Below are positions 1 through 64,000 of a stretch of 64,000 nt of DNA, piece after piece (position 1 is the stretch's first letter; each line of letters opens with the position of its first letter). The notes beneath the pieces are model-generated. The model made no database searches, was not told the DNA's origin, and was given only the letters and a program-made list of their open reading frames with translations. The stretch comes from Staphylococcus debuckii (GTDB lineage Bacteria > Bacillota > Bacilli > Staphylococcales > Staphylococcaceae), in contig NZ_CP033460.1 in the NCBI RefSeq assembly GCF_003718735.1, positions 62,001 to 126,000 on the forward strand, given 5' to 3'. A program made the position numbers and the translations under genes.

Positions 1-1
1 T

Positions 2-934
<933 letters not shown>

Positions 935-941
935 CTATATT

Positions 942-971
942 ATTATAATTTAACGTGGCTTGTACTTTCAA
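942..971 (-). promoter_or_regulatory. Promoter of glmU
   Basis: On the minus strand, TTGAAA (966-971) and TATAAT (942-947) are separated by 18 bases, a good sigma-A match. It lies between the spoVG terminator and glmU, so it gives glmU a promoter of its own. Predicted from sequence only. Confidence 0.6.
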
Positions 972-1040
972 GACTGAGCCAGAAAGCAATTTTAATGGTT
1001 GCCTGCTCTCCAAAGCTTTCTTTTTTAAAAAAAGAATTAA

Positions 1041-1075
1041 GACAAAAAGGCTCCCGATCCTTTGACCGAGAGCCT
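1041..1075 (-). terminator. Intrinsic terminator of spoVG
   Basis: On the minus strand AGGCTCTCGGTC pairs with GATCGGGAGCCT (with mismatch and wobble) around a short loop, and TTTTTGTCTT follows. It begins 24 bases past the spoVG stop codon. Confidence 0.75.
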
Positions 1076-1098
1076 CTTCATTTCGTGTATCAATATTA

Positions 1099-1422
1099 TT
1101 AAGCTTCTTCTTCACTACTGTCGTCTTCAGAATCTGTTGACGGTTGTGCATTCTTATCCGGAATGACTTCATCAGTTTCTTCGTATACTTTAATCACTGC
1201 ATCTTGAATTTCTTGTCTCATGTCTGAATTAATTGGATGCGCGATGTCACGGAATTCACCATCTGGTGTGCGTTTACTTGGCATTGCGACGAATAGACCT
1301 GAGTTGCCTTCAATTACTCGCAAATCATGGACTACGAATGCATCGTCAAGTGTAATAGACACAAGCGCTTTCATTCTTCCATCTGTTTGTATTTTTCTAA
1401 GTCTTACATCTGTCACTTTCAT
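1099..1422 (-). CDS. spoVG: SpoVG regulator
   Basis: SpoVG is a small nucleic-acid-binding regulator. In staphylococci it is an effector of the sigma-B-dependent yabJ-spoVG unit and affects capsule, cell-wall and virulence genes. The 107-residue product starts [19 protein letters not shown] and contains the family core [25 protein letters not shown] cut here as [17 protein letters not shown] (about residues 36-52) then DIAHPIN. The acidic Ser/Glu-rich tail (residues about 93-107) is typical of staphylococcal members. A GGGGGGCTC purine tract precedes the ATG. The gene follows ridA (yabJ) by 65 bases and is closed by the terminator at 1041-1075. Confidence 0.96.
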
Positions 1423-1487
1423 GTAGTGAGCCCCCCTAGTATCTCTCTCTTTTGTCTTTTTAGAAGCTTACAATATTTAATTAAAAA

Positions 1488-1868
1488 TTATTTTCCTTTT
1501 ATTTGAGCGATTGCTTCTATTTCAATTTTAACGTCTTTCGGCAAACGTGCCACTTCTACGCAGCTTCTCGCTGGTCTGTGTGCATTGAAAAATTGACCGT
1601 AGACTTCATTGATATATTGGAAATCATCCATATCTGCAATGAAAATTGTTGTTTTCACTACTGAATCGAAGTCAGCACCTGCTGCTTCTAAAACGTGGCC
1701 TATATTATTAAGCACTTGTTTTGTTTGCACTGCTATTTCATTGCTGACTAACTCGCCGAATTCGTTTAATGGAATTTGACCAGAAGTATAAACTAAATCG
1801 CCGATAACAACAGCTTGTGAATAAGGTCCTAATGCTTCTGGTGCTTTATTAGTGTGAATTGTGTTCAT
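1488..1868 (-). CDS. ridA: RidA/YabJ family enamine/imine deaminase
   Basis: RidA-family proteins hydrolyse reactive enamines and imines released by PLP enzymes such as threonine dehydratase, protecting the cell from 2-aminoacrylate. The 126-residue protein has the family landmarks GPYSQAV (14-20), YTSGQIPL (27-34) and PARSCVEVARLP (99-110). Arg101 matches the conserved catalytic arginine. An AAGGAG ribosome site precedes the ATG. The gene lies between purR (17 bases upstream) and spoVG, the conserved purR-yabJ-spoVG arrangement. In S. aureus yabJ and spoVG are co-transcribed from a sigma-B promoter; I did not find a clear sigma-B site here. Confidence 0.95.
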   Translation of the reverse strand: MNTIHTNKAPEALGPYSQAVVIGDLVYTSGQIPLNEFGELVSNEIAVQTKQVLNNIGHVLEAAGADFDSVVKTTIFIADMDDFQYINEVYGQFFNAHRPARSCVEVARLPKDVKIEIEAIAQIKGK

Positions 1869-1885
1869 GTTGTTTATTCGCTCCT

Positions 1886-2710
1886 TTATGAGAATTTAGA
1901 TAATACGTTGCCTTGCTCAACTTTGAAATCTTGATTGTATTCATCTACGTCAGAAAGTCTGACCAAGGAAGTATAATCTTCAATCAATCTTTGTTTAACT
2001 TCTTTAGATTCTACAAGTACTGATACCCCCTTGACATGCGCTTTAAACTCATTCATCAGATTCATCACACCGTTGATTGAACCACCGGCACGCATGAAAT
2101 CATCGACGATTAATACATTTGAGTTTTCTTGCAGCGTACGTTTCGAAAGCACCATCGTTTCAATCTTGCGTGAGGAACCTGAAACGTAGTTGATCGATAC
2201 TGTAGAACCTTCTGTTACTTTATTATCCTTACGAATAACCACTACAGGTAAATTTAATATATTTGCCACTGAATTAGCAAGAGATATACCTTTAGTCGCA
2301 ATCGTTACGATTGCATCTAACTCCTCATCCATGTAAATTGTGGCTATCAAACGGCCGACTTTATTCAATAATTCCGGATTACCCATGAGATCAGATAAGA
2401 AAAGATAGCCTCCTGGCAGCAAGCGTTCTTTTTCTTGCAGCAGTCCGATCACCTCATTGATAACGGCTTCCGCTTCTTCCTTACTCATTGTCGGACGGTA
2501 TGTCACGCCTCCGCTAGCTCCAGCAGTGGTAATAACTGTCCCAAGTTTCTCTTTTTGCAAGGTTTCGCGAACAATATGAATATCTTCGCTGATTGAAGAT
2601 TTTGCTTGCTTAAATTTTTTCACGAAGTGTGTTAAAGGTATCAACTTATTAGGGTGGCTCATCAAGTAATGAGTCATATACACAATTCGCTCGCTTCGTT
2701 TGTAACGCAC
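1886..2710 (-). CDS. purR: PurR, purine operon repressor
   Basis: PurR represses the purine biosynthesis genes and is relieved by PRPP. It joins an N-terminal winged helix (residues 1 to about 75, starting MRYKRSERIVYMTHYL) to a phosphoribosyltransferase-fold effector domain. The PRPP-binding loop VLIVDDFMRAGGS is near residues 199-211. Length 274 matches the Firmicute family. The start codon is GTG at 2710 with AAGGAAGG six bases upstream. It is 16 bases downstream of ispE and 17 bases upstream of ridA, so it is probably co-transcribed with them. PurR of this type is unrelated to the LacI-family PurR of enterobacteria. Confidence 0.96.
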   Translation of the reverse strand: MRYKRSERIVYMTHYLMSHPNKLIPLTHFVKKFKQAKSSISEDIHIVRETLQKEKLGTVITTAGASGGVTYRPTMSKEEAEAVINEVIGLLQEKERLLPGGYLFLSDLMGNPELLNKVGRLIATIYMDEELDAIVTIATKGISLANSVANILNLPVVVIRKDNKVTEGSTVSINYVSGSSRKIETMVLSKRTLQENSNVLIVDDFMRAGGSINGVMNLMNEFKAHVKGVSVLVESKEVKQRLIEDYTSLVRLSDVDEYNQDFKVEQGNVLSKFS

Positions 2711-2726
2711 AAGAATCCTTCCTTTC

Positions 2727-3581
2727 TTATCCTAGTAATCTGACTAAATAAACCTCATTGCAGCATCCGTGCACTGCATTATATATATTCTGCGCTTGTT
2801 TATAGTGTTTGGCTAAGCTGTAGACGGTCGGACCGCTGCCGCTCATCAAGGCTGCATCTGCTCCGTTGTTCAGCATATTTTGTTTCAACTTGCGGATGTT
2901 CGGATGCATATCCATCGAAATCGATTCTAAACAATTTGAGAGCGTAGCACAAATCGTTTCATAATCACTTGTTTCAATCGCCTCGATACATCTTTGCGTA
3001 TTGTCTTGCTGATTGCATAATTCTCCGACTTGCAGTTCCTGAAAAACGCATGCTGTAGAAATACCGACATTCGGTTTAGCGATGACTACCCACGCTTTAG
3101 GCGGCTTCTTTAAGAGCTGCACCTTCTCTCCATGGCCTGTGCAGAGCGCTGTCTTGCTGTAGATGCAAAAAGGAACATCTGAACCGACCTGTGCCCCTAA
3201 TTCACTTAATTCATCCAGACTGAGGTGCAGATTAAATAAGCGATTCATTGCACGCATTGTCGCAGCGGCATCTGCTGAACCTCCACCAAGTCCCGCAGAC
3301 ACAGGAATTTCTTTTTCTAAAGTAATGGTCACGCCTTCTTGAATATCATAAGTCTGCTGCATCAATAATGCTGCCTGGGACGCCAAGTTCTTAGCATTTT
3401 CTGGCACGAAATTATAATCCACTTGCACCACTACACGCTGATCTTGCCGCTTCTCGACGGTAACACGATCATTCAAATCCACTGTGGTCATTACCATCTC
3501 AACTTCATGAAACGCATCATCTCGCTTGTAAAGCACATCTAATGTGAGATTAATTTTAGCTGGTGCCTTTTCGTATATCAT
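2727..3581 (-). CDS. ispE: IspE, 4-diphosphocytidyl-2-C-methyl-D-erythritol kinase-like GHMP kinase
   Basis: This is the GHMP kinase that phosphorylates CDP-methylerythritol in the MEP isoprenoid pathway. Staphylococci make isoprenoids through mevalonate, so the role of their ispE homologue is uncertain. I chose the ATG at 3581 (284 residues, [15 protein letters not shown]) over the longer frame to 3668, because AAGGAGGGC sits 6 bases before it and the family begins with this motif. The ATP-binding loop [15 protein letters not shown] is near residues 92-106 and the third GHMP motif MSGSGPTVY near residue 255. It lies between veg (after a 0.6-kb gap) and purR. Confidence 0.92.
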
Positions 3582-3902
3582 ATTACCGCCCTCCTTTATG
3601 TAAAAATCATTTGAGATTGGAATATCTGTGCAGAACGGTTGTCTCTCTTGAGAATCAATTCTTTGCACAGAAAACGATGTGCAAAATATGCATTATCGCT
3701 ATTATAACACGAACATTGAATGTATTCATAATGGTTAATGTTGCACTATTGAAGAAAATTTGAATGATTTGCCAGGATGGCGGAAGTGAAGCGGGGGAGG
3801 TGTTGGCGGAGTGGAGAAGCGAGTGTATGTATAGGGGGGATTGATGGGCAAGGGCGGCGATTAAAGGCGAGAAATGGCGGTGCCGCGAGTTTTATTCCCT
3901 AA
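3582..3902. other. Gene-free stretch with a G-rich tract
   Basis: About 320 bases between the ispE start and the tandem array contain no convincing gene. From about 3778 to 3890 the plus strand is strongly purine-biased, with runs such as GCGGGGGAGG, TAGGGGGGATTG and GGGCAAGGGCGGC. This is unusual for an AT-rich chromosome. I see no clear promoter or structured RNA here. Confidence 0.5.
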
Positions 3903-4090
3903 CTGTATAGGCGCAGCGACTCTGCCTCGACACTTTCGACCCTATCTGTATAAGCGTGAGGTGCGTGTCTCGACACTTTGTCCTCCAACTGTATAAGCGA
4001 CCGGACCAAGCCTCGACACTTTCGCCTCCAACTGTATAAGCGACCGGACCGAGCCTAGACACTTTCTCACACAATTTGCATAACCGACGC
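3903..4090. repeat. 43-bp tandem repeat array (about 4.4 units)
   Basis: Units begin at 3903, 3946, 3989, 4032 and 4075, exactly 43 bases apart. Each starts with CTGTATAAGCGA or a variant (the last reads TTTGCATAACCGA) and carries CCTCGACACTTT or CCTAGACACTTT about 26 bases in. Units 3 and 4 are nearly identical and the outer units diverged. The period is not a multiple of 3, and the overlapping 99-codon frame is not periodic, so this is not a coding repeat. On the minus strand it lies downstream of the veg terminator. It shares the GTGTC(T/G)AG core with the 42-bp array at 37127-37420. Confidence 0.85.
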
Positions 4091-4133
4091 CGAACCACCA
4101 TCCGTACTTCCCTTCTCTCCAAAAATCCGCAAC

Positions 4134-4167
4134 AAAAAAGGAACCCTGCCCACAGGATTCCTTTTTT
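4134..4167 (-). terminator. Intrinsic terminator of veg
   Basis: The plus-strand arms GGAACCCTG and CAGGATTCC pair with one mismatch and are flanked by A-runs and T-runs. On the minus strand this gives a hairpin followed by TTTTTT, 46 bases past the veg stop. It may also work on the plus strand. Confidence 0.85.
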
Positions 4168-4213
4168 CAACGAAGCAATAACTGCTTCCAATATTCATTT
4201 CAATCTAATCTGA

Positions 4214-4477
4214 CTAGTGTGCAACTGCTTCATGGTGATTATCGTCTACAAAAGAAACTTGTACGTTCTCAGTTAACACATCTGTGTATGTATAGGATAC
4301 ACGTTCAAAGTTGTGTTTGTCTTGGTCTAATTCGACAATGAAAACTGCGGGATAAGTTTCAGCTAAAACTCCGCAACGTTCGATTGTTTTTTTACGACCA
4401 CCATTTGCTTTAAGTACAATACGGTTTCCTAAATGACCATCAAGTGCATTTTTGATGTCCCAAATTGATTTTGGCAT
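4214..4477 (-). CDS. veg: Veg protein
   Basis: Veg is a short conserved Firmicute protein. In Bacillus it stimulates biofilm matrix gene expression through SinR; its biochemical role in staphylococci is not established. The 87-residue product matches throughout: [19 protein letters not shown] at the start, then [20 protein letters not shown] and [10 protein letters not shown]. Length is normal. GAGGTGG lies 6 bases before the ATG. The gene is monocistronic between rsmA (100 bases upstream) and a strong terminator. veg is known for very strong transcription in Bacillus, which matters for the array just beyond its terminator. Confidence 0.95.
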
Positions 4478-4576
4478 ATTGCTCCACCTCGCTACAAATT
4501 GTATTATAACACGTTTGCAGCGATTAAGTCAAATAAAATTTAAATTTTAACAATGTAAAAGCGCCATGTCAATATT

Positions 4577-5467
4577 TTAAAATTCTAATTCCGGGAATTT
4601 TTTCAAGTTATTGAACAAATTCGCAAATTCTTTGATAGATAACGTTTCACCGCGGCGTCTCGGATCAATACCGCCGTCTTCTAACCAGTCTTTGATTAAA
4701 TCTTTTTTCTTTTTCCCATCAAAAAATAAACTTTGATAGTTGTTCGCAATAGTTTTACGACGTTGACTGAAAGCAGCTTTCGTCATCTTGAAGAAGCGGT
4801 CTTCGTCATCCACCGCTACTATCGGCTCCGAACGTTTCATCAATTTTACTACAATCGAATCTACATTCGGCGGCGGCATAAAGACAGTTTTCGGCACCGT
4901 CAGCACTTTCGATGTTTCTGTATAATACTGTGCAACAATCGATAAAGAACCATAAGCTTTAGTTCCGATTTCAGCATTCAACCGCTCTCCGACTTCTTTT
5001 TGCATCATGACCACATAGCCGTCAATCGGCAGCGTCTTCGACATAAGATTCAATAAAATCGGTGTTGTAATATAATATGGAAGATTTGCCACCACCATAA
5101 TTTTGTCGCAGTCAGACAAATGCGTTTGGACAGCTTCTACGACATCAGCTTTCAAAATATCTTCATTAATAACTGTTACATTGTCATAATCCGACAATGT
5201 ATCTTCCAATACCGGAATAAGACGTTGGTCAATTTCAAACGCGACCACCTTCTTCGCCTGCTTCGACAACTGTTCCGTCAACGAACCCATACCAGGGCCT
5301 ACTTCAATAATGCCTGTCTTTTCATCAATATCGCTTGCGTCAATTATCTTTTGAATGATGTTCACATCAATTAAGAAATTCTGTCCCAGACTTTTTTTGA
5401 AATCAAATTGATATTTGTCCAGCAAAGCTCTCGTACGCGTCGGTGTTGCTATATCTTTCTTCTTCAC
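4577..5467 (-). CDS. rsmA: RsmA (KsgA), 16S rRNA dimethyladenosine transferase
   Basis: RsmA dimethylates the two adjacent adenines of the 3'-terminal 16S rRNA hairpin (A1518/A1519 in E. coli numbering), a late ribosome-assembly step; its loss gives kasugamycin resistance. The 296-residue protein has [11 protein letters not shown] (24-34), the SAM-binding [14 protein letters not shown] and the catalytic [10 protein letters not shown] motif. The C-terminal [15 protein letters not shown] is typical. The start is a GTG at 5467 that directly follows the rnmV stop codon (TAA-GTG), so the two are translationally coupled. The end overlaps no other gene; veg lies 100 bases downstream. Confidence 0.96.
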
Positions 5468-6019
5468 TTAACCTTCACTTCCTTCATCTTCATTTAATGC
5501 AGCACGCACATCTGCCTCTGTATAACCGAAAGCATTCAACTTCTTGAGCAATTGTTTGCCGTTAGAATGCCCGATATGTAACTTGCGTCCCAATACCTCG
5601 CGTTTATGACGCGCATCAGGCCCGACAATCAAACCTAAATCAATCAAAACATCCTTGCTGATTGACTCCATACCTTCTTCAAAAGGAGAAGACACATGCA
5701 TGAGCGCTTCCCTGATATCTTCAAACGCCGCATGCTCTACCCCGATTTTGCCACGCTTATTTTTAGCTTTCTCACGGTCAATATACGCATGCTTCACACC
5801 CGCCACATGTTCGCGAATTGTATTTCGGATTTTGTCACCCGGGAAATCCGGATCGGTCAGCACAATCACACCCCGCGTTGCCTGCGCATTACGGATAACC
5901 TCTAACGTTTCTTGATTAATCGCACTGCCATTCGTCTCAATCGTGTCACACTCCACCGCACGTTGCACACGCTCCGTATCATCTCGGCCTTCCACCACGA
6001 TAAATTCATTGATTTTCAT
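5468..6019 (-). CDS. rnmV: Ribonuclease M5
   Basis: RNase M5 trims the 5S rRNA precursor to its mature ends, acting on the type of 5S gene seen at 25508-25622. The 183-residue protein is a Toprim-domain enzyme: VVEGRDDTERV (residues 7-17) holds the conserved glutamate, and VLTDPDFPGDKIR holds the DxD metal motif. I chose the ATG at 6019, preceded by AAAGGTGA, over a 29-codon longer frame. That extension runs into toxin-antitoxin remnant sequence at 6092-6148 and has no family resemblance. The gene is coupled to rsmA. Confidence 0.94.
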   Translation of the reverse strand: MKINEFIVVEGRDDTERVQRAVECDTIETNGSAINQETLEVIRNAQATRGVIVLTDPDFPGDKIRNTIREHVAGVKHAYIDREKAKNKRGKIGVEHAAFEDIREALMHVSSPFEEGMESISKDVLIDLGLIVGPDARHKREVLGRKLHIGHSNGKQLLKKLNAFGYTEADVRAALNEDEGSEG

Positions 6020-6091
6020 ATTCTCGTCACCTTTCACAGTGTTAACTTTAATACTATACCATATCTTCTTTCTTGAAAAATAAAACCTTGG

Positions 6092-6148
6092 AAAGTTGGA
6101 GGACACTTTTTATGACACTTAGCCTTGCGATATTTACTAATAAGCATT
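6092..6148 (-). pseudogene. Remnant 3' end of a second type I toxin-antitoxin module
   Basis: This segment is an imperfect copy of 6298-6356. AAAGTTGGA, then CTTTTTATGACACTT, then CCTTGCG and CTAATAAG match the terminator-and-toxin-end sequence of the intact-looking module to its right. On the minus strand it encodes MLISKYRKAKCHKK, parallel to the toxin C-terminus LILISEHRKD. Only half of the terminator stem is left. I infer a decayed tandem duplicate that now lies in the 5' flank of rnmV. Confidence 0.5.
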
Positions 6149-6170
6149 GTTGTTATTAAGGTATTTTGCT

Positions 6171-6199
6171 TTGACTCTTGCAATGAATACTGCTATATT
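6171..6199 (+). promoter_or_regulatory. Promoter of the SprF-like antisense RNA
   Basis: TTGACT (6171-6176) and TATATT (6194-6199) are separated by exactly 17 bases, a near-consensus sigma-A promoter. It faces the small RNA that begins about 7 bases further on. Confidence 0.7.
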
Positions 6200-6205
6200 T
6201 AAATT

Positions 6206-6318
6206 AAACAAGGGACAACATGGTCTCAACATGTCATCCCTCTAGGCCCGTTAAAAAGACGGTGGCGATTGTTATTTTTGTCTATAACCATTCAACCAAA
6301 GTTGGATGGTTATTTTTT
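6206..6318 (+). ncRNA. SprF-like antitoxin RNA of a type I toxin-antitoxin module
   Basis: This is a predicted 113-base RNA. Features in order: a hairpin with AACATG/CATGT arms (about 6212-6240), the block CCCGTTAAAAAGACGGTGGC (6248-6267), and a rho-independent terminator (AACCATTCAACC paired with its complement, then ATTTTTT, 6286-6318). I recognise the CCCGTTAAAAAGACGGTGGC block and the paired terminator from staphylococcal SprF-type antitoxin RNAs, which overlap the 3' end of a short membrane-toxin mRNA (SprG type). A toxin-like end lies convergently at 6326-6388. Identification rests on motif memory, promoter and terminator; expression is unknown. Confidence 0.6.
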
Positions 6319-6325
6319 ATGATAC

Positions 6326-6388
6326 TTAATCCTTGCGGTGTTCGCTAATAAGGATTAAACCTATAATCGTTAATATGACCATAAGCAC
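6326..6388 (-). pseudogene. Truncated or frameshifted SprG/holin-like membrane toxin
   Basis: The minus strand reads VLMVILTIIGLILISEHRKD and stop: one hydrophobic helix followed by a charged tail, as in small type I toxins. The frame is closed by TGA just upstream, and no ribosome site precedes GTG (6388) or ATG (6382). Adding one base at about 6390 would restore DALLMVILTI, the usual start of such toxins. The frame therefore looks broken by an indel or by rearrangement at the neighbouring insertion sequence. The stop codon lies just beyond the shared terminator of the antisense RNA. Confidence 0.45.
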
Positions 6389-6410
6389 GCATCAAAAACA
6401 TACTAAGATT

Positions 6411-6458
6411 AGCTATGAAGCATTCCATGACGATGGATTTCTTCATAGCTATTTTTTT
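6411..6458 (+). terminator. Strong hairpin with T-run between toxin remnant and transposase
   Basis: AGCTATGAAG (6411-6420) and CTTCATAGCT (6441-6450) are perfect inverted arms around a loop that itself contains CCAT and ATGG, followed by ATTTTTTTA. It reads as a plus-strand terminator. There is no plus-strand gene just upstream, so it may end a second antisense RNA or insulate the IS element. Confidence 0.6.
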
Positions 6459-7960
6459 ATAGTTAGAGAGAGAAGTAGACTGTGCAGCCTCTTGGGTTTT
6501 AAATCCGTATTAAAAACGAGTCAGCTTTACTCTCACCTTTTGAAATTCGTTTGTAGTATGTTGGGTTCTTGAAACCGTGTATAGGAAAGAGAAATGAAAA
6601 AGGTTAAGTAAAGTTTTCAACTTCTCAAAATTAACATAGGAGGTTTTATCTATTAATTATTTAGGCGTTGATATCAGTAAAAACACCAGTGTGGTGGCAC
6701 ATTACCAAAATGACAAATTCCAAAAGGAATTTACCATTCAAAACAATGAAAACGGTTATAATTTTCTTTTAAAGTATCTGAACCAGATGGATAGTCTGCA
6801 AATTGTATTCGAATCAACGGGAATTTATTCAAGAAGCATGAAAAAATTTTGTCGTCTGCATCAATTCGACTATTTTGAGTTGAATCCTTTAGAAGCCAAG
6901 TTCAAAACCAGTTCTTTAAGATCGTGGAAAACCGATAAATCCGATGCGCATAAACTCGCTCGAATGGTTCATGATTTACCAGCAACTGAGAGTCCGCAGG
7001 CATACGAAGAAATATATTTTGAGTTGCGAGAACGTGTACGCTTTCATCTTCAAATCGAAAGCCAGCAAAACAAGCTCAAAACTGGAATTATCGAGCAGCT
7101 GCACCAGACATTTCCTGGTTTGGAAAAACTGTTCAGTAACCGTTATTCAATGATTGCACTTAATATCGCTGAATTGTTTACTCACCCGGATATAGTAGTC
7201 GAATTAGACAAAGAGCGCCTTGTAGAAGAAATATTTAATTCTACAGACAAAGCCATGTCCAGAGATAAAGCAGAAAAGCATGCGGTTCAATTAATAAATA
7301 TTGCTCATGAAAGCTTTCCCAATGTCGACAGACATTCTTTTCTAGTTGAAAAAGCCCGTATATTAATAAAGGATTTAAAATCATCCATGCAAAAACTCAA
7401 GGAATTGGCTAAAGCTATGATCGAATTAGCTAAACAAATGGATTGTTTTGAAAGTATTTATTCAATACCTGGTATCGGTGAACTGACAGCGGCTATGATT
7501 GTCGGTGAGTTAGGAGATATTACACGGTTTTACTCGCATAAACAAATCAATGCTTTTGTAGGTATTGATGTCAAAAGATATCAATCAGGCAATACCCATT
7601 GCAGAGATACAATAAATAAACGAGGAAATAAAAAAGCAAGACAAATTTTCTATTCTATTATCATGAATATTTTAAAGGGAAAGCGCCATTACGATAATCA
7701 TGTTGCAGATTATTATTATAAATTAAAAGAGCAGCCTTATGGTAAATCTCACAAGACTGCCGTAGTAGCTTGTATAAACAAGCTGTTAAAAACAATTCAC
7801 TATTTAGTGAATAATCATAAATTATACGACTATCAAATGGCTCCACATTAGCCACTCGTATAATCATATATAGTTTAACACCTTATTCAAAAAAATAAAA
7901 TTGAACGGTTTAGTTCAGTAATGCATTCTTTAAATATAAACACTTGACTAATCGTAGGAA
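6459..7960 (+). mobile_element. IS110-family insertion sequence (ends not resolved)
   Basis: One transposase gene at 6652-7851 defines the element. IS110-family elements have no long terminal inverted repeats and make little or no target duplication, so I cannot place the ends; the limits given are the outer bounds of the gene-free flanks. Related IS110 elements encode a structured guide ('bridge') RNA in a non-coding flank. The 190 bases before the gene and the 110 bases after it are the places to look. The insertion lies between rnmV and tatD, adjoining the toxin-antitoxin remnants. Confidence 0.6.
6652..7851 (+). CDS. IS110-family DEDD transposase (probable ATT start)
   Basis: The product is a recombinase of the IS110 family: an N-terminal RuvC-like DEDD domain and a C-terminal domain with a conserved serine. 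The catalytic region reads YLGVDISK at the start, FESTGIYS (about residues 55-62) and KTDKSDAHKLA. The C-terminal domain begins at SIPGIGELTAAMIVGELGD (about residue 265). The first ATG/GTG/TTG in frame (GTG 6691) would drop the YLGVDISK motif and its catalytic aspartate. AGGAGG at 6638-6643 lies 8 bases before ATT at 6652, giving INYLGVDISK and 399 residues. I therefore infer an ATT start, or an original ATG that has mutated. The rest of the frame is intact. Confidence 0.88.
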   Translation: MNYLGVDISKNTSVVAHYQNDKFQKEFTIQNNENGYNFLLKYLNQMDSLQIVFESTGIYSRSMKKFCRLHQFDYFELNPLEAKFKTSSLRSWKTDKSDAHKLARMVHDLPATESPQAYEEIYFELRERVRFHLQIESQQNKLKTGIIEQLHQTFPGLEKLFSNRYSMIALNIAELFTHPDIVVELDKERLVEEIFNSTDKAMSRDKAEKHAVQLINIAHESFPNVDRHSFLVEKARILIKDLKSSMQKLKELAKAMIELAKQMDCFESIYSIPGIGELTAAMIVGELGDITRFYSHKQINAFVGIDVKRYQSGNTHCRDTINKRGNKKARQIFYSIIMNILKGKRHYDNHVADYYYKLKEQPYGKSHKTAVVACINKLLKTIHYLVNNHKLYDYQMAPH

Positions 7961-7966
7961 AGAGGC

Positions 7967-8121
7967 TGGGACATAATAATGTCTCAGCCATTCTCTTTAA
8001 ACTGGCAGTAGCTATCTGAATAGAAAATGCGCTTGTTCCAAGCTTTTTTCTATTCTAGTTAGCTTTGCCGGGGCAGAACGACGAAATAATTTTAACCAAT
8101 GTTATTTCTGTTCTGCTCCCT
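7967..8121. repeat. Dispersed staphylococcal intergenic repeat, also serving as tatD terminator
   Basis: The element runs from GGCTGGGACATAATAATGTC (a hairpin closing with CTCAGCC) through TTTTTTCTATTCTAGTTAGC and GGGGCAGAACGACGAAATAA to ATTTCTGTTCTGCTCCC. I recognise this order of blocks from a roughly 150-bp repeat scattered through staphylococcal intergenic regions. Its last part folds as GGGGCAGAAC against GTTCTGCTCCC and lies 4 bases beyond the tatD stop, so it can end tatD transcription. The upstream hairpin faces the IS element. Confidence 0.7.
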
Positions 8122-8124
8122 TCT

Positions 8125-8898
8125 TTATTTTTCCAAATTAAACAAGCGTTCAGCGTTTTCTGTCGTTTGCTTAGCAACTTCTTCATAGCTGATACCGCGC
8201 AACTCTGCAATTTGTTCTGCAACCAGCGTAACACGCATCGGTTCATTACGTTTGCCGCGATAAGGATGTGGTGACAAGTAAGGTGCATCAGTTTCCACTA
8301 ACAAGCGATCTAACGGCACGTGTTTCGCCACTTCTTTCGGTTGTTTCGCATTCTTGAAAGTAACAGGGCCGCCTAGTGAAATGTAGAAACCAAGCTTGTT
8401 GATGACAACATCCGCGATTTCAGGCGAACCGCTGAAACTATGCATAATACCGCCCACTTCTTCAGCATGTTCCTCCATCAAGATGTCCACACAATCTTGC
8501 GTCGCTTCACGGTTATGAATCACAATCGGCAAGTTGACACGTTTCGCCAATGCAATCTGCTTACGAAAGACTTCTTTTTGAACATCTTTAGGTGATTTAT
8601 CCCAGTGATAATCCAAGCCCATTTCGCCAATACCGATAACTTTCGGATGCTTAGCCAAGTCTTCAATCCACTGTTCACGTTCCTCAGTATAATCAATCGC
8701 ATCGACAGGATGCCAACCAATAATCGCATACAAGAAATCATATTGATCCACCAATTCCATTGCACGCTCAATCGTAGGCGTATCAAAGCCTACCACAAAC
8801 ATGCGGTCGACCCCCGCTTCACGCGCACGGTCAATCACTTCTTGCAAATCCTCATCATATTGTTCGTCGTTTAAATGTACATGTGTATCAATTAACAT
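8125..8898 (-). CDS. tatD: TatD-family metal-dependent DNase
   Basis: TatD proteins are TIM-barrel metal-dependent hydrolases with 3'-5' exonuclease activity on DNA. Metal ligands are visible: LIDTHVHLN (residues 2-10, HxH), GEMGLDYHWD, VIHNRE, MHSFSGS and LVETDAPYL. I chose the ATG at 8898 (257 residues), since AAAGGAG lies 8 bases upstream and the HxH motif is always at the very N-terminus. The longer frame to 8970 adds 24 unlikely residues. The gene follows metS by 170 bases, the conserved metS-tatD order. Confidence 0.95.
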   Translation of the reverse strand: MLIDTHVHLNDEQYDEDLQEVIDRAREAGVDRMFVVGFDTPTIERAMELVDQYDFLYAIIGWHPVDAIDYTEEREQWIEDLAKHPKVIGIGEMGLDYHWDKSPKDVQKEVFRKQIALAKRVNLPIVIHNREATQDCVDILMEEHAEEVGGIMHSFSGSPEIADVVINKLGFYISLGGPVTFKNAKQPKEVAKHVPLDRLLVETDAPYLSPHPYRGKRNEPMRVTLVAEQIAELRGISYEEVAKQTTENAERLFNLEK

Positions 8899-9011
8899 CG
8901 AAATAACTCCTTTCAATTCTCCTTTGAAAAAATTCCGGGAAAGGCGTTTGCCTCCATAAGAGTGCCACACTTCTTACTTACCCGTTTTCCAAGGAACAGA
9001 TGACATAACAA

Positions 9012-9047
9012 GACGGCGACGTTTACAGCTGTTGCTGCAGCGCCGCC
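9012..9047 (-). terminator. GC-rich hairpin between metS and tatD
   Basis: On the minus strand GGCGGCGCTGCAGC can pair with the GCTGT...CGTCGCC arm around AACA. The T-run after it (GTCTTGTTATG) is weak, so this may be a partial terminator or an mRNA-stabilising hairpin. Confidence 0.4.
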
Positions 9048-9071
9048 TCTAATTTATTTAAAGTGTTCTGT

Positions 9072-11099
<2,028 letters not shown>

Positions 11100-11292
11100 T
11101 TATTTAATATATCTAAATTTCGTCCTTATTTCAATGCAGAGACCGCTTCCACCTTAGTACTTTAAGTATCTAAGTGACATTTGTCTCGCTCAATCTATGC
11201 TTTATTAATTTGAAAAAAATAAGCTGTATTTGTATCTCACATTATTAAGTCATACAGTTTAATTGTAACAATTCTAGAGAGTGGTGCATATG

Positions 11293-11335
11293 AAAAGGAA
11301 TAGAATCTTGCGGAAAACCGAAATGATTCTATTCC
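11293..11335 (-). terminator. Terminator of the ABC transporter operon
   Basis: GGAATAGAATC (11297-11307) and GATTCTATTCC (11325-11335) form a perfect 11-bp stem, followed on the minus strand by TTTTCAT. The stem includes the stop codon of the permease gene. Confidence 0.8.
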
Positions 11336-12006
11336 TCTGAATGTTGGAAAAAATAAACAAGTATTAAAAAAATCATAAAACTATAAAAACATATCTTAAC
11401 TACGCTGAATAAAAGCTGCGCAGCAGATCCTTCTAAATCAGGAAGAGATGGTAAAATCCACAATATATACCTTGTGAATGGATATAAATTTATAAATACT
11501 GGTTTTAATATTGTAAGTACAATTAGAAGAAATGCCATAAGATATAAATATTTAAGGCGCTTAATTTTAGGTACAAGGGCAAAACTTCCAATTAATGTCC
11601 CTAAAATCATAGTGCTTATATGTGCATATAAGCCAAGTAACACTTCATTAAGTGAAGCAGCGGGAATAAACTTATTGAATATTAATGGATAAATAAGAGC
11701 AATGAATATTAAAGGCAAATTGAGTGCTATAGTAAAAATTAATTTACCGATTACGTATATAGATGCGCGTTTCAGTTGTATAAGTACAATATACTTTTCG
11801 TTCAAAAGCTCACTTTTACTATTTTGTATTCCTAACCATACAGCTATCACAAACAGCCCTATACTTGTGAGGGTGTAACTAGATAATGATTCTGCACCAC
11901 TATAGCTATAAACGAATACGATGAATAGTAAATAGAAGAAATAAGGTATTAAAAATTGTGGTTTGTGCTTAGCTTTATATCGTTGATATTTTAAGAATGC
12001 AAGCAT
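11329..12006 (-). CDS. ABC transporter permease, unknown substrate
   Basis: The product is a 225-residue integral membrane protein with about six hydrophobic segments, for example FLIPYFFYLLFIVFVY near residues 17-32, LIFTIALNLPLIFIALIY near 88-105 and LYLMAFLLIVLTILKP near 152-168. It starts 9 bases downstream of the ATPase gene at 12016-12807, with GAGGTGG before its ATG. It is therefore most likely the membrane half of a two-gene exporter. I do not recognise a substrate class. Such small ABC-2-like pairs in accessory regions often export peptides or give self-protection, but nothing in the sequence proves it. The region is AT-rich relative to metS and rsmI. Confidence 0.72.
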   Translation of the reverse strand: MLAFLKYQRYKAKHKPQFLIPYFFYLLFIVFVYSYSGAESLSSYTLTSIGLFVIAVWLGIQNSKSELLNEKYIVLIQLKRASIYVIGKLIFTIALNLPLIFIALIYPLIFNKFIPAASLNEVLLGLYAHISTMILGTLIGSFALVPKIKRLKYLYLMAFLLIVLTILKPVFINLYPFTRYILWILPSLPDLEGSAAQLLFSVVKICFYSFMIFLILVYFFQHSEE

Positions 12007-12015
12007 GTTTCCACC

Positions 12016-12807
12016 TCACTTCACTTCAATAATAGTTGAATTTTGCTGTATAAGATAAAACAATATTTTATTAAGATGTGCTGCTTCTATTTGGATAGAG
12101 TATCGGTTGTCATAAAGAGTGATCAGCACCCCTTCTTTAAATGTCGGAATAGTTTGCGACTCAAAGATAATTGTTTTATATAAAGGGTTACCGATATCTT
12201 GATATTCTTTGTGTTGCGTTTCTATATTATAAGTTTGAAGCATTTGATTAAACGTCACATCTGCCTCATGATTTGTTAAAATAATCGTTTTAGTTTCAGC
12301 AAGTTCACTTAACTTATTTGCTAAATAAGATTTTGTATTTTTGTCTAATCCTGAAAACGGCTCGTCGAATATTAGTACATCACAAGGTTTTACCAATGCT
12401 TGAAGAATATTAATCTTTTGACGAGTTCCTTTCGAACAATCCTTTACCTTATATAGAAGATAAGGTTTCAAACCTAAATATTGTATTTGCAAAGCCATTT
12501 CTTTTAACGTTATTGATTTTTTATTCATCAAATATATAGTATCAATATATTCTTGTACAGTAAGTGAAAGTTCTTCTGGTAAATAATCAGGTGCAAAGCT
12601 TAGTGAAGAAATATTTGCTATTCGCGTTCCTAAGGTTGGTTGATAAAGACCCGCAATAAGTTTTAGCAGCACACTTTTCCCAGAACCATTTGAACCAGTG
12701 ATAATCATAATTGAGCGAAGCGGAATATCCAAGTTGATGTCCTGAAAAATCCATTGCTTTCCAAATCGTTTGCTTACGTTTTTTAATTTTATTGCAAATC
12801 TAGACAT
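12016..12807 (-). CDS. ABC transporter ATP-binding protein with a divergent signature motif
   Basis: This 263-residue nucleotide-binding subunit has a clear Walker A (GSNGSGKSVLLKLIAGLYQP, about residues 37-56), a Walker B (CDVLIFDEPFSGLD) and an H-loop (ILTNHEAD). The signature motif reads CSKGTRQKINIL instead of LSGGQxQR, a form seen in some exporters. A C-terminal extension of about 60 residues follows the core fold. I chose the ATG at 12807 because GAGGAG lies 8 bases upstream; the GTG three codons earlier overlaps that site. It pairs with the permease at 11329-12006. Substrate unknown. Confidence 0.85.
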   Translation of the reverse strand: MSRFAIKLKNVSKRFGKQWIFQDINLDIPLRSIMIITGSNGSGKSVLLKLIAGLYQPTLGTRIANISSLSFAPDYLPEELSLTVQEYIDTIYLMNKKSITLKEMALQIQYLGLKPYLLYKVKDCSKGTRQKINILQALVKPCDVLIFDEPFSGLDKNTKSYLANKLSELAETKTIILTNHEADVTFNQMLQTYNIETQHKEYQDIGNPLYKTIIFESQTIPTFKEGVLITLYDNRYSIQIEAAHLNKILFYLIQQNSTIIEVK

Positions 12808-12976
12808 TATCAGCACTCCTCATTTATTTCTATGTACTTGAAGATGAGCAAGCTATAAATCAATGTACAATTGACTTCTTTCTTTATTTTAAATGATGCA
12901 TATTATTGTTATTTTGCTCTGTTGCTTGTTAATATTTGTCTTAATCTTTAATTATTCGAATTGCTATATAGAAACA

Positions 12977-13015
12977 GGACACACATATCTGCTCGTGGAG
13001 TAAACATGTGTGTCC
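12977..13015 (-). terminator. Terminator of the lipoprotein/membrane-protein operon
   Basis: GGACACACAT and ATGTGTGTCC form a perfect 10-bp stem; on the minus strand TGTTTCTATAT follows. It lies 16 bases beyond the lipoprotein stop codon. Confidence 0.75.
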
Positions 13016-13030
13016 GTTCATATGCAACAG

Positions 13031-13402
13031 TTAATTTACTCGTTTATGCATTCCGTGTTTATCTCTTTTATAATGAAGTTCATGTTTATGACCTTTCAAT
13101 TCATACTTAACTTCTACATAATCGACATCTTCATTTCCAGAGAAAGGTGTTGTGGCCATGCTGCCGACAAGTTTAGGAGGCAGTTCTACGTCTTCTTTGA
13201 AGTGAAGCGGCACGGTCAATTTTTTATCTTTCTTTTCATAAACAACCTGTTTATGATCGATTTCAAATATTTTCACATCTTCTAACTTTCTATCAGCTTT
13301 ATGCAAATCATTTTTTACCGAACCAGGAAGACGATCTCCTTTCGTACAACCCATTACACTAACCATCAATAAACATAAACTCATCAAACTTATCTTTTTC
13401 AT
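13031..13402 (-). CDS. Predicted lipoprotein, unknown function
   Basis: The 123-residue product has a lipoprotein signal peptide: MKKISLMSLCLLMVSVMGC, with VMGC as the lipobox and Cys19 as the lipid-modified residue. The mature part is hydrophilic, rich in Lys, Asp and His (KGHKHELHYKRDKHGMHKR at the end), and has no domain I recognise. The histidine-rich tail might bind metal, but that is a guess. It starts 24 bases after the membrane protein at 13427-14026, so the two probably share an operon and act at the same membrane. Confidence 0.75.
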   Translation of the reverse strand: MKKISLMSLCLLMVSVMGCTKGDRLPGSVKNDLHKADRKLEDVKIFEIDHKQVVYEKKDKKLTVPLHFKEDVELPPKLVGSMATTPFSGNEDVDYVEVKYELKGHKHELHYKRDKHGMHKRVN

Positions 13403-13426
13403 AGATTACTCCTTATATTTAAGTTC

Positions 13427-14026
13427 TTAAATAATGATTGAAAAAAAGATTAACAAAATCAGCGTTCCTAAAGGTCTGAGAGTGATAAACGAAAATCTTC
13501 GTCGTCTAATTACTAATATAATATCTATAATGAAATAAATAATAATCATTAAAGAAAGGATCAGTCCTATTGTAAATAAACCACCTGCTAAATCTTCTTT
13601 TAAAATAGACGTTAACTTTAATTTAATCGCAACCATACATATTACTGAGATAATTCCTGAAATAACTCCTTTATATTTCTCAGAAGCTAAGTTGATTTGC
13701 ATACTTTCAATTTCTTCATATTTTTCTTTTGTTAAAGAATGGTTGGGATTAGGTTCCATACTTTCAATTTTCACTTGATACGGACGTGTCCAAAACGACT
13801 TAATAGCCAACCATCCGTATACAACAAAGCCTAGAGTGAGCACAAATATGTAATTTTGTAATGAACTAAAACTAGGATTCACAAAGAAGAATGTAATCAA
13901 AAAGATTACTGCAGATATACCATAGGCGATCCACTGCAATAACTTGATACCTTCTGCGTACATTACCGAGGTAATATACACGACATAATACAAACCAGCC
14001 ATTAAAAATAACAATAAATACGTCAT
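13427..14026 (-). CDS. Membrane protein, unknown function
   Basis: The 199-residue protein has about five to six membrane segments: residues about 1-22, 31-50, 59-75, 120-140 and 147-170, plus a hydrophobic C-terminus ending LGTLILLIFFSIII. A cytoplasmic-looking hydrophilic stretch (about 80-118, KIESMEPNPNHSLTKEKYEE) separates two halves. I do not recognise the family. It is the first gene of a two-gene unit with the lipoprotein at 13031-13402. The next gene upstream is 150 bases away and is also a membrane protein of unknown family. Confidence 0.65.
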   Translation of the reverse strand: MTYLLLFLMAGLYYVVYITSVMYAEGIKLLQWIAYGISAVIFLITFFFVNPSFSSLQNYIFVLTLGFVVYGWLAIKSFWTRPYQVKIESMEPNPNHSLTKEKYEEIESMQINLASEKYKGVISGIISVICMVAIKLKLTSILKEDLAGGLFTIGLILSLMIIIYFIIDIILVIRRRRFSFITLRPLGTLILLIFFSIII

Positions 14027-14180
14027 TTACTCGCTCCTATATTTCTAAACTTACCTTTATATCAACTCAACTCATCACCTTAAGGATGATTAGTATGTCT
14101 AGTTTCATTCGTTAGTTATTCCTCGATTATATAATATTAATATAAACACATGTTACTCTTACTTATAACGAAATCAATTA

Positions 14181-14873
14181 TTAATCATAATCTATTTGTA
14201 TATTATACGCTTTTTCATAATCTAATTTTGCATTCACATATTCCCAAAAAATTATAATCATAACAGCGTTCGAAATTAATATGCAAAAATTAGTTACGTT
14301 TATTATGAAATTGTTATCTTCCGCATTTGGTATTGTTAAAAACTCTATTATTTTTTGAATGTACACACACCATGAAATAATTTGGGTGGATATAATCCAA
14401 ATAAATTTTTGATTATTTCTATCGCTTCTTGTTTTACCTTTGTAGCAATCTGGATGTCTAAATAATAACAGTATACTGGAGACATTCGCTATATAACTTA
14501 TTAACATAAAAGTTATACCTATAATCCAGTAATCAAATAATTTATAGCCATTTAATTCTCCTATAATGAAAAATAAATTATATATAACAAAACTAGTGTT
14601 ATAATAAGCACATATACTAACGCCTGTTGAAATTTTTAAATGTTTCAAAAAAGTTGGATAGTTATCAGGTTTTTTCTTCAAGAATATAGGTATAAATCCT
14701 AATAATATAATAATAATTTCAACAATTGAAGAGACCACTAAATAATTAGGTGTATCTCTAAAATCTTTTCCAAGGAAAAAAGGAATACAACTAAACAATA
14801 GCATCCCTAAATTTAATCCGCTTAAAACTTGAGGTGCTGGTGTTCTTAGTTTTCTATATATATCTTCGCTCAT
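14181..14873 (-). CDS. Membrane protein, unknown function
   Basis: From the ATG at 14873 (AAGGTGAT just upstream) the product has about 230 residues, starting MSEDIYRKLRTPAPQVLSG. It has about six membrane segments, with NLGMLLFSCIPFFLG, SSIVEIIIILLGFIPIFL, YWIIGITFMLISYIANV and VTNFCILISNAVMIIIFW the clearest. A longer frame to 14969 exists, but its ATG has no ribosome site. I recognise no family. The gene is in the most AT-rich part of the island. Its start lies about 110 bases downstream of the frameshifted gene at 14985-15309, which may once have been its operon partner. Confidence 0.6.
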   Translation of the reverse strand: MSEDIYRKLRTPAPQVLSGLNLGMLLFSCIPFFLGKDFRDTPNYLVVSSIVEIIIILLGFIPIFLKKKPDNYPTFLKHLKISTGVSICAYYNTSFVIYNLFFIIGELNGYKLFDYWIIGITFMLISYIANVSSILLLFRHPDCYKGKTRSDRNNQKFIWIISTQIISWCVYIQKIIEFLTIPNAEDNNFIINVTNFCILISNAVMIIIFWEYVNAKLDYEKAYNIQIDYD

Positions 14874-14984
14874 ATAATCACCTTCCATTGAAAATAGACT
14901 GCCTAAATTTTTACGGAAATCACTTGCCAATACCTCTCTTATTGAATTCTTAACTATTCCTTTCACCATATTTTTAGTAGTTTT

Positions 14985-15309
14985 TCATCTATCAGAGTTT
15001 CTCAAAAAACTTACCACTTTATTTGCTTTATCTTTAGAAATATCAGTAGTTGATTTTCCATTAAATATTTTAGTCTCTGCAGTCATTCCTATAACTAATC
15101 TTGTTGTTACTCTAACCCAGACGCACAAATACCATCCAATTAATGTTCCTAGATTCGTACTAGTACCTGCGGAACCCGCCATATCTCCTAAATCTACAGC
15201 TGGTCCCACTAATTTTTTTCATTGTTTTCTCAGTAGTAAAATTATTATCTACTGCAAAAGCCGCTCCAACAGGTGCGGACAGTTTACTATCACGTTTCAG
15301 TTCTTTCAC
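14985..15309 (-). pseudogene. Frameshifted small gene of unknown function
   Basis: Two overlapping minus-strand frames join into one plausible protein if one base is removed from a run of seven A (plus-strand T, 15213-15219). The first frame gives VKELKRDSKLSAPVGAAFAV...EKTMKK and the second LVGPAVDLGDMAGSAGTSTN...KVVSFLRNSDR, about 107 residues in total. No good ribosome site precedes the GTG at 15309, so the true start is uncertain. The middle is Gly/Ala-rich, then hydrophobic (TLIGWYLCVWVRVTTRLVIG). The A7 run could equally be a programmed slippage site or a sequencing error. I do not recognise the family. Confidence 0.5.
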
Positions 15310-16217
15310 TATTTCTCTATTTTTAAAAATTATGTATATGTTAACTAATATTAAAAATTATATGTACATAAATTTCACTATACACTTATTAAGTGGTAGT
15401 TATTGTACTCCGTACTTCATTTTTCTATATTAAGTTTTAGAAAATACCATTTAAGATTTATTTGTTAGTAAGCGTTTTCTAATTTATAATATAAAACTTT
15501 ACATGTTTTGCATAGTTCTTTTACTATTTTTTTACAATCTAATTTTTTATCTTACTCTTTATATCTTAAAATTTTCGAAAAGTAATCTCTTAATAATGGA
15601 AACAAATAAATTAATATTATTTTTTTTACTACTCTTTTTAAATTCATTATTTATAAATAACATATCCCTGTTGAACCGCTTGAAGATGCTAAATGAGCTC
15701 ATTAAATATCGAATTTAAAATAAGTAATAATGATTAATATAAATAAAATCAAAGTAATCTATCATAATTACAACAAAAATCCGGACTATACATAAACTAT
15801 ACTATTCAATAAAACCTTACTTTCCTGAAAATAATTATGCTCAACACAAAGTATAGTTGTTATAGCTTCACTAAAGAAGCCATCAACAAAGCATAAAATT
15901 CTGGATATCAAAATAAATTCTTTTGGATTAGTAGAAAATCTATGAAATAAAAAGATTATTATGAAGGTTTTTATACTTTGATTACTGATTAATATAACAA
16001 TGTCCAAAGATTAATTTATAATCAATGTAAATTTAAAAATACTGCTAACTTTTTCTCTTGTAATAAAAACTATAATATAAAACCTGTCTATGTCTAAAGA
16101 AAACTAAGTAAATATATTAGATACAGACAAAGAATAAAATTAAATTAAGCAACTTCTAATTTTACTAAAGCTTTAAAATAGGCCCCACATTACAAAGATT
16201 CTTCCTATAAAAAACAC
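15310..16217. other. Gene-free, extremely AT-rich stretch
   Basis: About 900 bases with no gene I can support. Two 70-codon frames (15503-15718 plus, 15786-16007 minus) are low-complexity Leu/Phe/Ile/Asn strings without ribosome sites and follow base composition. I see no tandem repeat, no rRNA- or tRNA-like segment and no transposase remnant. It may be the decayed remainder of genes in the island. Confidence 0.5.
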
Positions 16218-16250
16218 TCCTAAAGCTCAACTTTTCAGGTTCAACTTTAG
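16218..16250 (-). terminator. Terminator of the lipase gene
   Basis: CCTAAAGTTGAAC pairs with GTTGAGCTTTAGG around a short loop on the minus strand, with one bulge, followed by AGTGTTTTTTATA. It lies 38 bases past the lipase stop. Confidence 0.8.
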
Positions 16251-16288
16251 GAATATAGTTTATCCATCAGGATACGATGCGCTTTATT

Positions 16289-18460
16289 TTAAACTTCCGC
16301 TTCTTCCACTTTCATCATATTATTAATCAGACCTGCATAAAACTGCTGCAGTTCAATGCCTGTATGTTTGAAATCTAAAGCATCTAATCCTACGAAATCT
16401 AAGTGATCCCAACCTTTCATAACTGGTGTCACTTGCCAAATCCCTTTTTTCAAACCATCAGTAAAGTCTGTAAATGCTTGTCCTGTCGGATAGAGCGATG
16501 ACACTACAGACACAATACCATCATTAGGACGTACTGTCTTATTCGGCTCGCTGCCGATAATTCGACTCGTGGTATCAAACAGGAAGAATTGTCCAACATC
16601 AGGTACATAATTACCTATAAGACCTTCATGGCTTGCTAATCCAGTATAAGTGGTATAAGTAATATTCGGATTTAATGGCGTATTTTTATTCAGTTCTTCA
16701 GAACCTTTGGAAGTTAAATCATACATTGCATTATCGTCCGTTTTCCATAATGCGCTCTCTGAGACACGCTTCATATAATCAATATAAGATTCATTCGCGC
16801 CTTGTTTGAAGCCCCATTTTTCAAAACCAAAATCAATATTCGCAAGTTTACCGCCACCCATACGTCCAAGTGCATATACGATATCTTTGAAAGCCTGTTG
16901 ATTGCCGACACGATCTGCTGCAGCTGAACCGTTATGCGGTGTGCCTAGAGTGGAAATTGAAGAAATCATATTATCTTGGCCGCCTTCAAATAGCGGTGAA
17001 ATATTACCGCCATGCACACGTTGATATTCAATTTCATCTTGATTGCCGAAGCGTAAGAAGTGTTCCATTAAACGAATTGTCTGACCACCCATGCTATGTC
17101 CGACTAAATGTACTTTCTGACCTGGCTGCCACTCTTTAAACACACCTTCATAAGTACGGCCATAACGTGCATGTCCATATTTCTCAGCATGTGCCGCTCC
17201 ATAATCCACAGTGCCGCCTTTAATATAATAATAAAGTTCTACAGCACGATCATAGTTGCTGCTGAAAGCACCGACACTAGCTTCATAAGCTTTATATCCT
17301 TTTTCTCTCAATCCATCAACTACACGATATTTGTCGCCACCCCAGTAATTAGGGTATAAATCAGGTTTGATGTCACCTACAAATCCCATGAAGCCATGCA
17401 CAAATATAACTGGATATTTATTAACCGCTTGGGCTTGTTCAGCTTTTGTTCCACTTACAGCAGATGGAGTTGCAGAGGATTGTTGTTGCGTACGGTTATT
17501 TGTATTTGCCGCCTGAGGTGTTGATAACTTCGGTGATTTCTTCTCATTAGGTTGTTTTGTTTCTGTAGGGACTCCCGGCGCGGAAGTTGTAGTTACATGC
17601 GGCTTTGTCTGAGGTGTTTCCTTAACAGGAGTCTGTTCCTTATCAACCGCTTCCTTCTTTTTATCAGTCACTGAAACCGAAGAGATATTGTCGGATGAAT
17701 CGGTTGTTGTCTGAGGTAATATTTCTTTAATAGGTGGTGTTTGGGCAGGCACTTTATTCGCTTGCGTTGATTCATTATTATTTTTTTCTATAGATGGAGC
17801 AACTGTACTTTCTTGGTTTTTCGATTCTTTTAAAGCAGCATGTTCAACATTTTGGGTTTTATCCTCTGTAGCCACCGCCTCTTCTCGTGCTCCAGCCTTT
17901 TCAACTGGTTTACTTTTTTCAGAGATTTGATTTTGTGCTGGAGTTTCAGCTGCTGGCGAAACTTGGCTTTGCTGTGTAGTTTGGTTCGTTACCCTTTCAG
18001 TGGAAGCCGCTTCTTGCTTCTTATCGTTCTGTTGTGTTGCTGGCTGTAATTCATTTTGTGGTTGTTCATCAGTAGATTTTTCCATTGTTCCAGATGACCT
18101 GTGATCTTCTTTAAACGATTTCGGGGCAGGATTTATCTTAGGTGCTGGCGCCTCCGCAGTAGAAGTAGAAGCAGGTTCTGGTACCTTTGTCGCAACCTCC
18201 TCTTGCGCATTTAACTGAGTTGACGCTTGTTGGTTTGCAGAAGATTGATTATTGTGTGTCGACGATGTAGGCTGCAGCTCAACTTCAGTCTGTGCATGTG
18301 GTTGAGACGTCACTCTCTCTCCCATCTCTGCATTTTGCTCTGCCGCATTTGCGCTATTTCCTGCCGTTAAGAAAGCCACTGTCGCTACAAGTGCAGACGC
18401 AGCACCCACTGTATATTTACGAATTGCATATCTGTTTCTTGTACTATTATTTCTCTTCAT
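16289..18460 (-). CDS. lip: Secreted staphylococcal lipase precursor (YSIRK signal, pro-region, lipase domain)
   Basis: This is a triacylglycerol lipase secreted as a pre-pro-enzyme of 723 residues. The signal peptide (1 to about 40) carries the YSIRK-type motif [16 protein letters not shown], which directs export near the division septum. Residues about 41-343 form a Gln/Thr/Ser/Lys/Pro-rich disordered pro-region. The catalytic domain (about 345-723) starts [14 protein letters not shown]. It shows the nucleophile in GHSMGG (Ser456) and probably Asp647 (RPNDGIV) and His686 (WDHLDFVG). There is no LPXTG anchor, so the enzyme is released. AGGAGA lies 9 bases before the ATG. The gene sits at one edge of the metS-rsmI insertion with its own terminator. 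Confidence 0.95.
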
Positions 18461-18634
18461 TTTAGATGTCTCCTATCTTCGGTGTCTCTCACTAAAGAAA
18501 AATAATTAACGCTATCCCGTTTATTTCAAGAAAAAAACTGCGTATCTATAAAATAGCACAGTTTAATTTCATTTATCTACTTTTATATAAAAAATTAAAA
18601 AGACAAAAATATTTTTATCTAAACCATATTAAAA

Positions 18635-19474
18635 CTATCTGATTTGATGATATATATCATATACTTCGCCAGTTTTCATACCTCTGTCTTCTGCTACTTG
18701 TTTAATCGCCTTTTTCGGTCTCATCTCTTGGCGTATATAATGGTCGACATGTTCAGGAATATCCAGCTCCTCGAACCATTGCGTTTCAGCAGCCGCTTCT
18801 GCACCTTCAATCAAAATAACAAACTCACCTTTCAAAGGCACCTCTCCTTGCTCAACCGCTGCTGCTAAATCCGAAACCGAAGCCGTCTGAATCTGCTCAA
18901 ATTTTTTCGTCAATTCACGTCCCAAAGTCACAGGGCGTTCCGCATCCACTATTTTAATCGCCTTTAAAGTATCCGCGACACGGTAAGGAGATTCATACAC
19001 AATCAAAGTTGAACTTTCAAACATTCTTTTTTCCAACACAGCGACTTTTTCTTTATTTTTTCTAGGAAGAAAGCCTAAGAAAGTATAAACGAAAGAAGGA
19101 AGTCCACTTGCCATTAATGCCGTCAAACCTGCATTCGGACCAGGGATAGGTACCACTGTGATATCAGCTTCACGCGCACTCACCACTAACTCATATCCAG
19201 GATCACTGATTAAGGGTAAGCCGGCATCTGAAACTAACGCAATATCTTGCCCTTCTAATAAAGTGTGCACTAAAGGTTCAGTCTGCTGATCTTTATTGTG
19301 TTCATGATACGATTTCAAGGGAACATGAATCTCATAGTGATTACATAACTTCTTCGTTACCCGCGTATCTTCACAAGCAATTAAATCGACTTGTTTCAAA
19401 GTATCGACTGCACGGTATGTAATATCCGCTAAGTTTCCGATAGGTGTTCCGACTAAATAAAGTGTGCCTGTCAT
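18635..19474 (-). CDS. rsmI: RsmI, 16S rRNA 2'-O-ribose C1402 methyltransferase
   Basis: RsmI methylates the 2'-O of 16S rRNA C1402 in the decoding centre. The 279-residue protein is a class III (tetrapyrrole-methylase fold) SAM enzyme. Landmarks are LYLVGTPIGNLADITYRA at residues 5-22, ACEDTRVTKKL, SDAGLPLISDPGYELV, and PIPGPNAGLTALMASGLPS. It overlaps the GIY-YIG gene upstream by 4 bases (ATGA), so it is translationally coupled. It is the last gene of the tmk-to-rsmI cluster. Downstream it meets the lipase leader after 174 bases. A clear terminator is not visible there. Confidence 0.95.
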   Translation of the reverse strand: MTGTLYLVGTPIGNLADITYRAVDTLKQVDLIACEDTRVTKKLCNHYEIHVPLKSYHEHNKDQQTEPLVHTLLEGQDIALVSDAGLPLISDPGYELVVSAREADITVVPIPGPNAGLTALMASGLPSFVYTFLGFLPRKNKEKVAVLEKRMFESSTLIVYESPYRVADTLKAIKIVDAERPVTLGRELTKKFEQIQTASVSDLAAAVEQGEVPLKGEFVILIEGAEAAAETQWFEELDIPEHVDHYIRQEMRPKKAIKQVAEDRGMKTGEVYDIYHQIR

Positions 19475-19731
19475 GAATGAATGCCCCTTTCAATGAGTTG
19501 TAGTTTCTGTACTCTAGTGAATGTTTTAATCTGATATTCGCGTTTCATCGCTTCGGATTTCGTTTCATAGGTTTCTTGATACACGAGTGTTACAGGTCGG
19601 CGCGTTTTCGTATATTTCGCCCCTTTTCCAGAATTATGCTTTTCAACCCGTGCAGGTATATCATTGGTATACCCTGTATACAGACTACCGTCACGACATC
19701 TCACAATATAAATAAAATGTTTAGTCTCCAT
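19471..19731 (-). CDS. GIY-YIG endonuclease-domain protein (YazA/UPF0213)
   Basis: The 86-residue single-domain protein of the UPF0213/YazA family carries the GIY-YIG nuclease fold: FIYIVRCRDGSLYTGYTND (residues 6-24) holds the motif as YIV...YTG. KHNSGKGAKYTK and the downstream RRPVTLVYQE are standard. The cellular substrate is not established. Its start lies inside the yabB-like gene (11-base overlap) and its end overlaps rsmI by 4 bases. The order yabB-yazA-rsmI is conserved in Firmicutes. Confidence 0.92.
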   Translation of the reverse strand: METKHFIYIVRCRDGSLYTGYTNDIPARVEKHNSGKGAKYTKTRRPVTLVYQETYETKSEAMKREYQIKTFTRVQKLQLIERGIHS

Positions 19732-20449
19732 AATAAATCGCTCTCATTTCCGGTGTATATTCACCATCGTCTTGATACATATAAAAAGGAGGTTGAATCT
19801 CTAATCCTGCTTTGCCATCTTTGCGTCCTTCTACAATAATTGCATGTGCGTCCTTATCTTTCTTACTGTAGACCAGCGTCAGGCGTTTAGGCTCTATGCG
19901 TGCTGCTCGATAAGCGGAAAGCACGTCCATCAAACGTTCTGCGCGATGGACCATAATTAATCTCCCGCCTTGTTTCAATAAATGGCGTGCCGCTTCCACA
20001 CAATCTTCTAAAGTACATAATACCTCGTGCCGGGCAATTTTATGTGCTTCCTTTTGATGCTGATGCATCTGCGTAGTTTTGAAATACGGCGGATTGCACG
20101 TAACTACCGTATATTGTGAAGGCGTAAAGTTCTGACGTACCTCCTTTAAATCCATTTCATACATATGAATCCGATCCGTTAAGTGATTGTGCAAAATACT
20201 GCGCTTTGCCATATCGACAAGTTGCGGTTGTATTTCAATGGCATCAATCGGTTGCTGACCTTTGTAGGATAATAATAAAGGGATTACGCCATTTCCAGAG
20301 CACAAGTCCATTACCTTATCATTTTTACGCAAGTGGGTAAAATGTCCCAGCAGCAATGCATCTGTAGAAAAAGAAAAAACTTCATCATTCTGGATAATTT
20401 CTAAGTTTTCTTTTAGGAGACAGTCCAAGCGTTCATTATGTCGCAACAT
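19721..20449 (-). CDS. YabB/TrmN6-type SAM-dependent methyltransferase
   Basis: The 242-residue class I methyltransferase has the SAM-binding VMDLCSGNGVIPLLLS (about residues 46-61) and the adenine N6-methylation motif VTCNPPYFKT. The N-terminus HNERLDCLLKENLEIIQ is typical of the YabB/TrmN6 group. The E. coli member methylates A37 of tRNA-Val; the Firmicute substrate is inferred by homology only. The gene begins the three overlapping genes yabB-yazA-rsmI and follows yabA after a hairpin terminator at 20481-20526. Confidence 0.88.
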   Translation of the reverse strand: MLRHNERLDCLLKENLEIIQNDEVFSFSTDALLLGHFTHLRKNDKVMDLCSGNGVIPLLLSYKGQQPIDAIEIQPQLVDMAKRSILHNHLTDRIHMYEMDLKEVRQNFTPSQYTVVTCNPPYFKTTQMHQHQKEAHKIARHEVLCTLEDCVEAARHLLKQGGRLIMVHRAERLMDVLSAYRAARIEPKRLTLVYSKKDKDAHAIIVEGRKDGKAGLEIQPPFYMYQDDGEYTPEMRAIYYGD

Positions 20450-20480
20450 GATTCATCTCTACCTTCCTGAGTATGTATAG

Positions 20481-20526
20481 AGAGCGAGATAGAAACCTTG
20501 AAGTAAGTTTCGACATCCCGCTCTTA
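20481..20526 (-). terminator. Hairpin between yabA and yabB, staphylococcal GAGCGGGA type
   Basis: On the minus strand AGAGCGGGAT pairs with ATCTCGCTCT, enclosing a further GAAAC/GTTTC pairing. No strong T-run follows, so it may terminate only partly. It resembles the ends of the dispersed repeat at 7967-8121. Confidence 0.5.
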
Positions 20527-20593
20527 GAAAGAATAATTCGACTGCATCTTATTATTCTAAATTAGTTATATTATAGAAGAAACGCGCCTCAAA

Positions 20594-20983
20594 TTAGGAT
20601 TGTTCCTCTAAAGTTTGTAAACAAAACAAGCAATCTTCCCCATGGCGATGCTTGCCGAATAGGTCTCCTTTGCAGATATGGAAACCTTCTTGGTAGAGAA
20701 TCGCTAAATTTTCTTTACTGCTCACTCGATGTTTCTTATGAGTATGCGTTTCTGTTTCTTCTTTGAATTCTGATGCGCCATTGCGGTCTTCTGTCTCTGA
20801 TTGGCCATCATGTTCTTCTGAACGGCCGATCAAGCGTTTCAGATGATTATTTTCTACTTCTAATGCTACGTTCTCTTCGACAAGTTCCATAGCAATTGTT
20901 TTTAACTCAGCCATTTCTTGATACAAATTTTGAACGTTGCTTTCAAGACGCATGAGTCTTTCCATTAAATCTCTGCGATCCAA
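20594..20983 (-). CDS. yabA: YabA, replication initiation control protein
   Basis: YabA restrains replication initiation by binding DnaA and the DnaN clamp. The 129-residue product has an N-terminal coiled coil (MDRRDLMERLMRLESNVQN onward, residues about 1-55), a polar linker rich in Glu/Thr/His, and a C-terminal zinc-binding module. That module reads HICKGDLFGKHRHGEDCLFC (residues about 104-123), with the Cys/His ligands present. It lies 14 bases downstream of ricT, as in Bacillus. Confidence 0.94.
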   Translation of the reverse strand: MDRRDLMERLMRLESNVQNLYQEMAELKTIAMELVEENVALEVENNHLKRLIGRSEEHDGQSETEDRNGASEFKEETETHTHKKHRVSSKENLAILYQEGFHICKGDLFGKHRHGEDCLFCLQTLEEQS

Positions 20984-20997
20984 TGCATTGGGCCTCC

Positions 20998-21804
20998 TTA
21001 ATATATCTCTTCTAAATCTTCAACCGAATATTCTAAAGGTTGTTCCAGACCATCCACTTTAACTTGCATTGAAATGTCTAACATATTAAGACCCACGACA
21101 ATTCCTTTTCCATCGGGCGTTTCAATCTTAGTTCCTACATCCGGCAATTGTTCACGCGCTGCCTCATAATAATCATTTTCATATTTTAAACAGCACATTA
21201 AACGACCGCAAGCACCAGAAATCTTAGTTGGATTTAAAGATAAATTTTGGTCTTTCGCCATTTTAATAGAAACCGGTTCAAAGTCTCCTAAAAATGTAGA
21301 ACAGCATAAAGAGCGTCCGCATGGGCCGATTCCACCTAACAATTTGGCTTCATCGCGCACGCCGATTTGGCGTAATTCAATACGTGTTCTTAAACGTGAG
21401 GCTAATATTTTAACCAGTTTTCTAAAATCTATACGGTCATCTGCAGTAAAGTTAAATATCACTTTCGATTGGTCTAATGTATATTCACAATTGACTAAAC
21501 GCATATCCAGTCCTAATTGTTCAATTGCTTCTTTACAAAATTGCATGGCTGCTTCTGCCTCTGCTTCATTGCAAGCATGCTTTTCTAAATCTTGTTCAGT
21601 GGCAACACGGATAATCGGTTTCAGAGGTAAGGTAACATCTTCTGCCTCTACATCTAATGCGCCATCTTTAACCGCTCCGATTTCCACTCCTCGTTTTGAT
21701 TCTACTACTACTCTGTCACCACAACAAAGTGCAATATTTTGAACGGGTGCGTAATATTCAAGTTTCCCGGCCTTTTGAAATTGTACGCCTATAACCTGTG
21801 GCAT
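20998..21804 (-). CDS. ricT: RicT (YaaT), PSP1-domain regulator
   Basis: RicT belongs to the RicT-RicF-RicA complex, which in Bacillus carries iron-sulfur clusters and helps RNase Y process mRNA. The 268-residue PSP1-domain protein starts MPQVIGVQFQKAGKLEYY. The conserved cysteine run GGIGPCGRSLCCSTFLGDF and SGACGRLMCCLKYENDYY is intact (Cys near residues 162, 167, 168, 198, 203 and 204). It abuts holB with no gap and precedes yabA by 14 bases. Confidence 0.94.
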   Translation of the reverse strand: MPQVIGVQFQKAGKLEYYAPVQNIALCCGDRVVVESKRGVEIGAVKDGALDVEAEDVTLPLKPIIRVATEQDLEKHACNEAEAEAAMQFCKEAIEQLGLDMRLVNCEYTLDQSKVIFNFTADDRIDFRKLVKILASRLRTRIELRQIGVRDEAKLLGGIGPCGRSLCCSTFLGDFEPVSIKMAKDQNLSLNPTKISGACGRLMCCLKYENDYYEAAREQLPDVGTKIETPDGKGIVVGLNMLDISMQVKVDGLEQPLEYSVEDLEEIY

Positions 21805-22731
21805 TTAGTCCACCCCTTTAATTACAATTTGTTCAAATACAAGCATCGGATTCACATTCTGCGTCAGTTTCTTATGTGCTTCCGTTATATGATCATACAT
21901 ATGCGTTAATTGAGCATAACTTAAGTGCTCTGCATAATGTTTAATATCGGTTTCCATTTCCGAAAAAAACAAGTGTCCCGAAGTTTCAGCCTTTTCATGC
22001 ATGATATCTTGGAAAAAAGCATTCACAGCAGACAGTGTCAGTTGCTGCAGCTTTTTATTTTTAGCTGATTTCATTAAATCAACTAAAGCAATCAGTGCCA
22101 TTGCTCTATTAGAAAGTAATAGTTGACACCAGTTTACAATATTCTTTCTTAAAGCCGCTAAATCATATTCTTCGTTTAAGTTACGCGCTTCTTCTATTTG
22201 TGTTGTATATGTACTGAGCATTTCTGCAATAGGTTTAGAAATCGCTTGTTCTTCCAGACGTTCGATTAATAGCGTTTGAGACATAGGTTTGAAGTAGACA
22301 TGCTGGCAACGTGAATGAATCGTACTTAAGATTTGTTCTGGCTTAGTAGAAAGCAAAATTGCAATCGTATTCTCTGGAGGTTCTTCTAAAAACTTCAATA
22401 TACTATTTTCACCTTGCACTGTCAGCTTTTCAAAACCATCAATAATATATACTTTATATAATCCCTCAACTGGAAGCTGATTCATCGCATGCACGAGCGC
22501 TTCGATTTTTTCTTTCTTTATATTAGTTTCTTCAGTCGAAACATATCTAAAGTCCGGATGATTCATTTCATCAACTTTCGCTTGGCATATTTCATTGTCA
22601 TTGCATAAAATCAATTTCGCAAATGCCATTGCAGTTTGTTGCATTGTTTGGCCATCATCGCCTTCAAATAAGTAGGCATGCGAAAGTTTCCCAGATTGAT
22701 AAGCTTTCGTCAATCTTGATAATTCATCCAT
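21805..22731 (-). CDS. holB: HolB, DNA polymerase III delta' subunit
   Basis: Delta' is the stator of the clamp loader that works with DnaX and delta to load the DnaN ring. The 308-residue protein starts MDELSRLTKAYQSGKLSHAYLF. YKVYIIDGFEKLTVQGENSI and KFLEEPPENTIAILLST are the typical AAA+ segments, with FLEEPP the SRC-adjacent box. The Walker A region is degenerate (FEGDDGQTMQQTA), as expected for a non-hydrolysing delta'. It directly precedes ricT. Confidence 0.94.
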   Translation of the reverse strand: MDELSRLTKAYQSGKLSHAYLFEGDDGQTMQQTAMAFAKLILCNDNEICQAKVDEMNHPDFRYVSTEETNIKKEKIEALVHAMNQLPVEGLYKVYIIDGFEKLTVQGENSILKFLEEPPENTIAILLSTKPEQILSTIHSRCQHVYFKPMSQTLLIERLEEQAISKPIAEMLSTYTTQIEEARNLNEEYDLAALRKNIVNWCQLLLSNRAMALIALVDLMKSAKNKKLQQLTLSAVNAFFQDIMHEKAETSGHLFFSEMETDIKHYAEHLSYAQLTHMYDHITEAHKKLTQNVNPMLVFEQIVIKGVD

Positions 22732-22753
22732 TCATTTAACTCCTTTTACGTAA

Positions 22754-22832
22754 TGAAAAGGGGCTGGAACTCGTGTCAATCAAGGATTTGTATCTTACAA
22801 AACCCGATTACATACTTGTCCCGACCCCCGCT
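22754..22832 (-). terminator. Long hairpin between darA and holB
   Basis: On the minus strand GGGGGTCGGGACAAG pairs imperfectly with the arm ending CACGAGTTCCAGCCCC, followed by TTTTCATTAC. It belongs to the same GGGACAAG/AGCCCC hairpin family as other staphylococcal intergenic repeats. It probably ends darA transcription at least partly. Confidence 0.55.
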
Positions 22833-22904
22833 ATTCATAAAAAGTGATGAGATTACAGAGTCATAAACTCCTATCTTCACTTTCTCACTCATTATGTTGA
22901 ATTA

Positions 22905-23255
<351 letters not shown>

Positions 23256-23432
23256 TTATAGCATATCTGATGGCACAGCTTGTTTAGAATCTTAAGAGAA
23301 TTCGTCTGTTGTCTTAAAATTTCAGGTTGAATAACCGAACGCCTTTAAGGATAAAAACAGAGTTGAATATAACAAATATTTATCAAATTATACTACGAGT
23401 ATACGATGGCGTGCAATACCTTATCCATCTGT

Positions 23433-25401
<1,969 letters not shown>

Positions 25402-25475
25402 GAGTCTTGCGTCCTTTTCTAAAGATTACTTTCATTCTAACATAGAATAATACACGGGCTAAGAGAAAAAAGTAT

Positions 25476-25502
25476 AAAAAAAAAGAGACCCTAATGGGTC
25501 TC
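25476..25502 (-). terminator. Terminator of the rRNA operon
   Basis: GAGACCC and GGGTCTC pair around TAAT; on the minus strand TTTTTTTTT follows. It lies just after the 5S gene. Confidence 0.9.
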
Positions 25503-25507
25503 GCACT

Positions 25508-25622
25508 GCCTGGCAACGTCCTACTCTTGCGGAACGTAAGTCCGACTACCATCGGCACTAAAGAGCTTAACTTCTGTGTTCGGCATGGGAACAGGTGTGA
25601 CCTCTTTGCCATTGTCACCAGA
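25508..25622 (-). rRNA. rrf: 5S rRNA
   Basis: The minus strand reads TCTGGTGACAATGGCAAAGA at the 5' end and AGACGTTGCCAGGC-like sequence at the 3' end, with CATGCCGAACACAGAAGTTA between them. Length is about 115 bases, as in staphylococci. The terminal stem TCTGG.../...CCAGGC closes. It is the last gene of the rRNA operon, 70 bases after 23S. No tRNA genes follow it. Confidence 0.96.
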
Positions 25623-25692
25623 CAATAGAATGCTTATACATTCAAAACTAGATAGTAAGTAAAATCAGTTTACCAATCAAAACTTGAAATTG

Positions 25693-28615
<2,923 letters not shown>

Positions 28616-28848
28616 ACGTTATTAATTATGTGAGTAATCTTCTTTGCCGTAGGCAAATCGATTACTAGCGATTCATTTAAATGAATAAAGCTTTTAAAAC
28701 TCTAATTCACTCGGTTTTGCTTGGTAAAATCTATTTTTACTTACTTATCTAGTTTTCAATGTACAATCATGAATACTCGGATGAGCATTCAAAACTGAAT
28801 ACAATATGTCACGTTATTCCGTCAGTTTCTATTGAAACTGTTCCGTAT

Positions 28849-30410
<1,562 letters not shown>

Positions 30411-30545
30411 AGTTTATGATTTGTTTGACTAGCTCATAAAAAACTAATTTGTTTTAAAACGTCTAAGACGTTTGTTAATTGGAATTAACGTTGACATATT
30501 GTCATTCAGTTTTCAATGTTCATTTTTTCTGACTCACAAGAATTA

Positions 30546-30574
30546 ATTATACTCTTTTCAAAACTCAAAGTCAA
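30546..30574 (-). promoter_or_regulatory. rRNA operon promoter P2
   Basis: On the minus strand TTGACT (30569-30574) and TATAAT (30546-30551) are 17 bases apart, close to consensus. It lies about 140 bases before the 16S gene. A boxA-like leader (GAACATTGAAAACTGAAT, about 30500-30520) follows. Confidence 0.85.
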
Positions 30575-30652
30575 GAACTTTTTAAAAGTTTTTTAAGATT
30601 AATTTTGTGAAGATTTGTTGAAGAGTTTGTTTCGTCCTTTCAACAGTTACTA

Positions 30653-30681
30653 ACTATACAGGGTTTCAAAGTTTTTTGCAA
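30653..30681 (-). promoter_or_regulatory. rRNA operon promoter P1
   Basis: On the minus strand TTGCAA (30676-30681) and TATAGT (30653-30658) are 17 bases apart. It lies 107 bases upstream of P2, the tandem P1-P2 arrangement common for rRNA operons. The remaining gene-free stretch to 30920 shows only AT-rich sequence and a weak hairpin (ACTGT/ACAGT near 30880-30897) after recR. Confidence 0.75.
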
Positions 30682-30920
30682 CCCATAAAAATTACACTTT
30701 ATAGCTTTAGAAGCCTTGATACACTTGATTTAACGGACTTTTAACAATGCACTTGTAATAAAGTTTGCTTTATCGCGTTAATGTGAGCGTATTCATTTAA
30801 TATACCCTCTTTTAACCCTTCAAAAACCAAACTTTAATTTTTTTGAAGAAATTTAAAAAAATAACAGCAAAGTATCAAACTGTGTGTTTTACAGTTGATA
30901 TACCTTACTGTTAATTGCTT

Positions 30921-31517
30921 TTACATCTCAGTTCTACCTTCTATAGCACGTGATAATGTGACTTCGTCTGCATATTCTAGATCTCCGCCAACTGATAAAC
31001 CTTGTGCTAGGCGTGTAACTTTAATTCCTATCGGTTTAACAAGTCTAGAAATATACATTGCTGTAGATTCGCCTTCTAGATTCGGATTCATTGCGAGAAT
31101 CAACTCTTTTACTTCATCATCTTTTAAGCGTTCGATTAATGAGGGAATATTGATATCTTCTGGTCCTATGCCATCCATTGGCGAAATTGCACCATGCAAG
31201 ACATGGTATAAGCCTTTATATTCGCGCATCTTTTCCATAGCTATTACATCTTTATCATCTTCAACTACACAGATTACGGAGCGGTCACGCTGTTTATCTT
31301 GGCAGATATAACATGGATCTTCTTCTGTAATATGTCCGCACACACTGCAATACGTCAATTCGCGTTTCACATCTACTAAGGCTTTCGCAAATTGTACGAC
31401 GTCATCTTCTTGCATATCTAATACATGAAAAGCCAGACGTTGTGCCGTCTTTGGCCCAATGCCTGGCAATTTCATGAAACTATCGATAAGTTTCGAAATC
31501 GGTTCAGGATAATGCAT
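30921..31517 (-). CDS. recR: RecR recombination mediator
   Basis: RecR helps load RecA at gaps together with RecO and RecF. The 198-residue protein has an N-terminal helix-hairpin-helix ([17 protein letters not shown], residues 18-34), a four-cysteine zinc finger ([16 protein letters not shown]) and a Toprim domain ([15 protein letters not shown]). It starts 6 bases after ebfC ends, forming the conserved dnaX-ebfC-recR cluster. The rRNA operon follows downstream. Confidence 0.96.
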
Positions 31518-31523
31518 CAGTTA

Positions 31524-31841
31524 TCACATTCCAGGAATGTTCAAGCCTTTAGTGTGTTTGCCTAAACGTTCTGATGTTAGTTCATCTGCTTTGTTCATCG
31601 CTTCGTTTGTAGCTGCTAACACTAAGTCTTGAAGCATTTCAACATCGTCTGGATCAACTGCTTCTTCGTCAATCACTACGTCTACTACTTCTTTATGGCC
31701 AGTTACAACAACTTTAACCATACCGCCGCCTGCTGAACCTTCTACTTTTTCATCTTTTAATTTTTCTTGCTCTTCAGCCATTTTCTTTTGCATTTTTTGC
31801 ATTTGTTTCATCATTTGTTGCATATTTCCGCCACCGCGCAT
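31524..31841 (-). CDS. ebfC: EbfC/YaaK family nucleoid-associated protein
   Basis: The 105-residue YbaB/EbfC-family protein forms DNA-binding dimers. A Met/Gln/Lys-rich N-terminal helix ([20 protein letters not shown]) precedes the core [20 protein letters not shown] and the C-terminal [23 protein letters not shown] precedes its ATG. It lies between dnaX (200 bases upstream) and recR (6 bases downstream). Its precise role is not established; co-occurrence with recR suggests DNA repair or nucleoid organisation. Confidence 0.94.
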
Positions 31842-32040
31842 AATATATTTCCTCCTTGATTCTTTGTTTGTAATTTAATGTTCTTAAGTCTGCTGACATG
31901 AATTTTCTATTCTTTAGGGTGGTTCTTCTTTCCTAATAATCTTATTTTACTATTATATGGTAGAAACTCGTCCCACGTCATTTCACATCAGTATTGATAT
32001 AGTGAATTATAACATATCGGCATAGTGTCTTTCGACAATA

Positions 32041-33792
32041 TTAATCCTCATCTGTAAGGTGAACTGTCTCCTCGCCGAACATGTCTTTAGCTTTCTGCAC
32101 AATATCCACTTCTTTGGACTGCTCTGGTTCGTTAGCGTCCTCTCCTGTTTGATTGCTTCCGCCTCTTTTACGGTTCTTGATATATTCAGAACGTACTTGC
32201 AGCCATTGATCCGCTGGCACGCCGACCACCGAAACATTTTTATTAATGATATTACGTACAACTTCTTCTAAACTGCCACGTTTTTCATCATCATCATTCA
32301 CAATTTCACAATGAATTTCCGCTTCAAATTGCACTAACACGCTTTTTTCGCTTGCAGCTACAGGTATAGAATTCTGTAATAAGCTGACCAAGGCTTTTTG
32401 ATTGTGATTTTTAGCGTGATCAATGACTTCTTGCCAATGATCTTTCAAGAGTTTGATATCTTCTTTATTCGCATTATCTAGCACTTTAGCAATTTGAGTC
32501 ATAGAATAAGAGTTCTTGCTTCTGCGACGTCCGCGTGAATTACTTTTTTGCTTAGGCGGAGTATTAGTCGTTGTCACCCCGTGTTGTTTCAATGCATTCA
32601 ACTCTTGTTCTAAGTGTTCCAAACGTTGCAGCAAGGCACTATTCACATCGTTATTTTGCTGAACAGGTTGGGGTTCAGCCGATGCTTGATGCGCATTAGC
32701 AGAATGCATATCAGTGTTCGCTAAAGGCGCGTTACCTTCTTTAATCAACTCAGCCATTTTGACCAACAACACTTCAAAGTGTACATTCTGATTTACACTG
32801 AAACGCACAGATACTAATGTATCATTGATTAAATCAATCATTTTATATAGTGTATCTAAATCAAACGCCATCAATGCGTCATATTCTGTTTCTCGCTGTG
32901 CTGTTTTATTCATAATGGTATCGCGTACAAAATAAATCAAATCATTAATTAAACGATTCACTTCTTTACCTTCAGCGATAAATTGATGGTAGCGCGCAAA
33001 TGCATCTTTAACTTGACCGTTGGCTACATCATTCAATAAGGCATTTAATGAAGCTTCATCTACACTGCCAGTCACATTCAAAGCATCTTGCAAGGTTAAA
33101 TGTTCATCGCCGAATGCAATAGCTTGGTCCATGATACTTAATGCATCACGCATGCCGCCTTCAGAAGCTTTTGCAATGAAAGCAATCGCTTCTTCGTCGT
33201 ACTCAATATGCTGCGATTCTGCTACGTAACGTAAACGTTCGATAATTTGCTCTAAACCAATAGCTTTAAAATCAAAACGTTGCGCTCTTGAAATAATAGT
33301 AGGAGGAATCTTATGAGGCTCTGTAGTCGCCAGAATAAAAATAGCATGTGCCGGCGGTTCTTCTAGGGTTTTCAGCAAGGCATTGAATGCACCTGTTGTC
33401 AGCATATGGACCTCATCTATAATGTAGACTTTATATTTTGATTGCGATGGTGCGTATTTCACTTTATCACGGATATTTCTAATTTCGTCGACCCCATTGT
33501 TGCTCGCCGCATCGATTTCAATGACATCTGAATTAGAACCTTGCGTAATACTCTTACAAATATCACATTCATTACAGGGTTCTCCGTCTACACTATTAGG
33601 GCAATTAATGGCTTTCGCAAAAACCTTCGCAATACTTGTCTTCCCTGTCCCTCTTGGACCGCTGAAGATGTATGCATGCGATTGTTTACCTTTAGCAATA
33701 GCATTACGGAGCGTCTTGGTTACATGCTCTTGACCGACCACATCGTCGAAACTTTGAGGACGGTACATTCTATATAAAGCTTGATAGTTCAC
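32041..33792 (-). CDS. dnaX: DnaX, DNA polymerase III gamma/tau subunit
   Basis: DnaX is the ATPase of the clamp loader and, as tau, ties it to the polymerase. The 583-residue protein has Walker A GPRGTGKTS (residues 45-53), a zinc-binding CPNSVDGEPCNECDICK, Walker B VYIIDEVHML, and the SRC-like sensor PPTIISRAQRFDF. A Gln/Asn-rich linker (about 355-430) leads to the tau-type C-terminal domain. I see no obvious A-rich frameshift site that would give a separate gamma. GGAGGTGCG precedes the ATG. Unlike in Bacillus, SRP RNA is not directly upstream; it lies 3.7 kb away at 37521-37796. Confidence 0.96.
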   Translation of the reverse strand: MNYQALYRMYRPQSFDDVVGQEHVTKTLRNAIAKGKQSHAYIFSGPRGTGKTSIAKVFAKAINCPNSVDGEPCNECDICKSITQGSNSDVIEIDAASNNGVDEIRNIRDKVKYAPSQSKYKVYIIDEVHMLTTGAFNALLKTLEEPPAHAIFILATTEPHKIPPTIISRAQRFDFKAIGLEQIIERLRYVAESQHIEYDEEAIAFIAKASEGGMRDALSIMDQAIAFGDEHLTLQDALNVTGSVDEASLNALLNDVANGQVKDAFARYHQFIAEGKEVNRLINDLIYFVRDTIMNKTAQRETEYDALMAFDLDTLYKMIDLINDTLVSVRFSVNQNVHFEVLLVKMAELIKEGNAPLANTDMHSANAHQASAEPQPVQQNNDVNSALLQRLEHLEQELNALKQHGVTTTNTPPKQKSNSRGRRRSKNSYSMTQIAKVLDNANKEDIKLLKDHWQEVIDHAKNHNQKALVSLLQNSIPVAASEKSVLVQFEAEIHCEIVNDDDEKRGSLEEVVRNIINKNVSVVGVPADQWLQVRSEYIKNRKRGGSNQTGEDANEPEQSKEVDIVQKAKDMFGEETVHLTDED

Positions 33793-33873
33793 TTACTTTC
33801 GCACCTCCGAATACAAATCATCATTATTATAGCATGCCAAGTTAACTGAACGCGATGATACAATTTATATCTC

Positions 33874-34398
33874 TTAGATATTCTCTAAAATCAACTTGCC
33901 TTGGGGGCAGGTGTCCAAACTCTCCCATAATAATATGATACTGAATTGATTGATATCTTCATTGTCTGGTACTTCTACTGCACACTCTGAAAGGGGATCA
34001 AATCCTAAAGACTGAAAATATTCTGGTTCCCCTTCTACTATAATTTCATTGTAGCCCGCTTCTTTAGCCCGGCTCTCTGCGGCTTCAACCAGCGCTTTAC
34101 CGATGCCGTACTCTCTAAAGTCTTCTTTTACCGAAAGGGATTTAATCATCAGCGGATGTTGCAAGTCTTCTCCGTTCACAATCATTTCTTCCATTAAGAG
34201 TATATGACCTACGATTTCATCTTCGTCTGTGCGTGCTATCATTTCGAAGTCTGGGTTGTAGGTCGGAATGCGTCTCAATCTGCGCAGGCTGTCTTCGTAA
34301 TATTCTCCTTCGAATAAACCTTCGCTGTCTTTCTTATCTTTCAGGTGCGCGATAATCGCGTAGTCGTTCTCTGTCACAGTTCCTAGTAAGATTTGCAT
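33874..34398 (-). CDS. GNAT-family N-acetyltransferase
   Basis: The 174-residue protein of the Gcn5-related acetyltransferase fold has the acetyl-CoA loop motif as DFREYGIGKALVEAAESRAKE cut to REYGIGKALVEAAE (about residues 100-113). It ends the domain with EYFQSLGFDPLSEC, as in the YhbS-like group. The substrate is unknown. I chose the ATG at 34398, as GGAGGG lies 5 bases before it; the frame runs 13 codons further without support. It is a lone gene between dnaX and a divergent small membrane protein gene. Confidence 0.85.
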   Translation of the reverse strand: MQILLGTVTENDYAIIAHLKDKKDSEGLFEGEYYEDSLRRLRRIPTYNPDFEMIARTDEDEIVGHILLMEEMIVNGEDLQHPLMIKSLSVKEDFREYGIGKALVEAAESRAKEAGYNEIIVEGEPEYFQSLGFDPLSECAVEVPDNEDINQFSIILLWESLDTCPQGKLILENI

Positions 34399-34619
34399 AA
34401 AATCCCTCCATTGAATTGGGCAAAGTATTAGGTACATTATAACGTAATTTGTAGTTTTCGCTTATGATTAAGGTTCTGACCTTGCATTCTTTCCTCAAAC
34501 GTCTTAGACTTTTATCAATGAATGTAAATTTTGTAAATTTATTGTTAAAAATGTGGTAAGATATTGAGTAATTACTATTTTGAACTTGAATTCCATATCT
34601 GCTGAGGGAGGCGATGTGA

Positions 34620-34835
34620 TTGGTTATCAAAAATAAAGCTTATACTATTTTGGGGATAGTGTTTATGGTGCTGTGCCTAGCAAGTTTCGCCACAATGCAT
34701 AATGTTTGGATGATTATTCCAGGATTTGTCTGTGGTGTCCTTTTCTTAGCATTCGGCCTGCACTTCAAAGATAGAAAAGAAATGCAAAAAGATAAATTGC
34801 GCAAGCATGAATTACAGAGTGAATATCGAATTTAA
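34620..34835 (+). CDS. Small two-helix membrane protein (TTG start)
   Basis: The 71-residue product has two hydrophobic helices (about residues 8-26 and 30-47) and a Lys/Glu-rich tail KDRKEMQKDKLRKHELQSE. The start codon is TTG at 34620, with GGGAGG 8 bases upstream. A terminator follows 4 bases after the stop. Codon use looks normal, and the site and terminator make it a real gene. I recognise no function. Confidence 0.7.
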   Translation: MVIKNKAYTILGIVFMVLCLASFATMHNVWMIIPGFVCGVLFLAFGLHFKDRKEMQKDKLRKHELQSEYRI

Positions 34836-34838
34836 GAA

Positions 34839-34868
34839 GCTGAGACATTACTTTGTCCCAGCTTTTTT
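34839..34868 (+). terminator. Terminator shared by the small membrane gene and the MFS gene
   Basis: AGCTGAGACA pairs with TGTCCCAGCT (one mismatch) around a short loop, followed by TTTTTTC on the plus strand. It lies between two convergent genes, and A residues on its left allow weaker use from the other side. Confidence 0.75.
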
Positions 34869-34873
34869 CATAT

Positions 34874-36055
34874 TTAATATTCCATTTTGCGTTGTTTACG
34901 TCCATGCAAGAGATAGTAGAGTCCGATTACTAAAATCAACAATACGGCCATGGCAAAATAAAGGTTGCGATAGCCGAAACTGCCAATGACAATTCCGAGT
35001 ATTGTCGGTCCTGCTCCCGCTCCTAAGTCAGCAAAGATATAGAATGTTGAAGTTGCCAAGCCTATTTTTTCTGGAGGTGAAGCCTGCAGCGCAATAGTTT
35101 GGAAAGATGGAATCAAGGTACCGTAACCAATACCGATGAAAATGGCTGAGATTAAAAGCACCCAGCTTGTATGCGCGACTGCTAATAATGCCAATCCAAT
35201 TACGAAGATTACCAGCGTAGGATAAACCACTTTATTGGCGCCATAGTTATCGAATACTTTGCCTGTTATCGGACGTACAATAAAGGTACTTAAGGCATAA
35301 ACGACAAAGAAGAAGCTGGCTGCCGCCGCAAGTCCGATATGTGCTGCGTAGGAATCCAAGAATGCAAGCACGCTAGAGTAAGCAATTCCTACAAACACGA
35401 TAACAATAGAAATCGGTACTGCTTGTTTTTGGAAAAATTGTGCCAATCCTTTAGGCTGTGCCTCTCTCTGTTCTTCCTTTTTCACAGAAGGTTGTCTGAT
35501 ATTTGAAATAAACAATGCGAGAATTGCTGCTAATACAATACAGATCAAGCAGACAATAAAGTTGCTTTGAAAGTTCAACTTCTGGTTGATTAAGATGCCT
35601 AAAAAAGGACCTATTGCGGATGCGACTGTCGTACTGAGCGCGTAGTAACCTATGCCCTCGCCTTTGCGGTCATCCGGAACAATGGTAGAAGAATAAGTTC
35701 CTGTAGTGGTAGAGGACATGCCGAATGCGATACCGTGTATCAAACGCACAATCATTAAGACTAGCAAGCTGTGTATTAAGAAATACAAGCCGATTGCTAC
35801 AAATGAGAAAATCAAACCGAAGAAGAGTGTTTTCTTCAAATTTAAACGATCAATATATTTCCCAGTAAATAAACGTCCAAACAGCATACCAATGATAAAT
35901 ATACCTGCTGCTAGACCGCCCATCGTTTCATTCGCATGAAAAGTATTAATGGTAAATGCAGTAACTGTAACGATTAAAGCGTAATGAATAATATACATGA
36001 GGAAGTTAATGATGGTAATGAAAATAAAATCTTTCGTCCATAAATTGCGATACAT
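34874..36055 (-). CDS. MFS transporter, drug/metabolite efflux type
   Basis: The 393-residue, 12-helix major facilitator starts MYRNLWTKDFIFITIINFLM. It has the loop 2-3 signature GRLFTGKYIDR (about residues 60-70), RLIHGIAFG in helix 4, and GPFLGILINQ, the antiporter-like motif C of helix 5. A cytoplasmic central loop (about 190-205, VKKEEQREAQPKGL) separates the halves. The substrate is unknown. The divergent LysR gene at 36186 probably controls it through the shared 130-base promoter region. Confidence 0.9.
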   Translation of the reverse strand: MYRNLWTKDFIFITIINFLMYIIHYALIVTVTAFTINTFHANETMGGLAAGIFIIGMLFGRLFTGKYIDRLNLKKTLFFGLIFSFVAIGLYFLIHSLLVLMIVRLIHGIAFGMSSTTTGTYSSTIVPDDRKGEGIGYYALSTTVASAIGPFLGILINQKLNFQSNFIVCLICIVLAAILALFISNIRQPSVKKEEQREAQPKGLAQFFQKQAVPISIVIVFVGIAYSSVLAFLDSYAAHIGLAAAASFFFVVYALSTFIVRPITGKVFDNYGANKVVYPTLVIFVIGLALLAVAHTSWVLLISAIFIGIGYGTLIPSFQTIALQASPPEKIGLATSTFYIFADLGAGAGPTILGIVIGSFGYRNLYFAMAVLLILVIGLYYLLHGRKQRKMEY

Positions 36056-36185
36056 ACATTTCGCGCTCCCTTTAATAATTTCTATTAATTTAATATCTCT
36101 AGTATATTGATAAACAATACTAATGTATAATGGAGATTATTAATGAATACATTAGTGTTACTTATGTAATGAAAGGATAAAACAA

Positions 36186-37094
36186 TTGAACTTTATTCAA
36201 CTGCATCACGTTAAAACAATACATGAGACCGGTTCTATCACCAAAGCCGCTCATCTTCTGCATATTACGCAATCTGCTCTTAGCCAATCGATTTCAAACT
36301 TAGAAACAGAATTAGATATTCAACTATTCAAACGTCAAAAAAGCGGGACGACTTTAACAGAGCAAGGTCGCCAAATATTTCCTATTATGATGGATTTAAT
36401 CGATCAAGAAACCTTGTTATATGATAAGATTCAATCCTTGAACGCTGAAATGGAAGGCTCGCTGTCGATTGCGACAATTCCTAGTTTGTTCATGACGATT
36501 GTTCCTGGCGTGCTGTCAGTTTTTAAAAAAGATAACCCTAATATAGAGGTGCATATTGTAGAAGCTGAAAACGATGAGATTAAGCAGCTGGTGGCGGCGG
36601 GAGAAGCGGATATCGGCTTGTATTCAATACTGAACGAGGATGACTTGGAGGTGGCAGAAACACAATATACACCATTATTTTCTAGTGCCTTCACTGCAAT
36701 TGTTCCTAAAGATTCAAAGCTGGCTTATTTAAAAAAATTATCCTTAGAGGATATCAAATCTTTTCCTTTTATCTTGTATGATCGTACTTTTTATAAGAAA
36801 AATATTCAGAAGTTCGAAGCGGCCAATGGTCCTATCAACTTGTTATTTTCTACCGATAATGTCGGTGTACTATTCAACTCTGTAGCTGAAGGACTCGGAA
36901 TCAGTATCTTGTCTGACTTGATGGTACAAAACACACCTTTTTATCAGCGCAATATGATTACTACTGTTCCGATTGGCGCTCCTTTCAATCAAATGATCGA
37001 GTTCGGTGTGCTGCACCTGCAACATTCTGATAAGGATAAACTGATTGCAGAATTCAAGAATTATTTAGCGGAAGCTGCGGATAGATTGATATGA
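36186..37094 (+). CDS. LysR-family transcriptional regulator
   Basis: The 302-residue regulator has the LysR winged helix: TIHETGSITKAAHLLHITQS (about residues 12-31) and ALSQSISNLETELDIQLFKR. An effector-binding domain follows (LSIATIPSLFMTIVPGVL onward). The start is TTG at 36186 with AAAGGA 8 bases upstream. It is divergent from the MFS gene, the usual layout for LysR control of a neighbouring transporter. Its ligand is unknown. A 42-bp tandem array starts 33 bases after the stop. Confidence 0.93.
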   Translation: MNFIQLHHVKTIHETGSITKAAHLLHITQSALSQSISNLETELDIQLFKRQKSGTTLTEQGRQIFPIMMDLIDQETLLYDKIQSLNAEMEGSLSIATIPSLFMTIVPGVLSVFKKDNPNIEVHIVEAENDEIKQLVAAGEADIGLYSILNEDDLEVAETQYTPLFSSAFTAIVPKDSKLAYLKKLSLEDIKSFPFILYDRTFYKKNIQKFEAANGPINLLFSTDNVGVLFNSVAEGLGISILSDLMVQNTPFYQRNMITTVPIGAPFNQMIEFGVLHLQHSDKDKLIAEFKNYLAEAADRLI

Positions 37095-37126
37095 GAGCTG
37101 AGGAGGGGGCGCTAAGTTTGGCGCTT

Positions 37127-37420
37127 TCTGGACACTTCTTGAAAATTTGTGTCTAGATTCCGGGGTTTTCTAGACACTTCTCAAAAATTTGTGTCCAGAT
37201 TCGGGGCTTTTCTGGACACTTCTCAATAACTTGTGTCTAGATTCCGGCACTTTCTAGACACTTCCCGATAACTTGTGTCTAGATTCCGGCCTTTTCTGGA
37301 CACTTCCCAAAAACTTGTGTCTAGATTCCGGCGCTTTCTAGACACTTCTCGAAAACTTGTGTCCAGATTCGGGCGCTTTCTAGACACTTCTCAATAACTT
37401 GTGTCTGGATTCCCTACTAA
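37127..37420. repeat. 42-bp tandem array of palindromes (7 units)
   Basis: Units begin at 37127, 37169, 37211, 37253, 37295, 37337 and 37379, with an unvarying 42-base period. Each unit has arms TCT(A/G)GACAC and GTGTC(T/C)(A/G)GA around a 12-base loop such as TTCTCAATAACT. A linker such as TTCCGGCACTTT follows. Almost all differences among the arms fall at positions where G-U pairing keeps the stem on one strand or the other. It lies between the LysR stop codon and the SRP RNA terminator. There are no unique spacers, so it is not a CRISPR array. See the related array at 3903-4090. Confidence 0.92.
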
Positions 37421-37450
37421 TTCATCATCCCGCCCATAAATCTTCGCATT

Positions 37451-37487
37451 AAAAAAGGAAATCAAGGGTTGCGCTCCCTCAATTTCC
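37451..37487 (-). terminator. Terminator downstream of SRP RNA
   Basis: On the minus strand GGAAATTGAGGG pairs with CCCTTGATTTCC around AGCGCAA, followed by TTTTTTAAT. It lies about 35 bases past the mature SRP RNA end, a strong back-up terminator facing the 42-bp array. Confidence 0.85.
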
Positions 37488-37520
37488 TACTTCGCTTCTA
37501 TGTATAAAAATGAATATAAA

Positions 37521-37796
37521 AATACCGCGCAACTTTGCTTCGAATGTGTATCATGAACGTTACCAAAGTCGACAGCTAAATCTCGGCTACCCTACGGCAC
37601 ATATGAGAATCCACTTAATGCTGCTTCCGTCAGGACCTGACATGATTCATGGGTTCATATTGCATAGGACCGAAATCTTCAAACACCTCGTGCTTTGGGC
37701 AGACTTCACAAGTACACACCCTAGGCAAAGTATTCAGTCTCGCATAAGCGGATTTCGAGAACAGGGAACCGCTACCTCCCCACCTAGCACGGCAAG
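37521..37796 (-). ncRNA. ffs: Signal recognition particle RNA (Bacillus-type, with Alu domain)
   Basis: SRP RNA binds Ffh and targets nascent membrane and secreted proteins. The minus strand starts CTTGCCGTGCTAGGTGGGGA at about 37796. The universally conserved domain IV is present: ATGTCAGGTCCTGACGGAAG, then CAGCATTAAGTGGAT. The Alu-like 5' part is retained, so this is the long Firmicute type. The 3' end (CGCGGTATTTTTAT) is at about 37521, giving about 276 bases. End positions are accurate to a few bases. Confidence 0.95.
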
Positions 37797-37800
37797 ATAT

Positions 37801-37830
37801 ATCATACTATATTTAAAGGTCGTAATGCAA
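37801..37830 (-). promoter_or_regulatory. Promoter of SRP RNA
   Basis: On the minus strand TTGCAT (37825-37830) and TATGAT (37801-37806) are 18 bases apart, and the RNA starts about 6 bases later. Confidence 0.75.
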
Positions 37831-37879
37831 GCTTTAACGATTTGTAAATTTCGTGAATTTTAAGTTCCCTCTATTAAAA

Positions 37880-37916
37880 AGAAAGCCTTGAAGAGCTAGC
37901 CTCTATTTAAGGTTTC
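37880..37916 (-). terminator. Terminator of the sdpRI-like operon
   Basis: On the minus strand AAACCTTAAATAGAG pairs with CTCTTCAAGGCTTT around CTAG, followed by CTTTTTAAT. It overlaps the sdpI-like stop codon. Confidence 0.75.
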
Positions 37917-38578
37917 GTTTGCTCGATTTTTTGATAAGCATATTTAGAATAAGCGAAAGGTATTGCCCCGCCAACTAATGCGAATATTAATAAAGCTGTG
38001 ATATTATTGATTGCTCGGAATAAAGCTAAAATGAGTAATAGGAAGCCTACTACAATAAACAAACGTGAAGTAAATCGATGCGTTCTTTTCCATACCGCTT
38101 CACTAGCTTTCGTCCACTGATTTCGAATACCCATATTCTCAGCGTTAACCGGAACAATTTGTAAATAGTTCCCCCATAAAATTAATAAGAAACTAAGAAT
38201 TAATATTCCTATAAAATGATTCATAATATTGTATCCAAGTGCATGAAAAATCATTAATATACTCAATAGATACATAAAACTTTGCACCATAGGATTCCAA
38301 AAAGCCGTATCGAAGCTTACATTACCAAACTTCTTATGATATTTATCACGTTTAGCATTTCTTTTGATTACGCTATAACTCACTATCATGATTAATATTA
38401 TGACGATAGGTGCAGTAACCTTATTCAAATATAAATCCAGTTGATTCTGGTTATTGTAATGTAACGGTATGGTCCACGGTAAAAACGGCATAAATATTAT
38501 CCACGTTGCTACCGTTAAAATAATCATAGCTAAGCCGAAATGTTCAAATTTTTTTGTACCAACTTCAACTTCTTTCAT
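37907..38578 (-). CDS. SdpI-family membrane protein
   Basis: SdpI in Bacillus gives immunity to the toxin SDP and, when toxin is bound, holds the repressor SdpR at the membrane. The 223-residue protein has about six membrane segments. It shows the DUF1648-type PWTIPLHYNNQNQLD (about 33-47) and the SdpI-domain signature MGIRNQWTKASEAVWKRTHR (about 149-168). It lies 13 bases after an ArsR-type repressor gene, the sdpR-sdpI arrangement. No SdpC-like toxin gene is in the window. Many SdpI homologues are orphan proteins of unknown role. Confidence 0.85.
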   Translation of the reverse strand: MKEVEVGTKKFEHFGLAMIILTVATWIIFMPFLPWTIPLHYNNQNQLDLYLNKVTAPIVIILIMIVSYSVIKRNAKRDKYHKKFGNVSFDTAFWNPMVQSFMYLLSILMIFHALGYNIMNHFIGILILSFLLILWGNYLQIVPVNAENMGIRNQWTKASEAVWKRTHRFTSRLFIVVGFLLLILALFRAINNITALLIFALVGGAIPFAYSKYAYQKIEQTKP

Positions 38579-38591
38579 TTCAAACCCCTTC

Positions 38592-38849
38592 CTAATCTTG
38601 TTTAAATTGAATAATCCATTTAATCACTTCTTCAAAAACAGATAGGTTCAAGTGATAATACAAATATTTTCCTTTTCGTTCTGAGTAAATTAAATCGTTC
38701 AATCTAAGTATTTTAAGGTGCTGTGAAACACTCGCTTGACTCATATCGAAATGCTCGGCAATTTCGCTAGCTGTCAATTTCTGTTCTTTCAACATTTCTA
38801 GAATAGATCTTCTAGTCGAATCTGACAGTGCTTTGAAGATATCTCTCAT
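38592..38849 (-). CDS. ArsR-family regulator, SdpR-like
   Basis: This short (85-residue) winged-helix repressor begins MRDIFKALSDSTRRSILEML, with helix-turn-helix LTASEIAEHFDMSQASVSQH (about 25-44) and KGKYLYYHLNL in the wing. It lacks the metal-binding ELCV cysteine motif, so it is not a metal sensor; this fits SdpR-like autorepressors. I chose the ATG at 38849 (AGGA 5-6 bases upstream). It is the first gene of a pair with the SdpI homologue and probably represses both. Confidence 0.85.
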   Translation of the reverse strand: MRDIFKALSDSTRRSILEMLKEQKLTASEIAEHFDMSQASVSQHLKILRLNDLIYSERKGKYLYYHLNLSVFEEVIKWIIQFKQD

Positions 38850-38951
38850 TAAATTTCCTACCTTCATTTAATCATTTAAGAATATACTTAAATGTTATCG
38901 ATAAAAATTGCCGAAGTCAAATTTGATAAATAATCTGCATTTGTATAATGT

Positions 38952-38990
38952 AAAAGACCAACTCATGATAAGTTTCACGAATTGGTCTTT
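38952..38990 (-). terminator. Terminator of the tre operon
   Basis: AAAGACCAA and TTGGTCTTT form a 9-bp stem right after the treR stop, followed by TTTTACATT on the minus strand. Confidence 0.8.
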
Positions 38991-38993
38991 GTT

Positions 38994-39716
38994 TCATCTT
39001 CTTGAAAAATCTACGAATCTGAAATCTGTCGCAATATGCTTTGCGACATTATATTGGAATTTTGTCATATCTTTCAAATGTACGACTCCGCGGACGGTTG
39101 CTGTGTATGGCGGATTGATCTCGCCGAATGCTTCATATTCTTGTTCTGAAAAAGGTTCGAAAGTAATGGCTTTGCGTGAGTAGCTGATATCTAATCCTAA
39201 GTCTTGTTCGATATAATTGTATAAAGAATCAGCTACAATTTCTTTTGTTAAATTCGGCACAACTGCTTCCACCAAATAATCTTCATCAATGATTTTCACG
39301 CGCCCGTCGGCTTTACGATAACGTATGAGATGCCAGAGTTGATCTTCGTTACTCAGGTTCAAGGCTTCTCTCACGTTAGGCACCTCTCCAGCGGTTTCTT
39401 TTTCCAAAACTTTCACTTCGGTTTCGAGTTCGATGCCTAGTCTTTCTTGTACTTCTTTGAAGCTGGTCAGTTTTGAAAAGGGAAATTCTGTCACGCCTTG
39501 ATAGATGACGATGGAGCCTTTGCCTCTGATTTTCTGAATCATGCCTTCGCTGACGAGTAAATTCAGGGCTCGGCGTACTGTTTCACGTGAAGCTTTGTAG
39601 GTGGTTACTAGGTCGTTTTCGGAGGGAAGTTGTTCTCCGTATTTGATTTCTTCATTTAAAATGCTTGTTTTTAAATCGTCGTAGATTTTAGTGAATTTCT
39701 TAGGTTTCGTTAACAT
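38994..39716 (-). CDS. treR: TreR, trehalose operon repressor (GntR family)
   Basis: TreR represses the trehalose genes and is released by trehalose-6-phosphate. The protein of about 240 residues has a GntR-type winged helix (YGEQLPSENDLVTTYKASRE, then TVRRALNLLVSEGM). A UTRA effector domain follows (LWHLIRYRKADGRVKIIDED onward). I use the ATG at 39716; a GTG three codons earlier is possible and no site decides. It is the last gene of treP-treC-treR. Its likely operator is at 42967-42982. Confidence 0.94.
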   Translation of the reverse strand: MLTKPKKFTKIYDDLKTSILNEEIKYGEQLPSENDLVTTYKASRETVRRALNLLVSEGMIQKIRGKGSIVIYQGVTEFPFSKLTSFKEVQERLGIELETEVKVLEKETAGEVPNVREALNLSNEDQLWHLIRYRKADGRVKIIDEDYLVEAVVPNLTKEIVADSLYNYIEQDLGLDISYSRKAITFEPFSEQEYEAFGEINPPYTATVRGVVHLKDMTKFQYNVAKHIATDFRFVDFSRR

Positions 39717-39743
39717 TGCGCTCACTCGATTCTTTACTGTAAA

Positions 39744-41381
39744 TTACTGTTCAATCACAATGGCACCGTAGCCTGCGATTTCTCCATTGTTGATAGTGCC
39801 GCGTTCTAGAATAACTTCGCCGTTGGTATCTAGGTCTTCTGGTACCATCACGGGTTCTTGGTTGAAGTTTGCAATCACGAGCCATGTTTTCCCGTCGTAG
39901 CTGCGTTGATAAATCATGAGATTCGGATCATCCATATATAATGGAAGGATATCGCCGTATGTCACAATATCATGTTCATGACGCAAGCGGATGAGTTCGC
40001 GATAGGTTTGCAAAACTGAATGGTCATTTTCGATTTCATCTTCTACATTGATATGTTGATAATTTTCAGGAATATCTATCCACGGTGTGCCGCTTGTAAA
40101 TCCGGCATGTTCCCCAGCAGTCCACTGCATAGGGGTGCGTGAATTATCACGTGATTTCTGAGCTAGAATCTGCAATATTTCTTGCTCTGGCACGCCTTGA
40201 GCTTTCAAATGGTCATAAGCATTCAAGGATTCTACGTCTCGATATTGATGAATATCTGTAAAATGCGGATTGGTCATGCCGATTTCTTCACCTTGATAAA
40301 TATAAGGTGTACCTTGCAGCATATGCAGGGCTACAGCTAACATCTTCGCGCTCTTCTGACGCATTTCTTCTGTTGAATCATCACCAAAACGAGATACGAC
40401 ACGAGGTTGATCATGGTTGCACCAGAAAATAGCATTCCAACCGTTGCCGTCATGAATGCCGATTTGCCATTCCATTAAAATACGTTTCAACTCAATAAAG
40501 TCAAAGTCTGCTTTTGTCCACTTTTCTCCATCTTGGTAATCTACTTTTAAATGGTGGAAATTGAAAACGCTATTCAACTCTTCGCGTTCTGGATTCGTAT
40601 ATTTGATACAGTTATCAATTGTAGTTGAAGACATTTCTCCGACTGTCATTAAATCTTTGCCACCGAAAGTATTGCGGTTCATTTCATGGATAAATTCATG
40701 GACGCGCGGACCGTCTGTGTAAAATTCTTTACCGATTTTATCTGAATCACGGAATTCACCTTTTGAAATCAAGTTGATGACGTCGAAGCGGAAACCGTCT
40801 ACACCGAAATCTATCCAATAATTAATCATGTCATAGAGTGCTTCACGCACTTTAGGGTTGTCCCAGTTCAAATCTGCTTGCGTTACATCGAAGAGATGCA
40901 AATAGTATTCATCAGTGGCTTCGTCATATTTCCAAGCATTTCCACCGAACTTAGATTCCCAATTTGTTGGCGGCGCACCCTCTTTCGCAGATTTGCGGAA
41001 GAAATAATAATCACGATATGGATTGTCCGGAGCAGAAATGGCTTCTCTAAACCACTCATGCTCAGTGGATGTGTGATTAATCACAATATCCAGCATCACT
41101 TTCAAATGATGCTTGTGGGCTTCATCCAGCAAGTGGCGCAAATCTTCTTTCGTGCCAAAATCTTCATTGATACTTAAATAGTCGCTGATATCATAACCAT
41201 TATCATTCATCGGTGATTGATAGACCGGTGTTAACCAAAGATAATCTACACCTAAATATTCAAGGTAATCCATTTTTTCAATAATTCCATTTAAATCACC
41301 TACACCGTTGCCAGTTGTATCATTAAAGGATTTTGGGTAAATTTGATAAACTACAGATTTTTTCCAATCATTCTGTTGCAT
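39744..41381 (-). CDS. treC: TreC/TreA, trehalose-6-phosphate hydrolase (phospho-alpha-1,1-glucosidase)
   Basis: It cleaves imported trehalose-6-phosphate to glucose and glucose-6-phosphate. The 545-residue GH13 enzyme has VVYQIYPKSFNDT at the start, DIVINHTS, the nucleophile in GVDGFRFDVINL, the acid/base in MTVGEMSS, and FWCNHDQPRVVSRFGDD. I chose the ATG at 41381 because AAAGGTGG lies 6 bases upstream; the open frame to 41459 reads through the attenuator hairpin. It lies between treP and treR, 18 bases before treR's reading frame. Confidence 0.96.
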   Translation of the reverse strand: MQQNDWKKSVVYQIYPKSFNDTTGNGVGDLNGIIEKMDYLEYLGVDYLWLTPVYQSPMNDNGYDISDYLSINEDFGTKEDLRHLLDEAHKHHLKVMLDIVINHTSTEHEWFREAISAPDNPYRDYYFFRKSAKEGAPPTNWESKFGGNAWKYDEATDEYYLHLFDVTQADLNWDNPKVREALYDMINYWIDFGVDGFRFDVINLISKGEFRDSDKIGKEFYTDGPRVHEFIHEMNRNTFGGKDLMTVGEMSSTTIDNCIKYTNPEREELNSVFNFHHLKVDYQDGEKWTKADFDFIELKRILMEWQIGIHDGNGWNAIFWCNHDQPRVVSRFGDDSTEEMRQKSAKMLAVALHMLQGTPYIYQGEEIGMTNPHFTDIHQYRDVESLNAYDHLKAQGVPEQEILQILAQKSRDNSRTPMQWTAGEHAGFTSGTPWIDIPENYQHINVEDEIENDHSVLQTYRELIRLRHEHDIVTYGDILPLYMDDPNLMIYQRSYDGKTWLVIANFNQEPVMVPEDLDTNGEVILERGTINNGEIAGYGAIVIEQ

Positions 41382-41413
41382 AATATGACCACCTTTTCCT
41401 CTCTCTTTATAGA

Positions 41414-41447
41414 AAAACAGAACATCTGGAAAGTGATGTTCTGTTTT
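41414..41447 (-). terminator. Attenuator/terminator hairpin between treP and treC
   Basis: AAAACAGAACATC (41414-41426) and GATGTTCTGTTTT (41435-41447) form a perfect 13-bp stem with an 8-base loop. On the minus strand the right arm ends in a T-run. It lies within the operon, so it probably lowers treC and treR expression relative to treP or stabilises a processed treP message. Confidence 0.7.
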
Positions 41448-41500
41448 GCATTCAATCAAATCATTCGCTCATTTATCTCTATTTTAACTGATATTACTGC

Positions 41501-42928
41501 TTAGTCGACCATCTCTTTCGCTTTATTTTTAGCGAAGTTAGAAAAGACGACTGTTAAGATAGCTGGTACAATCACTGCAATGATGGTACAAATTCCATAT
41601 ACAATCCAATATTCTTTCTGAATGGAAATGATGGCTGGTACACCACCGACACCCACATTTCCTAATACTTTACTTGCGCCGATAATGCTTCCTAATACAC
41701 ATGAAGTCACAATCGCTGCGACGAATGGATATTTCATTGGAATGTTTACCCCGAACATAGCGGGTTCAGTCACGCCGAGCAAGCCAGAAATACCTGAAGT
41801 TAAAGCAAGTCCTTCTTCTTTGGCCATTTTACGACGTTTGTATACATACCAAGCGCCGAATGCGGCTGAACCTTGGCAGATATTTGAGATTGCCAAGATT
41901 GGCCATAAGTAAGTACCGCCTAATTTGCTTCCCATTAATTGGAAATCGACTGCTAAGAACATGTGATGTAAACCTGTAATTACAAGCGGAGCATAGAACA
42001 GTCCGTAGATTGCGCCGCCTAACCAGCCTGCACGGTTAAATAAGAAGGTTACAGCATCTGTAATACCTGTTCCAATCCACAATGCAATCGGTCCGATCAC
42101 TAAGAAGGCTAAGAATCCTGTTACGAGTAAAGCAACAGGTCCGACTACTAACATCTTAATGGAATCATGGACCACTTTATTCAAGGCCTTTTCAATCTGG
42201 GCCAGCACATATGACGCTAATAATACTGGCAAGACTTGTCCTTGGTAGTTCAATTGTTTCACGTCTAAACCGAAGATATGCCAGACTGGTATTTTTGAAC
42301 CTTGATTCAAATCATATTGCGAAACGAGTTGCGGATGCATCAAGACAAGTCCTAGTACTAAACCTAATACTGGATTTCCGCCGAATACACGCATACTGCT
42401 CCAACCAATTAATGCTGGCAAGAAAATGAACGCAGTAGTTGCGATGACGTTCACAATATCCGCGAAATCATGAATCTGCGGGAATTGTTCCGTTAGAGGT
42501 TTCGGTCCGAATAAATCTTTCATAGTTAAGAGGTTGTATATCCCCATTAATAGACCGGCCGTTACGATGGCTGGTAAGATTGGAATGAAAATATCACCCA
42601 GCAATTTAACGAGACGTTGCAGTGGATTCCCTTTCTTAGCTGCCGCTGCTTTGACTTCATCTTTCGAAGCCCCTTCTTTGCCGATATTATCCATAAATTT
42701 CTTGTACACTTCATCAACTGTCCCAGGTCCGATTACAATTTGATATTGATTATCCGCTTTAAATTGTCCTTTAACAAGCGGATTATCACTTAATTTATCC
42801 TTATCTACTTTATCGTCGTCCTTCAATACTAAGCGTAATCGTGTCACACAGTGCGTTGCGGTTTCTACGTTTTCAGCGCCTCCGATTGCCTCGACAATCT
42901 GTTTGACGTCTTTATCTTTCACAGCCAT
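41501..42928 (-). CDS. treP: TreP, trehalose-specific PTS EIIBC
   Basis: This membrane permease imports trehalose and phosphorylates it with phosphate from HPr via an EIIA. The 475-residue protein has an N-terminal EIIB domain with the phosphocysteine in ATHCVTRLRL (Cys27). A linker (EGASKDEVKAAAAKK) leads to an EIIC of about ten membrane segments; GITDAVTFLF, GLHHMFLAVDFQLMG and GVTEPAMFGVNIP are typical. There is no fused EIIA domain, so it must borrow one (probably the glucose EIIA). I chose the ATG at 42928 with GGGAG 8 bases upstream. Confidence 0.95.
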   Translation of the reverse strand: MAVKDKDVKQIVEAIGGAENVETATHCVTRLRLVLKDDDKVDKDKLSDNPLVKGQFKADNQYQIVIGPGTVDEVYKKFMDNIGKEGASKDEVKAAAAKKGNPLQRLVKLLGDIFIPILPAIVTAGLLMGIYNLLTMKDLFGPKPLTEQFPQIHDFADIVNVIATTAFIFLPALIGWSSMRVFGGNPVLGLVLGLVLMHPQLVSQYDLNQGSKIPVWHIFGLDVKQLNYQGQVLPVLLASYVLAQIEKALNKVVHDSIKMLVVGPVALLVTGFLAFLVIGPIALWIGTGITDAVTFLFNRAGWLGGAIYGLFYAPLVITGLHHMFLAVDFQLMGSKLGGTYLWPILAISNICQGSAAFGAWYVYKRRKMAKEEGLALTSGISGLLGVTEPAMFGVNIPMKYPFVAAIVTSCVLGSIIGASKVLGNVGVGGVPAIISIQKEYWIVYGICTIIAVIVPAILTVVFSNFAKNKAKEMVD

Positions 42929-42961
42929 CCGACTCACTCCCTTTGTTTGATATTTGAGTCT

Positions 42962-42998
42962 ATTGTACTTGTCTATACAAGTTATGTAAAGGCTTTCA
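42962..42998 (-). promoter_or_regulatory. tre operon promoter with TreR operator and cre site
   Basis: On the minus strand TTTACA (42985-42990) and TACAAT (42962-42967) are 17 bases apart. Between them is the perfect palindrome ACTTGTATAGACAAGT (42967-42982), which fits a TreR operator. TGAAAGCCTTTACA (42985-42998) matches the CcpA cre consensus with one mismatch and covers the -35 box. The layout predicts repression by TreR and by carbon catabolite repression. Confidence 0.75.
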
Positions 42999-43044
42999 TT
43001 GAAAAATAATAACTGCTTCGCTTAAATCTCTTCTAATTTAACTT

Positions 43045-43083
43045 AAAAAAAGTGACGGAACTGCTGAATTCCGTCACTTTATA
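43045..43083 (-). terminator. Terminator of the VOC gene
   Basis: AAAGTGACGGAA pairs with TTCCGTCACTTT around CTGCTGA; on the minus strand TTTTTAAG follows. The stem can also stop transcription on the plus strand. Confidence 0.85.
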
Positions 43084-43085
43084 TT

Positions 43086-43490
43086 TCATGCATTTTCTGT
43101 TGCCTTACGTTCAATTATTTGTATTAAATTACCGCATGTATCATCGAAAATAGCGAATTTAACACCATTTTCATAATCCATCGGCGCCATCGTAAATCCG
43201 ACACCTTGCTCTTTAAGTCGTTGATATTCTGCCTGTACATCATCCACATCAAACATCGTACAAGGAATCCCTTCTTCTTTTAGCCCTTCTTGATACGCTT
43301 GAGCAACGGGATGATTGTTAGGTTCAAGCAACAACTGCGTGCCCTCTGGATTTTCTGGAGAAACTACAGCTATCCATCTATAATCTCCAGCTGGTACATC
43401 TGCTTTCTTTTGAAATCCTAATATTTCTGTGTAAAACTTTAATGCTTGGTCTTGATCGTCTACAAATATACTTGCGACTTTAATTTCCAT
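43086..43490 (-). CDS. VOC-superfamily (glyoxalase/bleomycin-resistance fold) protein
   Basis: The 134-residue protein has two beta-alpha-beta-beta-beta modules of the vicinal oxygen chelate fold. Markers are VDDQDQALKFYTEILGF (residues 10-26), MFDVDDVQAEYQRLKEQGVG (about 79-98) and FAIFDDTCGNLIQIIER at the end. Its substrate is unknown; closest in feel to YaeR/PhnB-like or glyoxalase-like enzymes of Firmicutes. GGAGG precedes the ATG. It is a single gene between tre and the tRNA. Confidence 0.85.
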   Translation of the reverse strand: MEIKVASIFVDDQDQALKFYTEILGFQKKADVPAGDYRWIAVVSPENPEGTQLLLEPNNHPVAQAYQEGLKEEGIPCTMFDVDDVQAEYQRLKEQGVGFTMAPMDYENGVKFAIFDDTCGNLIQIIERKATENA

Positions 43491-43600
43491 GGGGCATAAC
43501 CTCCATTGTGAGTTAGTTCTTTCTTTCCTTATTTTTAAAAAAAGTAAACTAGAAAGACGAGAAATTAAGATAGATTACTGGAACCTTAAAAATACAAATT

Positions 43601-43643
43601 AAAAAGGCAAGCACTCAATACGAAATTGAATGATTGCCTTTTT
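43601..43643 (-). terminator. Terminator of tRNA-Ser
   Basis: AAAAAGGCAA...TCAAT and ATTGA...TTGCCTTTTT form a long stem on either strand, 34 bases past the tRNA 3' end on the minus strand. Confidence 0.8.
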
Positions 43644-43676
43644 ATATCTATTAGTCTTGGATTTCATTTATAATAG

Positions 43677-43766
43677 CGGAGGAAGAGGGATTCGAACCCC
43701 CGCGAGCCGTTAAGCTCCTGTCGGTTTTCAAGACCGATCCCTTCAGCCGGACTTGGGTATTCCTCC
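43677..43766 (-). tRNA. tRNA-Ser (anticodon TGA)
   Basis: The minus-strand 90-mer starts GGAGGAATACCCAAGTCCGG and ends TTCCTCCG, so the acceptor arms GGAGGAA/TTCCTCC pair. The anticodon loop reads CTTGAAA with anticodon TGA. The long variable arm AGGAGCTTAACGGCTCG is typical of serine tRNA, and GGTTCGAATCC is the T loop. CCA is not encoded. A terminator follows. Confidence 0.96.
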
Positions 43767-43867
43767 AATAAGCACAATAAACATCTTATTATACCCCATC
43801 ATAAAAGTCAATCAATTTTTTAAGTAAATTTTACACAATTCTTGTTGACAAATTCATATTGCAACAA

Positions 43868-43893
43868 AATAGAGGGACGATTGTCCCTCTATT
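43868..43893 (-). terminator. Terminator of gltBD
   Basis: AATAGAGGGACGA pairs with TTGTCCCTCTATT with a tight loop; TTGTTGC follows on the minus strand. It lies 12 bases beyond the gltD stop. Confidence 0.75.
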
Positions 43894-43904
43894 ATTGAAT
43901 TTTA

Positions 43905-45377
43905 TTAATTTAAAACAAGCTGCCTTTGTAAATATCTGTGCACAGATTTTGCGACTCCGCGCCCTTCTTTAATCGCCCAAACAACTAGACTTTGGCCACG
44001 TCTCGCATCACCTGCTGCAAAGATATGCGGTTGATTTGTCGCATAGTCGTTCTCATCTGCTATGATTTTATTTCGCTCTGTGTGTAAGTCGAACGTATTT
44101 GGAACAGTATTTTCAGTGCCTGTAAATCCAATCGCTAGTAGGATCAAATCTGCAGGCCAATGCTTTTCAGTATCGTCAATTTTCGTACTGCCATCTGGCA
44201 TTTTTCTCAAAGTTTGCGTATAAACCCCTCGCACATTACCAATACGGTCTACATCGTAACGCATGGTTTGCGCGCCATAAGCACGCGGTTCGTAACCGAA
44301 GCGTTCTTCTGCTTCTTTATGTGCGTAATCCATTTTAAATACAGGCATTGATAACGGCCAATAGGGATTACCTTGAATTTCATAACGCTCAGGCAGCTTT
44401 GTACGATAATTGAACTGTACTACTGTTTTGCAATTCTCACGCAAAGCAGTCGCAACACAGTCAGCTCCCGTATCCCCCGAGCCAATTACAATTACATTCT
44501 TTCCTTCGGCACTGATTTCGGCATTTTCTGGTTCTAATTCTCCATTTGCAATTTGCGTTTGTTCTGTTAAATAATCCATAGCGAAGTGTATGCCGTATCC
44601 CATGCGTCCTTCTAACGGAAGGTCTCTTGCTTGTTGGGAACCTGTACACACTATGATGGCATCAAATTCAGATTCAAGCGTCTCTTTAGAGATATCTTTT
44701 CCGACTTCTGTATCCGTTACAAAATGGATACCTGCTTCCTCCATTAATCGAATACGACGACGTACTACATCTTTATCTAATTTCATATTCGGAATGCCGT
44801 ACATCAACAAACCGCCTGCTTCGTGCGCACGTTCATAAATGGTCACTTCATACCCCTTTGCATTCAATTCGTCAGCTGCAGTCAATCCTGCAGGACCGCT
44901 TCCTATAATAGCTACGCGTTGCTCTAAACGCTGTGCAGGTAGTCTCGGTTGAACCCATCCATTTTCAAATGCTTCATCGATGATAGTACGCTCAATTCCT
45001 TTAATCGCGACCGGATCACGATTGATATTCATCACACAAGCTTGTTCGCACGGCGCCGGACACACACGCCCTGTGAAATCCGGAAAGTTATTAGTTTCTG
45101 CTAAACGTTCGTAGGCTGCTTTATAATCTTGATGAAAGACCAGATCATTCCACTCTGGTATATAATTTCCAATCGGACAGCCTATTGTATCACGTTCAAC
45201 CTGTTGGCCTGTCTGGCAAAAAGGCGTTCCGCAATCCATACATCTCGCACCCTGCATGCTGGCATCTTCTTTTGAAAAACACTGTTGAAATGCTGCATGA
45301 CTCGTTAAGCGTTCTGCTAACGAAAGTTCCGGTAGTGCTTGTCTGTCATACTTCATAAATCCTTTAAATTCCCCCAT
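43905..45377 (-). CDS. gltD: Glutamate synthase small subunit
   Basis: GltD passes electrons from NADPH through FAD and iron-sulfur clusters to GltB. The 490-residue protein has N-terminal cluster-binding cysteines ([12 protein letters not shown] near residue 42, [13 protein letters not shown] near 102). The FAD site is [20 protein letters not shown] (about 154-173). The NADPH-binding region contains [19 protein letters not shown]-terminal [20 protein letters not shown] closes the fold. It follows gltB after 23 bases. Confidence 0.96.
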
Positions 45378-45400
45378 CTGAAAACACTCCTTCCTTTCCG

Positions 45401-48400
45401 TTAATAAACAACTGAAAATGGTTCTTCTGTTGCTGTCACTTCAGTGCTTGAATCGTAAAATGCATTTAAAACTGCTTTGTCATTGTCTTCTGCTAAACGT
45501 TGATGCATTTCCAACTTATGCATCATGAGCTTGTAATCTTTAGGAATTACTTTTACTACACGGTCAGCAATATTATCAAAATCAGCTAAAACAGCTGCTG
45601 CCTTCTTACTTCCTGTATACGTAATATGTTCTTCTAACATGTCACGCAAAATTTGAAATTCTTCTGGATGAGATAACATATCGAAATCCAATGTGTCTAA
45701 AGCATGGTAAGCTTTAAATTGTTCTACATCATCTGGGAAGATATAGGCTACACCGCCGCTCATCCCTTGACCAAAGTTATCTCCGACGTTACCTAAGACA
45801 ACTACGCGGCCTCCTGTCATGTATTCCAATCCATGATTACCAATTCCTTCTACAACTGCATGTACACCGCTGTTTCTAATACAGAAACGCTCTCCGGCAT
45901 AACCGTTGATAAAGGCTTTGCCGCTGGATGCTCCATAGAAACATACATTTCCGGCAATAATATTTTCTTCACGTTCTGTGTTCGGTGCATTAATAATAAT
46001 CTTACCGCCTGATAAACCTTTACCAACATAATCATTGGCATCACCCGTGTGATGAATCGTTAATCCAGATGGTGTAAATGCACCGATGCTTTGGCCAGCA
46101 TGGCCAGTAGTTTCAACATAAATCGTATCTTCGGGTAAACCTTCCGCTCCATGTGCTTGAGTAATTAGACTGCCGGCAGTTACACCTACATCACGCTGCT
46201 CGTTGCACAAATGATAATGTCCTCTGAATTTCGTTCCAGCCGAAATGGCCGCTTCTGCGTCTGGAATCAATTCAGTTGCATCAAAGCCTTCTGCTAGGTG
46301 ATGCTGCTGTTCAATTTCTTTAAAACGCGGTCCTGTTTCTTGATGTAAAAGTGGTATCACATTCAGAGAACGCGCTTTTTCATTATGAACCTCTGCTGAA
46401 GGTTCTAATAAATCTGAACGGCCAATCAATTCATCTACTGTTCGTAAACCAAGTTCAGCTAATATTTCACGTAATTCATGTGCGATGAAATGCATGAAAT
46501 TGACCACGTGATCTGCGCGCCCTGTAAACAGTTTACGCAAATCTTCATTTTGTGTCGCCACGCCGACTGGACAAGTATCTTTGTGGCACACACGCATCAT
46601 AATACAACCGAGCACAACTAAAGGCGCAGTTGCAAAACCGAATTCTTCAGCCCCTAATGCACAAGCATAAGCAACGTCATGTCCTGTTAAGAGCTTGCCA
46701 TCTGTTTCTAATCTTACACGTGAACGTAAATTATTCATCATGAGAGTTTGATGCGTTTCTGCTAGACCGATTTCCCAAGGCAGTCCAGCATGTTGAATAC
46801 TCGTTTTAGGTGAAGCGCCCGTTCCGCCGTCAAAACCACTGATAACAATTTTATCAGCGAAAGCTTTTGCCACACCTGCTGCTATTGTTCCGACACCACT
46901 TTTAGAAACTAATTTCACTGCAATATTCGCTTTTGGATTCGCATTTTTCAAATCATGAATCAATTGTGCTAAATCCTCAATTGAATAAATATCGTGATGT
47001 GGCGGTGGAGAAATCAAACCGATTCCTGGTGTCGATCCTCGAACTTCAGCAATCCACGGATAAACTTTAGAACCTGGCAACTGTCCGCCTTCCCCTGGTT
47101 TAGCGCCTTGTGCAACCTTGATTTGAATTTCAGTTGCATGTTGCAAATAATCACTTGTTACTCCAAAGCGTCCAGATGCCACTTGTTTAATTGAACTTGT
47201 AAAATTCTCACCTTCAGGTCCCAATAGATAACGTTCTGGTTCCTCGCCGCCTTCACCGCTGTTACTCTTACCTCCGATTTGATTCATCGCTTCAGCCAAA
47301 GTAGAGTGCGCTTCTCTCGAAATAGAGCCGTAGCTCATGGCTCCCGTATTGAAACGATGTACAATCGCTTCAATAGGTTCAACCTCATCGATATTGATAG
47401 GATTACGAGATTTAAATTTCATCAACTGGCGAATATGATCTGTACGCTGTTCATTGACACTTCGAGAATATTCTTTAAACATCGCGTAATCATTTTCCCG
47501 GCAAGCATGTTGCAACAATCGGATGGTTGTCGGATTGAAGGCATGATATTGCCCTTGTTGACGCCATTGGAAAGTACTGCCTGAGTCTAGATGTTTCTCT
47601 TCTCGACTTTGACGCGCTTTATTCTCCTTATCAATCAAATCAATGGTTAAACCTGAAAGTTTAGACTGTGTACCTGTGAAATATTTATCAATGACTGCTT
47701 GAGATAGACCGACCGCTTCAAAGATTTGAGCCCCTTGATAACTTTGAACGGTTGAAATACCCATTTTCGCCATAACTTTGATGACACCTTCAGCCAACAC
47801 ATCAGTATAAACTTTGACTTGTGATGCAACATCGCCAGATAATTCCCCTTGTCTGACTAATGCTGCAACGGTTTCTTGCGCTAAATACGGTAATACTGCA
47901 TTAGCGCCATATCCTAATAAACATGCGACATGATGTACTTCGCGGATTTCTCCGCCTTTTGCGACAAGACTGGTCTCTTGACGCAAATCTTCATTTATCA
48001 ACGCCTGATGCAAATAACTTACCGCCAGTAAAATTGGAATTGCATAGCCTTCTTCATTTTGTAAGCCGCTGTCATCTAAAATTAAAATATCATGTCCCTG
48101 TTTTACTGCTTGTACTGCTTTATTTCTCAAATCTTCTAAGGCATCCTCTAAACTTCCGTTATAAAGCGTCGATAAATATTGCGCATTAAAAGGTCCTGCT
48201 TCTGCTTCTTCCAATTGTACTTCCGTAAGCACTGGATGCTTCAATTGCAAACGATTCAAGGCTTCTGTATTAGGAAGCAACAAATTGCCTTCTTTTCCTA
48301 AGTACGTCAACTCACTCGTCACAATCTTTTCGCGATAGGCGTCAATCGGCGGATTGGTAACTTGCGCAAATAATTGTTTGAAGTAATTAAATAACGACTC

Positions 48401-49897
48401 TGGGCGCTCATTCAGCACAGCGAGCGGCGCATCGTACCCCATCGCACCAATCGGATCTTTCTTACCTTCCACCAGTTCTTTCATATACTTATGAATTTCT
48501 TCACGCGTATAACCGAATTGCTTTTGCAAACGTTGCAACGTCTCTTGATTCCATGCTTCATCTTTAAAAGGAAGATCTAGATTGATATTTACTTTATGAT
48601 TTTCTAACCATGACTCATAAGGCAATTCGCCTGCAATTTCTTTCTTCAAAATGTGATTATTCACCACTTCATGTTTATCAAAATCAACGAGCAGCAAGCG
48701 TCCAGGATTCAAACGTCCTTTAAACGCTACGTCTGCTTCATCGACATCAATCACACCTACTTCAGAAGAAAAGATAATATGGTTATCTTTGGTGATAGTA
48801 TAGCGTCCAGGTCTTAAGCCGTTACGGTCCGTCAGCGCTCCGATTTTATCTCCATTACAGAACGAAATCATCGTCGGTCCGTCCCACGGTTCCATTAAAT
48901 AACTGTAATACTCATAAAATGCCCGTACAGAACTCTGATTTGCTTTACTGTATTGCCAAGGTTCAGGTACTAACAACATTGCAGCCTTTTCCGGTTCCAT
49001 AGCTAAAGATAGAAATTCTAAAGCATTATCTACAATTGAAGAGTCACTGCCGTCCACATCTAAGATCTCATGAACTTTCGCACGGTCATTTTCATCAAAT
49101 AATGTTTCTATCAACCGCTTTTGACGTGCACGCATCCAATTAATATTTCCGCGAATCGTATTAATTTCGCCATTATGCATCAGCAAACGGTTAGGATGCG
49201 CACGTTTCCAACTCGGAAAGGTATTCGTACTAAAACGAGAATGTACTAAACCAAGTTTAGAAATATAATCTGGATGATTTAAATCTATAAACAAACTTTT
49301 AATTTGATCTGAGCGCAACCACCCTTTATAGACAATCGTTTTCGTTGATAAGCTCGTAAAATAAAGCTCTAATCCTTGCTCATCACCATAGAATTCAATT
49401 TGTTTACGCGCAAGATACAAGCGTTTTTCAGCATCTGCACTGTGATTTAAATCTATAAATATTTGTTGGATATAAGGCATGGTTTCAGCTACATGTGGCG
49501 GAACTGCTGACACTTCAACCGGAACATTTCGATAGCCGAGGACTTTCAGCCCTTCACTTTCAAAATAAGCTCGAAATACTGTTTCGTGTGTCGATCCTTC
49601 TACAGGAGTATTGGTGAAAAACAATCCTACTGCATACTCACCTTCAGCAGGCAAATCAAAATCAGTATGTTTCTTAAAATAATCAAACGGAATTTCCGTC
49701 ATTATTCCTGCACCGTCACCTGTCATGCCGTCTGCACCAATCCCCCCACGATGGTCTAAGCGACGTAACATTTCAAGTGATTGAATCACAATATCATGCG
49801 ATCGTAAATTATCCATATTGGCATAAAAACCAATACCGCAAGCATCATGCTCATTTCGTGAATCATATAAACCTTGGTTCTGTATTTTTTTGCCCAT
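45401..49897 (-). CDS. gltB: Glutamate synthase large subunit
   Basis: GltB makes two glutamates from glutamine and 2-oxoglutarate. The 1498-residue protein has an N-terminal class II amidotransferase domain. Its nucleophile cysteine (HDACGIGFYA, Cys20) becomes residue 1 after removal of a 19-residue propeptide. The FMN-binding synthase domain has GGEEPERYLLGPEG and GFDGGTGASP. The 3Fe-4S ligands are in MMRVCHKDTCPVGVATQ plus the preceding Cys. The C-terminal GXGXG beta-helix has GKAFINGYAGERF. I chose the ATG at 49897 after AAGGAGGAG; the frame runs 29 codons further into the promoter. gltC is divergent. Confidence 0.97.
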   Translation of the reverse strand: MGKKIQNQGLYDSRNEHDACGIGFYANMDNLRSHDIVIQSLEMLRRLDHRGGIGADGMTGDGAGIMTEIPFDYFKKHTDFDLPAEGEYAVGLFFTNTPVEGSTHETVFRAYFESEGLKVLGYRNVPVEVSAVPPHVAETMPYIQQIFIDLNHSADAEKRLYLARKQIEFYGDEQGLELYFTSLSTKTIVYKGWLRSDQIKSLFIDLNHPDYISKLGLVHSRFSTNTFPSWKRAHPNRLLMHNGEINTIRGNINWMRARQKRLIETLFDENDRAKVHEILDVDGSDSSIVDNALEFLSLAMEPEKAAMLLVPEPWQYSKANQSSVRAFYEYYSYLMEPWDGPTMISFCNGDKIGALTDRNGLRPGRYTITKDNHIIFSSEVGVIDVDEADVAFKGRLNPGRLLLVDFDKHEVVNNHILKKEIAGELPYESWLENHKVNINLDLPFKDEAWNQETLQRLQKQFGYTREEIHKYMKELVEGKKDPIGAMGYDAPLAVLNERPESLFNYFKQLFAQVTNPPIDAYREKIVTSELTYLGKEGNLLLPNTEALNRLQLKHPVLTEVQLEEAEAGPFNAQYLSTLYNGSLEDALEDLRNKAVQAVKQGHDILILDDSGLQNEEGYAIPILLAVSYLHQALINEDLRQETSLVAKGGEIREVHHVACLLGYGANAVLPYLAQETVAALVRQGELSGDVASQVKVYTDVLAEGVIKVMAKMGISTVQSYQGAQIFEAVGLSQAVIDKYFTGTQSKLSGLTIDLIDKENKARQSREEKHLDSGSTFQWRQQGQYHAFNPTTIRLLQHACRENDYAMFKEYSRSVNEQRTDHIRQLMKFKSRNPINIDEVEPIEAIVHRFNTGAMSYGSISREAHSTLAEAMNQIGGKSNSGEGGEEPERYLLGPEGENFTSSIKQVASGRFGVTSDYLQHATEIQIKVAQGAKPGEGGQLPGSKVYPWIAEVRGSTPGIGLISPPPHHDIYSIEDLAQLIHDLKNANPKANIAVKLVSKSGVGTIAAGVAKAFADKIVISGFDGGTGASPKTSIQHAGLPWEIGLAETHQTLMMNNLRSRVRLETDGKLLTGHDVAYACALGAEEFGFATAPLVVLGCIMMRVCHKDTCPVGVATQNEDLRKLFTGRADHVVNFMHFIAHELREILAELGLRTVDELIGRSDLLEPSAEVHNEKARSLNVIPLLHQETGPRFKEIEQQHHLAEGFDATELIPDAEAAISAGTKFRGHYHLCNEQRDVGVTAGSLITQAHGAEGLPEDTIYVETTGHAGQSIGAFTPSGLTIHHTGDANDYVGKGLSGGKIIINAPNTEREENIIAGNVCFYGASSGKAFINGYAGERFCIRNSGVHAVVEGIGNHGLEYMTGGRVVVLGNVGDNFGQGMSGGVAYIFPDDVEQFKAYHALDTLDFDMLSHPEEFQILRDMLEEHITYTGSKKAAAVLADFDNIADRVVKVIPKDYKLMMHKLEMHQRLAEDNDKAVLNAFYDSSTEVTATEEPFSVVY

Positions 49898-49955
49898 GCT
49901 TGCTCCTCCTTTTATATACGTTGTATGAATTTTCAGATTTTTATTGATAACTAAT

Positions 49956-49984
49956 ATAATATAGAAGGCGATTCTTCTGTTCAA
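49956..49984 (-). promoter_or_regulatory. Promoter of gltBD
   Basis: On the minus strand TTGAAC (49979-49984) and TATTAT (49956-49961) are 17 bases apart, 59 bases before the gltB start. The GltC palindrome at 50007-50021 lies just upstream of its -35 box, where LysR activators bind. Confidence 0.65.
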
Positions 49985-50006
49985 TACGGAAATTAGATGA
50001 TATTAT

Positions 50007-50021
50007 TCTAATTATTAGAAC
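50007..50021. promoter_or_regulatory. Candidate GltC operator
   Basis: TTCTAATTATTAGAA is a palindrome with 6-base arms between the divergent gltC and gltB starts. It is centred about 30 bases upstream of the gltB -35 box and 20-35 bases before the gltC start codon. That suits both activation of gltB and self-repression of gltC. Predicted from position and symmetry. Confidence 0.65.
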
Positions 50022-50040
50022 AATAAGCGGGGTGCAGAAT

Positions 50041-50925
50041 ATGGAATTCAAACAACTCAAATACTTTATTGAGGTCGCAAAACGTGAACATTTATCCGAA
50101 GCAGCTTTAGAATTAAACATCGCCCAATCCGCAATCAGCAGACAAATTTCGCAATTAGAAGACGAACTGAATGTTTCTCTTTTCAGAAGAGAAGGCAGAA
50201 ATATTTATTTAACTAAAGCAGGCCAGCGATTTTTGACTGAAGCTGCAAAGATAGTAGAGCAAAGCGAACAAACTTTGAAGATGTTCCGTCAAGAACAAGA
50301 GGCTGAGTCTAAACGTATTAAAATGGGTTATGTAGAAAGTTATGTGGCGCAGTTGCTGCCGTTGTTGGTTCAAAAATTTGAAAATGAACATCCAACAACA
50401 CTGTTGCCATTAATGAAAGACAATGAAACACTGCTGCATATGCTCTTAACAAGAGAAATTGATGTGGCATTTATGGATTTGTCTGCCGACTTAAAGCACC
50501 GTAATGACTTAGAAGTTACGCCATTATTTGAAGACGCTTATGCATTATATGTGCCGAAACAAGATCCGTTAGCTTCTGCGACACAACCTCCGCTTAACCA
50601 ATTAAATCAATGCACACTATTTTCTTTATCTGAAATGCCAGGTGCCTTAATCCAACAAATTGAGCAAACGACCCGAAATTCTATTCACCGTATTTCATCA
50701 ACACGTTTAGCTGCTTATCTGTTAAAGAAAAATAGAGGATACGTTTTTGCGCCGCAATATGCATTATTAAAAGAAAGCGAAGATTGGGAGCGTTTATCTT
50801 TAACGCATACTGAACTCAAACGAACGATTTGTGTAGTGGTACATAAAGATAATCACAAGCCTGAATTAAAGGCGCTGCAAGATGAAATTACTGGTTTATT
50901 ATCACATACGTCGGTCTATCATTAA
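50041..50925 (+). CDS. gltC: GltC, LysR-type activator of gltBD
   Basis: GltC activates the glutamate synthase genes and is tuned by 2-oxoglutarate and glutamate. The 294-residue protein starts MEFKQLKYFIEVAKREHLSE, with the helix-turn-helix LSEAALELNIAQSAISRQIS (about 18-37) and a LysR effector domain (IKMGYVESYVAQLLPLLVQK onward). I use the ATG at 50041 with GGGGTG 6 bases upstream. It is divergent from gltB, which with the fold identifies it. Unusually compact spacing to the gltB promoter supports coupled control. Confidence 0.93.
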   Translation: MEFKQLKYFIEVAKREHLSEAALELNIAQSAISRQISQLEDELNVSLFRREGRNIYLTKAGQRFLTEAAKIVEQSEQTLKMFRQEQEAESKRIKMGYVESYVAQLLPLLVQKFENEHPTTLLPLMKDNETLLHMLLTREIDVAFMDLSADLKHRNDLEVTPLFEDAYALYVPKQDPLASATQPPLNQLNQCTLFSLSEMPGALIQQIEQTTRNSIHRISSTRLAAYLLKKNRGYVFAPQYALLKESEDWERLSLTHTELKRTICVVVHKDNHKPELKALQDEITGLLSHTSVYH

Positions 50926-50955
50926 TCTGTTGACATATTTTCAGAAATACTGCCG

Positions 50956-50992
50956 GAACGAAAATAACCGCTTCTACAGGTTATTTTCGTTC
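50956..50992 (+). terminator. Hairpin downstream of gltC
   Basis: GAACGAAAATAACC and GGTTATTTTCGTTC form a perfect 14-bp stem around CTTCTACA-type loop sequence, 31 bases after gltC. The T-run comes late (ATCCCCTCTTTT), so it may stop transcription only partly. Confidence 0.65.
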
Positions 50993-51107
50993 ATCCCCTC
51001 TTTTGCTTATCTTCCTTTTCCACACAATCATTGGAATTCTCATTTCATTAAGCGTATAATCGCGTTGTCTATTGAAACTATACAAATTTATGAGGTGTTT
51101 TCACATC

Positions 51108-52220
51108 ATGTCATATCAAAATAAATTCAAGCAGCCCTTTACGTGGGTATTGCTTACCTTTATAGTGCTCTTTCTCGGCGCTTTAATTTTCACCATGAAT
51201 AATGCACGTTTTTATCGCATGCCTATCGGTGAAATTACACAGGTGCAACATTTGAAGACCGAACAAGTTACCGATGAACATCACAACCAAGATACAAAGC
51301 ATTCTGATAAGCTGACTATCCGCGTGTTGAATGGTAAATTCAAAGGGCAAAGCGGCCATATCAGTAATACGTATTATGCATCACAAGCGGACTCTGAAAA
51401 ATTCAACCCGCACGACAAAGTGCTCCTGCATATCAATAAACATCCGAGCGACGCCAATATAATTGAGAAGAAGCGCGATACCTTAGTCATTTTCATGACA
51501 GGTATTTTTATTTTCATTGTGTTATGGGTCGGGCGTAAAGTAGGTATCCAATCGATACTCTCACTGATCTTCAACACCGCAGCAGTTATCGGCGCAATTG
51601 CGATTCATAATGCCTTTCCAGCAACCAGTTTATTCTTACTGATGAGCATTGCTGTTATTCTAGCAACCGCCGTCACCTTGTTACTGGTTACAGGATGGCA
51701 TTGGCGAACCGCTATCACGATTGTCAGTACGCTTATAGGCACTTTCCTATGTGTCGGTATCGCCGAAATCGTCATACGTTCAACTGGTGGCGCCGGCATT
51801 AAATACGAAACCATGAGTTTCCTGACCTTGCCACCTAAAGAAGTCTTCATGGCATCAGTCATCGTCGGTACACTCGGCGCTGTCATGGACGTTGCTATCA
51901 CCATTGCGAGCGGAATGTATGAAATTTGGCAACGCACACCGAACATCAACATGACACGCTGGGCTTTAGCAGGACGTAACATCGGTCAAGATATCATGGG
52001 AACGATGACGAATATTCTGCTCTTTTCATACTTAGCCGGCAGTCTGCCGATGATGTTGATCTACCTCAGAAACGCCAACACGATTACTTATACCATTTCC
52101 ATGAACTGGTCATTAGAAATTGCGCGTGCTTTAATCGGTGGCATCGGCATCGTATTAACCATTCCGATTACCATCCTGCTCATGCAAGTATGGGCTAAAT
52201 TGCGAGGTGAACACACATGA
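51108..52220 (+). CDS. YibE/F-family membrane protein, first of a pair
   Basis: The 370-residue protein has one N-terminal anchor (WVLLTFIVLFLGALIFT), an extracytoplasmic domain of about 100 residues rich in His/Asp/Lys, then about seven membrane segments. GTLGAVMDVAITIASGMYEI is the YibE/F family hallmark. The Lactococcus/Bacillus homologues have no established function; the family is annotated as putative multitransmembrane transporters. I chose the ATG at 51108 (MSYQNKF), as GAGGTG lies 10 bases upstream. Its stop overlaps the start of the next family member by 4 bases. Confidence 0.85.
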   Translation: MSYQNKFKQPFTWVLLTFIVLFLGALIFTMNNARFYRMPIGEITQVQHLKTEQVTDEHHNQDTKHSDKLTIRVLNGKFKGQSGHISNTYYASQADSEKFNPHDKVLLHINKHPSDANIIEKKRDTLVIFMTGIFIFIVLWVGRKVGIQSILSLIFNTAAVIGAIAIHNAFPATSLFLLMSIAVILATAVTLLLVTGWHWRTAITIVSTLIGTFLCVGIAEIVIRSTGGAGIKYETMSFLTLPPKEVFMASVIVGTLGAVMDVAITIASGMYEIWQRTPNINMTRWALAGRNIGQDIMGTMTNILLFSYLAGSLPMMLIYLRNANTITYTISMNWSLEIARALIGGIGIVLTIPITILLMQVWAKLRGEHT

Positions 52221-53008
52221 GCGCAGTATTAATTTTAGCTTTAATCCTTTTGATTCTGATGATTATTTTCGGAGGCAAGAAAGGTGCCATTTCATACGGC
52301 ATGCTCTTCTTGAACTTTCTGATGGTACTCATCGCTCTCGTAGCCATCGTCTTGAAATTACCGATTCCGATCGTGGCAATACTCTTCTGTCTCGCAGTTG
52401 CCAGCCTCAATTTATTTGGATTAAACGGTTATAACGTCAAGACTCAAGCCGCCTTTATCGGCACCTGTCTGACCACAGCCATCCTATTAGGCGTCATTTA
52501 CTTCGCAGTCGCAACCGGCCACCTGCAAGGCTTCGCGACAGAACAACAAGACGAAACTTATGTGTATTCCATGAACATCGGCATCAACATGATTCAATTC
52601 ATGGTCTTTACCACCGTACTCGCCGTCATAGCAGCCGTCGTCGATTTAGCCATCACCATCAGCTCACCCATGTACGAATTGAGCGAAACCAATCCGAATC
52701 TCAGTCGCACAGAACTCTTCCAATCCGGAATGCGCGTAGGACGAGAAATCCTGGCAACCTCAGCCAACACCATCTACCTCGCCTATTTCGGAGGACAACT
52801 GACACTATTCTTTTGGTTCTTCAAACTCAATTACTCATTCGGACACATCATCAACGCCAAAATATTCACCCAAGAATTCGTGTCCATACTCTTCGGAGGC
52901 ATCGCAGTCGCACTCAGCATTCCAATTACCGCCTGGATTACCTCCTGGCTCATTCACCGCCATTCTGGCAAAAAAGCCACACAACCGGTATCCGACGAAC
53001 AAACATAA
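52217..53008 (+). CDS. YibE/F-family membrane protein, second of a pair
   Basis: The 263-residue protein has about seven membrane segments. The shared family motif reads AAVVDLAITISSPMYELSET (about residues 138-157) and NTIYLAYFGGQLTLFFWF follows. It overlaps the preceding family member (ATGA at 52217). The two are paralogous halves and probably form one heteromeric complex. GAGGTGA lies 7 bases before the ATG. Function unknown. Confidence 0.85.
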   Translation: MSAVLILALILLILMIIFGGKKGAISYGMLFLNFLMVLIALVAIVLKLPIPIVAILFCLAVASLNLFGLNGYNVKTQAAFIGTCLTTAILLGVIYFAVATGHLQGFATEQQDETYVYSMNIGINMIQFMVFTTVLAVIAAVVDLAITISSPMYELSETNPNLSRTELFQSGMRVGREILATSANTIYLAYFGGQLTLFFWFFKLNYSFGHIINAKIFTQEFVSILFGGIAVALSIPITAWITSWLIHRHSGKKATQPVSDEQT

Positions 53009-53128
53009 CATACAACCGCCCGCCGCTACCGAACGGCGCATGCACGAGTGTAATCATCGTGCAAAAGAATAAGTAATGTTATAATAGATAGCACTGAAAA
53101 AAAATCACACAAGGAGGATTACTTCTAC

Positions 53129-53401
53129 ATGGCAAGACAACCAAAATCAAAATTACGCCGTCTTTCTAACGTTTTGAATACAGTAGGATTCGGTATTGAA
53201 ATTTATAACACTTATATTGTACGTTCTAAGAGCCGCAAATTATCACAAGTCGGCTTAGCAATCAATGTAGTCGGAGGTATCCTTGATTTCTACACAGCCT
53301 TGAAATCAGGCCGCTTCTTAACTAAAGTCTTTTCATTCAGCAACTTAATAGCAGTATTCGCAACATCTTATAATCGCTTCAAAGAGTTGCGCAGTAAATA
53401 A
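53129..53401 (+). CDS. Small conserved-looking protein, unknown function
   Basis: The 90-residue basic protein (MARQPKSKLRRLSNVLNTVG) has two moderately hydrophobic stretches (VGLAINVVGGILDFYTAL, FSFSNLIAVFATSY) that may be membrane-associated helices. A perfect AGGAGG lies 11 bases before the ATG, and a long palindromic terminator follows. That makes it a real, separately transcribed gene. I do not recognise the family. Confidence 0.72.
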   Translation: MARQPKSKLRRLSNVLNTVGFGIEIYNTYIVRSKSRKLSQVGLAINVVGGILDFYTALKSGRFLTKVFSFSNLIAVFATSYNRFKELRSK

Positions 53402-53409
53402 GCTGACAG

Positions 53410-53443
53410 GGAGCGGAACAGAAAAATTTTTCTGTTCCGCTCC
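53410..53443 (+). terminator. Terminator, GGAGCGGAACAG palindrome
   Basis: GGAGCGGAACAGAAAAA is directly followed by its exact complement, a 34-base perfect palindrome, and then TTTTGC. It resembles the right end of the dispersed repeat at 7967-8121. Confidence 0.85.
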
Positions 53444-53523
53444 TTTTGCACTTTTTCAGATTTAGCTTTAAACTTAAATCAAAATCATTACGTTTTATAA
53501 ACAAATAAGCGAGGAGCAACGTT

Positions 53524-54114
53524 ATGAAAACTTTTAATTTTAAAGCGCAACTTAATCCCAAAGAACAACATCTTCGTCACAAACTGATTCAACAAATATT
53601 AAATCATCCTACTAAAACGATTCCGTTCAAATCTAAGTACCAAGCATTATTAGATAAACATGTATTGAATATCGAAGATGATCAAATTACATGTCTCTAT
53701 CCTTTTTCATTAAAGTCGAATCACTTTAAGGTAACTTTAACCGAGACAAAGCAAACTATTTATGCGATGTGCGCAGTCGATGCGATTGGAGTATGCGATA
53801 CACTTAAAACACCTATCAAAATAGACACAGTGTGTGCAGAAACAAATACGCCTATTCAATTATCAGTAGAAAATAATAAGATACACAATCTGACAGACTA
53901 TCCTGACCTGCGCGTACTTTACAAAGATTTATGTCCAGATAGCCAATGCTCAGTTAATTGCTGTCCTTATATTCAATTTTTCAAAGATGAAGAGGCTTTA
54001 GAACAATATTATAATGAACAAATTGGGCATGCTCCCACTATCTCTGAAGATACTGCTTATCATTCACTATCACTTCAACAAGCGCGAGAAGTTGCTCGAG
54101 AACTATTTGCATAA
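53524..54114 (+). CDS. Organomercurial lyase (MerB) family protein
   Basis: MerB cleaves carbon-mercury bonds. The 196-residue product has the catalytic-type motif YAMCAVDAIGV (Cys83, Asp86), aligned with CALD in MerB. A second cysteine site is NCCPYIQFF (Cys146/Cys147), aligned with the FCCHVHFF region. A winged-helix-like N-terminal domain precedes them. So the Cys-Asp-Cys triad is formally present. No merA, merR or mercury transporter is nearby, which is odd for a resistance gene. The real substrate may differ. GAGGAGC precedes the ATG. Confidence 0.75.
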   Translation: MKTFNFKAQLNPKEQHLRHKLIQQILNHPTKTIPFKSKYQALLDKHVLNIEDDQITCLYPFSLKSNHFKVTLTETKQTIYAMCAVDAIGVCDTLKTPIKIDTVCAETNTPIQLSVENNKIHNLTDYPDLRVLYKDLCPDSQCSVNCCPYIQFFKDEEALEQYYNEQIGHAPTISEDTAYHSLSLQQAREVARELFA

Positions 54115-54213
54115 TCCTCTGGAAAAATCAGGCTAGCAGCCTATTTCTTATTCAGAACAAACCACTTATAATGATAAGTAAGCGAACTGAAAGAGAAAAC
54201 GAGGAGGTACACC

Positions 54214-54504
54214 ATGGAAATCCACATTACAGAGGATGCTTTAAATTGGTTTAAAGAAGAAGTTGATTTAGAGGCTGGCGATAAAATTAATTTCTTTGTA
54301 CAAACCTATGGAAGCAGCAAATTACATGATAACTTTATGTTAGGATTTAAATTTGATCCGAATGATAAAGAAGCTGCAGCTGAAATAACTGTTGAAGATA
54401 TCAGTTTTTATGTTAATGAATCTGACGAATGGTTCTTTAAAGGTTATGATTTATATATTGAATATAATCAAGAAAAAGACGAAATTGATTACGATTTCAA
54501 ATAA
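54214..54504 (+). CDS. HesB/YneR-type protein, copy 1
   Basis: The 96-residue protein is of the HesB/IscA-like fold (YneR group): IHITEDALNWFKEEVDLEAG, LGFKFDPND and VNESDEWFFKGYDLYIEYN. It lacks the three conserved cysteines of true A-type iron-sulfur carriers (no Cys at all), so cluster delivery is doubtful. It is paralogous to the gene at 55089-55385. AGGAGG lies 9 bases before the ATG. Confidence 0.85.
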   Translation: MEIHITEDALNWFKEEVDLEAGDKINFFVQTYGSSKLHDNFMLGFKFDPNDKEAAAEITVEDISFYVNESDEWFFKGYDLYIEYNQEKDEIDYDFK

Positions 54505-54508
54505 AGCT

Positions 54509-54548
54509 AAAACGGATATTTGGCTGAGAAAGCTCAAATATCCGTTTT
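54509..54548. terminator. Shared terminator of copy-1 HesB-like and Nudix genes
   Basis: AAAACGGATATTTG and CAAATATCCGTTTT form a 14-bp stem between two convergent genes, with A/T runs on both sides. It overlaps the end of the Nudix reading frame. Confidence 0.85.
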
Positions 54549-54923
54549 ATTATTCTCTATCCATTTTAAAACAGCTGGCGCAATATGTTGCGTATCGCGC
54601 TTTGATATCCAACGCAGGTCAGTAATTTCTCCAGCCGGGCGGAGTTCGTTCCAGTCAATTTCATGAAGTACTCTATAACAGTTCAGCTCTGTCTGTGCAT
54701 TCTTTTGCGGGTACGCAGGCCCAATAACTGTCCCAATGTATTCTACTTCTGAGGGTGAAAGTTCAAGGTTCAGCTCTTCAGATATTTCACGTATGAGTGC
54801 TTCAATTTGTGTTTCACCTGGATCTATTTTTCCTCCAGGGAAGTAATATTTTGCACGATTATGTGCTTGGACTAAGAGAATTTGTTCTTCAGTTTCTGCT
54901 ACGAGACAGACACAACGTATCAT
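54534..54923 (-). CDS. Nudix hydrolase
   Basis: The 129-residue protein has a full Nudix box: GGKIDPGETQIEALIREISE followed by EL (about residues 29-50), with the metal-binding REISEE. The upstream YYFPGGK and the downstream aromatic stretch are normal for (d)NTP or NDP-sugar hydrolases of the MutT type. The substrate cannot be told. I chose the ATG at 54923, since AAAGGA is only 2 bases from the first ATG at 54932. It lies convergently between two HesB-like paralogues. Confidence 0.88.
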   Translation of the reverse strand: MIRCVCLVAETEEQILLVQAHNRAKYYFPGGKIDPGETQIEALIREISEELNLELSPSEVEYIGTVIGPAYPQKNAQTELNCYRVLHEIDWNELRPAGEITDLRWISKRDTQHIAPAVLKWIENNKTDI

Positions 54924-55088
54924 CTTTATCATGTTCCTTTCTAGGTCTTATTTTTAGCTAGTATATCAAATTTTTATATCTACTTTCGCTTAAATCTGAT
55001 ATAATCACGTTAGATAGTGAATTAATTCACAATCTCATAATTAAACACACCAAACACACTATGTTAAGACATCCAGGAGGGAAACATT

Positions 55089-55385
55089 ATGAAAATTGAA
55101 GTTACAGACAAAGCTTTGAAGTGGTTTAGAGATGAATTGGACTTAGAACCGGGTGCTAAAGTGAATTTCTATGTTCAAACTTATGTACACACAGGATTAC
55201 ATGAACATTTTACAACTGCTTTCAAAGTTGAACCACATGATAAAAATGCATCCGCTTCTGTTACTGTTGACAGAATCACTTTTTACATTAATGAATCTGA
55301 CGAATGGTTCTTTAAAGGGCTTGATTTATTAGTGGATTATAACGCTGAAACTGACGAAATAGAATATAAAAACACACAATTATAA
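55089..55385 (+). CDS. HesB/YneR-type protein, copy 2
   Basis: The 98-residue paralogue of 54214-54504 reads VTDKALKWFRDELDLEPGAK, VDRITFYINESDEWFFKG and LDLLVDYN. The DNA for (N/I)NESDEWFFKG is almost identical between the two. It too has no cysteine. CAGGAGGG lies 8 bases before the ATG, and a terminator follows. Confidence 0.85.
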   Translation: MKIEVTDKALKWFRDELDLEPGAKVNFYVQTYVHTGLHEHFTTAFKVEPHDKNASASVTVDRITFYINESDEWFFKGLDLLVDYNAETDEIEYKNTQL

Positions 55386-55395
55386 ATGTTTAAAG

Positions 55396-55430
55396 GAAAG
55401 AGCGGGACAGAAACAATGTCCCGCTCTTTC
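55396..55430 (+). terminator. Terminator of HesB-like copy 2
   Basis: GAAAGAGCGGGACA and TGTCCCGCTCTTTC form a perfect 14-bp stem around GAAACAA, then ATATTG. It belongs to the GAGCGGGACAGAAA hairpin family seen elsewhere in the window. Confidence 0.85.
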
Positions 55431-55490
55431 ATATTGGGGCGCAACTGCCCCTCTCCGCTCAACACAATCCCGTATCATTTTTCCGAACTC

Positions 55491-55518
55491 AAAAACCCAG
55501 AGGCAGAACGCCTCTGGG
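55491..55518 (-). terminator. Terminator of sle1
   Basis: CCCAGAGGC pairs with GCCTCTGGG around GTTCT on the minus strand, then TTTTTGAG. It lies 22 bases past the stop codon. Confidence 0.85.
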
Positions 55519-55540
55519 CATATTTTTCAAAGTCTATGAA

Positions 55541-56560
55541 TTAATGAATATAATTAAAGTAACCTCTTTGGCTTGCTGGAATTGTACGATAAGTTAAAAT
55601 GCCTGGGCCTGCTGAATAGTTCATTTCAGAGACAGTAATACTGCCGTCGCCATTCACGCGTTCTACGAAGGCAACGTGGCCGTAGTATCCCGCATCTGAT
55701 TGCATGATAGAACCTACTGTCGGATTATGATCGACAGTATAACCATCTGCACGTGCGCCGCTATCCCAGTTGTTCGCATTCCACCAGTAAGTACTGATGC
55801 CTTTGCCGATTTGAGCACGACGGTTGAATGCATGCCATGTACACTGACCCCAATCATATAAGTTTGAATGATTGAAGACAGGAGAATAATATCCGCCTGC
55901 ACCAGTTGATGCTGCAGGTGATGGAGATTTAGTCACTGTCGCTGTAGAGCCTGTTACTTTTAACTTTTGACCAGGGAAAATCAAGAAACTATTTAAACCA
56001 TTCAAGTTCATGATATTTTGGTAAGTTGTATTATATTTAGAAGCAATCAAAGACAAAGAATCTCCAGGTTGAACAGTATAAGTTGAACCTGTTGCTGTAT
56101 TTGGTTGCGTTCTTGTTGTATTGTTTGAAGCTGCTGGTGCAGAAGCTGTCCCAGATACTTTCAAGACTTGGCCTGGATGAATTAAGAAACTGTTCAATCC
56201 ATTAAGTTTCATAATATTTTGGTAAGATGTCCCATATTTAGAAGCAATCAGTGATAAAGAATCACCTGCTCTTACCGTGTAAGTCGAACCGCCTGATACA
56301 GATGAACTGCTAGACGTGCTGCGATTCGTTGACGTGCTTGTCCCTGATACCTTGATAACTTGATTCGGGAAAATTAAGTTAGAACTTAAGTTATTAAGCG
56401 ACTTTATATTCGCAATAGACGTGTTGTAACGCTGCGCAATGGACCATAAAGAGTCACCGCTTTGAACGCGATATGTTGTTGCTGCATCGGCTGCTCCTGC
56501 AGTTGCTATAGCAGAAACGGCTCCTGTCCCAACAACGGCAGCTATAATTTTCTTTTGCAA
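55541..56560 (-). CDS. sle1: Sle1/Aaa-type N-acetylmuramoyl-L-alanine amidase (3 LysM + CHAP)
   Basis: It is a secreted autolysin that splits peptidoglycan amide bonds, mostly for daughter-cell separation. The 339-residue precursor has a signal peptide (1-26, cleavage after ADA). Three LysM domains bind the wall (30-71, 94-135, 161-202; each starts YxVxxGDSL), with Ser/Thr-rich linkers between them. The C-terminal CHAP domain (about 225-339) carries Cys240 (WGQCTWHAF) and His295 (GHVAFVERV). The start is TTG at 56560 with AGGAGG 8 bases upstream. A WalR-type site lies upstream. Confidence 0.95.
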
Positions 56561-56717
56561 TGGAAATGCCTCCTGACAATTTTATATTCTACCTATCAGT
56601 TTCACGTTCATCTCTCGCTTTGCCCTTGCATGATGAACCCGCTGATAATCATCTCTCTTTTCCACCTATACACTTAATTATTATACACATTGTCGTGTTA
56701 CTTAATATATTTATTAG

Positions 56718-56734
56718 ATGACATTTAGATTACA
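56718..56734 (-). promoter_or_regulatory. Candidate WalR binding site of sle1
   Basis: On the minus strand TGTAATCTAAATGTCAT matches the direct-repeat consensus TGTWAH-N5-TGTWAH at 11 of 12 fixed positions (C for W in the second half). WalKR controls autolysins in staphylococci, so the site fits the gene, about 160 bases upstream of the start. Confidence 0.65.
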
Positions 56735-56784
56735 ATTCATTTTTCTACTTTAAAAAATGAATTTAGTAAGCGCTTTCATTCATA

Positions 56785-56826
56785 ATAAAAAAAGTGCTGG
56801 AGCACTCTCAAATAGCTCCAACACTG
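56785..56826 (-). terminator. Terminator of nat
   Basis: AGTGTTGGAGCTA and the AGTGCTCCAGCACT arm pair with one loop; on the minus strand TTTTTTTATTATG follows. Confidence 0.7.
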
Positions 56827-56850
56827 CCTCTTTACATGTTTTCAACCGCT

Positions 56851-57639
56851 TCACGCATTAAATGTTGCTATCTGCATCTCTGGAATACCAAAATACTTCG
56901 ACAAGAGCCCCTCATAATTGGTAGGTCTCACATCCAAGGCTTTCTTTTCCCCCTTAGACAAAATAGTAAGCCGTCGCTCAGTCATCGTATGGCGCCCGGT
57001 CTCAGTGGCTTTCGTGATGAGCAGGCCTTTCACAAACGGGGAATCGGGATGGTGCTGATTGAAGTCGATACCGTCTGCGAAATCTTCCAACGACTTCGGT
57101 TGATACAACGCTCGATATTGTATGTGCCACTCCTCATCCGCTTCCGACCATTTCTGCACATCATAATGCTGTGCATCCGCAAAGTGCACTCGATACACGC
57201 CGGTCACGTCACGCATTCCTTCTGCCGGACAAGTATGCAGGGGCAGAGCAAATTTCGGCATGTCGCCAAAGCCGATATCGACGACATATTCCGTATCATC
57301 CACTGTCACAACCAGCGACATATGCGAATTCTCGCGCGCCCAACCATTCGGGCTCATGACCGTCGCAGACATCGCACCCACCTTAAATCCATAGTACTCT
57401 AAATAATGTTTGAAGAAATAATTCATTTCATAACAGAAACCGCCTCGATGCTCGTCCACAACCTTGTGCATCATCGCTTCATCCGTCAACGCAAGCGGCC
57501 AGCCATTCTGGACATTGATATTCTCAAACGGCACGTGCAGCATATAGTGGCGGATCAACATGTTCAACGTCGCTAAATCCGCAGCTTTCTGTTTCGTATC
57601 CATCTCTAAATAACGGTCCAACTGTTGAAAATTTGTCAT
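56851..57639 (-). CDS. Arylamine N-acetyltransferase (NAT)
   Basis: NAT enzymes transfer acetyl from acetyl-CoA to arylamines and hydrazines. The 262-residue protein has the cysteine-protease-like triad: RGGFCYEMN (Cys69), ENSHMSLVV (His106) and VVDIGFGDMPK (Asp121). It starts MTNFQQLDRYLEMDTKQKAA. VPFENINVQNG is the other family signature. The gene is a single unit between sle1 and the LysE-type gene. Its physiological substrate in staphylococci is unknown. Confidence 0.92.
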   Translation of the reverse strand: MTNFQQLDRYLEMDTKQKAADLATLNMLIRHYMLHVPFENINVQNGWPLALTDEAMMHKVVDEHRGGFCYEMNYFFKHYLEYYGFKVGAMSATVMSPNGWARENSHMSLVVTVDDTEYVVDIGFGDMPKFALPLHTCPAEGMRDVTGVYRVHFADAQHYDVQKWSEADEEWHIQYRALYQPKSLEDFADGIDFNQHHPDSPFVKGLLITKATETGRHTMTERRLTILSKGEKKALDVRPTNYEGLLSKYFGIPEMQIATFNA

Positions 57640-57686
57640 CGCAAAGCCTCCCTTTCCTCCACTATATCATGGAAAAAGAAAGACTT

Positions 57687-57719
57687 GGAAAGCAGGCAAC
57701 TCAAGAAGAGTGCCTTTCC
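57687..57719 (-). terminator. Terminator of the LysE-type gene
   Basis: GGAAAGGCACTC pairs with GAGT.GCC..CTTTCC with small bulges, then AAGTCTTTCTTTTTCC on the minus strand. Confidence 0.7.
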
Positions 57720-57732
57720 AACACACTACCGC

Positions 57733-58344
57733 TTACAACAATTGAATAATATGTTTCACAATTACAAAACTGACGATTAAAATAATAACGCTCGATACTT
57801 TATTCAGTATCACAATATATCTGCCTGTTTTATCGACAGAACCTAGCATTCGGCCTGCGACTGCTAAGAAGATAAACCACAACCAGGAGACTGAGACGGT
57901 GGCTACTGTGAACAAGACTTTATCGAGTCCATTATAGACTGAGGCGCTCGTTCCAATTACGCCGATAGTATCCATAATGGCATGCGGGTTCAGCAATGAA
58001 ACAGACAGCGCGAATCCGACTTGTTTGCGCGCACTCATCGGCTCGAAATTCTGCAATTTATCAGGCTTTTCTCTCCATAATGACCAAGCCATATAGAGCA
58101 GAAAGATAAGTCCGACGATATATACAATCAGCTGCAACACCGGTAATGACATTAATACCAACGACATGCCTAAAATGGCGAGTACAATCAGCAAAGTGTC
58201 GCATAATCCGGCAGTTATGATTACCGGCAGGGCCTTGATCCATTTCTTCTGATTGGCCCCTTGGTTAAAAACAAAGACATTTTGTGCGCCTAAAGGCAAA
58301 ATCAAACCTAGCGCGAGTAGAAATCCGTGGATAATCGGCTGCAA
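57733..58344 (-). CDS. LysE/ArgO-family amino-acid exporter
   Basis: The protein of about 203 residues with six membrane segments has the LysE signature LALGLILPLGAQNVFVFNQG (about residues 7-26). A central cytoplasmic loop (WREKPDKLQNFEPMSARKQV) and LLNPHAIMDTIGVIG follow, typical of ArgO/LysE. Members export lysine, arginine or other amino acids. I chose TTG at 58344 (QPIIHGFLL start), because GGGGAG lies 9 bases upstream; the frame begins 3 codons earlier too close to that site. It is downstream of the transsulfuration pair, where other staphylococci carry a methionine ABC importer. Confidence 0.85.
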   Translation of the reverse strand: MQPIIHGFLLALGLILPLGAQNVFVFNQGANQKKWIKALPVIITAGLCDTLLIVLAILGMSLVLMSLPVLQLIVYIVGLIFLLYMAWSLWREKPDKLQNFEPMSARKQVGFALSVSLLNPHAIMDTIGVIGTSASVYNGLDKVLFTVATVSVSWLWFIFLAVAGRMLGSVDKTGRYIVILNKVSSVIILIVSFVIVKHIIQLL

Positions 58345-58423
58345 TCCAAACAACTCCCCTAATTGATAGAATTGTTTTCTATTCTACACAAATTTCTAAC
58401 CATTCTCAAAATAATTTTCGTAT

Positions 58424-58454
58424 AAAAAAAGCGCCTACCTCATTGGGTAAGCGC
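58424..58454 (-). terminator. Terminator of the transsulfuration pair
   Basis: GCGCTTACCC and GGTAGGCGC pair around AATGA on the minus strand, followed by TTTTTTTATA. Confidence 0.8.
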
Positions 58455-58471
58455 ATTTCCATCTATCTCTA

Positions 58472-59617
58472 TTAGTTCAATTTATCTAATGCTTGTTTTA
58501 AATCAGCTACGATATCATCTGTATCTTCAATACCTACTGATAAACGGATAAGTCCGTCTGCAATGCCTTCTTTTTCACGTACATCTTTAGGAATAGAAGC
58601 GTGTGTCATAAGCGCCGGCACAGAGATTAAGCTTTCAACCGCACCTAAGCTTTCTGCTAATGTGAAGTATTCAGTTTCACGAATGACTGCTTTAGCAGCG
58701 TCGACATCTTTCACGACAAAGGAAACAACGCCTGTGTGGCCAGAAGCTTGGCGTTCCTGCACATCATGATTTAAATGATCTTTCAAGCTTGGGTGGAAGA
58801 CTGCTTCCACATTTGGATGTTCTGATAACATTTCAGTGACTGCCACAGCGTTGCGGCTCACTTGATCCATACGTAATGCCAATGTTTTAATACCGCGAAT
58901 CAACAAGTAGCTGTCTTGAGGTCCTAAGATACCGCCTGTTGAGTTTTGGATGAAGCCGATGCGTTCAGCTAATGCTTCGTTATCAGTCACGACTAATCCA
59001 GCGATAACATCACTGTGTCCGCCGATATATTTAGAAGCTGAATGCAAGACAATGTCAGCACCTAAAGCTAATGGATTTTGGAAATAAGGTGACATGAATG
59101 TGTTATCCACTACTGAAATCAAGTTGTGTTTGCGTGCGATATCAGCTGAAGCTTGGATATCTGTCACACGTAATAGTGGGTTAGATGGTGTTTCGATAAA
59201 CAACATTTTAGTTTCTGGTTTGATTGCTTTTTCAATATTTTCAGTGTGCGTTGTATCTACGAAATCTGCATCGATACCTAAACGCTTGAAGACTTTCGTC
59301 AACACGCGGAAAGTACCGCCATAAACGTCAGAATTCACTACGATATGGTCACCTTTGTCTAATAACATTACGACTGCAGAAATAGCTGCCACACCTGAAC
59401 CGAATGCGTAACCGAAACGTCCGCCTTCTAAGTCAGCAATTGTGCTTTCTAAAGCTGCACGTGTTGGGTTGCCGCTACGTGAATATTCGTATCCTTCACG
59501 TAAATCACCAATATCATCTTGTAAATAAGTGCTTGTTTGATAAATCGGTGTTGTTACCGCACCTGTGTAATCATCAGTTGTATGTCCGCCATGAACCATT
59601 TGTGTTTTCTTTTTCAT
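58472..59617 (-). CDS. mccB: Cystathionine gamma-lyase/gamma-synthase (MetB/MccB family)
   Basis: This PLP enzyme of the Cys/Met metabolism family splits cystathionine to cysteine, or makes it from an activated homoserine. The 381-residue protein has YSRSGNPTRAALE (about residues 46-58). The lysine of SASKYIGGHSDV (Lys near 198) binds PLP, and LLRVTDIQASADIA and DNTFMSPYFQNPL are typical. Its pairing with a cystathionine beta-synthase-like gene 42 bases upstream argues for gamma-lyase (mccB) in reverse transsulfuration. AAAGGAG lies 12 bases before the ATG. Confidence 0.88.
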   Translation of the reverse strand: MKKKTQMVHGGHTTDDYTGAVTTPIYQTSTYLQDDIGDLREGYEYSRSGNPTRAALESTIADLEGGRFGYAFGSGVAAISAVVMLLDKGDHIVVNSDVYGGTFRVLTKVFKRLGIDADFVDTTHTENIEKAIKPETKMLFIETPSNPLLRVTDIQASADIARKHNLISVVDNTFMSPYFQNPLALGADIVLHSASKYIGGHSDVIAGLVVTDNEALAERIGFIQNSTGGILGPQDSYLLIRGIKTLALRMDQVSRNAVAVTEMLSEHPNVEAVFHPSLKDHLNHDVQERQASGHTGVVSFVVKDVDAAKAVIRETEYFTLAESLGAVESLISVPALMTHASIPKDVREKEGIADGLIRLSVGIEDTDDIVADLKQALDKLN

Positions 59618-59659
59618 TATCTCTTTCGACTCCTTTATTCAATAGGTTTGAAAAATGCT

Positions 59660-60556
59660 TTATTTGCTTTGATAATTAAAAATTGCTTTCGACATGTAAC
59701 GGTCACTGCCGTCTGGGAAGATAGTAACAATAATTCCCTTGTCGATACGTTGCTTTATTTCTAAAGCGCCTTGCAATGCAGCCCCCGATGAACTGCCGGC
59801 TAATATACCTTCTTGCAATGCGAGTTGTTTAACATTTTTAAATGCGTCTGCATCACTGATAGTTAAGATTTCTGATACTAAATCTTTTTCCAAGAAGCCC
59901 GGCCATTTTTCAGAACCGATGCCTTCCGTATCATGCAGATGTCTAGGTCCGCCGTTCAAGATGGACCCTTCAGGTTCAACCAGAATGTTTTGAGCATGAC
60001 GTTCTGCTAAGCCTTCAGCTGTTCCTGTAAAAGTACCCCCAGAACCGACGCCGGCTACGAAATAATCGAATTCCGGTAATTCCTTCAAAATTTCTTGTGC
60101 TAACGTGTCGCGGTAAGCACCTGGATTGTCCTCTGTTTCGAATTGGTTAGTGTAATACGCGCCATGTTCTGCCGCATAAGCTTTAGCAGCATTTTGTGCA
60201 CCAATCATACCGCCATTTTGCGGTGTGCGGATAACTTCTGCACCTAAGGCTTCCATAATCGCTATCTTTTCAGCTGCGAAACCTTCTGGCGCATAAATCA
60301 CACAACGCAAACCATAATGATTGGCCGCAATGGCTAATCCAATTCCGGTATTACCAGCTGAAGCTTCTACAATCGTATCGCCACGTTGAATTTGTCCGCG
60401 TTCCATTGCTTGTTCGATTAGATATTTGCCTAAGCGGTCTTTCACGCTGCCGCCAGGATTGTACTGCTCTAATTTCGCATAAATCTCAACGTTGTCATCG
60501 CTGAACGATTCCAATTTGACTAGAGGTGTATTGCCGATTAAATCAAATGCAATCAT
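59660..60556 (-). CDS. mccA: Cysteine synthase-family cystathionine beta-synthase (MccA-type)
   Basis: The 298-residue fold-type II PLP enzyme has DLIGNTPLVKLESF (4-17), YNPGGSVKDRLGKYLIEQA with the PLP lysine (near residue 43), SAGNTGIGLA, and the PLP-phosphate loop GVGSGGTFTG. Such staphylococcal genes, paired with mccB, make cystathionine from homocysteine and O-acetylserine or serine. I chose the ATG at 60556, as GGGGAGG lies 6 bases upstream. It starts the operon with mccB and has a consensus promoter. Confidence 0.88.
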   Translation of the reverse strand: MIAFDLIGNTPLVKLESFSDDNVEIYAKLEQYNPGGSVKDRLGKYLIEQAMERGQIQRGDTIVEASAGNTGIGLAIAANHYGLRCVIYAPEGFAAEKIAIMEALGAEVIRTPQNGGMIGAQNAAKAYAAEHGAYYTNQFETEDNPGAYRDTLAQEILKELPEFDYFVAGVGSGGTFTGTAEGLAERHAQNILVEPEGSILNGGPRHLHDTEGIGSEKWPGFLEKDLVSEILTISDADAFKNVKQLALQEGILAGSSSGAALQGALEIKQRIDKGIIVTIFPDGSDRYMSKAIFNYQSK

Positions 60557-60644
60557 GAGTGTCCTCCCCGAGAATTCCAAGCAGAATGGCCCGATTCCAT
60601 TACCACTTTGAAACTCTCCCTTTATTCCTACTATACTGATATGG

Positions 60645-60673
60645 ATTATAACCCATTAGGGCACATATTGCAA
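60645..60673 (-). promoter_or_regulatory. Promoter of mccAB, with a possible CymR-like site
   Basis: On the minus strand TTGCAA (60668-60673) and TATAAT (60645-60650) are 17 bases apart. Just downstream TAATCCATATCAGTATAGTA then GGAATAAA resembles CymR-type operators (TAGT(A)GGAAT end), as expected for a cysteine-responsive operon. The CymR part is a weak guess. Confidence 0.6.
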
Positions 60674-60703
60674 TTAAGCTATTTCTATTTATTTTCTCTT
60701 ACA

Positions 60704-60750
60704 AAAAAAGAACAGAAGAGGAAATGTTGCTGAGTTTTCCCTTCTGTTCT
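60704..60750 (-). terminator. Terminator of the sodium symporter gene
   Basis: AGAACAGAAG(A)GG and CC(C)TTCTGTTCT pair on the minus strand, followed by TTTTTTTGTAAG. It lies 7 bases past the symporter stop. Confidence 0.8.
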
Positions 60751-60757
60751 GAAGCTT

Positions 60758-62098
60758 CTATTTAAATAATTGCATAACAAAGACTAACAATATGACTGCG
60801 GGCAAAATGTATTTTACTAAGTAATACCAAGGCACAAAGAGTTTCAACTTATCGCGGCCGAAGACGCTCTCCAAGTCTTTCTTTTTCAACAACTGGCCTA
60901 CAAAGAGGGTAGTTGCTAGTGCGCCTAAAGGCATCAAGATGTTGGACACGAGGAAGTCCATGTTGTCGAAGATGCTGCCGGCGCCGAAATGAATACCGCT
61001 TAAGCTGCTGAATGACAGGGTCGCGGGTATGCTAAGCAAGAAGACGAGCACGCTGCCGATAATTGCGACTTTGGTACGTTTGCGGTTATCGTTCTTGGTG
61101 AAGTTGGAAACGTTCAATTCGAGCAATGAAATGGATGAAGTCAGTGCTGCGAATAGGAACAAGATAAGGAATATCAGGTAGAAACCTGTTCCGAAACTCA
61201 TTTGTTCGAAGACGCGCGGCAAGACTTTAAAGAGTAAGCCGGGTCCTTCTTCTGGTTTGTAACCGAATGCGTTGATGGCTGGGAAAATTGCCAGTCCTGC
61301 AAGCAAGGATACGATAATGTTCATAATGACGATGGACAGCGCGGATGTTTTAATGGTCATTTCCTTCGGTGCATAACTGGCATAGGTAATCATGCCGGTT
61401 GTACCGAGTGACAATGCGAAGAAAGATTGTCCTAAGGCAAAGAGCACGCCTTGCATCGATAAATCTTCCATGCGCGGTTCTAAGATGAAGCGTACGCCAT
61501 CTGCTGCCCCATCTAGTGATAATGATTTAATTACAATCAGGATTAAGAAAATGAAGAGCAAAGGCATCATTACTTTGGATGCTTTCTCTAAACCATGTTC
61601 TACTCCTAGCATCACAATGACCATAGTAATTAAAATAAAGATACCTTGGCCCGTGATAGTATATACTGGATTGCTGATAACTTGGTCAAAATGAATATCC
61701 GCAAGTGATCCGCTTCCCAATCCGAACAGCTGCATGGCTACTTGTGCAATATAGATAATTATCCAGCCGCCGACTACACTATAGAAGCCGAAGAGCACGA
61801 AGACTGCTAGATTTCCGCTCCAGCCGATAATATTGGTCCACTTCTTGCCGGAAAGCTTTCCAAAAATGGCAGTGGTATAAGTACGGCCGAGTTTACCAAT
61901 CGTGAATTCCATAATCAGTAAAGGGAGACCGATAAATATAGTGAAGATTAAAAACATAAGTAAGAACGCGCCTCCACCGTATACTCCGGCCATATATGGG
62001 AATTTCCACATGGCACCGAGTCCGATTGCGGAGCCCGCGCTCGCTAAAATAAAGCCAGTTGACGTTTTCCATTGTGATTGTTTAGACACTTCGTTCAT
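60758..62098 (-). CDS. Sodium-dependent (SNF/NSS) transporter
   Basis: The 446-residue neurotransmitter:sodium-symporter family protein has 11-12 membrane segments. The sodium/substrate site SAGSAIGLGAMWKFPYMAG is at residues 20-38, and FALGQSFFALSLGTTGMITY in helix 6. Bacterial members (LeuT-like) take up amino acids; which one cannot be told here. AAAGGATG overlaps the ATG region. It is a single gene with its own promoter at 62250-62278. Confidence 0.92.
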   Translation of the reverse strand: MNEVSKQSQWKTSTGFILASAGSAIGLGAMWKFPYMAGVYGGGAFLLMFLIFTIFIGLPLLIMEFTIGKLGRTYTTAIFGKLSGKKWTNIIGWSGNLAVFVLFGFYSVVGGWIIIYIAQVAMQLFGLGSGSLADIHFDQVISNPVYTITGQGIFILITMVIVMLGVEHGLEKASKVMMPLLFIFLILIVIKSLSLDGAADGVRFILEPRMEDLSMQGVLFALGQSFFALSLGTTGMITYASYAPKEMTIKTSALSIVIMNIIVSLLAGLAIFPAINAFGYKPEEGPGLLFKVLPRVFEQMSFGTGFYLIFLILFLFAALTSSISLLELNVSNFTKNDNRKRTKVAIIGSVLVFLLSIPATLSFSSLSGIHFGAGSIFDNMDFLVSNILMPLGALATTLFVGQLLKKKDLESVFGRDKLKLFVPWYYLVKYILPAVILLVFVMQLFK

Positions 62099-62249
62099 CC
62101 TTTTCTCTCTGTATGTTATATCGCATTAGAGTTGAATTAATACTAGAATTAAACCGTTCTAATTGTGAATTGCATAATTTTAAAAAGTTAAATGAGTAAT
62201 GTTTTTGATGTTTACTTTAAAGCGTTAAAGCGTTTAAGTAATTAAGTAA

Positions 62250-62278
62250 ACTATATCACAATTTCAGCTATTCAGCAA
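62250..62278 (-). promoter_or_regulatory. Promoter of the sodium symporter gene
   Basis: On the minus strand TTGCTG (62273-62278) and TATAGT (62250-62255) are 17 bases apart. A 150-base leader with AACGCTTTAACGCTTTAA (two near-copies of a 9-mer) follows. I see nothing else in the 307 bases between this gene and the TetR gene. Confidence 0.6.
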
Positions 62279-62405
62279 CTGCGCTTTTCGCTTCTGTGTC
62301 CTCTTTCTTCCTGTCATCACAGGGTTCAAACAAAATAAAAGAGATTGCGCCGTAGTATTCGGCCAACCTCCATGTGCTTAATCTATATGAAATTAATACT
62401 CTGTT

Positions 62406-62996
62406 TTATTGATTATCTTTTACAGTTTCATTCAATTCAAATAATAAATCTAACATGTTTGCGACGTCTAATTTTAAAGTTTTACGACGATAGCTGAGTT
62501 CATCGAAATAATTAATAAACGTTGTACGGATAAATCCGCTTTCCATGACGCCCAATACTAATTCACGATATTCTTTAAAGGAAACTTCAATGTCATTTGT
62601 TTCATAGTAACGTTTAAAAACGTCATCTAATTTCTCATGCAAACCTGAAACGCCTTCATATAACTCTTCTTTAAATTCATCTGGCGCTTGCGTAAATTGC
62701 AAATACAAACGTAAATAATTAATATCTGTTTTAAATACAGTATCCAAGATAAATTGTTTTAAATTACCTAAAGTCAATGTGGAAGCGCTTTTATTTTTCT
62801 GTACTTTAATCACGCGGTCGAAATAATCAATACAACGTTGGGTACACTCACGATAAATTGCGGCTTTACTCGGGAAATAATAATATAAGCTTGCTTTCTT
62901 TATATCTACACTTTTAGCTAATTCATCTAATGTACAGCCGAAATAACTTTTCTGTGCAAACAATTCAATTGCATTATCTATAATTTCAGTTCTCAA
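62406..62996 (-). CDS. TetR-family regulator, IcaR-like
   Basis: The regulator of about 196 residues has an N-terminal helix-turn-helix (CTLDELAKSVDIKKASLYYY, about residues 20-39) and a helical ligand-binding domain. The pattern IIDNAIELFAQKSYFGCTLD, KKASLYYYFPSKAAIYRECT resembles staphylococcal IcaR, but there are no ica genes nearby. I chose TTG at 62996 with GGGGGA 8-9 bases upstream; the frame extends 23 codons further without family resemblance. It may control the adjacent esterase or symporter. Confidence 0.82.
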   Translation of the reverse strand: MRTEIIDNAIELFAQKSYFGCTLDELAKSVDIKKASLYYYFPSKAAIYRECTQRCIDYFDRVIKVQKNKSASTLTLGNLKQFILDTVFKTDINYLRLYLQFTQAPDEFKEELYEGVSGLHEKLDDVFKRYYETNDIEVSFKEYRELVLGVMESGFIRTTFINYFDELSYRRKTLKLDVANMLDLLFELNETVKDNQ

Positions 62997-63267
62997 TACG
63001 GACTTCCCCCACTCTTCTTTCGATTTCGAAATGACACTTGTCTCAATTCTATCATGTTTACACAAAAATATTACTATTATTATAAAAATTCCATTAAAAT
63101 ACGAAATTCTTTATTCATTCATTAACTTAACTCAATAATTTTGTAACTACGACTTCACATTGAATAACGACATAAATTAAATGTATCTAAAAAATAGATT
63201 GTTTATCACTATTTTTATATATATTACGCTATTTAGAGTATCCTTGTAAATTATTTTTACGCAATTA

Positions 63268-63999
63268 TTACGCTTTACACATAAAATCCACAATTCTTTC
63301 AATAATAGCTGTTTTATCTGGGCTGTGTGGCATAAGATGTCCTGCATTTTCAAAGCATTCGACCGTTTTATCTTGCACGTTTGACAATTGCGCTTCTATT
63401 TTAAAGGCACTCTCACGATAAGACGGTTCATCTTTTCCGCCGTATAATAATAACGCCGGTGCATGAATCTTATCTAATTGCTGCATCGTTTGATCCGTAA
63501 ATCCTTCAAACCGAATTGCTCCCGAACGATACTCCGGCACATGCGCCATTTCTTCAGCCTGTTCTTCTGCTGTACATAAAATATAATGCTGCAAACGCTC
63601 GCCATAAGCAGTCAAACGTTCCAACACACCCGCTTCTTTCTTCTCATAAGGAATAGACATGCCTACTACTCGACCGATTTCGAACCGCTCAGCCAATTTC
63701 AGAGAAAAGATACCGCCTAACGACACACCGATTGCATCAATCTGCTCATAACCTTCATTGCGCAAAAACTGATACGCTGCCTCAACGTCCTTCCACCAAT
63801 CCAAAATATCATGGCGCACAAATTCAGACACCGGTAAACCATGCCCCGAATAACAAGGCGCATAACACGTAAAGCCTTCCTCATTTAAAGTTTCAGCAAT
63901 CGCTTTGATATCCTGGACCGTACCCGTAAACGAATGCAACAGCAACACCGCACGTTCGTCGCCCTTCAAATAAAGATCCTTTGGTGCTTTGACATTCAA
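63268..63999 (-). CDS. est: Alpha/beta-hydrolase carboxylesterase (Est30-like)
   Basis: The 243-residue serine hydrolase has the oxyanion stretch AVLLLHSFTGTVQDIKAIAE (about 17-36), the nucleophile in AIGVSLGGIFS (Ser near 94), an Asp in LLLYGGKDEPSYRE and His in ENAGHLMPHSPDKT. It resembles the Est30/YvaK monoacylglycerol-lipase-like carboxylesterases. The start is a TTG at 63999, at the window edge; the sequence LNVKAPKDLYLKGDERAVLL lines up with the start of its relatives. Its ribosome site is outside the window. Confidence 0.9.
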   Translation of the reverse strand: MNVKAPKDLYLKGDERAVLLLHSFTGTVQDIKAIAETLNEEGFTCYAPCYSGHGLPVSEFVRHDILDWWKDVEAAYQFLRNEGYEQIDAIGVSLGGIFSLKLAERFEIGRVVGMSIPYEKKEAGVLERLTAYGERLQHYILCTAEEQAEEMAHVPEYRSGAIRFEGFTDQTMQQLDKIHAPALLLYGGKDEPSYRESAFKIEAQLSNVQDKTVECFENAGHLMPHSPDKTAIIERIVDFMCKA

Positions 64000-64000
64000 C

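What the first reader, a model, noticed from the sequence alone, without database searches (positions are those of the whole stretch)
37127..37420. Seven-unit 42-bp array in which every unit is an imperfect palindrome
The period is exactly 42 bases for all seven units, and each unit carries TCT(A/G)GACAC / GTGTC(T/C)(A/G)GA arms. Most variation in the arms is A/G or T/C, and some of it (for example GG opposite TC) is tolerated as G-U pairs, so the stem seems to be kept while the sequence drifts. That suggests selection for a folded RNA, or for a symmetric protein site repeated with a constant phase (42 bases is 4 helical turns). It is not coding, has no unique spacers, and I know of no named staphylococcal element with this unit.
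Basis: seen in the sequence. Interest (0 to 1): 0.72.

Follow-up and report, generated by a model that had tools for sequence, protein, structure and literature searches.

The report
Dispersed 42-bp palindromic satellite arrays
A small palindromic DNA unit, repeated at exact 42-base steps between genes, turns out to be one of about thirty such arrays in this bacterium; a sister species carries arrays at the same places but mostly with different copy numbers, and the pattern looks more like a DNA-protein docking array than a folded RNA.

Summary
In detail: seven exact 42-bp units at 37127-37409, each TCTRGACAC-N13-GTGTCYRGA. It is not a lone curiosity. I counted 30 arrays (84 units) in this genome and 34 (218 units) in one sister genome, G015. 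At up to one mismatch none was found in 82 other genomes of the genus. Exact tandem patterns found none in a public genome collection, and plasmids, phages and viral contigs gave none. All 30 arrays have a G015 counterpart, 26 with matching genes on both sides; copy number differs at 27 of 30. Six relatives with a LysR orthologue lack the array. Spacing is rigid, arms are conserved, loop and linker sequence is free. The arms vary nearly independently, so the folded-RNA reading is not supported. Arrays lie mostly between convergent or tandem genes, often beyond predicted terminators, inside about 100 bp of fast-evolving DNA that is G-rich on the left and C-rich on the right whatever the gene direction. 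Best reading: binding lattices for an unidentified DNA-binding protein, with repair or replication events centred on them. Main rival: a parasitic minisatellite. Function is not shown.

The parts
37127..37157 (.). unit 1, TCTGGACAC-N13-GTGTCTAGA
37169..37199 (.). unit 2, TCTAGACAC-N13-GTGTCCAGA
37211..37241 (.). unit 3
37253..37283 (.). unit 4, perfect 9-bp arms
37295..37325 (.). unit 5
37337..37367 (.). unit 6
37379..37409 (.). unit 7
37095..37126 (+). G-rich left skirt (15 G, 5 C of 32 bases), not seen in array-free relatives
37410..37455 (+). C-rich right skirt (15 C, 2 G of 46 bases), not seen in array-free relatives
36186..37094 (+). LysR-family regulator gene whose 3' end faces the array (HTH_1 and LysR_substrate); context, not part of the repeat
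37525..37792 (-). SRP RNA gene (Bacteria_large_SRP), facing the array from the other side; context
37456..37488 (-). intrinsic-terminator-like hairpin and T tail behind the SRP RNA gene, between it and the array; this scan expects 1.0 such site by chance in the region
3897..4066 (+). related class C array, period 43, four copies, with G-rich left and C-rich right flanks

Best explanation
The array is one locus of a dispersed satellite family found, among the genomes searched, only in this genome and its sister G015. Shown: half-sites TCTRGACAC alternate in orientation with fixed gaps of 13 and 11 bases, so their centres lie 22 and 20 bp apart, about two helical turns, and the dyads lie 42 bp (four turns) apart. 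The arrays sit at the same gaps between genes in both genomes, often beyond a predicted terminator, and differ in copy number. Inferred: each half-site is contacted by one subunit of an unidentified dimeric, sequence-specific DNA-binding protein that lines one face of the DNA across an array. Also inferred: the occupied (or hairpin-prone) array is a site of repeated replication or repair trouble, with single strands exposed on both sides. This would change unit number and leave the fast-evolving skirts that are G-rich on the left and C-rich on the right.
For: Mean entropy over 151 unique internal units is 0.17 bit in arms, 0.90 in loop and 1.15 in linker (units were found by their arms, but no 84-bp step, the sign of a missed unit inside an array, was seen). 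Loop length is 13 in 290 of 291 and linker 11 in 240 of 246 (arms at most 1 mismatch each), although 139 loop and 79 linker sequences occur; neighbouring flanks show 0.175 indels per substitution (53 of 60 flanks). Arms vary nearly independently. Of 91 gene ends facing an array, 60 have a terminator-like hairpin before it, against 8.4 in shuffles. Divergent (promoter) gaps hold 2 of 64 arrays, convergent 35, tandem 26, unclear 1 (my own ORF calls). Copy number differs at 27 of 30 orthologous sites. Skirts: in tandem loci G>C on the left in 25 of 26 and C>G on the right in 24 of 26; array-free tandem gaps have G>C on the left in 27 of 40 and C>G on the right in 14 of 40. Identity between the two genomes rises from 0.829 at 0-49 bp and 0.860 at 50-99 bp from the array to 0.93-0.94 at 200-300 bp, and indels fall from 5.2 and 2.4 to 0.7-1.1 per 100 (44 of 60 sides); array-free intergenic DNA gives 0.936 and 0.45.
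Against: No binding protein was found or tested. Arm conservation could partly reflect common descent plus turnover inside arrays. Double changes exceed shuffles across all arrays (14 against 8.8, p 0.036), though not within arrays. The array-free control for divergence is small (13 of 47 candidate regions could be aligned), 8 of the 13 are promoter gaps, which are constrained, and partial units at array edges may inflate divergence in the first 50 bp. Only 4 array-free convergent gaps were available for the skew control (G>C left 2 of 4, C>G right 3 of 4). Enrichment between convergent genes is also what a tolerated parasite would show. The skirts show a GCG/GCGG excess (GCGG 62 forward to 5 reverse in G000, 53 to 3 in G015) that simple deamination does not explain.
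Confidence: 0.42

Rival explanations
1. A parasitic or neutral minisatellite: units expand and contract by slippage or hairpin-primed repair and persist in gaps behind genes because they do little harm there. Arms are kept because hairpins drive expansion, not because a protein reads them.
For: Copy number differs at 27 of 30 sites. Units inside an array are more alike (2.47 loop differences of 13) than those of orthologous arrays (3.2) or of different loci (5.29). Arrays are enriched in convergent gaps and rare in promoter gaps, as for pneumococcal repeats, where the authors say this may be seen as a sign of parasitic elements (PMC3049150, passages seen). Array-free orthologous sites exist. 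A slight excess of double changes appears in shuffles across all arrays (p 0.036).
Against: Hairpin drive needs complementarity, not one fixed arm sequence. Yet arm sequence is conserved across loci whose loops differ at about 5 of 13 sites, and double changes are not in significant excess within arrays. Spacing is more rigid than in the DNA next to it.
Confidence: 0.38
2. A transcribed RNA element: hairpins that end transcripts or protect mRNA 3' ends.
For: The seven units of the window fold at -7 to -11.6 kcal/mol on the + strand, with z from -1.45 to -5.33; the whole stretch 37095-37500 has z -9.97. Arrays lie behind genes.
Against: No significant covariation within arrays, and A-C mismatches nearly as common as G-U on the sense strand. 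In the window no T tract follows the stems directly. 60 of 91 gene ends have a terminator-like hairpin of their own before the array. No Rfam match over the array at gathering thresholds.
Confidence: 0.09
3. REP/BIME-type palindromes spread by a RAYT transposase.
For: Palindromic, intergenic, tandem, many copies per genome, species-restricted.
Against: The Y1_Tnp family is absent from this genome; G015 has one partial match over the cut-off (profile positions 56-104 of 121). GTAG/GTGG within 8 nt outside a unit occurs in 9 and 12 of 302 units in the two orientations, CGTC in 0 in the one orientation looked at. Sites are the same in both genomes, so no recent movement is seen.
Confidence: 0.04
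4. Bidirectional Rho-dependent terminators: a read-through transcript from either side meets a C-rich, G-poor stretch after the array.
For: On both strands the exit side is C-rich and G-poor (within 50 bp on the right C 0.34, G 0.12-0.13; on the left the complement, G 0.30, C 0.12-0.13). Opposite-strand pairs of Rut sites are reported in B. subtilis with unknown meaning (PMC12350095, passages seen).
Against: It does not explain the array, its phase, or the fast evolution of the skirts. Rho sites were not modelled.
Confidence: 0.07

Closest known systems
STAR elements of Staphylococcus aureus and S. lugdunensis
   Same: Dispersed intergenic direct repeats in staphylococci; unit number varies while locus stays; unequal abundance among species; function unknown (PMC3532100: abstract, Background and Discussion read).
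   Different: The STAR motif is a 14-bp GC-rich direct repeat with at least 40 bp between copies. It is at chance level in the window (2 matches, 2.07 expected, neither in the array) and its core is in 1 of 178 fetched loci, from another genome. Here the unit is a dyad with a fixed 42-bp step.
BIME/REP arrays
   Same: Palindromic, extragenic, often in regularly spaced composite arrays; reported to bind several proteins (PMC2817692, abstract seen). Placement behind genes is recalled.
   Different: No RAYT gene in this genome, no GTAG/CGTC tag, 13-nt loop, 42-bp step.
BOX elements of pneumococci (boxB arrays)
   Same: Variable tandem modules, over-represented between convergent genes (PMC3049150, passages seen).
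   Different: BOX has boxA and boxC ends. The skirts here share composition but little sequence: of 1128 pairs among 48 G000 skirts free of class B, 7 score 40 or more (0 in shuffles), median 14 against 13.
Operator arrays bound by repressor (laboratory lacO/tetO arrays; recalled)
   Same: Many dyad sites in tandem at fixed phase.
   Different: Natural, dispersed at about 30 loci, protein unknown.

Membership tests
STAR element | 14-bp motif T(G/A/T)TGTTG(G/T)GGCCC(C/A) | tested here: not met
   2 window matches at up to 2 mismatches, none in the array, 2.07 expected; core in 1 of 178 loci, not of G000 or G015
STAR element | dispersed intergenic repeats of variable number | tested here: met
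REP/BIME | cognate RAYT (Y1_Tnp) transposase in the genome | tested here: not met
   0 matches in G000; one partial match (positions 56-104 of 121) in G015
REP/BIME | GTAG or CGTC tag at one end of the dyad | tested here: not met
   GTAG/GTGG near 9 and 12 of 302 units in the two orientations; CGTC near 0, one orientation looked at
REP/BIME | extragenic palindromes, many copies per genome | tested here: met
BOX | conserved boxA and boxC modules at the ends of the array | tested here: not met
   48 skirts of G000 (12 with class B dropped), median pair score 14 against 13 shuffled, 7 of 1128 pairs at 40 or more; pneumococcal box models themselves were not run
CRISPR | unique spacers between identical repeats | tested here: not met
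   linkers are 11 nt in 240 of 246; 79 different linkers among the units
CRISPR | cas genes nearby | not tested
   -
Structured RNA family | compensatory base changes in the stem | tested here: not met
   independence at position 4; 14 double changes against 11.6 (within-array shuffles, p 0.19) or 8.8 (all-array shuffles, p 0.036)
Protein-binding lattice | conserved half-sites with rigid spacing and free spacer sequence | tested here: met
Protein-binding lattice | a protein that binds the half-site | not testable with these tools
   needs pull-down or ChIP

The most novel reading that the evidence does not exclude
The arrays are natural DNA-protein barriers at which replication forks stall or break. 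Each array is then the centre of recurrent resection, which writes a symmetric, strand-polarised (G-rich then C-rich), fast-mutating skirt of about 100 bp into the chromosome and shuffles unit number. Two further satellite classes of the same two genomes (41 and 43 bp) are further sites of the same process.
Probability: 0.17. Interest if true: 0.82.

Novelty: new variant of a known kind. Interest (0 to 1): 0.55.

Why it matters
For STAR, the best-known dispersed intergenic repeat of staphylococci, no function had been described in the paper I read (PMC3532100). Here two close genomes carry arrays at the same loci with different copy numbers, the half-site code is clear, and array-free orthologous sites exist, so function becomes testable by pull-down, ChIP and array deletion. 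The array-centred gradient of divergence and strand composition is unusual in itself: it suggests that a satellite changes mutation in the DNA around it. The loci could also serve as VNTR typing markers for the species pair.

Tried and rejected
RAYT/REP origin: rejected by a Y1_Tnp search of 84 genomes (32 of 84 have a match, G000 none, G015 a partial one) and by the tag test. RNA covariation: tested, not found within arrays. Flanks as one long inverted repeat: own left-right duplex energies rank at chance among other pairings (mean rank 0.50-0.57). Chi sites as the cause of the skirts: GCGG is strand-polarised in the skirts, but AGCGG and GAAGCGG (Chi of B. subtilis and S. aureus, recalled) are not the most enriched words, so left as a lead. 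Origin-proximal placement: the quarter nearest the terminus (taken as opposite dnaA) is poor in arrays (4 of 30, 2 of 34), but KS p is 0.075 and 0.061 and the loci are orthologous, so not independent. Mobile-element link: no match in plasmids, phages or viral contigs (the last with an exact tandem pattern). A class B search used a wrong gap of 7 and was redone with the right one. Paper searches: one search gave no paper; some searches gave capped listings, and no listed title or abstract start described this unit (383 papers hold at least one of the four strings, 15 listed). Passages of PMC6749651 (satellites in prokaryotes) and PMC2267715 (stem-loop families) did not mention it. GC near 39% made me think of S. 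pettenkoferi or a close kin, from recall only.

Full report
WHAT IS THERE. The seven-unit array at 37127-37409 is real and exact. It lies between the 3' end of a LysR-family gene (36186-37094, +) and the terminator-like hairpin and gene of the SRP RNA (37456-37488 and 37525-37792, -), so the two genes converge on it.

A GENOME-WIDE FAMILY. BLAST of the array against its own genome gave 33 matches, itself included. With up to one mismatch the pattern occurs 76 times (+ strand count) in G000 and 210 times in G015. Of 108 genomes of the family searched, the only other match is one single site in G080 of another genus, and none of the 82 other genomes of the genus has one. A looser tandem pattern (up to 2 mismatches) in 157 genomes of the order found these two and one unrelated repeat in G126; the reversed control pattern also hit two genomes, G127 and G130. 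Two tandem patterns, without mismatches, in a collection of one genome for each of 84,980 species found nothing, though records of this genome or very near ones may be left out there. In the fetched stretches I counted 30 arrays with 84 units in G000 and 34 with 218 in G015; these stretches hold 75 and 209 places at up to one mismatch, against 76 and 210 genome-wide. The step is 42 in 52 of 54 and 182 of 184 neighbouring pairs, with 0 to 2 matches in the reversed-sequence control. Arrays without a unit at one mismatch or less, such as one in L027, were left out of this count.

SAME PLACES, MOSTLY DIFFERENT COPY NUMBERS. For each of the 30 G000 arrays, the best-matching neighbouring protein is 95-100% identical to a protein beside a G015 array. 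For 26 of 30 both sides match the same G015 array, for 3 (501919, 1864710, 2214814) one side only, and 512471 matches the left side of one G015 array and the right side of another about 3 kb away; I paired it with the first. Unit number is equal at 3, higher in G015 at 22 and higher in G000 at 5 of 30 sites; pairing 512471 with the second array would make this 3, 23 and 4. At the window's locus it is 7 against 2. Of 37 of 84 genomes with a match to the LysR protein, I looked at the eight best: G000, G015 and six with 73-89% identity. All eight have the SRP RNA gene on the same fetched stretch, and in the six the 700 bp behind the LysR gene hold no array. In the two nearest (G013, G042) there is a short AT-rich gap without the G-rich and C-rich skirts; in G057 and G098 the gap holds other sequence. 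So array and skirts were most likely gained on the branch to this pair (inference).

ANATOMY. Over 151 unique internal units, entropy is 0.17 bit in the arms, 0.90 in the loop and 1.15 in the linker. Loops are 13 nt in 290 of 291 and linkers 11 in 240 of 246 when lengths from 4 to 25 are allowed. At least about 216 sequence changes lie behind 139 loops and 79 linkers, against 7 loops or linkers of another length. In the flanks of the same arrays the ratio is 0.175 indels per substitution (53 of 60 flanks, the others too short or below 65% identity), in array-free intergenic DNA 0.07. Half-site centres are 22 and 20 bp apart, so sites recur about every two helical turns (inference from the spacing).

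NOT AN RNA STEM. The two arms look independent at position 4. Double changes do not exceed shuffles within arrays (14 against 11.6, p 0.19), though they slightly exceed shuffles across all arrays (8.8, p 0.036). On the sense strand of tandem loci there are 45 G-U and 36 A-C cells among 127 units. Of 91 gene ends facing an array (gap 40-600 bp), 60 have a terminator-like hairpin first, against 8.4 in shuffles; for the other 31 none was found at my threshold, the LysR side of the window's own array among them. Single units do fold well as RNA, as any palindrome would.

PLACEMENT AND SKIRTS. By my own ORF calls, 35 arrays lie between convergent genes, 26 between tandem, 2 between divergent and 1 is unclear; one G015 array (606577) is overlapped by an ORF call, probably a start called too early. 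The window's own gene pairs are 5 convergent, 5 divergent and 42 tandem. On the + strand the 50 bp left of an array have G 0.30 and C 0.12-0.13; the 50 bp right of it have C 0.34 and G 0.12-0.13. This fades over about 150 bp and holds when flanks with class B repeats are dropped (48 of 60 and 58 of 68 flanks kept). It holds where both genes point the same way: 25 of 26 left, 24 of 26 right. Array-free tandem gaps show it weakly on the left (27 of 40) and not on the right (14 of 40); only 4 array-free convergent gaps could be looked at (2 of 4 left, 3 of 4 right). The skirts are not locus-specific inverted repeats and mostly share little sequence. They evolve fast: identity between the genomes is 0.829 at 0-49 bp, 0.860 at 50-99 bp and 0.93-0.94 at 200-300 bp, indels 5.2, 2.4 and 0.7-1.1 per 100 (44 of 60 sides, the rest short, with class B, or below 65% identity). 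Array-free gaps give 0.936 and 0.45 (13 of 47 regions alignable, 8 of them promoter gaps, which is a weak point). Partial units at array edges may add to the first bin.

COUSINS. Class B (TATTGGMCA-N14-GTGTCCAATA, step 41 in 42 of 44 pairs less than 200 bp apart) counts 98 forward matches in G000 and 35 in G015 at up to 2 mismatches; scattered one- to three-hit matches occur in 19 of the other 106 genomes. It often adjoins class A at 30 or 23 nt. Counted from GACA (GMCA in class B) to TGTC the inner gap is 15 in both classes. Class C (TCGACAC-N13-TGTATAAGC, step 43), present in the window at 3897-4066 with G-rich and C-rich flanks, counts 12 matches in G000 and 24 in G015 over both strands, with one single hit in G082.

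MECHANISM. Shown: conserved half-sites, rigid phase, free spacers, no significant compensation within arrays, placement often beyond predicted terminators, copy-number difference, and array-centred skew and divergence. Inferred: a dimeric DNA-binding protein, and repair or replication events at the array. A parasitic minisatellite is nearly as likely, and the RNA reading is unlikely. The skew is independent of gene direction, which argues for a process centred on the array rather than on transcription.

COMPARISON AND SCORE. It works like a BIME or an operator array, but is not filed as a REP (no RAYT in this genome, no tag), not as STAR (motif absent) and not as BOX (no shared end modules seen). 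As a kind it belongs to dispersed intergenic tandem repeats; the rigid dyad lattice with polar, fast-evolving skirts is the new part. The species name rests on no call.

Noticed in passing
window 3897-4066: 43-bp class C array, four copies, between a G-rich (64 G, 16 C of 150) and a C-rich (37 C, 11 G of 100) flank; 12 and 24 matches in G000 and G015 and one in 106 other genomes.
   Followed up: partly
L016, L018, L020-L022, L025, L026, L028 and others of G000: Class B repeats (41-bp step) adjoin class A arrays, in most cases at 30 or 23 nt. G000 has 98 B and 76 A matches, G015 35 and 210 (different mismatch limits).
   Followed up: partly
L010, L012, L015, L035 (right of the array): A shared tail resembling CTAGACTGGCAGTAGCTATCTGAACAGAAAATGCGCTTGTTCC, shorter in L035, recurs beside several arrays; it may be another small repeat.
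   Followed up: no
L126 (G067 contig 27, 37995-38273): Another genus of the family has a 62-bp-step array containing GTGTCCAATAAACATGAGATATTGGACAAG, similar to class B.
   Followed up: no
L129 (G126 contig 3, 199144-199250): An unrelated 42-bp-step repeat with GACAAAGAAGGGCGTTCAGTGTC in another family of the order.
   Followed up: no
array skirts of G000 and G015: GCGG is strongly polarised towards the array (62 forward to 5 reverse, 53 to 3), the orientation I would expect of Chi-like sites for breaks inside the array (recalled), though not Chi-specific.
   Followed up: partly
L110 (G015:C1:339000-346900) against L022 (G000:C1:511000-514000): One G000 array site corresponds to two G015 arrays about 3 kb apart, as if a segment lay between two arrays in one genome and not in the other.
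   Followed up: no
window: CTAG is under-represented (98 seen, 225 expected), and 8 of the 18 TCTAGA sites of the window lie in the array.
   Followed up: no
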